Below, piece after piece: positions 1 to 37,403 of a DNA stretch of 37,403 nt. The stretch comes from Candidatus Magasanikiibacteriota bacterium. Lineage in GTDB: Bacteria; Patescibacteriota; Patescibacteriia; Magasanikbacterales; UBA922. Positions within the stretch are counted from its first letter, which is position 1. The number at the start of each line of letters is the position of its first letter. Made by a program: the position numbers and the translations under genes. The stretch spans positions 1 through 37,403 of the forward strand of contig WJJZ01000009.1 of the NCBI GenBank assembly GCA_014729395.1, in the 5' to 3' direction. The notes under the pieces are model-generated. The model saw only the letters and a list, made by a program, of their open reading frames with translations. It had not been told where the DNA came from and ran no database searches.

Positions 1-120
1 CGTGGCAATGAAGAGCAAGTAACAAAAGCAAAGAATACGATCATTGCGGCTATAATAGGAATAGTATTGGTGGTCGCGGCTTATGCGATAAGTAATTTCA
101 TAACAGGGGCTTTATTATAA
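1..120 (+). CDS. C-terminal fragment of a VirB2/TrbC-like pilin-type membrane protein (5' truncated by window)
   Basis: Frame 1 reads RGNEEQVTKAKNTIIAAIIGIVLVVAAYAISNFITGALL*, matching the C-terminal motif of the next four ORFs. Confidence 0.75.
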   Translation, partial: RGNEEQVTKAKNTIIAAIIGIVLVVAAYAISNFITGALL

Positions 121-195
121 AACGTAGGATATAGAATCCAATTTTTGGAAAAACAATATCCAAATTCTGGATTTTAAATTCTGGATTTAAATTTT

Positions 196-555
196 ATGCT
201 AAAAACATTATTTATTTCATTGGCTTGTCTTGGTTTATTATTTCCATCTGTGGTTATGGGGCAAGGTCTCCGAGATGCTACCGGAAATTTGCAAGGCGTA
301 GCTCAGCAAGCCCGAGTAGATGACAAAGCTGAACTAAGTGAAGTTGTGGGTTCAATTATTAATGGCGCTCTTACACTTGTGGGACTGGTATTTTTAGTCT
401 TAATGGTCTATGCGGGCTATCTTTGGATGACCGCTCGAGGTAATGAAGAGCAAGTTGAAAAGTCTAAAAAGATTATTACCGCGTCAATAATAGGTCTTGT
501 CATAGTGGTGAGCGCATATGCTATCACTACTTTTGTCACGAGTAGGTTTCAATAA
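196..555 (+). CDS. VirB2/TrbC-like pilin-type membrane protein
   Basis: Signal peptide-like N-terminus, two TM segments, motif GYLWMTARGNEEQVEKSKKIITASIIGLVIVVSAYAITTFV. Confidence 0.75.
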   Translation: MLKTLFISLACLGLLFPSVVMGQGLRDATGNLQGVAQQARVDDKAELSEVVGSIINGALTLVGLVFLVLMVYAGYLWMTARGNEEQVEKSKKIITASIIGLVIVVSAYAITTFVTSRFQ

Positions 556-630
556 TACAATAATTTAACGGCAATTATACAATAATTATTGTATAATTAT
601 AGCCAGATTATTGTTAAATTACTGTATAAT

Positions 631-1038
631 ATGAAAAAAATAATAACTACATTAACTATTTTAACTTTGTTAATAATACCGGTGAGTGTATTTGCAATAG
701 ATTTGGGTACAGGTTTGACTGAAGACGCCGCTTTAAGAGCCGGATATTCCGCCGGAACAACTGAAACCACTTTTGCGGAAACTCTTGGTACGGTGGTAAA
801 AGCGGCCTTGTCTCTTGTCGGTATAATTTTTACTTTGCTTTTGGTGTATGCCGGATATCTTTGGATGACAGCGCGTGGTGAAGAGGACAAAGTGAACAAA
901 GCAACAAAGATTATCCAAGCGGCAATAGTGGGATTAATTATAACTCTGGCTGCATATAGTATAACCAACTTTGTAGTGCCAAGAGTCCTGGAAAGAACAA
1001 CCGGAAATACGGGTACAATTGGTAGCCCTGAAGATTAA
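631..1038 (+). CDS. VirB2/TrbC-like pilin-type membrane protein
   Basis: ORF 589..1038; start moved to ATG 631 (MKKIITTLTILTLLII signal peptide). The upstream ORF extension is 11-mer repeat. Confidence 0.75.
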   Translation: MKKIITTLTILTLLIIPVSVFAIDLGTGLTEDAALRAGYSAGTTETTFAETLGTVVKAALSLVGIIFTLLLVYAGYLWMTARGEEDKVNKATKIIQAAIVGLIITLAAYSITNFVVPRVLERTTGNTGTIGSPED

Positions 1039-1039
1039 T

Positions 1040-1438
1040 ATGAAATTTTTTTTCTTACTGACATTTTTATTCGTATTTGTTTTCAGTATTTTTGTATTTC
1101 AGGCTGACTATTCACTCGCTCAGGTGGATCTGCAAGATCAAATAACGCAACAATATGAAGCCGGAGCGGGTGCGGCAGAGTTGGGAGAAGCGAGAGATCC
1201 GAGGAGAATAGTAGCTACAATCATAAAAGTTTTTTTAGGTCTTTTGGGAACTATTTTTATGGTTTTGGTTTTTATGGGAGGTTATTGGTTGCTTATAGCT
1301 AGGGGGGATGAAGAAAAAATAAAAAAAGCACAAAATACCATAAAGCGCGCTGTAATTGGATTAATTATCATTATGTTATCATATGCCATTGTGGATTACA
1401 TAGCCAAAGGCTTACAAACCGCAGTCTATGGCGGATGA
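1040..1438 (+). CDS. VirB2/TrbC-like pilin-type membrane protein
   Basis: ATG 1040 gives MKFFFLLTFLFVFVFSIF signal peptide; motif GGYWLLIARGDEEKIKKAQNTIKRAVIGLIIIMLSYAI. Confidence 0.72.
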   Translation: MKFFFLLTFLFVFVFSIFVFQADYSLAQVDLQDQITQQYEAGAGAAELGEARDPRRIVATIIKVFLGLLGTIFMVLVFMGGYWLLIARGDEEKIKKAQNTIKRAVIGLIIIMLSYAIVDYIAKGLQTAVYGG

Positions 1439-1448
1439 GTTAGTTATT

Positions 1449-1943
1449 ATGACCGATATAAAAAAATGTATTAAATTAAGTTTGCGTTATTTTGCGGCCT
1501 TCTTTTTGATTTTAATATATACTTTCTTTTTTTATATTGTTCCGGTAAATGCTAGTGGTGGTTCAAATAGTTCGGATTTGGCCGAGCAAACCGCTGCCTT
1601 TGCCGGTCAGCAAGGGGCCGGAATTGAAACAGACAGAGATGTAAGAGAAGTTGCTGCATTAATAATCAGAAGTGCTCTGGGTTTGATTGGGATTATATTT
1701 TTAGGATATGGAATTTATGGGGGATATGTAATTATGATGTCAAGAGGAAATGAAGAAAAAGTAGCTCAAGGCAAAAAAACACTTTTGACAGCTGTTATTG
1801 GTGTAATAGTGATTTTAGGAGCCTATGCGATTACATTGGCAATCGCCAGAATTGTAACACCGCGTAGCTATGAGTCCGGAGTAGATGTATGGGTAGAGCC
1901 GGATTATTCAGATTATTATAATAGTGATCCTTTGGGTTTTTAA
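1449..1943 (+). CDS. VirB2/TrbC-like pilin-type membrane protein with acidic/aromatic C-terminal extension
   Basis: ORF 1428..1943, in-frame ATG at 1449; motif GGYVIMMSRGNEEKVAQGKKTLLTAVIGVIVILGAYAITLAI. Confidence 0.7.
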   Translation: MTDIKKCIKLSLRYFAAFFLILIYTFFFYIVPVNASGGSNSSDLAEQTAAFAGQQGAGIETDRDVREVAALIIRSALGLIGIIFLGYGIYGGYVIMMSRGNEEKVAQGKKTLLTAVIGVIVILGAYAITLAIARIVTPRSYESGVDVWVEPDYSDYYNSDPLGF

Positions 1944-3043
1944 AATTTTTCCTTTATTACTTTTAGAATTTTATTGGCCCCGTTGGGGATATTTTTTTTA
2001 TGCGAAGAGGGGTTTTTTATATATTTATGCACGTAATACAATAAATCTTCGGGACTGTGCACCACGGATCCCAAATTATTTTGTAAAATATACTCGGCAT
2101 TTCTTTCTTCTTGCCCGGGTATCGGTTCGGTAGCAATAATATATTTGCCGCAAGCGATGCATTCAGTGGTAGTTAAACCACCGGTTTTGGTTATAATCAA
2201 GTCAGAGCATTTCACGTAGTCGTGAACGATGTCGGTCCAGCCAAGGATAGTCATTGAAATATTGTCAGGGTAGTTTATTTTTTCAAGTCTTTTCTTGAGA
2301 GTGGCGTTTTTCCCGGTGATTGCTATGATATGAATATCTTTATCAATTTTTAATAGTGTATTGATGACTTTATCGCTTCTTGTGAAACCTTGGCCACCAG
2401 ACATAACTAAGAAAATACTTTTATCAAGAGGTAAATTCAGTTTTTTCTTTAGAGTGATTGGATCCCTTTTTTCAAAAAAAACCGAATCAATCGGAATTCC
2501 ACTCAGGGTGGATGGAGCCCTGTTGTCGCTGTTCATTATTTTCCATTTCATTTTTTCCGTGGCAACAAAATAGTGACTGACTCCCGAAACAAGCCAAAGA
2601 TTATGCAGGTCATAATCTGTTAGAACAAGAGTAACCGGTACATTGAATTTATATTTTTTAGGAGCATTAAATATAATATCGGCAGGTAAGAAATGTGTAC
2701 AAATTATTATATCGGGCTTATATGAATTAATATATTCGTAAAATTTGTACGAGTTTATTTTTTTTAATTGATTTGTAATTTTGTTAAATTTGCGGCCTAT
2801 GTTATTGTTGTCGGTTTTATCATACAAATAACCCCATAATTCGGGCATTCTTTTTACAATTAGGTCATAAGAATCAATAACGGCTTTTTTCATTGTCAAT
2901 GTGGTGTGATCGATTAAATCAATATGTTTTGTTTCAATGTCGGGAAAATTTTGTTGTGCTTCCTTGTGTATTGCTTGAGCGGCTCGAACATGACCGGATC
3001 CACCCGGAATTGAGATAATTAAAACTTTCTTTTTTTGTTTCAT
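1940..3043 (-). CDS. MGDG synthase-like / GT28-type glycosyltransferase
   Basis: N-terminal IPGGSGHVRAAQAI and C-terminal TKTGGLTTTECIACGKYIIATEPIPGQEERNAEYI typical of UDP-sugar lipid glycosyltransferases. Confidence 0.8.
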   Translation of the reverse strand: MKQKKKVLIISIPGGSGHVRAAQAIHKEAQQNFPDIETKHIDLIDHTTLTMKKAVIDSYDLIVKRMPELWGYLYDKTDNNNIGRKFNKITNQLKKINSYKFYEYINSYKPDIIICTHFLPADIIFNAPKKYKFNVPVTLVLTDYDLHNLWLVSGVSHYFVATEKMKWKIMNSDNRAPSTLSGIPIDSVFFEKRDPITLKKKLNLPLDKSIFLVMSGGQGFTRSDKVINTLLKIDKDIHIIAITGKNATLKKRLEKINYPDNISMTILGWTDIVHDYVKCSDLIITKTGGLTTTECIACGKYIIATEPIPGQEERNAEYILQNNLGSVVHSPEDLLYYVHKYIKNPSSHKKNIPNGANKILKVIKEKF

Positions 3044-3098
3044 ATAAGCTTATTGTATCGTAAATTTGCTTTATATTCTAGTATTAAAAAATCCCCAA

Positions 3099-3174
3099 TG
3101 GGGTGGCTATCGGGAATTGAACCCGAATTGTCGGCGCCACAAGCCGAAGTAATAACCATTATACCATAGCCACC
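3099..3174 (-). tRNA. tRNA-His (GTG)
   Basis: Cloverleaf on the minus strand: GTGGCTA/TAGCCAC acceptor, loop CTTGTGGC with GTG anticodon, G-1 opposite C73, encoded CCA. Confidence 0.93.
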
Positions 3175-3254
3175 CCACTAGGGACTTGGATAACAAAAAA
3201 ATTATAGCAAGATTTTGCTGTTTTGTCAATAATATTTATTGTTTTTTAAAAATA

Positions 3255-3287
3255 AAAAACAGCCCTTTTAATGAACTGTTTTTTTAA
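3255..3287 (-). terminator. Rho-independent terminator of slipin gene
   Basis: Minus strand ACAG...CTGT hairpin followed by T tract. Confidence 0.5.
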
Positions 3288-3293
3288 AGTTAA

Positions 3294-4040
3294 TTATTTA
3301 GTAGCCACTCTTTCAAAAGCTCTTAATACTTCCAAAGGAATCGCAAAAATAACAGTATTTGATTGGTCAGAGCTTAGGTCATTCAAGCTGTTTAGGGTTC
3401 TAAGGTGTAGAGCGCCCGGCTGGTCAGCTAATTTTTTGGCAGCATCAGTCAAGTTTTGTGAAGCAGCCACTTCACCTTCGGATTTAATAATCACCGCTCT
3501 TCTTTCGCGTTCAGCTTCAGCCTGCTTGGCTATAGTTCGTTGCATTTCATCCGGTAAAATAACGTCTTTTAACTCGACACTCTCTACTTTTATTCCCCAA
3601 GGATCTGTTGCTGTGTCAACGATTTCTTTTATTTTTTGAGCGGCTGTTTCTCTATTAGCAAGCAGTTCGTCAAGTTCCAGTTCACCTACCACATTTCTCA
3701 TAGTGGTCTGAGCCAATTGACTAACAGCGAACCAGAAATTTTCCACTTCTAATACGGCTTTGGAGGCGTCGGCTACCTTGTAGTAAATTACAGCATTAAT
3801 TTTTGCCGAAATATTATCTTTTGTAATGGCTTCCTGAAAAGGGACATCAACCGCTTTTACACGCATGTCGACTTTGGTCATGCTTTGGAAAACAGGAATA
3901 ACCAAGCGCCAACCCGGTTTAATTACTCCCTTGAATTTTCCAAGCTGAAATTTAACCCCTCTTTGGTATTCATTTACCTGGCGTATGCTTATTAGCAGTA
4001 CAACACCGATAAAAATTAATAAACTTATAAAACCTGACAT
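3294..4040 (-). CDS. SPFH/Band 7 domain protein (slipin/stomatin-like)
   Basis: N-terminal TM, VNEYQRGVKFQLGKFKGVIKPGWRLVIPVF, RERRAVIIKSEGEVAASQNL. Confidence 0.9.
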   Translation of the reverse strand: MSGFISLLIFIGVVLLISIRQVNEYQRGVKFQLGKFKGVIKPGWRLVIPVFQSMTKVDMRVKAVDVPFQEAITKDNISAKINAVIYYKVADASKAVLEVENFWFAVSQLAQTTMRNVVGELELDELLANRETAAQKIKEIVDTATDPWGIKVESVELKDVILPDEMQRTIAKQAEAERERRAVIIKSEGEVAASQNLTDAAKKLADQPGALHLRTLNSLNDLSSDQSNTVIFAIPLEVLRAFERVATK

Positions 4041-4047
4041 ATTATTT

Positions 4048-4106
4048 TAGTTTAAAATCTAGAATTATTAAATCCCTTAATTAACTTGGGACGGGTCTAG
4101 AATTTA
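4048..4106. repeat. Heptamer-type AT-rich palindromic repeat next to the slipin start
   Basis: aaatctagaattattaaatccctt...gggacgggtctagaatttattaat; imperfect inverted repeat with approximately 7-bp wording. Confidence 0.45.
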
Positions 4107-4200
4107 TTAATATAACTTAGTATATGTAAAATTCATGGAAAATTCAAGAGCTCGGATAAAAAAACATACGTCAATTTAACTTTAGTTAAGTAATTTTTAT

Positions 4201-4254
4201 TGTACAATTATAGTCAAATTATAGTATAATTATTGTAATTTACTGTAATTTACT
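4201..4254. repeat. 11-mer (NNNNNAATTAT) repeat cluster abutting ATG 4255
   Basis: tgtacaattat|agtcaaattat|agtataattat|tgtaatttac|tgtaatttact then ATG. Confidence 0.8.
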
Positions 4255-5310
4255 ATGAAAAAATTATTATTAATCATTATTTTTACATTCGTTTTATTAC
4301 CAAGCGCTGTTTTTGCGACGGGCGAGACTCAATTTAAGGCCAGAATAGACAATATTGGTGATGATTTTATCAGAGTAGAAAATTTGGATACAAAAAAGAA
4401 ATACACAATTGATGAATCTTTTGAGGTGGGGATGAGGCAGCAGTTAAATATAGGTGACAAAGTGCTGGTAAATGAAATAACAATGCAGGATGGGGTAAAG
4501 AGATATGTCATTACCGATATGATACGCGGCCCTTGGATTTATGTGCTTATATTTATTTTTATGCTTACGGTAGCTTTGATTGGAGGAAAGCAGGGGGTGA
4601 GGTCGCTTTTTAATTTATTTTTGACATTGACTATAATTTTATTTGTTGTCATACCGCTTGTTTTAAAGGGTTGGAATCCGATACTGGTTGTGGTTGGTGG
4701 CGGCTCTCTTGCAATGTTATTCAACATATACATCACGTACGGAATAAATAAAAAATCCCATGGGACATTAATAAGTATAATCGCCAGTTTATTTTTGGCT
4801 GCTTTGATGTCGGCTTTTTTTGTTCGATTTGCTTCTCTTACCGGGTTTGTCCAAGAGGAAGCGAGTTTTATTATCACTCTTGGTTATAGCGATTTGGATA
4901 TGAGGGGAATACTGTTGGCCGCAATTATTGTTGGTACGCTTGGTGTAATCGATGATTTGGCAATAAGTCAGATTTCATTGGTAAGGGAATTATCAAAAGC
5001 AAACAAGAAAATGACCAAGCTTGAGTTATTCCAGTCTGCGTTCAGAGTCGGGAGAGATCATACCAGTTCGATGGTTAATACTCTTGTTTTGGCTTATACC
5101 GGTGCGGCTTTTCCTTTAATGATATTATTTTCCATAGGCAACCCACCATTTGATTCCTTGGCTTCTATACTAAATAATGAAGCTGTTGCGACTGAAATTG
5201 TCCGTACTTTGGTAGGGAGTATTTGTTTGCTTTTTACAATGCCGATTGCTGCCTGGGTGGGGGCCTGGTTATTTCATAACAAAGTTGACAAAAAGACTGA
5301 AAAAGGTTAA
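4255..5310 (+). CDS. YibE/F-like multi-TM membrane protein
   Basis: Signal peptide, extracytoplasmic domain, LTVALIGGKQGVRSLFNL, GVIDDLAISQISLVREL, RDHTSSMVNTLVLAYTGAAFPL. Confidence 0.8.
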   Translation: MKKLLLIIIFTFVLLPSAVFATGETQFKARIDNIGDDFIRVENLDTKKKYTIDESFEVGMRQQLNIGDKVLVNEITMQDGVKRYVITDMIRGPWIYVLIFIFMLTVALIGGKQGVRSLFNLFLTLTIILFVVIPLVLKGWNPILVVVGGGSLAMLFNIYITYGINKKSHGTLISIIASLFLAALMSAFFVRFASLTGFVQEEASFIITLGYSDLDMRGILLAAIIVGTLGVIDDLAISQISLVRELSKANKKMTKLELFQSAFRVGRDHTSSMVNTLVLAYTGAAFPLMILFSIGNPPFDSLASILNNEAVATEIVRTLVGSICLLFTMPIAAWVGAWLFHNKVDKKTEKG

Positions 5311-5331
5311 AATTTGTGTGTTTTCTTATAC

Positions 5332-5403
5332 GGGCCCGTAGTTCAATGGATAGAATAGAAGCCTTCTAAGCTTTAGATCTAGGTTCGATTCCTAGCGGGC
5401 CTA
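5332..5403 (+). tRNA. tRNA-Arg (TCT)
   Basis: GGGCCCG/CGGGCCT acceptor, CTTCTAA anticodon loop, CTAGGTTCGATTCCTAG T-arm. Confidence 0.9.
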
Positions 5404-5404
5404 C

Positions 5405-5433
5405 AAAAAATCCAGCTCTAGCTGGATTTTTTT
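5405..5433. terminator. Bidirectional intrinsic terminator between tRNA-Arg and xer
   Basis: AAAAAATCCAGCT-CT-AGCTGGATTTTTTT. Confidence 0.85.
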
Positions 5434-6380
5434 GGTTTATCTTTTCTATGATATTTTTTGTGAACTTTTTTTAATTGTTTATCAGTAATATGTGTATAAA
5501 TTTGCGTAGTTGTAATAGAGGAGTGTCCAAGCATGGATTGAACACTTCTGATGTCTGCCCCGTTTTGTAATAAATCGGTTGCAAAAGAGTGTCGCAATGT
5601 GTGTGGCGTTACTTCTTTGGTGATACCGGCCGCCTTGGTGTATTTTTTTACTGTTCTCTGAACGGTTCTTGAAGTAATGTGGTCATCAGAATCTTTTTTG
5701 GCTGATTTTTGTTTCCCTGTTCTTTTGTCATGTGAGACAAATAAATAAGGATTCATATCTTTTCTGCTTTCCATATATTTTTTTATCCAATGTCGGGCTT
5801 GTTCTGACAAAAAAATAATCCTTGATTTACCGCCTTTTCCGGTAATAGTAAATTCATCTTTTTTTAAATTTATATTTTCTTTCTTGAGCTTAGCAAGCTC
5901 CGATACTCGAAGTCCGCTCGAAAAGAGTAGTTCCAAAATTGCTTTATCACGCAAAGCGATCAATTTGGCGTTTGTGGAAGTGCCGATATTTTTTAATGGC
6001 GCTTCTAAAAGTCGATGTAAATCACTGCCTTCCAAGTATGTTATATCTCTATCCGGCATTTTCATAAGCTCAATTTTTTCAGGTGGGAGTGTTTTTACGT
6101 CTCGTTTGGCAAGATACTTCAAAAAACTTCTTAAAGCTATGAGGTGATAATTTTGCGTGTTCTTTTTCAAAGGTTCACCATGAACATCAATTAATTTATT
6201 GAGCCATAGTCTGTATTTTCTAATATCTTCAGCTGTGACTGAAGTGGGGGATTTGTCACCAAACCATTCTATAAAACGACTTAAATAAAAGTGATAATTT
6301 TGAATGGTCTTATCACTCCTATTTTTTTCAATCTCGAGATGTTCGAGAAAGTCAGTTAAATATTTGGAGAGGGTTTTCAT
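5418..6380 (-). CDS. xerC/D: Tyrosine recombinase XerC/XerD-like
   Basis: SAM-like N-terminal domain, ELLFSSGLRVSEL, HTLRHSFATDLLQNGADIRSVQSMLGHSSITTTQIYTH. Confidence 0.92.
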   Translation of the reverse strand: MKTLSKYLTDFLEHLEIEKNRSDKTIQNYHFYLSRFIEWFGDKSPTSVTAEDIRKYRLWLNKLIDVHGEPLKKNTQNYHLIALRSFLKYLAKRDVKTLPPEKIELMKMPDRDITYLEGSDLHRLLEAPLKNIGTSTNAKLIALRDKAILELLFSSGLRVSELAKLKKENINLKKDEFTITGKGGKSRIIFLSEQARHWIKKYMESRKDMNPYLFVSHDKRTGKQKSAKKDSDDHITSRTVQRTVKKYTKAAGITKEVTPHTLRHSFATDLLQNGADIRSVQSMLGHSSITTTQIYTHITDKQLKKVHKKYHRKDKPKKSS

Positions 6381-6388
6381 AATAATCA

Positions 6389-6468
6389 GTTCACAGCCAG
6401 CAGTTCACAATGGATTTATCCAATCCGGTTATGTCTCTTTCTGAGAACTGTTAGCTGCGAACTGTTAT
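6389..6468. repeat. Heptamer repeat with inverted arms (gttcaca-gccagca-gttcaca ... ctgagaa-ctgttag-ctgcgaa-ctgttat)
   Basis: Read by eye as 7-bp words; ends 8 nt from the xer start codon. Confidence 0.75.
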
Positions 6469-6510
6469 TATTGTACGACATATTTATATCTTTTTCAAGT
6501 AAAAATGCTA

Positions 6511-6539
6511 TTGACAAAGTGCTATTTTTTTGCTATAAT
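6511..6539 (+). promoter_or_regulatory. Consensus sigma70-type promoter
   Basis: TTGACA (6511-6516), 17-nt spacer, TATAAT (6534-6539). Confidence 0.85.
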
Positions 6540-6593
6540 ATATATGTTCAATACAAAAAGTTGAACCAAAAATAAAAATAAATACAAAAACAT

Positions 6594-6713
6594 ATGGAGG
6601 AAAAAAATTGGGCCACCGGCTCGGAAAAATTTGAGTTACATTTTCCCTTTTATTACCTTTTAGCAGGTATCGCTTTACTGATAGCTGTTTTTTTATATCT
6701 TCCTGGAGGATAA
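6594..6713 (+). CDS. Putative 39-aa single-pass membrane miniprotein (below ORF-track size cutoff)
   Basis: MEEKNWATGSEKFELHFPFYYLLAGIALLIAVFLYLPGG*; consensus promoter upstream and terminator downstream. Confidence 0.6.
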   Translation: MEEKNWATGSEKFELHFPFYYLLAGIALLIAVFLYLPGG

Positions 6714-6753
6714 AGTATTTTTTTTAACAATTTATATTTTATAAAATAAATTT

Positions 6754-6778
6754 AGCCCCGCAAGGGCTATTTTTTTTG
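6754..6778 (+). terminator. Intrinsic terminator
   Basis: AGCCC-CGCAA-GGGCT followed by a T tract. Confidence 0.85.
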
Positions 6779-6868
6779 AGAAATTCATGTTACATTAATA
6801 CACGACACACGATCCATGTCCGTCTGTCGTTGTCAGGGAAGATTATACAAAATGTAAATCGTATTAAT

Positions 6869-7327
6869 ATGTTTTATCTTATCCTACCCAACATCAGATC
6901 ATGTCACAATGTCGGCGCCATGTTTAGAACCGCCGATGCTTTTGGCATTAGTAGAATTTTTTTAGTAGGTTATACGGCCAGTCCGCCCAAAATTCAAATT
7001 GACAAAGTCGCGCTTGGTGCGGAAAAATGGGTACCTTGGGAAAAAAGGGAAGATTTGGCGAGTTTAATAAAAGAACTTAAAGAAAAAGGAGTAAAAATAG
7101 TAGCTTTAGAAAAAAATGATAAAAGTATTAATATTTCTTTAACAAAATTTGATGCCCCGCTTGCTTTAATAGTAGGTAATGAGGTGGAGGGGGTTGAACC
7201 GGATATATTAAAAATGTGTGATCAGATCGTGCATATTCCGATGTACGGGAAGAAGGAGAGTTTGAATGTTTCGGTTGCAGCCGGTGTGGCGATGTATGTA
7301 ATAAACAATAATTACACAATAATTTGA
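6869..7327 (+). CDS. TrmH/SpoU family RNA 2'-O-methyltransferase
   Basis: MFYLILPNIRSCHNVGAMFRTADAFGI; LIVGNEVEGVEPDIL; IPMYGKKESLNVSVAAGVAMY. Start placed at ATG 6869, not the ORF-track start in the terminator. Confidence 0.9.
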   Translation: MFYLILPNIRSCHNVGAMFRTADAFGISRIFLVGYTASPPKIQIDKVALGAEKWVPWEKREDLASLIKELKEKGVKIVALEKNDKSINISLTKFDAPLALIVGNEVEGVEPDILKMCDQIVHIPMYGKKESLNVSVAAGVAMYVINNNYTII

Positions 7328-7398
7328 CCATAATTACACAATAATTATTTTAATTATCGTCAAATCATTGTTAAATTATCATATAATTATAGTATTCT
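7317..7398. repeat. 11-mer repeat cluster abutting ATG 7399 and overlapping the 3' end of the SpoU gene
   Basis: acaataattac|acaataatttg|accataattac|acaataattat ... cgtcaaatcat|tgttaaattat|catataattat|agtattct. Confidence 0.8.
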
Positions 7399-8067
7399 AT
7401 GAAAACCATAATTTTTGACATCGAAACAATTCCTGTGGATTTTGATTCCTTGGATGAAGCTCAACAATATTATTTACAAAAATATGCGGATACAGATGAA
7501 GAAAAAGAAAAAGTAAAAGATCAAATGGCTCTGTGGGCGCCGACAAATAGGATAGTGGCAATTGGAATGCTTTCGGTAGAATCTGAAAGTGGAGCGGTTT
7601 ATTTCCAGGATGGCGATAAAGAGATTGAGGATTTTGAAGATGGGGAAATTAAATATTCAGCCGGATCTGAAAAAGAAATTTTAGAAAAATTTTGGAAAGC
7701 AATTTCTTTTGCTAATAAATTTGTTACTTTCAATGGACGCGGATTTGACTGTCCGGTGCTTATGTTGCGGTCGGCTATGCTTGAAGTTAAGCCAACAAAA
7801 AATTTAATGCCGTATAGATATAGCGCGGATCAGCATGTTGATTTATTGGAACAGCTGACTTTTTATAATGCGTCCAGAAAGTTTAATTTGGATATGTATT
7901 GCAAGGCTTTTGGAATAAAATCTCCAAAGTCAGGCGGTGTTACCGGTCATGATGTGAAGCCCTTATTTCATGCCGGTGAGTATGAAAAGATAGCTAAATA
8001 TTGTGCCGGGGATTTATTTGCAACACGTGAACTCTATCTTCGCTGGGAGGAGTATATTAAGTTTTAG
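7399..8067 (+). CDS. Predicted 3'-5' exonuclease related to PolB exonuclease domain
   Basis: TIIFDIETIP DEDD motif, FVTFNGRGFDCPVLMLRS, YCAGDLFATRELYLRW. Confidence 0.82.
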   Translation: MKTIIFDIETIPVDFDSLDEAQQYYLQKYADTDEEKEKVKDQMALWAPTNRIVAIGMLSVESESGAVYFQDGDKEIEDFEDGEIKYSAGSEKEILEKFWKAISFANKFVTFNGRGFDCPVLMLRSAMLEVKPTKNLMPYRYSADQHVDLLEQLTFYNASRKFNLDMYCKAFGIKSPKSGGVTGHDVKPLFHAGEYEKIAKYCAGDLFATRELYLRWEEYIKF

Positions 8068-8070
8068 TTG

Positions 8071-8117
8071 AAACAATAATTCAACCATAATTATACAAAT
8101 ATTATACAATAATTTAT
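8071..8117. repeat. 11-mer repeat cluster abutting ATG 8118
   Basis: acaataattc..accataattat|acaaatattat|acaataattta. Confidence 0.7.
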
Positions 8118-8510
8118 ATGCCGGGTAAGTATATAGAATTGAAAGATTTGTTTGTTTATAAAATTTCTTTGGAATTGTGTGACATGGCTTGGGAGATTTA
8201 CCATACATTTGATTGGCAGATTAAAAAAATTATTGGTGATCAGTTTATCAGAGCAGTTGACTCAAATGCTGCCAATATAGTTGAAGGCTATGGGAGGTAT
8301 CATTATCTTGATAAAATTAAGTTCTACTATAATGCTAGGGCATCGTTAATGGAGTCAAAACATTGGTGTATTTTGTTGTCAAAAAGAAAGTTGGTCAATA
8401 AAAAAAATTATGATAATTTTTTGAAACAAATTGAACATGTTCACTACCATCTTAATAATTGGATTAACGTTACCTATAAAAATAGAGATCAGTTCGGTAG
8501 TGATAAGTAG
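8118..8510 (+). CDS. Four-helix-bundle protein (S23/IVP-like family)
   Basis: ELKDLFVYKISLELCDMAWEIY...IGDQFIRAVDSNAANIVEGYGR...FYYNARASLMES. Confidence 0.85.
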   Translation: MPGKYIELKDLFVYKISLELCDMAWEIYHTFDWQIKKIIGDQFIRAVDSNAANIVEGYGRYHYLDKIKFYYNARASLMESKHWCILLSKRKLVNKKNYDNFLKQIEHVHYHLNNWINVTYKNRDQFGSDK

Positions 8511-8511
8511 A

Positions 8512-8585
8512 AAATAATTTATCCGTAATAATTGTGCAATTATTGTGTAATTATTGTATAATTACTGTATAACTATTGTAACCCT
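8512..8585. repeat. 11-mer repeat cluster abutting ATG 8586
   Basis: tccgtaataat|tgtgcaattat|tgtgtaattat|tgtataattac|tgtataactat|tgtaaccct then ATG. Confidence 0.8.
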
Positions 8586-9284
8586 ATGCATTCTCAAGAC
8601 GTAAAATATACCCTATTTATTTTTAGGGTAGTTTATTCCAAATTACCCCCTCTTGTGCCGGAGGAAATAAGAAAAGAATTAGGCCATGCTTTGGATCACT
8701 TAAAGAGTGATTATGATATTACTTTATCGGAGGCCGAAGAAACCTTGGTTGTGTTTGGTAAAAAAATATGGCCTTTTTGGAAGGCTTTTGAGGAAATGGT
8801 AAATATGCACAAGGGAGAACTGGGGGAAAAATTTTTTATATCAAAACTTCCTCCAAAGATAAAGAAAAAATATTCGGAATTTAAAGAACATGGCGGAGAA
8901 TTTAAGGATTTTGCCACAGGTTCGCCAATGTCATTTTTTGATGATAGTGATCGGCAGTTTTTGACTTCTGTCTTATTGGAAGTTGACAAGGATATTCGCT
9001 TACACACAAGACAGGAAGTTTTGGGTATAGATAAAGATAGGTACCAGGAATTAATCGTTGAATTTGGGGAGGTTTTGGATGGTATTGAGAAAAGACTTGA
9101 AACATTAAGGACAATGGCCGATAGTGAGCAAGAGCACCCACAGCTGGCAGACGAGATTAGAGCACAGATTAAAGCGTTTGAGCATGGGATTTGCTTTTTG
9201 GCACCAAAAATAAATTTGGATGACATTAATAATTCATATGAATTTTTTGTAGAAAGAAAGCAGGAAAAAATAACTCTAAGATAG
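8586..9284 (+). CDS. Hypothetical protein, paralogue of the next ORF
   Basis: Long ORF; LVVFGKKIWPFWKAFEEMV...FFISKLPPKIKKKYSEFKEHGGEFKDF aligns with the neighbour. Confidence 0.75.
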   Translation: MHSQDVKYTLFIFRVVYSKLPPLVPEEIRKELGHALDHLKSDYDITLSEAEETLVVFGKKIWPFWKAFEEMVNMHKGELGEKFFISKLPPKIKKKYSEFKEHGGEFKDFATGSPMSFFDDSDRQFLTSVLLEVDKDIRLHTRQEVLGIDKDRYQELIVEFGEVLDGIEKRLETLRTMADSEQEHPQLADEIRAQIKAFEHGICFLAPKINLDDINNSYEFFVERKQEKITLR

Positions 9285-9290
9285 TGAAAT

Positions 9291-9962
9291 ATGAAGGAAA
9301 ATATATTAAATTTATTTAAAATACTTATTAATAAAAAACCGGTTGGTGTTCCGACAGAATTGTTAGAAACAGCAAACAAAAAATATCAATATTTCTTGGA
9401 TAATGATGTTTCGGATTCTGAAATAGAAAAAGAGTTGGTTGAATTTGGAAAAAAAATTTGGCCTTATTTGCAAGCTGAACAAGAATTTGTAGATAAGTAC
9501 GGTAAAGAAAAGCATAAAGATTTATTTTTGGAAAAATTGAAGCCTGAATTGAGAAAAAAATGGGAGGAATTTACTGAGCAGGGTGGTGATATACATGATT
9601 TCAGAAAGGGTGACGACTTTGAAAAAAAATTTAATGCTGATGAAAATTATGAAATAGAACAAGCTATAATAAATACAAAGCAAGAAATCCTGCAATTTAT
9701 AGAAAAATTGGCAAAGACTGAAAAAAGTGAGGAATATTTTTCTATAGTTGAAGAATATAAAGAAAGAGAAGAAAAAATTTTAAAAAAGCTTGAAGAATTG
9801 AGACAATTAAAAGAGAGAGGTGACAAGTGGGATGATGAAATTGAAGATCTGATACATTTTTTTGAGAAAGGTTTTGCCGAGTTAGAAGAAAAACCAACAC
9901 TTGAAAAAGTCCAAGCAAAAATTGACTGGTATGAAGGACAGATAAATTCAGGTAATGCTTAA
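9291..9962 (+). CDS. Hypothetical protein, paralogue of the previous ORF
   Basis: LVEFGKKIWPYLQAEQEFV...LFLEKLKPELRKKWEEFTEQGGDIHDF. Confidence 0.75.
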   Translation: MKENILNLFKILINKKPVGVPTELLETANKKYQYFLDNDVSDSEIEKELVEFGKKIWPYLQAEQEFVDKYGKEKHKDLFLEKLKPELRKKWEEFTEQGGDIHDFRKGDDFEKKFNADENYEIEQAIINTKQEILQFIEKLAKTEKSEEYFSIVEEYKEREEKILKKLEELRQLKERGDKWDDEIEDLIHFFEKGFAELEEKPTLEKVQAKIDWYEGQINSGNA

Positions 9963-9983
9963 ATTAATTATTAATGAGTAAAT

Positions 9984-10499
9984 ATGAAAAAAATTCTTTT
10001 TATTGTTGCTGGGCGTGGTTTTCGTCTGGTAGAATATGAGAAGCCAAAAGAAGTATTGGAAAATGCGGACATGAAAGTATATACCGGCAGCGATGTTGAG
10101 GGCGAGGCTGAGTCAGCTGAAAGTACAAAAGTGAAAGTTGATGTCACGTTAGAAGATATCAAAGCAAATGACTATGATGGGATTTTTTTGGTTGGTGGTC
10201 CGGGCGCGCTTGAGCATTTGGATAATCAAAAAGTTTACAATATAATGACACAGGCAGAGGAAGCGGGAAAATTTTATGGAGCGATTTGTATTTCACCTAG
10301 AATTTTAGCAAAGGCCGGTGTGCTTGAAAACAAAAAAGCTACAGGTTGGAATGGAGATAGAAAGTTGGAAGGTATTTTAAACGAATATGGGGCTAGTTAC
10401 AAGCACAAAGGTGTAGTGATTGACGGAAACTTGATAACAGGAAGCGGACCGGATGCGGCAATTCTGTTCGGGGAGACAATTGCAAAACAACTGAGTTAA
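9984..10499 (+). CDS. DJ-1/PfpI family protein
   Basis: DYDGIFLVGGPGALEHL; nucleophile elbow GAICISPRILAKAG; VIDGNLITGSGPDAAILFG. Confidence 0.9.
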   Translation: MKKILFIVAGRGFRLVEYEKPKEVLENADMKVYTGSDVEGEAESAESTKVKVDVTLEDIKANDYDGIFLVGGPGALEHLDNQKVYNIMTQAEEAGKFYGAICISPRILAKAGVLENKKATGWNGDRKLEGILNEYGASYKHKGVVIDGNLITGSGPDAAILFGETIAKQLS

Positions 10500-10526
10500 A
10501 AAATAGTCCGTTTGGACTATTTTTTC
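10498..10526. terminator. Bidirectional intrinsic terminator between convergent genes
   Basis: AAAAAATAGTCC-GTTT-GGACTATTTTTT. Confidence 0.85.
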
Positions 10527-11461
10527 TTTGACTTTGATTTTTTGTTGTTAAGTCTTTTTGCTTTTTTAACACAGTATTTTATTATTTCTCCGGCTACATC
10601 TCGTCCTGTGGCCTTGGTTATACCTTCAAGTCCGGGGTTAGCATTTACTTCAAGAACTTTTGGCCCGGTTTTCGTTCTAAGGATATCAACCCCCGCTATA
10701 TCCAAGCCCAGAGCTGATACTGCTGCAAAAGCTACATCTTTTTCTTTTCTGGTCATCTCTGCGACTCTCACTCTTCCGCCCAAATGAAAATTGGATCTAA
10801 ATTCTCCTCTTTTTGTGGCAATTCTTTCCATTGCCCCGATAATTCTTTTACCTACAATGAACACTCTTATATCTTTACCTTTTGATTCTTTAACATATTC
10901 TTGGATCATTATAGGAAGAGATGATGATTGATCGGTTAACATACCAACAATAGAATTAAGCCCTCGCCTTGACTCAACTATGGATACCCCCGATCCATGT
11001 GAACCAAAAACAGTTTTCAGAATAACCGGGAAAGAACCAATTTTTTCAGCCATTTCGTCAAGATAATCGGTTGATCTTAATATATATGTTTTCGGAATAG
11101 GAACTTTATGCTTATTGAGTGTTTGCAAGGTTCGAAGTTTATTTTTCGCTTTTAACACAGGTAAATATTTGTTGATGATTGGAGTTTTTATCAATTCAAA
11201 CTGTTTTATTAAACCACTTCTGTATTCCATATAGCTGGAAAGAAAATTTGCTCGAACCAGTAAAATTTTTATGTCTTTCGGTCTTTTATTTCTAATCAAT
11301 AATTGAGGTTTATTAAAAAATTTCATGAAACATTCTTTTTCATATATTATTTCAGCTTCATGACCCAAGTTTTCTGCAGCTTCTTTTAGTAATTCCAGAT
11401 TTTTTTTTGTTACGGGCGTTATAAAATTTCGTGAAGAAAATGTTAATATGTGTATTTTCAT
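10517..11461 (-). CDS. rimK-like: RimK-like ATP-grasp ligase (S6-glutamate ligase family)
   Basis: PVILKTVFGSHGSGVSIVES; DIRVFIVGKRIIGAMERIA; GVDILRTKTGPKVLEVNANPGLEGI. Confidence 0.88.
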   Translation of the reverse strand: MKIHILTFSSRNFITPVTKKNLELLKEAAENLGHEAEIIYEKECFMKFFNKPQLLIRNKRPKDIKILLVRANFLSSYMEYRSGLIKQFELIKTPIINKYLPVLKAKNKLRTLQTLNKHKVPIPKTYILRSTDYLDEMAEKIGSFPVILKTVFGSHGSGVSIVESRRGLNSIVGMLTDQSSSLPIMIQEYVKESKGKDIRVFIVGKRIIGAMERIATKRGEFRSNFHLGGRVRVAEMTRKEKDVAFAAVSALGLDIAGVDILRTKTGPKVLEVNANPGLEGITKATGRDVAGEIIKYCVKKAKRLNNKKSKSKKK

Positions 11462-12192
11462 AAGAATGATTCTGTTAATGATTTTTTTATTATTTCCACT
11501 GTGTTATCAATCTGTTTATTATTTTTTCTTAATAGATGACTAATTTCCATCTGAACAGCGTAATCATCTCTTTGTTCGTGTTTATGGAATTGAATGGCCG
11601 AGGTTTTACTCCACCCCGAGTAGTGTTTTCCTATGCTTATTTTAGAGGGGTTTTCTTTGACCATGTTTTTACTTAGATTTTTCTTTAATTTTTTTAGAAG
11701 GGAAATCCGCATTGTAATTTTTCCATTATTCTTATGGATAAAATTATAAGCTTTGGCACCATATATAAAATCAGTATATATATTTTTTTTTGCACCGACA
11801 CCAAGATCAATAGCGATTGTATCTGAAACAAATCCATGAATATAAATGCCAAGTGCTTTTTTAAAAGGGCTTTTTTGTCTCGCTAAGTCGCAGTATTCAG
11901 ATATATCATCAAAAAAAGTTTTCATTTCCTTTTTTTTTCGTCCCCACAAATATTTTTTTTTCGTATATGACCAACTTAGTTTGTTAAAATCTTCTATTTT
12001 TTTATTTTTCTTAGTATTGGATTTCTTGCAAAATTTATTATTTAACACAAGGTAGGCATCCATTTGTCTTGACAATCTGGAAGCAATGACACCTGTTTTT
12101 AAGTCATCACCGGCTCCATGAGGTGCAATAATGACAAAGGGTAGGCGGCCTTTTCTTTTTTTACCATATGCTGTTTTTTGAATTTTTTCCAT
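11458..12192 (-). CDS. N-formylglutamate amidohydrolase-like protein
   Basis: FVIIAPHGAGDDLKTGVIASRLS; GIYIHGFVSDTIAIDLGVG; RDDYAVQMEIS. ATGA overlap with the RimK-like gene. Confidence 0.6.
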   Translation of the reverse strand: MEKIQKTAYGKKRKGRLPFVIIAPHGAGDDLKTGVIASRLSRQMDAYLVLNNKFCKKSNTKKNKKIEDFNKLSWSYTKKKYLWGRKKKEMKTFFDDISEYCDLARQKSPFKKALGIYIHGFVSDTIAIDLGVGAKKNIYTDFIYGAKAYNFIHKNNGKITMRISLLKKLKKNLSKNMVKENPSKISIGKHYSGWSKTSAIQFHKHEQRDDYAVQMEISHLLRKNNKQIDNTVEIIKKSLTESFL

Positions 12193-12271
12193 ATTTTCAT
12201 TTCAGTGCAACTATATAGTCATTTTTTACGTTGATAATTTTATAAAAGAACTAACGGTTTGTCAATCCGGC

Positions 12272-13216
12272 TTAAAGTTTTTTGATTTGTTTTTGAATAC
12301 CGTTTTTTGACAATAGACCTTTTTGCGCACCAAATTCAGTAATTACTCCACTGGCATTAGCAGTGCCCCATTTCATCGCTTCCGGTATACTTTTGCCGTA
12401 TACAATGGCTGATAAGAAACCACTGGCATAAGCGTCTCCGGCACCGGTTTTGGCTTTGGCTTTTTCTTTCGAAGCCGGAGTAAAAAAGATTTCATTTTCG
12501 TGAGAAGAATAAGAGCCCTTGGTACCATCGGTTATCACAGCAGTCTTAACTCCTTTTTTGTGTAAATATGGAAACAATTTTTTTATTTTTTCGTCTTTTC
12601 CCGTTATTTTTTTAGCTTCTTGTTTGTTTACAAATAATAAATCTGTTTGCTTTAGAATTTTCTTTATTTCTGTCATGGAATTTTTCATCTGGTATGAACC
12701 GGGATTAAAGGCTAATTTAATTTCTTTGTTTTTTTCCAAGAAATTTAGCAATTTTGGAACTATTTTTTCATAATTTTTACTCATTGAAGTAAAATATATC
12801 CATTTACATTTAGGTATTTTTGGTAAAGTGTAATTTCTCTCCGCATGATAAGATAATATGGTTCTTTCACCTCTATAATTTAGTACAATTGAATATCGGG
12901 TCTCTTTGTTTTTAAGGTTTTTTGTCAGATCTGTGTTGACTTTCATTTTTCTCAATTCTTTTTTTACATAATCTCCATTAACATCAGAACCAAGTTCTGT
13001 GATTAGGGCTGTTTTTAGGCCTAATTTTTTACAACCGACAGCAATATTAGCCGCATTACCGCCTATTGAAAGATCACTTTTTGAGATCGGTATTTTATCA
13101 GCGTAATTTATACAAAGTTGGCATTGGCTTTTTTTCAGATCACAATTTACACTGGCTTTGTCAATAACAATAATAGTGTCAACCGTGGTGTCGCCGATTG
13201 AAATTATATCAAACAT
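12272..13216 (-). CDS. PfkB family carbohydrate kinase
   Basis: SIGGNAANIAVGCKKLGLKTALITELGSDVNGDYV; KTGAGDAYASGFLSAI. Confidence 0.9.
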   Translation of the reverse strand: MFDIISIGDTTVDTIIVIDKASVNCDLKKSQCQLCINYADKIPISKSDLSIGGNAANIAVGCKKLGLKTALITELGSDVNGDYVKKELRKMKVNTDLTKNLKNKETRYSIVLNYRGERTILSYHAERNYTLPKIPKCKWIYFTSMSKNYEKIVPKLLNFLEKNKEIKLAFNPGSYQMKNSMTEIKKILKQTDLLFVNKQEAKKITGKDEKIKKLFPYLHKKGVKTAVITDGTKGSYSSHENEIFFTPASKEKAKAKTGAGDAYASGFLSAIVYGKSIPEAMKWGTANASGVITEFGAQKGLLSKNGIQKQIKKL

Positions 13217-13286
13217 ATTTTTTATTTAGAATGCAGGCTAAGTATAGCATAAAATTGATAATTCAGATATGAATATATACGCATTA

Positions 13287-14249
13287 TTATTCCCACTTAT
13301 TGATATATTCTATAGCAGACAAAGCGGCCGTAACTCCATGTCCGGTGGCAATCGCTATCTGTTTATAAGGAATGTTGGTTACATCACCGGCGGCAAATAT
13401 TCCGTTACAGCTGGTGCGGCATTTTATATCTACTTCAATTTCTTTATAATTATTTTTTTGTGCACAATCTACAAAGTCAGAATTGGGAATCATACCAATA
13501 TGCACCATTACGCCGTCTACATCAAGACTTTTTTCTTCATTCGTTTCCATATCATCATATTTTATACCTTCAACTTTATTGTCTCCCATAATTTTTTTGG
13601 TATCGGCGCTATATATTATCTCTACGTTATCCAATTTTTTAACTTTGTCGATTAAAATATTTTCTCCTTTTGGAAAACCACCGTTTTTTTCTTCGCTATC
13701 AGGGTATTTGGTCACAAGATAGGTTTTTTTAGCTATTTTTGACAACATCAGAGCTGATTCAAGAGCGGCATTGCCTGCTCCTATGGTGGCGGTTACTTTA
13801 CCCTTAAATAATGGGCCATCACAAACTGTGCAATATGTGACTCCTTTGCCTTTTAATTCATCTTCACCGGGTATTTCCAGATGGCGGGGATGGATACCAC
13901 TGGCAATAATTACCGAAGTGGTTTTGTATTCTTTTTCTTCGTTTGAGTTATTTTTAGCCTGAACAATATGATAATTTTTTTCTTGCTTAATCTTATAAAC
14001 TTCAAATCCTTCTTCAATATTTACACCATAGTGCTCAACATGTTTTTTAAAATTTTTGGACAATTCGACACCATTGGTTTCTATTATTCCCGGCCAATTT
14101 CTGATTTCTCCGGATAAAGCCACTTCTCCGCCGATATCCTTTGAAACAATTAAAAAGTCTAAATTTCTGCGAGCTGCGTAAATAGCAGCTGCACTTCCCG
14201 CTGCTGCAGCACCGATAATTATTAAGTCGTATATTTTGTCATCATTCAT
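13287..14249 (-). CDS. trxB: Thioredoxin reductase
   Basis: IIGAAAAGSAAAIYAARR; redox CTVC in VTYCTVCDGPLFKGK; GIFAAGDVTNIPYKQIAIATGHGVTAAL. Confidence 0.93.
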   Translation of the reverse strand: MNDDKIYDLIIIGAAAAGSAAAIYAARRNLDFLIVSKDIGGEVALSGEIRNWPGIIETNGVELSKNFKKHVEHYGVNIEEGFEVYKIKQEKNYHIVQAKNNSNEEKEYKTTSVIIASGIHPRHLEIPGEDELKGKGVTYCTVCDGPLFKGKVTATIGAGNAALESALMLSKIAKKTYLVTKYPDSEEKNGGFPKGENILIDKVKKLDNVEIIYSADTKKIMGDNKVEGIKYDDMETNEEKSLDVDGVMVHIGMIPNSDFVDCAQKNNYKEIEVDIKCRTSCNGIFAAGDVTNIPYKQIAIATGHGVTAALSAIEYINKWE

Positions 14250-14273
14250 ATTTTTTTATTTAGTCGCAAATTT

Positions 14274-14957
14274 TTACATTAAAGTTAAAGAAGCGATCCT
14301 TTTTTCAATAAGACTATAATTTTCTTGAGGACTGGCCTTGTCATTAAAGATGGCACTGCCCAGACAAATTATATTGGCCCCGGCTTTTATAACCTCATCA
14401 ATGTTGTGATTGTTAACACCACCGTCAACTTCAATATTCAGGGTCGGGTGCATTTGCCTGATTTTTCTAATTTTTTCTAATATATTTTTATTGAATTTTT
14501 GTCCTGATTTGCCGGGATCAACTCCGAGAAGCATAATATATGAAGGTTTTGGTTCTATTTGTTCAAAAAAACCAACGCCTGTTTCAGGCTTAACGGCAAA
14601 ACCTATTTCAATTTTATTATCAAAAATTTTTGTAATATCATTTGCAGTTTTTTCCAGACCGCAACGCTCGTCTCCACAAAGCAATTCTACGTGAAGGATT
14701 GTTCTTGTTATATTTTTAATATTTTTCCATCGTTTAAGTTCGTCTATTGGGTTGTTTGCCATCACATGAAGTTCATAGTCCAATTCGGTTTCAATAAGGG
14801 CGATCTCTATCGGATCGTGCCAATTTTTCCAATTTGTGAATTTACCATCCGCAATATCAATTTGAACCGTGTCAGTAAAACCTTCTACAGCGCGAAGGTT
14901 TTTTATGTATTCTTCTTTTGTTTTTACGTTAAGAGTGGGAATAATTTTTGTTTGCAT
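14274..14957 (-). CDS. rpe: Ribulose-phosphate 3-epimerase family protein
   Basis: TVQIDIADGKFT; YIMLLGVDPGKSGQKF; NIEVDGGVNNHNIDEVIKAGANIICLGSAIF. Confidence 0.87.
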   Translation of the reverse strand: MQTKIIPTLNVKTKEEYIKNLRAVEGFTDTVQIDIADGKFTNWKNWHDPIEIALIETELDYELHVMANNPIDELKRWKNIKNITRTILHVELLCGDERCGLEKTANDITKIFDNKIEIGFAVKPETGVGFFEQIEPKPSYIMLLGVDPGKSGQKFNKNILEKIRKIRQMHPTLNIEVDGGVNNHNIDEVIKAGANIICLGSAIFNDKASPQENYSLIEKRIASLTLM

Positions 14958-14970
14958 ATTTTTTTGGACT

Positions 14971-15051
14971 AAAAATTGGAGACTGGAGATTGGTGATTAG
15001 ATAAACAAAGAAATTGACTTACCAACCTCTAATCACTAGTCTCTAATTTTT
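14971..15051. repeat. Heptamer inverted repeat (attggag-actggag-attggtg-attagat ... acctcta-atcacta-gtctcta)
   Basis: Two inverted arms, AAAAATTGGAGACTGGAGATTGGTGATTAG and CTAATCACTAGTCTCTAATTTTT. Confidence 0.85.
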
Positions 15052-15487
15052 CAATTTTTTTCAGTCTCCGCACATGCCTTTCCTTCTCGCTGAATTCAGT
15101 TTCCAGCCATTTTTTAACAATAGCCATAGAATGTTCTTCAGAAGTGAGTTTAGCTGCCAAGCATAGGATATTAGTTTTGTCATCAGTCATCATGGTTTCG
15201 GCAGCCATCATATTATAACCTATTCCGGCTCTGACACCCTTTACTTTATTTGCGGCTACACAAACTCCTATGCCATTTTTACATATTAAAATTCCTCTTG
15301 AGTCTTCTTCTGCTACTTTTTTTGCCAAGGGAATGGCATAATCGGGGTAGTCATCACCCTCATTATATTTGTAGGGACCCATATCTTCCACTTCAAAATC
15401 GAGCTCATTTTGAAGATAGCGAATTAAGCGTTTTTTTAATTGATACCCTCCGTGGTCAGAGGCGATATATAGGGATCCTTTGTACAT
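15029..15487 (-). CDS. rpiB: RpiB/LacA/LacB family sugar-phosphate isomerase
   Basis: LYIASDHGGYQLKKRL; GILICKNGIGVCVAANKVKGVRAGI. Confidence 0.9.
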   Translation of the reverse strand: MYKGSLYIASDHGGYQLKKRLIRYLQNELDFEVEDMGPYKYNEGDDYPDYAIPLAKKVAEEDSRGILICKNGIGVCVAANKVKGVRAGIGYNMMAAETMMTDDKTNILCLAAKLTSEEHSMAIVKKWLETEFSEKERHVRRLKKIEKLETSD

Positions 15488-15619
15488 ATATTACAGATAT
15501 AATGTGTTTGGATTATAGCATTTTAGGCTCCCAATTTCAAGGGTTTTTTGTTGTTTTTTCTTTTTTTATGTAAACTAATTAGTAGCGTAGCTGGCAATTA
15601 AAAACAAGGAGGTGCAGGT

Positions 15620-16228
15620 ATGAATCGTCAGCGTTTGAGGAAAATCGCAAAAAAATATGAAAAAAAAGATGTTCTTTACAAAGCGGAAGAAATTGAAAGA
15701 AGAGTGAGGAAGGTTAGTCACATCATTGCCAAAGCTCATCGAGGGACAAAAGATTTGGTTTTGGTTGGTGTTCTAAATGGAGCGGCGATATTCACAAGAG
15801 ATTTGTTATTTTTTCTACACGAGTTCGGAATGAGTCCTCAGTTGGGATTTATAGGTATGTCTCTGTTTGATGATAGTAATAAGAGAAGGTTGGATGGTCC
15901 GAGAATCACCAGCCCTTTGTCAATTGATGTAACAGAAAAAACAGTGATGGTGGCCGAAGATGTAATTGAAACCGGTGACACGATGAGACTTTTGATAAAA
16001 CATTTAAAAAGTCTTGGTGTCCGGAAGGTTGAAATCGTGACTGTTATGGCTAACTACGGATTTAAACCAAATAAATTTGGTCTACCCAAAACTCATATTT
16101 GTTTTAGAAAAATTCCCGAACATTTTATTGCCGGATACGGTATGGATAACAAGGGAATGGATAGAGGTTATCCGCACATATATAGGGTTTATGCCAAAGG
16201 GCAACCCCGTCCGGTAGGACAATTCTAG
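15620..16228 (+). CDS. hpt: Hypoxanthine phosphoribosyltransferase-like protein
   Basis: DLVLVGVLNGAAIFTRDLL; VMVAEDVIETGDTMRLLIKHL PRPP loop; SD aaggaggtg upstream. Confidence 0.87.
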   Translation: MNRQRLRKIAKKYEKKDVLYKAEEIERRVRKVSHIIAKAHRGTKDLVLVGVLNGAAIFTRDLLFFLHEFGMSPQLGFIGMSLFDDSNKRRLDGPRITSPLSIDVTEKTVMVAEDVIETGDTMRLLIKHLKSLGVRKVEIVTVMANYGFKPNKFGLPKTHICFRKIPEHFIAGYGMDNKGMDRGYPHIYRVYAKGQPRPVGQF

Positions 16229-16236
16229 CTCGCTAT

Positions 16237-16274
16237 ACCCCATTGTAAAATATTTTTTGGCAATGGGGTTTTTT
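16237..16274 (+). terminator. Intrinsic terminator
   Basis: ACCCCATTG...CAATGGGGTTTTTT. Confidence 0.85.
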
Positions 16275-16429
16275 ATTGACAAATGTTAATAATTATTATA
16301 CTAGTCTGTGTTTCATACTAAGACTCATAATATCATACACCAACTCAAACAGCGTTGGTTTTTTTTAATTTCATTTTCATGTATACTTATGCACATAAGT
16401 TCTTTATTTAAACCTGTAGGAGGTGCATC

Positions 16430-16960
16430 ATGTCCGATTACAAGATCAAAAAATTGATTTCCGGTGATGAGATTCAAATTCGTGCCAAGGAAATGGGGCG
16501 GAAGATTGCCGGGGATTTTGAGGGTAGACCAATTCATGTAGTGGTTGTCCAGTTGGGTGCTTGGATGTTTGGGGCTGATCTGATAAAAAATATTCCGACA
16601 AACCAGTTAACTTTAGACAGTATCCAACTTTCCAGCTATAAGGGCGATACGGAAAGTTGTGGACTGGTGACGGTTGTGCGCGATCTGGTTCGTCGTGTCA
16701 AGGGACAGGACGTTTTGGTAGTGGAGGATATTGTTGACACCGGCCGCACTATTTCTGAGTTGCAGAAGAATTTAAAGCGTCGAGGGGCAGCCTCAGTTCA
16801 AGTGGCTACCATGCTCAACAAGCAAGATGGCCGCGAGATTGACTTTGAACCTGATTATGTTGGTTTTGAGATCCAGGATTGTTTTGTTATCGGGTATGGT
16901 CTTGACTACCAAGAAAGATTTCGTAATTTGCCATATGTGGCAGAAATGGTTTTCTGTTGA
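16430..16960 (+). CDS. hpt: Hypoxanthine phosphoribosyltransferase-like protein (second copy)
   Basis: VLVVEDIVDTGRTISELQKNLKRRGAASVQVATMLNK; SD taggaggtgcatcATG. Confidence 0.87.
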   Translation: MSDYKIKKLISGDEIQIRAKEMGRKIAGDFEGRPIHVVVVQLGAWMFGADLIKNIPTNQLTLDSIQLSSYKGDTESCGLVTVVRDLVRRVKGQDVLVVEDIVDTGRTISELQKNLKRRGAASVQVATMLNKQDGREIDFEPDYVGFEIQDCFVIGYGLDYQERFRNLPYVAEMVFC

Positions 16961-16972
16961 TTAGTAAAGGTT

Positions 16973-16999
16973 TAGCCCTGCATTATTGTGGGGTTTTTT
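16973..16999 (+). terminator. Intrinsic terminator
   Basis: agccctgcattattgtggggttttttg. Confidence 0.6.
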
Positions 17000-17000
17000 G

Positions 17001-17029
17001 TTGACAAAATTATTGTTTTTGCCTAAAAT
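17001..17029 (+). promoter_or_regulatory. Promoter of the ileS T-box leader
   Basis: TTGACA-N17-TAAAAT. Confidence 0.75.
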
Positions 17030-17039
17030 AACCATATAA

Positions 17040-17211
17040 TCATAAAAGCTTTGATCCCGGCTATCACCGGGGGAGTTGCCGGAAGAAAACCTGTATCATA
17101 GGTAAGTAGAACCGGCCGGGTAAGCCCGTAATCGCTATATTAAGAGCCACTAAGTTGGAAATGAGGTGGTACCGCCCGGATGGGTCCTCATACACTGGTG
17201 GTTTTTGTTTT
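17040..17211 (+). ncRNA. T-box riboswitch leader (ileS, ultrashort stem I type)
   Basis: CTATCACCGGGGGAGTTGCCGGAAGAA (ATC specifier 17063-17065), GTAGAACCGGCCGGGTAAGCCCGTAA, T-box GAGGTGGTACCGC, directly upstream of ileS. Confidence 0.85.
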
Positions 17212-17216
17212 TTATA

Positions 17217-17332
17217 ACTATACTATAATTATACAATAATTTGACGATAATTATACGATAATTTAACAATAATTATTTTTAAATTATGGTCAAATTATAT
17301 TTTAATTATTGTACAATTATTGTTAAATTTTT
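17217..17332. repeat. 11-mer repeat cluster (inverted halves) between T-box and ileS ATG
   Basis: ataattataca|ataatttgacg|ataattatacg|ataatttaaca|ataattatttt ... aaattatggtc|aaattatattt|taattattgta|caattattgtt. Confidence 0.85.
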
Positions 17333-20332
17333 ATGCCCTACAAAGCTAACAAAAATGAAAAAGAAGTCCTAAAATTTTGGGATGAAAATAAAATATTTGA
17401 AAAGTCGGTTGAATCAAAATCAAAGGATGAACCTTATGTTTTTTATGATGGGCCGCCTTTTGCTACGGGTTTGCCTCATTATGGTCATATTGTAGCTTCT
17501 CTTATAAAAGACACCGTACCAAGATTTTGGACAATGCGTGGATATAGAGTAGAGCGTGTTTGGGGTTGGGACTGTCATGGTTTGCCGATTGAAAATATTA
17601 TAGAAAAAGAGCTTGATCTCAAAACCAAGGATGATATTGAAAAATTTGGAATAGCTAAATTCAATGAAGCGGCCAGAAGTAAGGTGCTCATGTATGCGGA
17701 TGAATGGAAGAAAACCGTTCATAGAATGGGACGCTGGGTTGATATGGATAATGCCTACAAAACCATGGATATTGAATATATGGAAAGTATTTGGTGGGTA
17801 TTTAAGCAGCTTTGGGATAAAAAATTGATTTATGAAGGATATAAATCCATGCACATCTGTCCGCGCTGCGTGACGCCACTTTCAAATTTTGAAGTTACAC
17901 AGAATTATAAAGATATAAAAGATATTTCTGTTGTTGCTAAGTTCACAGTTCACAGTGGGCAGTTCACAGAAAAATTGAATTTGGATGGAAATCTATATAT
18001 TTTAGCTTGGACAACAACACCATGGACATTGCCGGGGAATGTTTTATTGGCTGTAGGAGAAGACATTGAATATTTGGTAGTAAATATTGATGGTAAAGAG
18101 GGTTCTTATATTGTTGCGAAAGATAGGGTTGAAGATATTGTGGGCGATGAGAAGTTTGAAGTAAAGAAAGAAATAAAAGGAAGTGAGTTGGTGGGTCTGG
18201 AATATGAACCACTATTTCCATATTTTGCAGATACGGAAAATGCTTTCAGAGTAGTCGCAGCTGATTTTGTGAATACTGAAGAGGGGACCGGTATTGTTCA
18301 TGTGGCACCGGCTTTTGGTCAAGACGATTATGAGCTGGGTCAGCGTGAAGAAACCGGCTGGATTCAGCACGTTACCATGGAAGGAAAATTTACAGAGGAT
18401 GTGTCAGATTTTGCCGGTCAGGAAGTGAAGCCAAAAGATGATCACAGTAAAGCGGACGTGGAGATTTTGAAATGGCTGGCGGCAAATAACAAACTTTTTT
18501 CCAAAATGAAATATGAACATAGCTATCCTCATTGTTGGCGTTGTGATACCCCGCTTCTAAATTACTCAACCGCTTCTTGGTTTGTAAAAGTAACTGATTT
18601 AAAAGAAGATCTGATTGAAAACAACAAAGAAATAACTTGGGTACCGGAACATATTAAAGAAGGTAGGTTTGGGAAGTGGCTGGAGGGAGCGAAGGATTGG
18701 GCGATTTCCAGAAATCGTTATTGGGGAACCCCGTTACCAGTTTGGCGTTGCCAAACTGAAAATCAGAAATCAGAAATCAGAAATCAGAAATTTTGTGATA
18801 ATTTGGTTATTATTGGTTCGGCGGAAGAACTTGAAAAAAGAACTAATCAAAAGGTGGATGACTTGCATAAACATATTGTTGATCAAATGGAATTTGAATG
18901 TGATAAATGCGGTGGCACTATGAAGCGTGTTCCTGAGGTGTTGGATTGTTGGTTTGAATCCGGTTCTATGCCTTATGGACAGATGCATTATCCTTTTGAC
19001 AATAAGCAAAAATTTGAAAAAGGTTTCCCGGCTGAATTTATTGCCGAAGGCCAAGATCAAACTCGAGGCTGGTTTTATACTTTGCATGTTTTGGCGACTG
19101 CCCTAACTCGTGGGAGTGAGCCGTCAATTCCTGTTGGTAGAACCACTTCTTCATTTAAAAATGTAATTGTAAACGGAATAGTATTGGCAGAAGATGGCAA
19201 GAAAATGAGTAAGAGATTACAGAATTACCCGGATCCAATGGAAGTCCTGGAAAAATATGGAGCTGATGCCATGAGATACTATCTCGTTAGCTCACCCGTG
19301 ATGCATGCCGAAAGTCTAAATTTTTCTGAAGAGGGGGTAAGGGAGGTTTATAACAAAGTTTGTAATACCTTGTGGAATGTTTTTAGTTTTTACCGTATGT
19401 TCAGTACCGATTCCACTGATTTAAAAACAGATTATGCGGATTCGGAAAATGTGCTGGATAGGTGGGTTTTGGCGAAATTAAATATTTTGATAAGAGATGT
19501 GACCAAAGGCATGGAAGAATATAAATTGGCGGAAGCCAGCCGACCTATACTTGAATTTGTTACCGAACTTTCTCAATGGTATGTAAGACGTTCGCGTGAC
19601 AGATTCAAAGGTGAAGATGAGAGAGATAAGCAAGCAGCGATTACAACTTTGCGCGAGGTTTTATTGACTCTCTCCAAAGTAATGGCGCCGTTTACCCCTT
19701 TTATGGCTGAGCAGATTTATCAGTATACAGTGGGCAGTTCACAGCCAACAGGGTTTGGTGATTCAGTACACTTGCAAGAGTGGCCGGAGGTGGACAATAG
19801 TAAGATTGATAGTAAAATTTTAAAAGATATGGAAATGGTAAGAAAAATTGTGGAGTTGGGTTTGTCTGCCAGAAAAGATGCTGGTGTAAAGGTGAGACAG
19901 CCTTTGAGTCAATTAGCAATTAACAATGAACAATTAACAAAGGATTTATTGGAGATTATTGCAGACGAACTAAACGTGAAATCCGTAGAGATGATCGACA
20001 GTGCGTCTCAGGGCAAGGACTGGGTTGAAAAAGAGGACGGTAATTTGAAGGTAGCTTTGAATGTAAAAATTGATGAAGAATTAAAGAAAGAAGGTATGGT
20101 ACGGGAGATAGTCAGGGCTATTAATTTAATCAGAAAAGAAAAAGGATATACTATTGATGATAGGATAAAGGTGAGTTATAAGACTTCTGATCCCATGCTT
20201 AGTGTGGTATTGGCTGATTTTAATGATGAAATTTGTAAAGGTGTTTTGGCTGATGAAATAATTGAAGGTGAAGGGGAAAAGGAAGTTGAAGTAAATGATA
20301 GTACTGTGAGTTTGAAAGTGGAGAGTGTTTAA
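17333..20332 (+). CDS. ileS: Isoleucyl-tRNA synthetase
   Basis: PPFATGLPHYGHIVAS; WGWDCHGLPIE; AWTTTPWTLPGNVLLAVG; KMSKRLQNYPDP. Confidence 0.97.
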   Translation: MPYKANKNEKEVLKFWDENKIFEKSVESKSKDEPYVFYDGPPFATGLPHYGHIVASLIKDTVPRFWTMRGYRVERVWGWDCHGLPIENIIEKELDLKTKDDIEKFGIAKFNEAARSKVLMYADEWKKTVHRMGRWVDMDNAYKTMDIEYMESIWWVFKQLWDKKLIYEGYKSMHICPRCVTPLSNFEVTQNYKDIKDISVVAKFTVHSGQFTEKLNLDGNLYILAWTTTPWTLPGNVLLAVGEDIEYLVVNIDGKEGSYIVAKDRVEDIVGDEKFEVKKEIKGSELVGLEYEPLFPYFADTENAFRVVAADFVNTEEGTGIVHVAPAFGQDDYELGQREETGWIQHVTMEGKFTEDVSDFAGQEVKPKDDHSKADVEILKWLAANNKLFSKMKYEHSYPHCWRCDTPLLNYSTASWFVKVTDLKEDLIENNKEITWVPEHIKEGRFGKWLEGAKDWAISRNRYWGTPLPVWRCQTENQKSEIRNQKFCDNLVIIGSAEELEKRTNQKVDDLHKHIVDQMEFECDKCGGTMKRVPEVLDCWFESGSMPYGQMHYPFDNKQKFEKGFPAEFIAEGQDQTRGWFYTLHVLATALTRGSEPSIPVGRTTSSFKNVIVNGIVLAEDGKKMSKRLQNYPDPMEVLEKYGADAMRYYLVSSPVMHAESLNFSEEGVREVYNKVCNTLWNVFSFYRMFSTDSTDLKTDYADSENVLDRWVLAKLNILIRDVTKGMEEYKLAEASRPILEFVTELSQWYVRRSRDRFKGEDERDKQAAITTLREVLLTLSKVMAPFTPFMAEQIYQYTVGSSQPTGFGDSVHLQEWPEVDNSKIDSKILKDMEMVRKIVELGLSARKDAGVKVRQPLSQLAINNEQLTKDLLEIIADELNVKSVEMIDSASQGKDWVEKEDGNLKVALNVKIDEELKKEGMVREIVRAINLIRKEKGYTIDDRIKVSYKTSDPMLSVVLADFNDEICKGVLADEIIEGEGEKEVEVNDSTVSLKVESV
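17941..17970. repeat. Intragenic heptamer repeat gttcaca-gttcaca-gtgggca-gttcaca in ileS
   Basis: Same words as the intergenic repeat at 6389 and the ileS site at 19727. Confidence 0.85.
18760..18790. repeat. Intragenic heptamer repeat (aatcaga)x4 in ileS
   Basis: aatcagaaatcagaaatcagaaatcagaaa, encodes ENQKSEIRNQK. Confidence 0.95.
19722..19755. repeat. Intragenic heptamer repeat gtataca-gtgggca-gttcaca-gccaaca in ileS
   Basis: 18-nt acagtgggcagttcacag identical to 17952-17969 but in another reading frame. Confidence 0.85.
19910..19944. repeat. Intragenic heptamer repeat caattag-caattaa-caatgaa-caattaa in ileS
   Basis: Four 7-bp units read directly; encodes QLAINNEQLTK. Confidence 0.9.
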
Positions 20333-20349
20333 TAAAAAATTAAATATAA

Positions 20350-20378
20350 AAAATCCCGCTAATCATGCGGGGTTTTTA
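20350..20378 (+). terminator. Intrinsic terminator after ileS
   Basis: CCCGC-taatcat-GCGGGGTTTTT. Confidence 0.8.
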
Positions 20379-20446
20379 TTTTTTTCTGTTTAGCTTCTTT
20401 GGAAGGCAAATTCAAAACCGCCGGCTTATTTGCTGGTGGTTGATTA

Positions 20447-21073
20447 TTATTTTTTTAAAATTTCCAGTGTTTTTTTGGCTGTGACTGTTCTGCCAAACAT
20501 TTTTGGCCATAGCCATTTTTTCATCAAGGCCTGTAATTCTTGCCTGGTTGGATTATCTGTGGTTTCGATCAAATTTTTTACAATAATAAAATTGTAACCA
20601 CTTGAGAAACCACCCTGTATGGTGGCGTGAACACAACCGTCTCCAAATACCCCGGTAATTATTAAATATTTTACCCCCAGTTTTTTGAGATTTTTATCCA
20701 TTTTTTTATTACTAAAGGCGTCATAACTATTTTTTGTAATAATAATGTCATCTTTCTCCGGTTTAAGTTGGAAAAAATTATTACTAAATCCGGTTTTATC
20801 TTTTGAATAATATCTACATGCCGGATTTTTATACAATTCAACAATATTTTTTTTCAGATTTTCTTCAATCCAGACAGGGTAATTTACGTATATAACTTTA
20901 CCACCTAATTTTTTATAATCTTTAATAAATTTTTTTAATTTAGGTACCATTCTTCTAATTTTTTTAAATGTCATTTTCCACTTTTCCACTTCGCAGTTTT
21001 CATGACAGCAAGAATTTAGTACATCAATCACCAGTAGGGCGGTTTCTCCTATTTTAATATTGTTATTTTTCAT
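20447..21073 (-). CDS. Isochorismatase/nicotinamidase-family cysteine hydrolase
   Basis: TALLVIDVLNSC (Asp), IITKNSYDAFSN (Lys), GVFGDGCVHATIQGGFSSGY (Cys). Confidence 0.82.
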   Translation of the reverse strand: MKNNNIKIGETALLVIDVLNSCCHENCEVEKWKMTFKKIRRMVPKLKKFIKDYKKLGGKVIYVNYPVWIEENLKKNIVELYKNPACRYYSKDKTGFSNNFFQLKPEKDDIIITKNSYDAFSNKKMDKNLKKLGVKYLIITGVFGDGCVHATIQGGFSSGYNFIIVKNLIETTDNPTRQELQALMKKWLWPKMFGRTVTAKKTLEILKK

Positions 21074-21680
21074 ATTTTTTTATTATCCAAGGAAATTTTA
21101 GCTGACAAAGTGTATATTTTTGTTTATCTGAAATTTGACAAGCCAGTCTATCATTTATTCTTTTAAGAATATATCTGATATGGGTATTATAGTTTGTTGT
21201 TTTCGGTAGAAGGTAATGTTTTATTTTATGTTTTTTTAAAAGTTTTTTGATTTTTTTGTCTATCGCTTTTCTAAAGTCTTCATCAGTGGTTCTAAATCCG
21301 TCATCTTTGGCATTAATTTCCAGTTTTCTTGTTTTGAATACCAGATCATATGTACTCATATGTTCAACCGCTCTGGCTTCCCACTCGGAAATATCTCGGT
21401 CAGATACGGCGTTTTGAAAATAGGCAAAGTTGTCCAGGGTGGCTCGGTCGCAAATAAATATTTTATCTTCGTGGTTGACTCCATTTTCTTGTTCCAGATG
21501 TTTGGCTTGTATCCAGGCTTGCGCTTCATAGCTGGTTCTTTCGTTGACCGGAAAAGGACATTCGCGAGAAAGTTCAAATAAAATCGTGGTTCTAAAACCT
21601 AATTGTTTTATTCTTTCATCCAACTTTTGGATTATGGTGGTTTTTCCGGTGGAGTGTGTGCCTATAATGGCTATTTTCAT
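21063..21680 (-). CDS. P-loop ATPase/kinase, AAA_28/NadR-like
   Basis: Walker A IIGTHSTGKTTII; IFICDRATLDNFAY; overlaps the hydrolase gene by 11 nt. Confidence 0.75.
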   Translation of the reverse strand: MKIAIIGTHSTGKTTIIQKLDERIKQLGFRTTILFELSRECPFPVNERTSYEAQAWIQAKHLEQENGVNHEDKIFICDRATLDNFAYFQNAVSDRDISEWEARAVEHMSTYDLVFKTRKLEINAKDDGFRTTDEDFRKAIDKKIKKLLKKHKIKHYLLPKTTNYNTHIRYILKRINDRLACQISDKQKYTLCQLKFPWIIKKYEK

Positions 21681-21752
21681 GTTTGTTTATTATGTTTGCT
21701 TCATTATACTCTATAATTGACGTGAAGTTAAGAGCGGGGTAGAATGAAGTAT

Positions 21753-21814
21753 ATAGAATCTGGAATCTAAAATTAAGAATCTAGATTATAAATTTTAAAT
21801 TCTAATTTAATATT
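21753..21814. repeat. Heptamer repeat cluster abutting ATG 21815
   Basis: atagaat|ctggaat|ctaaaat|taagaat|ctagatt|ataaatt|ttaaatt|ctaattt|aatatt. Confidence 0.8.
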
Positions 21815-22771
21815 ATGTTGAACGTAAATGAAATTTTTGAACTCGGTTTGAATATGGGGATTAAAGCCGACCCCAGAGGTAAAAAAGGAATCAAAGAGTA
21901 CTTGGAAAGCATCGCAAAACAATACAAAGACATGAAGCCCAAAGAAAAAAAATATTTTGATAAAGAAAAACTAACTAATCCATATTCGGATAGTCGAATT
22001 CATGTTTATGACAAGAAAACTCAAGTAAAACGAGTAATGGCTGGTATCGATATTGGTGATGGGGAGGTTTTGCTCGCCAGTCAACTCGGAGAAAGAGACA
22101 AAAAAATTGATTTGGTAATAGCTCATCATCCTATAGGATCAAGTTTGGCAGATTTGCATACAGTCATGGATATGCAGGTGGATGTGTTTGTAAAAGCGGG
22201 GGTGCCGGTACATGTGGCGGAAAAAATTATGGAAGAAAGAGTTAACGAAGTGGGGAGAGGCGTGCACCCGATAAATCATTACAAAATAATCAATTTGGCC
22301 GAATTATTAAAAGTTAATTTGATAAATACACACACAATCACTGATAATCTTGTTACAGAATATCTGGAAAAATTTATTAGTAAAAGAAAACCACGACTGG
22401 TTGGAGATTTGGTCGATGTTTTGCTTGAAATTCCGGAATATCAAGAAGCAAAAAAGCGCGGAGCCGGTCCAAGTATTTTTACTGGTAATCCAAAACATCG
22501 GGTGGGTGACCACTTGGTTGAGATGACAGGTGGTACCAGTCCGTCAGATAAGGTGTACCAAGAATTATCTCATTATGGAATAAGTACGATTGTCGGTATG
22601 CATATGAAAGACGCAGCCAGAAAACATGCCAATAAACATCATATGAATGTTGTAATTGCCGGTCATATGGCATCTGATTCGCTGGGTATGAATTTGTTTT
22701 TGGATGAGTTAGAGAAAAAAGGAGTTGAGATTGTACCGTGCAGCGGATTGATTAGGGTTAGTAGGAATTAA
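21815..22771 (+). CDS. NIF3 (NGG1p interacting factor)-like protein
   Basis: MAGIDIGDGEVLLAS; LVIAHHPIGSSLADLH; VVIAGHMASDSLGMNLFLDELEKKGVEIVPC. Confidence 0.65.
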   Translation: MLNVNEIFELGLNMGIKADPRGKKGIKEYLESIAKQYKDMKPKEKKYFDKEKLTNPYSDSRIHVYDKKTQVKRVMAGIDIGDGEVLLASQLGERDKKIDLVIAHHPIGSSLADLHTVMDMQVDVFVKAGVPVHVAEKIMEERVNEVGRGVHPINHYKIINLAELLKVNLINTHTITDNLVTEYLEKFISKRKPRLVGDLVDVLLEIPEYQEAKKRGAGPSIFTGNPKHRVGDHLVEMTGGTSPSDKVYQELSHYGISTIVGMHMKDAARKHANKHHMNVVIAGHMASDSLGMNLFLDELEKKGVEIVPCSGLIRVSRN

Positions 22772-22797
22772 CGATACCCCCATTCCAATATCATCAG

Positions 22798-22926
22798 GCA
22801 ACCCACCCCCCACCCCCTCCCTTAAAAAGGGAGGGGGAAATTACTAAGCCAAGTTTGATAAACTTTTTTTGCAAGCTCTCTCCCCTTTTTAAGGGGAGGG
22901 TTGGGGAGGGGTTGCAGAGGGCTTGC
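22798..22926. repeat. GC-rich palindromic repeat pair (CTCCCTTAAAAAGGGAG / CTCCCCTTTTTAAGGGGAG arms)
   Basis: Imperfect inverted arms gcaacccacc...agggaggg and ctccccttttt...ggggttgc, each internally palindromic. Confidence 0.85.
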
Positions 22927-22942
22927 CCAAAATTATAAAATT

Positions 22943-24229
22943 ATGAACAGAACAAAAATAGAATTACTAGCTCCGGCAGGTAGTATTGAAAAAATGCGTT
23001 ATGCCTTTGCCTATGGTGCGGACGCGGTATATATGGGAATACCGGATTTTAGTTTACGAGTTAGGATAAATAATTTTACATTGGACACGGTAGAGCAAGC
23101 AATTAAAGAAGCACATGATCTGGGCAAGAAAATTTATGTGACGATAAATATATATGCCCACAACGAACATTTGAAAAACCTGCCTGATTATTTGAAAAAA
23201 TTAAAAAAAATGAAACCGGATGCTTTTATTATATCTGATCCCGGTGTAATGCAATTTGCCAAAAAATATGCCGGCCAAATTCCAATCCATGTATCCACAC
23301 AAGCTAATGTTACCAATTGGTCGGCTGCTAAATTTTGGCACAGCCAAGGAGTGGAGAGAGTAATACTCGGCAGGGAAGTGTCAATAGAAGAAATAAAAGA
23401 AATACATGAAAAAGTACCGGAATTGGAACTGGAGCATTTTATCCATGGCGCTATGTGTATGAGCTATTCGGGTCGTTGTATGCTTAGTTCTTGGCTTACG
23501 GGTAGGTCGGCAAACTTGGGAGATTGTGCTCAGCCCTGCCGTTGGAAGTATTCTCCACAATTAGCCGAGCACCATGTTTTAAGTGCAGAGGTGGAAGAAC
23601 CGTTGCGTCCGGGAGTTAAAATACCGGTGGAAGAAGACAAAAATGGTACCTATATTTTCAATTCCAAAGATATGTGTATGATAGAATATTTGCCGGAAAT
23701 GATAGAAACCGGTCTTGTGAGTTTTAAAATTGAGGGGAGAGCGAAAAGTCCTGCTTATTTGGCAAGTGTTGTAAAAGCATATAGACAAGCCTTTGATATG
23801 TTAGAGGGTGAAATAGACAAAAAGAAAGCCAAGAAGAAATTAAAGAAAATAAAAAAAGAAATCTTAGACAAATTGGTTCATCGAGGTTATACGACCGGCT
23901 TTGCTTTTGGTAAAGAGTCAGTAGAACAAAATATTGATAATAGCCATATTGGTGGGGAAGAGCAATTTGTGGGAGAAGTGCTGAACTGTAAAAAACATGA
24001 TAAAAACTATTTGGTTAAAATCAGACCACACAATGCTATTAAACTTGGTGATGAACTAAGAATCATGCGGCCTAAAAGTGAAGATGTTCGGTTAACTATT
24101 AAAAACATGTATAATGAGAAGGGAGAAGAGATTGAAAGCGGACACGGGGGTGCGGGGAAGAATGTTGTATTAGAGTTGGATAGAGGGGTGGAGGAGTTTG
24201 GGATTGTATTTAAGAATTTGGAATTATAA
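22943..24229 (+). CDS. Peptidase U32 family protein
   Basis: IELLAPAGSIEKMRYAFAYGADAVYMG; HGAMCMSYSGRCMLSSWLTGRSANLGDCAQPCRW. Start set at ATG 22943 because the earlier ORF start lies in the palindromic repeat. Confidence 0.93.
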   Translation: MNRTKIELLAPAGSIEKMRYAFAYGADAVYMGIPDFSLRVRINNFTLDTVEQAIKEAHDLGKKIYVTINIYAHNEHLKNLPDYLKKLKKMKPDAFIISDPGVMQFAKKYAGQIPIHVSTQANVTNWSAAKFWHSQGVERVILGREVSIEEIKEIHEKVPELELEHFIHGAMCMSYSGRCMLSSWLTGRSANLGDCAQPCRWKYSPQLAEHHVLSAEVEEPLRPGVKIPVEEDKNGTYIFNSKDMCMIEYLPEMIETGLVSFKIEGRAKSPAYLASVVKAYRQAFDMLEGEIDKKKAKKKLKKIKKEILDKLVHRGYTTGFAFGKESVEQNIDNSHIGGEEQFVGEVLNCKKHDKNYLVKIRPHNAIKLGDELRIMRPKSEDVRLTIKNMYNEKGEEIESGHGGAGKNVVLELDRGVEEFGIVFKNLEL

Positions 24230-24318
24230 ATTTTGAATTTTGAATCAATTTTAAATTCATTAATTAAATAATTAAGAATTCAATCAAAATTTTAAACTCA
24301 AAATTCGAAATTCTACAT
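24214..24318. repeat. 15-unit heptamer palindromic repeat abutting ruvA ATG
   Basis: gaatttg|gaattat|aaatttt|gaatttt|gaatcaa|ttttaaa|...|tcaaaat|tttaaac|tcaaaat|tcgaaat|tctacat, 105 nt. Confidence 0.88.
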
Positions 24319-24897
24319 ATGATTAGTTTTATAAAAGGAAAAATTTTAAATAAAGAAAAAAATCTTATTACAGTGATGACATCTGGTGGTCTTGGCTTTG
24401 AAATAAATCTATCAAACCTGCATGCCGGTGAATTAAAGATGGATCAAGAAGTAGAATTAAATACTTATTTAAAAGTCAGTGAGAATGCAATGGAATTATA
24501 CGGCTTTAGAACTATGGAAGAAAAAGATTTTTTTGGGCTTTTATTATCAGTTTCCGGAATTGGTCCAAAGGGAGCTATGAATGTGCTTAATTTGGGTTCA
24601 ATCGAACAGATTCAGTCAGCTATCTCAAGAGGCGATACCGCTTATCTTACACAAGTGCAGGGAATGGGAAAGAAGACCGCGGAGAGAGTGGTTGTGGAAC
24701 TCAAGTCAAAAATCAGCAAGCAGCCGGTCGTTAGCGGTAAGCGAGATGAAAAACAAGGAGAAAAATTGGGGGAAGTTATGGATGGTTTGGTTGCTATGGG
24801 GTATTCAAAAGATGAAGCGAAAAGGGCGGTAGTCGGTTTGGAAACAGAAGATAAAACAACAGAAGAATTATTGAAACAAGCTTTAAGTAATAAATAA
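24319..24897 (+). CDS. ruvA: Holliday junction branch migration protein RuvA
   Basis: MISFIKGKIL; LLLSVSGIGPKGAMNVL; VQGMGKKTAERVVVELKSKI; C-terminal UBA-like domain. Confidence 0.95.
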   Translation: MISFIKGKILNKEKNLITVMTSGGLGFEINLSNLHAGELKMDQEVELNTYLKVSENAMELYGFRTMEEKDFFGLLLSVSGIGPKGAMNVLNLGSIEQIQSAISRGDTAYLTQVQGMGKKTAERVVVELKSKISKQPVVSGKRDEKQGEKLGEVMDGLVAMGYSKDEAKRAVVGLETEDKTTEELLKQALSNK

Positions 24898-24925
24898 AAA
24901 AAGCATCTTTTTCGGATGCTTTGCT
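24896..24925. terminator. Intrinsic terminator
   Basis: AAGCATC-tttttcg-GATGCTTT. Confidence 0.7.
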
Positions 24926-24945
24926 TTGGTCGACCCTATTTTTTA

Positions 24946-25275
24946 TCAGTGCGCAATATCTAGCGCTTTGACATAATTTGAGGTCTCAAATAGATAATAA
25001 TCGTCACGAACATAAATAACCAGATTGCTGCTAGGATTTTTTTTTATTTGAAATCCACGACCCGTAACTTTTTTCATTATAGAAATTACGGCTTCTATAG
25101 AATACATCATGGAACTAGACACCAATAATTTATCATCACCGTCCCAATCAACTAGGGTTAGTTGGCCATGTTCGTTTTCCGGCAGGCGGAACATCTGACA
25201 TGTTTTTGAGTTTCTATCAAAAACAAGTTTAACCACCTTTTGCATATCATTGGGCCTTGTTTCCGGTCGAGACAT
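24946..25275 (-). CDS. Hypothetical protein (109 aa)
   Basis: Start set at MSRPETRPN with strong SD aaaaaaggaggtaatATG on the minus strand. Confidence 0.65.
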   Translation of the reverse strand: MSRPETRPNDMQKVVKLVFDRNSKTCQMFRLPENEHGQLTLVDWDGDDKLLVSSSMMYSIEAVISIMKKVTGRGFQIKKNPSSNLVIYVRDDYYLFETSNYVKALDIAH

Positions 25276-25383
25276 ATTACCTCCTTTTTTAAAGATCTTT
25301 TTCGATTGCGAGAATAAATTATCACTAAAAATATAAAAAGTCAATCAAAAATATTAATTAAATTATAGAGACATTAAAGTATA

Positions 25384-25412
25384 AAACACACCCGGAGAAT
25401 AGGTGTGTTTTG
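25384..25412 (-). terminator. Intrinsic terminator of gyrA
   Basis: ACACACC-cggagaata-GGTGTGT flanked by A/T tracts. Confidence 0.75.
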
Positions 25413-25431
25413 ATTTTTTATTATTTTTTAG

Positions 25432-27912
25432 TTAAAGGAGGGCGGTGCCAGCAACCTTGTCACCACCGGCTTTAAATCGCATAATTCTTACTCCCTGCGT
25501 GGCTCTACCAAGTGTGGAAATATTTTTAACCGGCGTTCTGACAACCTGACCTTTTTTGGAGATAAGAAGTACATCTTGGTCTTCTGTTTTATTTATTACT
25601 TTTGCACTTATAATCGGTCCGGTTTTATCCGTAATGTTCATGGTTTTAATTCCACTACCACCTCTACCTTGAACTTTGTACTCATTTATTTTGGTTCTTT
25701 TACCGAGTCCGTTTTCTGATACTACCAATAGTTCCAGGACTTTTTTAGCCACCAGTTTGGGGGGAATAACATCCATACCAACCACTTCATCATTAGATTT
25801 AATTCTTATACCACGTACACCACCGGCGGTTCTACCCATAGCTCGGACACCTTTTTCTTTAAATCGGATAGCTTGGCCAAGAGAAGTAACAATAATGACG
25901 TCGTCTTTACCCGTACTCGGTCTTACCCATTCCAGCATATCATCAGTTTTTAATTTTATTGCTATAAGGCCGGAACGGCGGACATTTTGAAAGTCTTCCA
26001 CTTTTGTTCTTTTAATAGTGCCTTTTTTTGTAACCATTACCAAGTATTTATACTTACTCATATCATCGACCGAACGAATATAGGATACCCTTTCATTTGG
26101 AGCCAACTGTAAAAAGTTTACCAGAGCCTGTCCTTTGGCGGTTCTGGTGGTCTGCGGAATATCATATGCTCGTAATTGAAAGACTCTGCCTCGCGTGGTA
26201 AAGAATAATAAATTATCATGAGTGTTTGTTGATATTACTGACTCGACCACATCTTCTTCCTTTGTGGTTAGACCGATTACACCTTTACCTCCACGCCGCT
26301 GTGTTTTAAATGTGCTTGGGGGAAGCCTTTTTATGTAGCCGTCTCTTGTGGTCAATATTATGGTTGGTTCGTTAGGGATTAGGTCTTCTATTCTGAATTC
26401 CTTTACTCCATGAGCAATTACTTGAGTTCTTCTTCCATCTCCGTATTTTTCTTTTACGTCTTTTACGTCTTTTTTTATAATGTTAAGTATTTTTTTAGGA
26501 TTTTTTAAAATGGATTCCAGTTCTTTTATTAATTCTTTCTTTTCTTTTAATTCATCCAGAATTTTTTGTCTTTCCATATTAGCCAATTGTTGCAATCTCA
26601 TTTCCAATATAGCCGCTGATTGTCTATCGGTAAATTTAAATTTTTTCATCAGGTTGCTCTTGGCCGCATCTTTGTCCTTTGATTTTCTAATGGTATTAAT
26701 AACCGCATCTATTTTGTCTATAGCTTTTTTAAGACCTTCCAATATATGAGCTCTCTCCTTGGCTTTGTTCAAATCAAATTCAGTACGTCTTTTTATTACA
26801 TCTTGACGATGTTTAATATATTCTTCCAAAACCGATTTAAGGTTTAGTAACCTGGGTTGGATACCATCAACCAAAGCAATCATATTTACATGAAAAGTCG
26901 TCTGTAAGTCGGTTAATTTGAAGAGACGATTTAAGACTTTTTTTGGATATGAATCTTTTTTTAGGTCAATTACTATTCGTACGCCATCTTTGTTTGATTC
27001 ATCTCTTAAGTCCTTTATACCATCGATTTTTTTATCTTGAACCAGTTTGGCAATTTTTTCTATAAGATTGGCTTTATTTACTTGGTATGGAATTTCATTA
27101 ACAATAATTTGGAAAGTTCCACGTTTTTTTTCTTGGATATCCGTTTTTGCTCTTATCACTATTCCCCCTCTACCGGTAGCATAAGCGGATAAGATGTCCT
27201 TTTTGTTGTAAATAATACCACCTGTTGGAAAATCAGGCCCTTTAATATATTCCATCAGGTCTTCAATGCTGGTTTTTGGTTTATCAATCAGTGTAATAAC
27301 GGCATCACATAATTCTTCCAGGTTGTGGGGTGGAATGTTTGTCGCCATACCAACAGCAATCCCCATTGTTCCATTAAGCAGTAAGTTCGGTAATTTACTT
27401 GGCAAAACTATTGGTTCTTTTTGTGATCCATCATAATTCGGCATGAAATTGACCGTTTCTTTTTCTATATCAATCAACATTTGTTCAGCTGCCGCTTGAA
27501 GTTTGGCTTCTGTATATCTCATCGCAGCGGCTGAATCACCATCCATTGAACCAAAGTTTCCTTGTCCATAAACCAAAGGTAGGCGCATAGAAAAATCTTG
27601 CGCCATTCTGACCATCGAATCGTAAATGGCAGCGTCGCCATGAGGATGATATTTACCCATCACATCTCCAACCACACGGGCTGATTTAAGAAATTTTGAA
27701 GTATGTTTTAATCCCAATTTCCACATAGCATACATTATTCGTCTGTGAACGGGCTTTAAACCGTCCCTTACGTCAGGTAATGCTCTCGCTACAATAACAC
27801 TCATAGCATAATCAAGATATGAAGTTTTCATCTCTTCCACTATCGGAGCTTCTTCCACATCTCCTATGGGATTTATATCCAAATTTGCTTGTTTTTCTTT
27901 TTTCTTTGGCAT
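25432..27912 (-). CDS. gyrA: DNA gyrase subunit A
   Basis: [65 protein letters not shown]-terminal beta-pinwheel repeats. Confidence 0.96.
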
Positions 27913-27925
27913 AAACTTTATTTTT

Positions 27926-28456
27926 TCAGTTGATAGATAAACTTGAACTTGTATGTTCAAAATCAGATAATGTTGAGCTTGCGATTGAGTCTGTGCTGCT
28001 TGCTGAAGATGATGCAGCGTTTAGTTTTATTTCAGTTGAAATTTCACTAAGTATATTTGCAATATCTTCTACATCCATTTTATCTTTTTTTTCTTGCGAA
28101 TTATTATTTTTTGTTTTGTTATTGTCATTTACTTCATCTTGATCAACGCTACTGATGATCGAACCGATATCGGCTTTCGCTTCATTGAAAAAGGAACTTA
28201 CCTCACCATTACCGCTGTTTGATACTTTTTTAAATATTATTCCCGCGTTCCAAACCCACATCACAAAGATTATAGAGCTAATGGACAGGACACCGATCCA
28301 TAACAAAATTCGACTACTGTCCGTTGGGTAATTATTGTATTCTAAATTATTGCGAGTATCATCCTTTTTTTTGCTTTTAGCTGACTCTGTTTTTTTCAAA
28401 TCTGCAGTTTCAACAAAAATTCCGGGTATCCTTTTTTTATTGTTTGTTTTATTCAT
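27926..28456 (-). CDS. Hypothetical single-TM protein with Ser-rich C-terminus
   Basis: One TM ([26 protein letters not shown]); lies between MBL-like gene and gyrA. Confidence 0.6.
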
Positions 28457-28458
28457 AT

Positions 28459-29073
28459 CTATTCTTTACTTAAAACTTCAACCCTTGTTTCGTCTTGGGG
28501 AAGGTCTTTTTTCTTTATGATTATTTTCTTTTCCGGTTTGCCGTTTTTACTGCCAATTTCTTTAAGAAATTTATCAACATCTGCGAAGTTCGGATCATTT
28601 TCACTTTTGAAAGCTATGGGAATAACAATTCGGGGTTCGACTGTATTAACTACTTTAACAGCTTTTTCCGCATCATAACAATCCTTGCCTCCCACCGGAA
28701 TGATTAAAATATCAACACCATTTAATAAAGATAAGTTGTCGTCATTCGGTTCCTTATTTAGCAGACCGAGGAAGCCGACACTCATTTGTTCCGAGTCAAT
28801 TCTAAATATTATCTTATTTTCTTCGGGTGACTGTGAGGCGGCGATTAAAACTCCTTTTGTTTCACATTCTCCGGGCATTGACAGTGTAAACGGTTTGCCG
28901 GAAAGTGTAATTGAATTTTTTTCTCCTCTACTATATAGACCGATATCGGGAGTCAAAGATCGTGGAAATTGACCTTTTGTCGGCTTATATGGGTCCAATA
29001 CAATCGTAATATCCTTATCAAAAGGCTTGGTTTGTATTTTTACACAAGTTGTTCCATGCCATGAAAAATGCAT
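28459..29073 (-). CDS. MBL-fold (UPF0173/PF13483-like) protein with degenerate metal site
   Basis: MHFSWHGTTCVKIQ...VLDPYKP; VDILIIPVGGKDCYDAEKAVKVVNTVEPRIVIPIAF. Confidence 0.75.
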   Translation of the reverse strand: MHFSWHGTTCVKIQTKPFDKDITIVLDPYKPTKGQFPRSLTPDIGLYSRGEKNSITLSGKPFTLSMPGECETKGVLIAASQSPEENKIIFRIDSEQMSVGFLGLLNKEPNDDNLSLLNGVDILIIPVGGKDCYDAEKAVKVVNTVEPRIVIPIAFKSENDPNFADVDKFLKEIGSKNGKPEKKIIIKKKDLPQDETRVEVLSKE

Positions 29074-29184
29074 ATGTCTTTGTCAAAAATAGATAGATTA
29101 TAACCTTTTTTATCTTAAATATACGCATATATTATACAGATAAAATTAAGCAATGGCAAGGGTTTAATGCGATTATTTCCACCC

Positions 29185-29213
29185 TTGACTGGCTTAAAAC
29201 TTCATGCTATAGT
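29185..29213 (+). promoter_or_regulatory. Promoter upstream of S1-domain gene
   Basis: TTGACT-N17-TATAGT. Confidence 0.7.
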
Positions 29214-29296
29214 AGTCACGCTTTTTAACTTAATTTAAACAATTCTGTAGTAACACAGAACACTCTCCCAGCGAGGGTTAATTTAATTTTTAATTT

Positions 29297-30517
29297 ATGT
29301 CAGAAGACGACAAAAAGAGTGACTTTAAGAAAATGCTAAAAGACTACTTTATCGCGGTTCCAAAAGAAGGCGAAATGGTCAAGGGCGAAGTCATCTCTGT
29401 TGATCACGGGGCGGTCCGGCTTGATGTTAACGGAGTAACAACCGGTATTGTCAGAGGTCAAGAACTTTTTAATGAGTCCTCAGAATATGCCAATATAAAG
29501 GTTGGTGATATTGTGGAAGCAACAGTAGTGGAACAAGAAAATGAGAACGGTGAAGTTGAATTGTCATTTAGAATAGCCGGTCACCAGAGAGTATGGAATA
29601 AGATGGAAGAATATAAAAAAGACGAGATAACTATTCCGGCAAAAGTTATTTCTGCCAATAAGGGTGGTTTGATGGTAAAAGTGGATGCTCTTGTCGGGTT
29701 TATGCCCGTTTCACAGTTAAATCCTGATCATTATCCGCGTGTACCCGGAGGCGATAAAAATAGAATTTTGGAAAAATTAAAAGAATTGATCGGTACGGAA
29801 ATGGAGGTAAAGGTTATTGATGCAGATAAAAAAGAAGAAAAATTAATCGTTTCCGAAAAAGCTGTTTGGGAAGATGAACAAAAAAGTGTGCTGGAGTCCT
29901 ATAATATAGGAGACGTAGTAGAAGGCGAGGTAAGCGCACTAACATCGTTTGGAGCTTTTATAAAATTCGGTGAAGGTTTGGAAGGATTGGTTCATATTTC
30001 TGAAATAGTTTGGCAAAGGATTGATCATCCAAAGGATGTTCTCAAGGTAGGTGATAAAGTAAAAGCGCAAATAATCGATTTAAACAAATCAAAGATTTAT
30101 TTATCCATCAAAAGGTTGGTGGACGACCCTTGGAAAGGGGTTAAAGATAAATACAAGGTTGGACAGATTGTTGAGGGTGAAATTCACAAAATAGAACCGT
30201 TTGGTCTGATGGTTAAACTGGATGAGGATATTCATGGCTTGGCTCATATATCAGAGCTTTCAGATTCAAATATACGAGATGTAAGCGATTTAGAGAAGAT
30301 GTTTGATATTGGAGAAAAAAGAAAATTTGAAATCATGAATATTGAACCGGCTGAACACAGACTTGGTTTAAAACTTGAGGGGATAAAAGGGAAAGAAAAG
30401 CCGGATTCAGATACGGAAAAAATAGAAAAAAAAGAAGAAAACAATACTGAAGAATCAAATAAAGAAGAAAAAGAACCGGCAAAAGAAACGGAAGACAAAG
30501 AGGGAGACAATAAATAA
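29297..30517 (+). CDS. rpsA: S1 RNA-binding domain protein (30S ribosomal protein S1-like, four S1 repeats)
   Basis: Four S1 motifs including GDVVEGEVSALTSFGAFIKFGEGLEGLVHISEI and GQIVEGEIHKIEPFGLMVKLDEDIHGLAHISEL. Confidence 0.9.
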   Translation: MSEDDKKSDFKKMLKDYFIAVPKEGEMVKGEVISVDHGAVRLDVNGVTTGIVRGQELFNESSEYANIKVGDIVEATVVEQENENGEVELSFRIAGHQRVWNKMEEYKKDEITIPAKVISANKGGLMVKVDALVGFMPVSQLNPDHYPRVPGGDKNRILEKLKELIGTEMEVKVIDADKKEEKLIVSEKAVWEDEQKSVLESYNIGDVVEGEVSALTSFGAFIKFGEGLEGLVHISEIVWQRIDHPKDVLKVGDKVKAQIIDLNKSKIYLSIKRLVDDPWKGVKDKYKVGQIVEGEIHKIEPFGLMVKLDEDIHGLAHISELSDSNIRDVSDLEKMFDIGEKRKFEIMNIEPAEHRLGLKLEGIKGKEKPDSDTEKIEKKEENNTEESNKEEKEPAKETEDKEGDNK

Positions 30518-30521
30518 TGAT

Positions 30522-30553
30522 AAAAAAACATCCTGAAAACGGGGTGTTTTTTA
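30522..30553 (+). terminator. Intrinsic terminator after rpsA
   Basis: AAAAAAACATCC-tgaaaac-GGGGTGTTTTTT. Confidence 0.7.
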
Positions 30554-30608
30554 GTACAATAATTATTGTTTAATTATAGTCAAATTATTGTATAGTTATG
30601 GTGTAATA
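30554..30608. repeat. 11-mer repeat cluster
   Basis: tgtttaattat|agtcaaattat|tgtatagttat|ggtgtaatacc. Confidence 0.7.
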
Positions 30609-30729
30609 CCTTGATTTTCTCCTTAATTTATACTACAATGGCTTTACGCTACGGTCCTTCTCCGTCCAGATCTCTCACCCCTCGGGTCCGGGACAGGACT
30701 ACGCCGGGTAAATTAGTTTGGTGTATTAT

Positions 30730-30811
30730 GCTGGAGTGGCGAAATTGGTATACGCGCGTGGCTTAGGACCACGTGGGGCAACCCGTGGGAGTTCGAGTCT
30801 CCCCTCCAGCA
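30730..30811 (+). tRNA. tRNA-Leu (TAG)
   Basis: GCTGGAG/CTCCAGC acceptor, anticodon loop CTTAGGA, long variable arm, TTCGAGT T-loop. Confidence 0.92.
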
Positions 30812-30895
30812 CTCAGAAAAATTAATCGATTTCTCTTGTCCTCCGTAGCTTTATCTTGAGGCTCTGGGTGAGAGACCGGGGCGAATAGAAAAAAC

Positions 30896-31165
30896 ATGGT
30901 TATGGACAAAAAAGAAGCTTTAATTTATTCCGCTGAAATAGGTGCGGACATTCCCGAGCTTGATCTCCATGGATTTTATGTTAAAGATGCTCTAGAAAAA
31001 CTAGAGTCTTTTATTTTTCAAAATTACAAATCTGATTCAGTGGTACGGATAATTTATGGGGGAGGGACAGGTAGACTGGAAGAAGCTGTTACCGAATATC
31101 TAAAAAAACATCCCCAAGTGGAAAAGATACTAAAATATTCAGGTAATTGTTTGGTTGTTTTTTAG
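30896..31165 (+). CDS. Smr domain protein
   Basis: PELDLHGFYVKDALEKLESF; VRIIYGGGTGRLEEAVTEYLKKH. Confidence 0.88.
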   Translation: MVMDKKEALIYSAEIGADIPELDLHGFYVKDALEKLESFIFQNYKSDSVVRIIYGGGTGRLEEAVTEYLKKHPQVEKILKYSGNCLVVF

Positions 31166-31300
31166 AGAAAGTTTATACAAATTTTATCTTTTTGTTTTTG
31201 ACCAGCTTAGGTATGTAACGATATAATATTAATGTGTGTGCAAAGTATAAGAGAAACAGGAAGAATGTCATCCACTCCTTTCGGCCATAACTAACTTAAT

Positions 31301-31380
31301 GTCATTCCCGCGAAGGCGGGAATCTAGGCATAGGACGTATAACATACTTAATTCTGGATTCCCGCCTTCGCGGGAATGAC
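31301..31380. repeat. REP-like inverted repeat pair (24-bp perfect arms)
   Basis: GTCATTCCCGCGAAGGCGGGAATC (31301-31324) and exact reverse complement (31357-31380). Confidence 0.95.
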
Positions 31381-31386
31381 AAAACA

Positions 31387-31659
31387 ATGGCACAAGACAA
31401 ACCAATGTTTATACCTTATCAAAGTTTATTTATGAATGAAGATAAAGTTATCAAATTGTTGTTAAAGCGTGGTAAAAATCTAGAATGGATTAAAGATAAT
31501 ATGGTTACAAAAAAAGATCATCGTGAAGTGATGGGAACTTTAGATATATTAGTGGGATTAGCCAGGAAAAAAGATCAAGAGCTTACATTTATGGGGGAAA
31601 GAGTTACAAGAGTTGAGGATGATGTAAGAATATTAAAAAAAGCTACCGGTGTGGCATGA
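31387..31659 (+). CDS. Hypothetical protein, coiled-coil C-terminus
   Basis: ORF starting 6 nt after the REP-like repeat; no family recognised. Confidence 0.55.
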   Translation: MAQDKPMFIPYQSLFMNEDKVIKLLLKRGKNLEWIKDNMVTKKDHREVMGTLDILVGLARKKDQELTFMGERVTRVEDDVRILKKATGVA

Positions 31660-31683
31660 TAAATTATTTGTAGAGAAATAAGA

Positions 31684-31708
31684 TCACCTAATATGGGTGT
31701 TTTTTTAA
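31684..31708. terminator. Intrinsic terminator
   Basis: CACC-taatat-GGGTGTTTTTTTA. Confidence 0.6.
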
Positions 31709-32172
31709 TAATGATATTTCTTGTTATTTATTATCGTGGCTGCCCGGTAAATTTGTTCTATCAAGATTATTCTGGCAATCTGGTGGGTAAATGTTAGTTT
31801 GGATAACGATACAACATAATCAACTTTTTCAATTATTGATTTATCAAGTCCCAAAGGTCCGCCAATAACAAACTTAATTTCCTCTCCTTTGGTTGAGTTA
31901 TCACCTAAAAACTTAGCAAATTCAATTGAATCCATTTGCTTGCCAGACTCATCCATAGCAACAACAATACCACCACCCAGGTATTTTTTTAATTTCTCCC
32001 CCTCTATTTTTTTAACCCTTTCTTTGTCATCGCCTTTGCCAAAAGACCTCTCAGGCACACTTGTTATAGTTACCTTAGCATAAGGAGACAGTCTTTTGAG
32101 GTATTCTTTCTCAGCTTGAATCCAGTAGTTTTCTTTTAGTTTTCCTATAAGAACAATATGTATTTTTAGCAT
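31705..32172 (-). CDS. rlmH: 23S rRNA (pseudouridine1915-N3)-methyltransferase RlmH
   Basis: IGKLKENYWIQAEKEYLKRLSPY; FVIGGPLGLD; LSKLTFTHQIARIILIEQIYRA. Confidence 0.93.
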   Translation of the reverse strand: MLKIHIVLIGKLKENYWIQAEKEYLKRLSPYAKVTITSVPERSFGKGDDKERVKKIEGEKLKKYLGGGIVVAMDESGKQMDSIEFAKFLGDNSTKGEEIKFVIGGPLGLDKSIIEKVDYVVSLSKLTFTHQIARIILIEQIYRAATIINNKKYHY

Positions 32173-32386
32173 AGAAATATGGTCTTATTAACACAAACAG
32201 TGTTTTATAGGGGAAATATGTAAGCATTGACAATTACCACTCACTTTGCTACTATTATATATCAATTTAGAGTAATATGGCCATAGCTGGAACATACTAA
32301 ACAAATTGGTATTTTCCGGCTATGACTGTCAATTCTGTCAGTCAAGTGTTCATTTAACGGCGAAAACCTGGAAAGGAGAAACCGCC

Positions 32387-33025
32387 ATGCACAAACAAAC
32401 AGCCAAGTTCGCGTCTCGCATTTGCGAGAACCTACCTGATTTGTCCGGCAAGGACATGCAGTACTGGATTGAACATCCGAAAGAGTTGCAACAGAGACTG
32501 CGTGACCTATTGAAAATAGTTCAGGTTAAGACTCAGATATCCGAGTTTAAAGTTTGGAAAACCATCAAGCTGGGAACCGGTCCGCAGACAGTTGCTGACT
32601 TACGTTGGGCTCTGGAACAACATAGGATCAATATTGACAAATTGGCCGGCGATATGCTGGGACATCACGCATTCACCATGACTGGCACCGAATTCGAGGT
32701 TGATTTGGTTGTCGTGAGTGTGTCCGAGCTTGGATTTATTGCCCGCGTCACGCGCACGCAAATCTACGAGCGAACCAGAGAGTTGGGGCTTGAGCTTTGT
32801 CCGGCTGACGTTGGTCCTCTGTTGCGCTTGCAGTACAAGGATCAGCCCGTGAACGAGATAATCAGAATGGGCATGGAAGCTATTATTGGGCCGAACCACT
32901 GGCTCTATGTATTTGAACTCTCATGTGATGAGGGCGGTTTGTGGCTCGGTGGAGAGTACGGTATACCTGATCGCTACTATAACGGGGATGACCGTTGGGT
33001 CTTTGTCCTCCCCAGAAAAGGTTAA
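32387..33025 (+). CDS. Conserved hypothetical protein of CPR-type style
   Basis: Strong SD ggaaaggagaaaccgccATG; own downstream terminator; codon use visibly more GC-rich than neighbours. Confidence 0.75.
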   Translation: MHKQTAKFASRICENLPDLSGKDMQYWIEHPKELQQRLRDLLKIVQVKTQISEFKVWKTIKLGTGPQTVADLRWALEQHRINIDKLAGDMLGHHAFTMTGTEFEVDLVVVSVSELGFIARVTRTQIYERTRELGLELCPADVGPLLRLQYKDQPVNEIIRMGMEAIIGPNHWLYVFELSCDEGGLWLGGEYGIPDRYYNGDDRWVFVLPRKG

Positions 33026-33045
33026 TTAGCTCTTTTATACACAAT

Positions 33046-33082
33046 CCCCCCTGCCACATCGTTGACAGGGGGTCTTTTTTTG
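33046..33082 (+). terminator. Intrinsic terminator
   Basis: CCCCCTG...CAGGGGGTCTTTTTTT. Confidence 0.88.
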
Positions 33083-33230
33083 TCTAAATTAAGTCAATAT
33101 TTAAGAAAATCATTAATTTTTTCATATATATTCTAAATATAATTGCTTAGAAATATTGCGCATAAATTACCTGTTTTTTTGAATATATTATGGCATTCAC
33201 AACTTCTCCACAGGTTATATGATTCATCTC

Positions 33231-33259
33231 TTGACAACCTTTTTTAATTGATGTATATT
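33231..33259 (+). promoter_or_regulatory. Promoter-like element upstream of rRNA unit / candidate sRNA
   Basis: TTGACA-N17-TATATT. Confidence 0.65.
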
Positions 33260-33403
33260 GATGAGGCATTAAAAAACATAAATACATGTCCAATGCACTG
33301 CTTGGACCTCTGAGAAGATTGAAAATTATCACATGATAGTTATTGAACATCTTAGTTACTCAAATAATTCAAGCAGTTAAAGACAAATTAATTTTTGTTT
33401 GCG

Positions 33404-33425
33404 ACCGCTTGAAGGCGGTTTTTTT
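33404..33425 (+). terminator. Terminator-like hairpin
   Basis: ACCGC-ttgaag-GCGGTTTTTTT. Confidence 0.65.
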
Positions 33426-34231
33426 AAACTCACTTTTTCATCACTTGGACTAGATTCTGGTATAAGCGATAAGAAAGTGAGGAATAAGAGGTTGAAGCGA
33501 GATGGGCTCGTTACAATTCAATCAACAAACAATTAAGCAAATTGTAAGTAAAATCATGATTATATTCAACGATAATCATGATGGGTAATAAGCACAATTT
33601 TGTGTTTTCGTTGTACGCAATATAAGGGCGTACGGTGGATGCCTAGACACTAAAAGTCGATGAAGGACGTCGCAGGGTGCGATAAGCCTCGGTTAGGTCC
33701 CAAGCAACCTTTGACCCGGGGATTTCCGAATGGGGGAACCCACCTCTTTGTGAGGTACCTTATACTGAATTCATAGGTATAAGGGGTCGACCTGGCGAAG
33801 TGAAACATCTCAGTAGCCAGAGGAAAAGAAAACAAATTATGCTTCTTTTCTACACCTTGAAAGTTTTAGCTTTTAAGGTGTAGTAAAAAAAGCTGTGATT
33901 CCCTTAGTAGTGGCGAGCGAACGGGGAACAGCTCAAACCTTTATCGTGTTGTCATATTTTATTGGTCTTCGGACTTTCTAGGATATGACTTAAAGGACAG
34001 GCCGTTGCGATTTAGGTGTTGTAGGGTAAAAACGTCGGTAACCTGTTTAGCCGGATATATTATTTTATATATAATTGAAAATCTCTGGAAAGGGATACCA
34101 AAGAAGGTGATAGTCCTGTAGATAAAATATATATGATAATGTGTTGTTTTTATTCCTGAGTAGGGCGGAGCACGTGAAATTCCGTCTGAATCTGCCGCGA
34201 CTATGCGGTAAAGCTAAATACTTTTAGTGAT

Positions 34232-34268
<37 letters not shown>

Positions 34269-34830
34269 CAGCCCGGGAGGGCGATGAAATAGTATCTGAA
34301 ACCGTACGCTTACAATGAGTTGGAGCCCGCTTTTGCGGGTGACAGCGTTCCTATTGAAGAATGAGCCTGTGAGTGTGTAGTTGTTGCAAGCTTAAGAGCC
34401 TATGGTTCGAAGGCGTAGGGAAACCAAGTCTTAACCGGCGATTTAGTAATAATTACACGACCCGAAACCGAGTGAGCAATCCATGACCAGGTTGAACCCC
34501 GACGAAAGTCGGGGGGAGGACCGAACCCACGCGCCGTGCAACACGCGGGGATGAGTTGTGGATAGCGGAGAAATTCCTATCGAACTCGGTAATAGCTGGT
34601 TCTCCTCGAAATAGCTTTAGGGCTAGCTGTATGTGTTCCTGCTGGTGGTAGAGCACTGGATGAGAGCGAGGTCCCTCGGGATACTCCTTTCAATCAAACT
34701 CCGAATGCCAGTAGTCAAAACATGCAAGTCAGACTGTGGGGGCTAAGCTCCATGGTCAAAAGGGAAACAGCCCAGATCGTCAACTAAGGTCCCTAAATCA
34801 CCACTAAGTGTAAAAGGCGGTGAAGATTCT

Positions 34831-34882
<52 letters not shown>

Positions 34883-34978
34883 CAGCTCACTGGTCAAGAG
34901 TCTTTGCGCCGAAAATGTACCGGGGCTAAGTGGTGTACCGAAGTTACGAATTATTGTGTCTCACTAACGTTCGACACT

Positions 34979-35083
34979 GAATTACGAATTAAGAATTATT
35001 AATTTTGATTCAATTTTGAATTATTTAATGATTAAACATTAGAAATTCAATCAAAATTTAAAATTTTAAATTCAAAATTTGAG
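34979..35083. repeat. 15-unit heptamer palindromic repeat inserted in 23S rRNA
   Basis: gaattac|gaattaa|gaattat|taatttt|gattcaa|ttttgaa|ttattta|atgatta|aacatta|gaaattc|aatcaaa|atttaaa|attttaa|attcaaa|atttgag. Confidence 0.88.
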
Positions 35084-35583
35084 TGGCGAGCGATAGCGAG
35101 ACACGATAGTGGTAGAGGAGCATTCCTAACTGCTGTGAAGTCGGATCCGCGAGGACCGGTGGAGCGTTGGGAAGAGAGAATGCAGGCACAAGTAGCAAAA
35201 ACGAGGGTGAGAGTCCCTCGCGCCGAAAGTCCAAGGTTTCCAGGGCAACGTGAATCGTCCCTGGGTTAGTCGATCCTAAGGTGAGGCCGAAAGGCGTAGC
35301 CGATGGAAGAGCAGGTTAATATTCCTGCACTTGGCATAGTTTGTTATGATATGCGTATCTCAAAGGTGTGAGCGTTGTAAGGCTACACGTTTCGCAAGAT
35401 AGAGACCAATCCTTCGGGGGCGGTCAATTTACACTGGAGAGGTATCTAGAAAAGTATTATAACGCTAGGCTATGTCAAACCGTACCGATAACCGACACAG
35501 GTGGACAGGTCGAGAAGACCAAGGCGTACGAGAGAAACATGGTTCAGGAACTCGGCAAAACAGCGGCCGTAATTTCGAGATAA

Positions 35584-35712
35584 GGCCTTCCTCCTACGCC
35601 CTTCGTTTCACTTCGGGCTTCGGAGGACAAGTCCTTCTACTTTCAAAGAAATGTAGAATAAAAGGGACTTGTCCTCCGTAGCTCAAGCGGAGCGCAGAGC
35701 GTAGGAGGACGC
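35584..35712. repeat. Nested palindromic insertion in 23S rRNA
   Basis: TCCTCCTACGC/GCGTAGGAGGA enclosing GGAGGACAAGTCC/GGACTTGTCCTCC enclosing TTCTAC/GTAGAA. Confidence 0.85.
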
Positions 35713-36434
35713 AGCTAAAGACTCCATGCGACTGTTTACCAAAAACACAGCTCCCTGCAAAAGCGCAAGCTGAAGTATAGGGGGCGATGCCTGGCCAGTG
35801 TCAGAACGTTAAGGGAGCGGGTTATTTGTCCTTGTGGCAAAGAAGCTTGCGACCGAAGCGCTGATGAACGCCGGCGGTAACTATAACCGTCCTAAGGTAG
35901 CGAAATTCCTTGTCGGGTGAGTTCCGACCCGCACGAATGGCATAACGGTGTGGAGACTGTCTTAACCATGTACTCGGCGAAAATACAAGAGTCGTGAAGA
36001 TGCGACTTACCCGCAGCTAGACGAAAAGACCCCGTGAAGCTTTACTACAACTTGACATTGGTATATTGTTTCACATGTTCAGCATAGGTGGGAGCCTTCG
36101 GGCGCCAGTGAGATACCACCCTTGTGTTGTGATATACCTAATCCAATGCCGTGAATCCGGCATGGGAGACAGTGTCTGGTGGGTAGTTTAACTGGGGCGG
36201 TTGCCTCCCAAATTGTAACGGAGGCGTTTACAAAGGTCGGCTTAGCCCGGATGGAAATCGGGCTGGACGTGCAAACGCAAAAGCCGGCTTTACTGCAAGG
36301 GCTACCACCCGCGCAGTCACGAAAGTGGAAGTTAGTGATCCGACCGTACGAAATAGGACGGCGGAAGCTCAACGGATAAAAGTTACTCCGGGGATAACAG
36401 GCTGATCACGCCCAAGCGTCCACAGCGACGGCGT

Positions 36435-36558
<124 letters not shown>

Positions 36559-36594
36559 CTATCTGCTGTGGGCGTTGAACGTTGAAGGAACTCA

Positions 36595-36636
<42 letters not shown>

Positions 36637-36680
36637 CCAGCTGTTCTGCCAAGGGCATTGCTGGGTAGCTAAGTTCGGTG

Positions 36681-36714
<34 letters not shown>

Positions 36715-36864
36715 GTTCCTAAGATTAACGTTCGTTATTAGACTCGTTCGAGACGAGGACGTTGATAGGCGCTAGGTGAAAGGTCCGCAAGGATTTTAGC
36801 CGAGGCGTACTAATATGTCGAGCGTACTACGGAAACACAAAGCTGTGCTTAAAAATAGATCGTG

Positions 36865-36948
36865 GCCAACAGCCGACCGCCAATTGATACTACCTACGGT
36901 TAATAAATATCCGTAATAGTGTCCGCTGGTAATTGGCAGTTGGTCTTT
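36865..36948. repeat. Heptamer-type palindrome in 23S-5S spacer
   Basis: gccaaca|gccgacc|gccaatt ... ggtaatt|ggcagtt|ggtcttt inverted arms. Confidence 0.65.
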
Positions 36949-36970
36949 AAACAAAAAAAAGAAGGTCAAA

Positions 36971-37079
36971 TCTTGGTGGCTGTTGCGGTGGGGGTACACC
37001 CGTTCCCATCCCGAACACGGCAGTTAAGCCCACCAGCGCCGATGATAGCCGCAAGGCAAAAGTAGGTCGCCGCCAAGAT
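36971..37079 (+). rRNA. rrf: 5S ribosomal RNA
   Basis: tcttggtggc...cccatcccgaacacggcagttaagcccaccagcgccgatgatag...gccgccaaga. Confidence 0.93.
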
Positions 37080-37119
37080 TTGACCTTTTTTTATACCACT
37101 AAACCAAAGGGAGGAAATC

Positions 37120-37403
37120 ATGAAAGGATTAAAGGTTGCAGTAGGTTCTGATCATGCCGGTTATAGATTGAAAAAACGTATTTGCAAATATTTAAATGAG
37201 CGTTCTGTAGCTGTTATTGATGTCGGACCGAACGAATTTAATCCTGATGATGACTATCCTGATTTTGCACATATTGTCGGTCAGATGGTTTCGCAAGGCG
37301 AGGTAGATTTTGGAGTTTTGGTGTGTGGAACAGGAAAGGGAATGGCAATTACTGCAAATAAATGGATAGGAGTTCGGGCAGTTACTGTGAAGGATTTATT
37401 TGA
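37120..37403 (+). CDS. rpiB: RpiB/LacA/LacB family isomerase, second copy (3' truncated by window)
   Basis: MKGLKVAVGSDHAGYRLKKRICKYL...DFGVLVCGTGKGMAITANKWIGVRAV; SD gggaggaaatcATG. Confidence 0.9.
   Translation, partial: MKGLKVAVGSDHAGYRLKKRICKYLNERSVAVIDVGPNEFNPDDDYPDFAHIVGQMVSQGEVDFGVLVCGTGKGMAITANKWIGVRAVTVKDLF

Follow-up and report, generated by a model that had tools for sequence, protein, structure and literature searches.

A Class III T-box riboswitch ahead of ileS in a Magasanikbacteria genome and a putative embracing terminator

In a 37,403-nucleotide stretch of DNA from Candidatus Magasanikiibacteriota bacterium (contig WJJZ01000009.1; hereafter the window, whose positions are used throughout) we identify a T-box riboswitch in the leader of ileS, the gene for isoleucine--tRNA ligase. 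We propose, with a probability of about 0.7, that this Class III T-box controls ileS by premature transcription termination, via a helix that embraces the antiterminator. With less assurance, though still on the favorable side of even, we further propose that bacteria of the CPR (Patescibacteria) use T-boxes widely and that in Magasanikbacteria and their relatives the Class III sensor drives a new type of expression platform: the purine motif and Stem III strand that senses aminoacylation would itself be the terminator 5' arm, and the terminator would embrace an intact antiterminator hairpin. Sequence evidence shows the T-box, its specificity, its covarying core, the U-tract and a covarying embracing helix; termination, its dependence on tRNA charging and the exact mechanism of exclusion are what we infer from these.

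Detection and anatomy of the ileS leader

A search with the Rfam T-box covariance model RF00230, the check proposed in a preliminary description of this DNA made from its letters alone, recovered positions 17042-17192 (+) over the full length of the model (1-219 of 219; 53.9 bits, E 3.9e-11). The score falls short of the curated gathering score of 93, which is a reporting threshold rather than a structural feature, and a default Rfam scan is therefore silent at this leader. The same search on control genomes gave matches above the gathering score in two of the five with an RF00230 match, known T-box carriers falling below it as well; a scan at the gathering threshold, which found no T-box, was set aside, the curated cut-off being too strict for short forms. 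The T-box is real, and is the single one in the 1.01 Mb Magasanikbacteria genome, where the model gave no further match. The three strings that the preliminary description had quoted, CTATCACCGGGGGAGTTGCCGGAAGAA, GTAGAACCGGCCGGGTAAGCCCG and GAGGTGGTACCGC, occur in the leader, and its reading of them as an ileS T-box with an ultrashort Stem I and specifier AUC is borne out. The features of the leader and its surroundings are as follows:

16974-16998 (+): intrinsic terminator of the preceding hpt-like gene, from a scan (9-pair stem, then TTTT)
17001-17029 (+): candidate sigma-70-like promoter, TTGACA-17-TAAAAT (11 of 12 consensus matches)
17042-17192 (+): T-box riboswitch, Class III (ultrashort Stem I); RF00230 53.9 bits, model R1 136 bits, the latter high by construction
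17047-17077 (+): Stem I, base AGC/GUU and hairpin CCCGG-CUAUCA-CCGGG; covarying pairs in alignment A2
17063-17065 (+): specifier AUC in the apical hexaloop, cognate to tRNA-Ile(GAU); ATC invariant in A2
17078-17116 (+): Stem II with S-turn strands AGAAA / AGUAGAA; covarying pairs and conserved motif
17117-17135 (+): Stem IIA/B (CGGG/CCCG) with F-box-like CCGUAAUCGC; A2 structure
17142-17150 (+): AAGAGCCAC, RRRxG motif and 5' strand of Stem III, which would serve as terminator 5' arm in the embracing fold; minimum free energy (MFE) pairing, covariation and swap tests
17147-17158 (+): short Stem III (CCA/UGG); fold with the terminator arm unpaired, RF00230 alignment
17161-17191 (+): antiterminator, with A1 AUGAGG/CCUCAU, bulge UGGUACC (17167-17173) and A2 GCCC/GGGU; covarying pairs
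17198-17206 (+): GUGGUUUUU, putative 3' arm of the embracing terminator; MFE pairing, covariation and swap tests
17202-17213 (+): U-tract UUUUUGUUUUUU, of a kind common after CPR ileS T-boxes
17214-17329 (+): inverted arrays of an AT-rich 11-mer, between the terminator and the start codon
17333-20332 (+): ileS, 999 aa (TIGR00392, 946 bits against a cutoff of 621)

By the four-class scheme (PMC10482949) the leader falls in Class III: it has a short Stem I devoid of the elbow-binding motif, a specifier in an apical penta- or hexanucleotide loop (here CUAUCA, 17061-17066) and a Stem II, which covaries. Compensatory changes are seen at 23 of the 27 core pairs in alignment A2, which comprises 13 CPR leaders, that of the window among them. 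By analogy with known structures Stem IIA/B would form a pseudoknot. The RRRxG motif takes the form AAGAG and is followed by a Stem III of 3 bp. The specifier AUC fits both the ileS product and a tRNA-Ile(GAU) with discriminator A that is encoded in the same genome, and the UGGU at 17167 in the antiterminator bulge complements the 3' ACCA expected for this tRNA.

Given the terminator at 16974-16998, the T-box and ileS constitute their own transcription unit. The promoter that the preliminary description had placed at 17001 was recovered with its 17-nt spacer and a TAAAAT ending at 17029, and is a candidate by virtue of its consensus match. The T-box starts about 13 nt after it, so that the RNA would begin almost at Stem I. 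Upstream lie two adjacent hypoxanthine phosphoribosyltransferase-like genes, at 15620-16228 (below the TIGR01203 cut-off) and 16430-16960 (above it).

A helix embracing the antiterminator

The U-tract begins 10 nt past the antiterminator. The preliminary description had likened ATGAGG...CCTCAT, together with a further string, to a terminator arm; a terminator-like arm does exist, the U-rich stretch being its 3' arm, whereas ATGAGG...CCTCAT is the antiterminator helix A1. The best partner of the U-rich arm sits upstream: in the MFE fold 17198-17206 pairs with 17142-17150 without mismatch, G-U pairs included, and the resulting helix encloses the antiterminator hairpin. The segment at 17186-17191, which a classical terminator would recruit, stays in A1 in this fold. 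In a nearest-neighbor model that leaves out tRNA, pseudoknot and kinetics, the embracing state has an energy of -24.4 kcal/mol, against -12.9 for Stem III plus A1 with a free arm. The full leader folded alone is not unusually stable (z -1.3), and such a fold informs little.

In this family the linker upstream of the antiterminator, rather than the antiterminator 3' strand, is the usual pairing partner of the putative terminator's 3' arm. The two arms co-vary, as in the combinations AAGCACCAA:UUGGUGUUU, AAGCGCC:GGCGUUU, AAGGCCAC:GUGGUUUU, AAGUGAAA:UUUCGCUU, AAGUGAU:GUCACUU and AAGUGCCUU:GAGGCGUUU. For the 33 ileS T-boxes that lack a local hairpin, the linker-arm pairing of each leader with its own arm amounts to -280.7, against -222.3 +/- 11.9 when arms are swapped (z -4.9; none of 20,000 permutations as low), with the register left free. 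The 15 ileS T-boxes with a local hairpin gave no linker-arm pairing effect in this test (z +0.27). At helix positions 4-9, in a register chosen to maximize pairing, 78 of 96 pairs are standard against 50.5 +/- 4.5 in swapped combinations (none of 20,000 permutations reaching this), and pair 4 alone occurs as AU, CG, GU, UG and UA. The AAG-UUU pairing at the helix end comes cheaply with a U-tract, and it is the inner pairs that carry the statistics; the sequences behind these statistics are related and not independent, and what the numbers support is conservation of the pairing rather than its function. Arm pairs were counted by script, as the MAFFT alignment of the arms was shifted in three rows, and three leaders for which the scripted A1 assignment was unusable (L258, L259 and L335) were assigned from a separate analysis or excluded. 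A first swap test across all genes and terminator types mixed architectures and was superseded by the tests split by architecture. An earlier idea, that the GGUGGU of the terminator arm mimics the GGUGGU of the T-box, was dropped on finding that relatives with covarying arms, e.g. AAGUGAUAA:GUGUCACUU, lack GGUGGU.

Some relatives use other terminators, namely local hairpins or arms that pair with the antiterminator 5' strand. In one leader (L191) the arm is instead a copy of the Stem III 5' strand, and its pairing, of about 16 bp, is with the region of the Stem III 3' strand. Departures of this sort, found in a few leaders, indicate rapid evolution of the expression platform around a sensor that is retained.

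These observations bear on two other ways of reading the U-tract and its arm. The first retains a transcriptional Class III T-box and makes the real terminator local, formed by ACCGCC (17171-17176) and GGUGGU (17197-17202), with the embracing helix secondary; such a hairpin would disrupt the T-box bulge and A2. We regard this as improbable, though it is the strongest of the competing readings: the local pairing can form (-17.9 kcal/mol, the best local alternative tried) and other CPR T-boxes do have terminators of the classical or the local kind, but it is 6.5 kcal/mol weaker than the embracing fold, and relatives with a short spacer show covariation with the linker. Somewhat less probable still is a second reading, in which the upstream-downstream helix extends A1 and stabilizes the ON state, the U-tract being incidental or part of a weak constitutive terminator. 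The helix can indeed coexist with A1 in one fold, and in L257 it continues A1 directly; against this, the 3' arm abuts the U-tract, which is the anatomy of an intrinsic terminator, and leaders with a local hairpin at the same place lack the long-range pairing.

Under the embracing-terminator reading, which we prefer, Stem I and Stem II would read the anticodon of tRNA-Ile(GAU). When this tRNA is uncharged, its ACCA end would pair with the UGGU bulge and stabilize a unit of Stem III and antiterminator; this would occupy the AAGAGCC(AC) strand and deny it to the terminator arm, letting the polymerase read into ileS. When the tRNA is charged, the unit would be unlocked and the upstream AAGAGCCAC would pair with GUGGUUUUU, where the U-tract begins; the helix so formed would enclose the antiterminator hairpin and serve as an intrinsic terminator. 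The strand that helps to sense aminoacylation would then also be the strand that switches, which is the least secure step of the scheme. T-box structures already known show the RRRxG-Stem III-AA motif docked on A1/A2 (PMC7583486). As the embracing helix leaves A1 intact, exclusion by tRNA would have to act via Stem III and the purine motif. A tRNA-dependent change of expression by this leader is a prediction.

Transcriptional versus translational control

The preliminary description had found no Shine-Dalgarno sequence before the ATG and had deemed its sequestration unlikely; both points stand, in that none, sequesterable or otherwise, was found upstream of 17333, and the start codon lies 141 nt beyond the end of the antiterminator. 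The helix modeled between 17142-17150 and 17198-17206, together with the U-tract that follows the antiterminator, would provide the elements expected of a transcriptional T-box. Contrary to what Class III would lead one to expect, 59 of 66 CPR ileS T-boxes have a terminator-like U-tract (defined as 7 or more T in 8) no more than 60 nt after the antiterminator, the expectation from dinucleotide shuffles being 14.2 +/- 2.9 (maximum 22). As ileS has no Shine-Dalgarno sequence, its control is most likely exerted by transcription termination, to judge from the sequence.

The leader shares with the Class III ileS T-boxes of Nocardia farcinica and Mycobacterium tuberculosis (PMC10482949, PMC7583486) an ultrashort Stem I whose apical loop of five or six nucleotides holds the specifier, the Stem II S-turn, the IIA/B element, recognition of tRNA-Ile and placement before ileS. 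Those T-boxes act on translation by sequestering the Shine-Dalgarno sequence, whereas the CPR leader has none and carries a U-tract after the antiterminator. A translational T-box of the actinobacterial kind, with its ribosome-binding site hidden, has little to recommend it: most ultrashort-Stem-I T-boxes known to date act on translation (PMC10482949, PMC7583486), but the distance of 141 nt to the start codon, the lack of a Shine-Dalgarno sequence, the rarity of such sequences among the window genes and the U-tract directly after the antiterminator all speak against it. A Shine-Dalgarno-like sequence precedes only two of the 27 gene starts in the window (15620 and 16430, both hpt-like), although the genome does have an anti-Shine-Dalgarno-like 16S 3' end.

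In the Class I and II T-boxes of Bacillota, a long Stem I bears a tRNA-elbow-binding motif and the 5' arm of the terminator is the 3' strand of the antiterminator. The CPR leader resembles these transcriptional T-boxes (tyrS, glyQS) in having an antiterminator followed by a putative intrinsic terminator, and differs from them in its ultrashort Stem I and in the proposed terminator 5' arm, which lies upstream of the antiterminator. The preliminary description had seen the actinobacterial likeness but had overlooked what is unusual here, a Class III sensor coupled to a putative terminator whose 5' arm lies upstream of the antiterminator. Reviews associate a long Stem I with transcriptional control and an ultrashort one mostly with translational control, on the argument that fast capture of tRNA needs the elbow-binding motif (PMC7583486, PMC10482949). 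Were terminators combined with an ultrashort Stem I throughout a lineage, this link between Stem I length and mode of control would be broken; the CPR leaders make it directly testable.

The interval between T-box and ATG is occupied, as the preliminary description had reported, by the AT-rich 11-mer repeat (17214-17329), which is probably not part of the switch; transcription could restart within it. Arrays of this kind (AATTATTGTA plus one base) also occur at 573-626, 4197-4254, 7305-7394, 8072-8114, 8526-8580 and 30559-30607. Many are inverted pairs, and at least five arrays, including that of ileS, end 1-6 nt before an ATG (4255, 7399, 8118, 8586 and 17333). A genome-wide count gave 59 matches to the AATTATTGTA-type 11-mer and 0 to the reversed pattern. 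These arrays could represent promoters, protein-binding arrays or structured 5' UTRs. Most of the 27 gene starts in the window come after AT-rich stretches.

T-boxes across the CPR

Using RF00230 (E up to 0.001) we recovered matches in 127 of 379 sampled genomes of the phylum, 13 of which exceed the gathering score, and in 8 of 46 genomes of the family. The matches in the phylum lie mostly ahead of aminoacyl-tRNA synthetase genes, which include ileS, valS, aspS, glyS, thrS, proS and tyrS (assigned by clusters, with representatives confirmed). A dedicated covariance model, R1, built from 13 CPR leaders including that of the window, found the short T-box type in 30 of the 46 family genomes and in 91 of 380 genomes of the class. 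The surveyed CPR genomes are mostly metagenome assemblies. The specifier AUC lies in a short apical loop in 57 of the 66 CPR ileS T-boxes. From the family and phylum counts it follows that the T-box of the window is one case of a lineage-wide habit.

The best named relatives of the IleS protein are from Magasanikbacteria and other Patescibacteria, in keeping with the suspicion in the preliminary description that this is a CPR genome; one member of the family, Candidatus Magasanikbacteria CG1_02_32_51, has a T-box of the same type before its ileS. In the IleS phylogeny, which that description had also proposed, the window protein falls in a Magasanikbacteria-rich group (ten rows, SH-aLRT 98) of a tree without actinobacterial IleS. 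The T-box labels on this tree come from a loose pattern, probably with a few false positives, and only the placement of the window protein was used. The ileS T-box is not a stray import: its portrayal as an isolated oddity derived from Actinobacteria finds no support in view of T-boxes in about a third of sampled phylum genomes, the type in 30 of 46 family genomes and the grouping of its IleS with CPR sequences in this tree. A degenerate, non-functional remnant or a recent transfer from Actinobacteria, which the sub-gathering score and the single T-box in the genome might suggest, is very improbable in view of the retention of the type across the family, the compensatory changes, the presence of all functional motifs and a cognate tRNA, and the affinities of IleS in the same tree.

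Two surveys list T-boxes in Firmicutes, Actinobacteria, Chloroflexi, Deinococcus-Thermus and a few Proteobacteria (PMC2494555, PMC3766115). The ileS T-boxes of Deinococcus and Chloroflexi described there are comparable to ours in being T-boxes before ileS outside Bacillota and Actinobacteria, and the CPR is absent from the phyla listed. In the open-access literature, with subscription papers and preprints outside the scope of the search, we found no report of T-boxes in CPR/Patescibacteria. The leader thereby adds a variant to a known class of riboswitch, and its host group is one from which that literature yielded no published T-boxes. Wide use in the CPR bears on whether T-boxes, of which the ileS box is a proposed archetype, are old or were spread by transfer, and would mean that small, probably dependent cells monitor tRNA charging, the host being a tiny, probably symbiotic bacterium.

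Several further observations were made on the leaders collected. Stem III is apparently missing in ten ileS T-boxes (L224, L226, L235, L242, L061, L063, L251, L256, L275 and L279), which have instead a short linker such as AAGUUAAAGU, many with an independent terminator hairpin abutting A1. Tandem T-boxes occur at L137 (G218:C3:25376-25700, before glyS), L313 and L319. A long-Stem-I T-box in the same family, L002 (G026:C20:33137-33407), does not precede a recognized synthetase gene, and an ORF near it may, as judged by eye, encode an amino-acid racemase. In the window itself, the 23S rRNA gene (33611-36831), when compared with the bacterial consensus, carries several insertions, each some 20-60 nt long.

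Follow-up and report, generated by a model that had tools for sequence, protein, structure and literature searches.

The heptameric STRR arrays of cyanobacteria lie in tolerant loops of conserved genes, in rnpB and the tRNA-Leu intron, as do the arrays described below; the known hosts are RNA genes and intergenic DNA, compared to proteins in the present case. Heptamers are reported to form the most abundant class of long simple sequence repeats (SSRs) in most bacterial genomes, and polymerase slippage has been proposed as their origin (Mrazek 2007, as cited in PMC4679880 and PMC4692102). The heptamers of Xanthomonas and Nostoc, GGGAATC and GGGGA(C/T)T, mostly occur in about four units and up to 26, form G-quadruplexes, and lie mainly between genes, with 7-11% being intragenic (PMC4692102). 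Marine Beggiatoaceae contain direct repeats of TAACTGA in 2 to 6 copies with no known mechanism; within ORFs, these are located at protein ends and give stops in the forward orientation (PMC4679880). Rickettsia palindromic elements represent a different type, with palindromes of ~150 bp that encode conserved peptides (PMC10969869).

The window, the whole stretch of 37,403 nt analyzed here, corresponds to contig C4 in a draft genome of 1.01 Mb. It encodes an isoleucyl-tRNA synthetase (IleS; TIGR00392, 946 bits compared to a cutoff of 621) in one open frame of 999 amino acids, with Patescibacteria MAGs labelled Falkowbacteria or Komeilibacteria as the nearest named relatives. The initial annotation had pointed out four heptamer-repeat segments in this gene, and the period-7 segments are confirmed as real and in frame (Table 1). 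S1 consists of the units AGTTCAC AGTTCAC AGTGGGC AGTTCAC AG and starts in the native K-F codons AAGTTC. S2 lies between two cysteines, forming C-x14-C, where relatives show C-x2/3-C or have lost the pair. S3 is built from CAGTATA CAGTGGG CAGTTCA CAGCCAA CAG. S1 to S3 follow one degenerate pattern, CAGNNNN, and S4 belongs to the CAATTAA family. Tandem Repeats Finder (TRF) detects S2 (100% matches, score 64) and S4 unaided, while S1 was seen by reading the sequence. Upstream of ileS, a palindromic element of 11-nt A/T-rich repeats separates a T-box leader from the start codon.

Table 1. Positions in the window of ileS, its heptamer arrays and other repeat features
Feature	Position	Strand	Description
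ileS	17333-20332	+	isoleucyl-tRNA synthetase
S1	17940-17969	+	AGTTCAC array, 4.3 units, one diverged; encodes KFTVHSGQFTE
S2	18760-18791	+	perfect AAATCAG (=CAGAAAT) array, 4.6 units; encodes ENQKSEIRNQKF
S3	19721-19751	+	degenerate CAGNNNN array in which CAG occurs five times, exactly 7 nt apart; encodes QYTVGSSQPTG
S4	19910-19940	+	CAATTAA array, 4.4 imperfect units, 87% (TRF); encodes QLAINNEQLTK
Intergenic CAGNNNN array of the S1-S3 family	6441-6467	-	CAGTTCGCAGCTAACAGTTCTCAG
Palindromic element	14971-15058		TGGAGAC-type heptamers in left arm, complementary right arm; inverted repeat I11
Intergenic palindromic element	24214-24312		AATTTTG-type heptamer arms; ~20 matches in 768 kb
AATTTTG-type palindromic element in 23S rRNA gene	34976-35082		loop after model position 1218 in the cmscan alignment
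Insertion in 23S rRNA gene	34962-35100		~140 nt
T-box leader, 5' of ileS	17042-17192		53.9 bits, less than the gathering cutoff (93); E 4e-11
Palindromic element of 11-nt A/T-rich repeats	17214-17329		directly 5' of the ileS start codon; further copies of the repeat family at ~552-630, 7305-7395, 8526 and 30559
Dispersed palindrome	31300-31381		TGTCATTCCCGCGAAGGCGGGAATC(C/T)AG...CTGGATTCCCGCCTTCGCGGGAATGACA; each copy has ~24-29 matches in the genome sample

Synonymous recoding with the protein held fixed gives p values of 0.0008 for S1, 0.0008 for S2, and 0.0004 for S4, which rules out the protein sequence as the cause of the periodicity in these three segments. For S3, the value of 0.20 is not significant for a strict tandem repeat. 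The pattern (CAGNNNN)3CAG occurs 14 times at 7-nt spacing in the sample of the own genome (about 768 kb of the 1.01 Mb, taken as stretches), with S1, S2, and S3 all among these matches, compared to 0 occurrences at any of the other spacings tested (4-12). Shuffling the codon order across the entire ileS gene leads to 0.007 runs, compared to 3 observed. In a comparison set of 35 Patescibacteria ileS genes, 16 genes carry a total of 26 period-7 runs, and each of the other periods from 4 to 13 reaches 0 to 5. In a survey of 1.55 Mb of sampled stretches across genomes, arrays with period 7 number 31 in coding and 17 in noncoding sequence, compared to at most 14 and 5, respectively, for any other period. 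The assembly is a draft in 17 contigs, which would leave room for an artefact; however, the recoding, shuffle, spacing, and period tests all contradict chance, the frame remains open despite the arrays, and independent genomes repeat the pattern, so that an origin by chance or misassembly is hardly credible.

Loop lengths in the array regions (the trait columns) were compared between conserved anchors for array-bearing and array-free genes. The S1 loop has a median of 22 residues with an array compared to 17 without (p = 0.004), and the IleS of this genome exceeds the commonest length by 2 residues. The S2 loop comprises 22 residues here compared to 9, a net gain of about 13, and S3 loops with an array comprise 14 compared to 7 (n = 3); the net gain at S3 in the present IleS is about 6. 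The S4 segment shows 18 residues in both groups, and region A, a fifth site near codon 680, is not longer with an array (16 compared to 15). Uniform insertion at all sites is rejected by this comparison. The arrays had been described as four insertions between conserved IleS blocks. Their location between these blocks holds, mostly at variable positions, and S2 and S3 are net insertions. S1 is mostly existing sequence, and S4 is not an insertion, since it aligns without a large gap to the yeast cytosolic IleRS. The net changes in the alignment with relatives do not follow the proposed multiples of 7 nt. An AlphaFold model of IleS, built on 18 sequences with a mean pLDDT of 80, places S2 (residues 477-486) and S3 (residues 802-809) in loops with a pLDDT below 50, and these loops are probably disordered. 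S4 is placed by the model in a strand-turn-helix region with high pLDDT.

The period-7 runs of Patescibacteria ileS genes cluster at the same few sites with differing heptamers. At the S4 site, the ileS genes carry CAATTAA, ACGACTT, ACTTTCG, AATTTTT/AATTTTC, AGTTACC, or GAATTAC in a segment of nearly constant length (17-18 residues; longer in L006 and L037). At the S2 and S3 sites, most relatives are without arrays. In the sister-species pairs L006/L007, L034/L037, and L031/L033, one site holds two different heptamers, which indicates hot spots at which the units turn over. The minimum number of presence changes on a quick ileS tree, which leaves out the trait columns and contains many weak forks, is 4 for S1, 1 for S2, 5 for region A, 1 for region B, 1 for S3, and 5 for S4. 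Genome G056 contains a perfect 4.9-unit AAAGTCA array in region A and a second, length-neutral array within the conserved helix that precedes MAPFTPF, and neither is present in its congeners G054 and G044, which are 83-84% identical. These differences between sister species and between congeners indicate that the arrays are young or repeatedly homogenized and that the sites are old. Among the relatives searched, there is no second genome of the host genus; sister genera differ in their arrays. The IleS of G044 (L237/L238) also features an in-frame insertion of ~30 residues after residue 264, in the editing-domain region, which is absent in congeners and not heptamer coded.

Beyond ileS, the own genome harbors dispersed unit families, namely, CAGTTCA, GTGATAA, TGGAGAC, CAATTAA, AAATCA(G/T), and AATTTTG. 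The number of identical-unit pairs is 20 for an expectation of 1.0, and the sharing of units is more frequent within genomes (3.5%) than between genomes (0.8%; p = 0.001). The array density is 0.020/kb in coding sequence, 0.087/kb in noncoding sequence, and 0.196/kb in ileS. Over 72.5 kb of gyrA, there are 0 arrays, and arrays with a score of at least 12 number 3 in valS and 4 in argS; these counts speak against an equal hazard in all long genes. Coding arrays are found in IleS, LeuS, ArgS, ValS, GltX, MnmA, TrmD, RsmI, UvrA, PolA, and glycosyltransferases. A TGDWRLETGD-like peptide is encoded in several genes of the own genome, and other arrays encode different peptides. In a small sample, with stretches chosen partly for already-known contigs, tRNA and rRNA enzymes account for 8 of 19 carriers (own genome and G031) compared to 1 of 30 genes drawn at random from the own genome with weighting by length (p = 0.001), or 3 of 30 on a generous control count (p = 0.014). 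This apparent enrichment and the recurrence at few sites could point to functional arrays that tune IleS loops or mRNA through contingency, phase variation, or regulation. Such a role is very improbable, as the gain or loss of one unit would shift the frame of an essential gene, the unit sequence is not conserved, and S2 and S3 are low-confidence loops that are array free in most relatives.

Intergenic heptamer copies of the own genome sometimes adopt an array-loop-inverted-array organization, with terminal inverted repeats at several copies. An element of ~130 nt with CAGTTCA arms and a structured core occurs twice, at L206:3051 and L207:17423 (spanning L206:3051-3173 and L207:17294-17430), with 87.5-89% identity. 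The copy of the AATTTTG element in the 23S rRNA gene shows 79% identity over 85 nt with the copy at 24230, and the LeuS array has the unit AATTCAA, which belongs to the family of this element. Together with the unit families common to many loci of the genome, these features are consistent with mobile, MITE-like palindromes that enter genes in frame, with the arrays as their arms and with only one arm kept in the coding copies. This origin is possible but doubtful. The coding arrays are nonpalindromic, with a median folding z-score of -0.5 and no hairpin signal, and a hairpin or palindrome reading of them is rejected by these scores. Flanking sequence is not shared among the coding sites, nor between these and the intergenic copies, and no inverted partner is visible at the coding sites. 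The net length change is often zero at array sites, and sister species differ in the unit at one site. A Y1 transposase was not found in the own genome and is rejected there as the mover. The noncoding arrays as a group show hairpin scores that do not exceed those of noncoding controls.

The insertion that holds the palindrome in the 23S rRNA gene lies in a hairpin loop after Rfam model position 1218, which we take to be helix 45, a known site of intervening sequences. The dispersed palindrome at 31300-31381 resembles dRS3-type ATTCCC-N8-GGGAAT repeats. Genome G021 contains 27 Y1 transposase fragments, mostly at contig ends, and an IS200/IS605-type element therefore seems to break that assembly.

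The distinct units of all genomes agree with a single degenerate consensus more closely than random heptamers do (3.16 compared to 2.58 ± 0.10), and arrays longer than 40 nt do not occur in the sampled stretches, where longer arrays may be hidden by short-read assembly. The consensus, the cap in length, and the genome-specific units would agree with a putative templated writer, e.g., an RNA- or ssDNA-templated polymerase, that deposits genome-specific heptamers. However, the consensus signal is weaker in the 14 noncoding units alone (3.60 compared to 3.27 ± 0.25 in a stop-free control), base composition and stop codon avoidance may contribute to it, and a search covering Y1 transposases provides no candidate enzyme. 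Such a writer is quite improbable. The more general proposal, that an active templating or element-like process writes bounded, genome-specific heptamer arrays at the same tRNA- and rRNA-enzyme sites in this order of Patescibacteria, is unlikely; if true, it would define a new intragenic repeat class distinct from palindromic elements and open-ended microsatellites.

Slippage or template switching in 7-nt steps, followed by selection for tolerant segments, probably explains the arrays best, albeit with considerable doubt. Here, an error of DNA synthesis with a 7-nt step, by nascent-strand slippage or template switching, would generate arrays of ~3 to 5 units from a seed, either native sequence such as the K-F codons at S1 or an existing copy of a heptamer family. 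The same process would also homogenize the arrays and swap their units. Intergenic arrays would be nearly unconstrained, and the survivors in genes would be those that are stop free, frame neutral, and either located in tolerant loops or matched to the local strand-turn pattern. All frames of one strand yield the same cycle of 7 residues from an array, 7 not being divisible by 3. Occasional copying between loci would add to local slippage. We infer this maker, the near-neutrality of its products, and the order of these events.

Several results support this slippage model. The excess is specific to period 7 in the ileS set and in the sampled stretches, sister species hold differing units at one site, and the 4.9-unit array of G056 is missing from its congeners, with a length-neutral array in a conserved helix of the same genome. 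S2 and S3 fall in low-pLDDT loops, the sampled arrays stop at 40 nt, and slippage has been proposed for bacterial heptamers in general. The start of S1-type arrays in native codons argues for local seeding. The order of densities, with noncoding sequence above coding sequence and gyrA at 0, is expected if tolerance sets survival under selection. Local slippage on its own would not account for the excess of identical unit pairs, and the sharing of units between unrelated loci of one genome indicates that sequence must also be copied from locus to locus to some extent. Long arrays would further be expected from slippage, contrary to the observed limit of 40 nt, and the length-neutral S4 and region A require template-switch patches or compensating indels. 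Near-neutrality does not obviously predict the apparent overrepresentation of translation enzymes.

Bacterial tandem repeats favor 7 nt, and variable segments of essential, alignable enzymes are repeatedly rewritten here, so that conserved protein anchors provide a reference for the period-7 footprint of seeds, net length, and unit turnover. The arrays also point to a route for loop evolution in minimal genomes in which repeats at the DNA level impose sequence and the tolerance of the fold acts as a filter, including the length-neutral replacement of a folded segment.

In relation to the systems described above, the arrays show the exact 7-nt units in excess and the dispersed, family-like units of bacterial heptanucleotide SSRs. 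They share degenerate units with a fixed core, dispersal, a usual size of about four units, and frequent inverted pairs with the heptamers of Xanthomonas and Nostoc but differ from these in several unrelated families per genome, a length of at most 40 nt, and the same essential-enzyme sites across the order. Like the TAACTGA repeats of Beggiatoaceae, which by inspection fit the degenerate unit consensus found here, they are heptameric direct repeats with a patchy distribution among lineages; in contrast to the terminal, stop-containing copies of that system, they are internal and stop free. The initial annotation had likened the arrays to Rickettsia palindromic elements. This likeness is general only, in that unrelated genes with essential or metabolic roles tolerate selfish-looking repeat DNA in their reading frame, here those of IleS, LeuS, ArgS, MnmA, RsmI, TrmD, and UvrA, among others, with net insertion at some sites only. 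The arrays are not Rickettsia palindromic elements: in ileS, they are tandem heptamers of 30-32 nt, nonpalindromic in genes, without a hairpin or conserved flanks, and lineage specific, with a unit that differs per genus. The part of the literature covered contains no report of heptamer arrays in Patescibacteria, coding genes included, or of heptamer arrays that recur in frame at internal positions of essential enzymes. The overabundance of heptamers in bacteria and their dispersed four-unit families are known, and the new feature is the recurrent in-frame residence of such arrays in essential enzymes.
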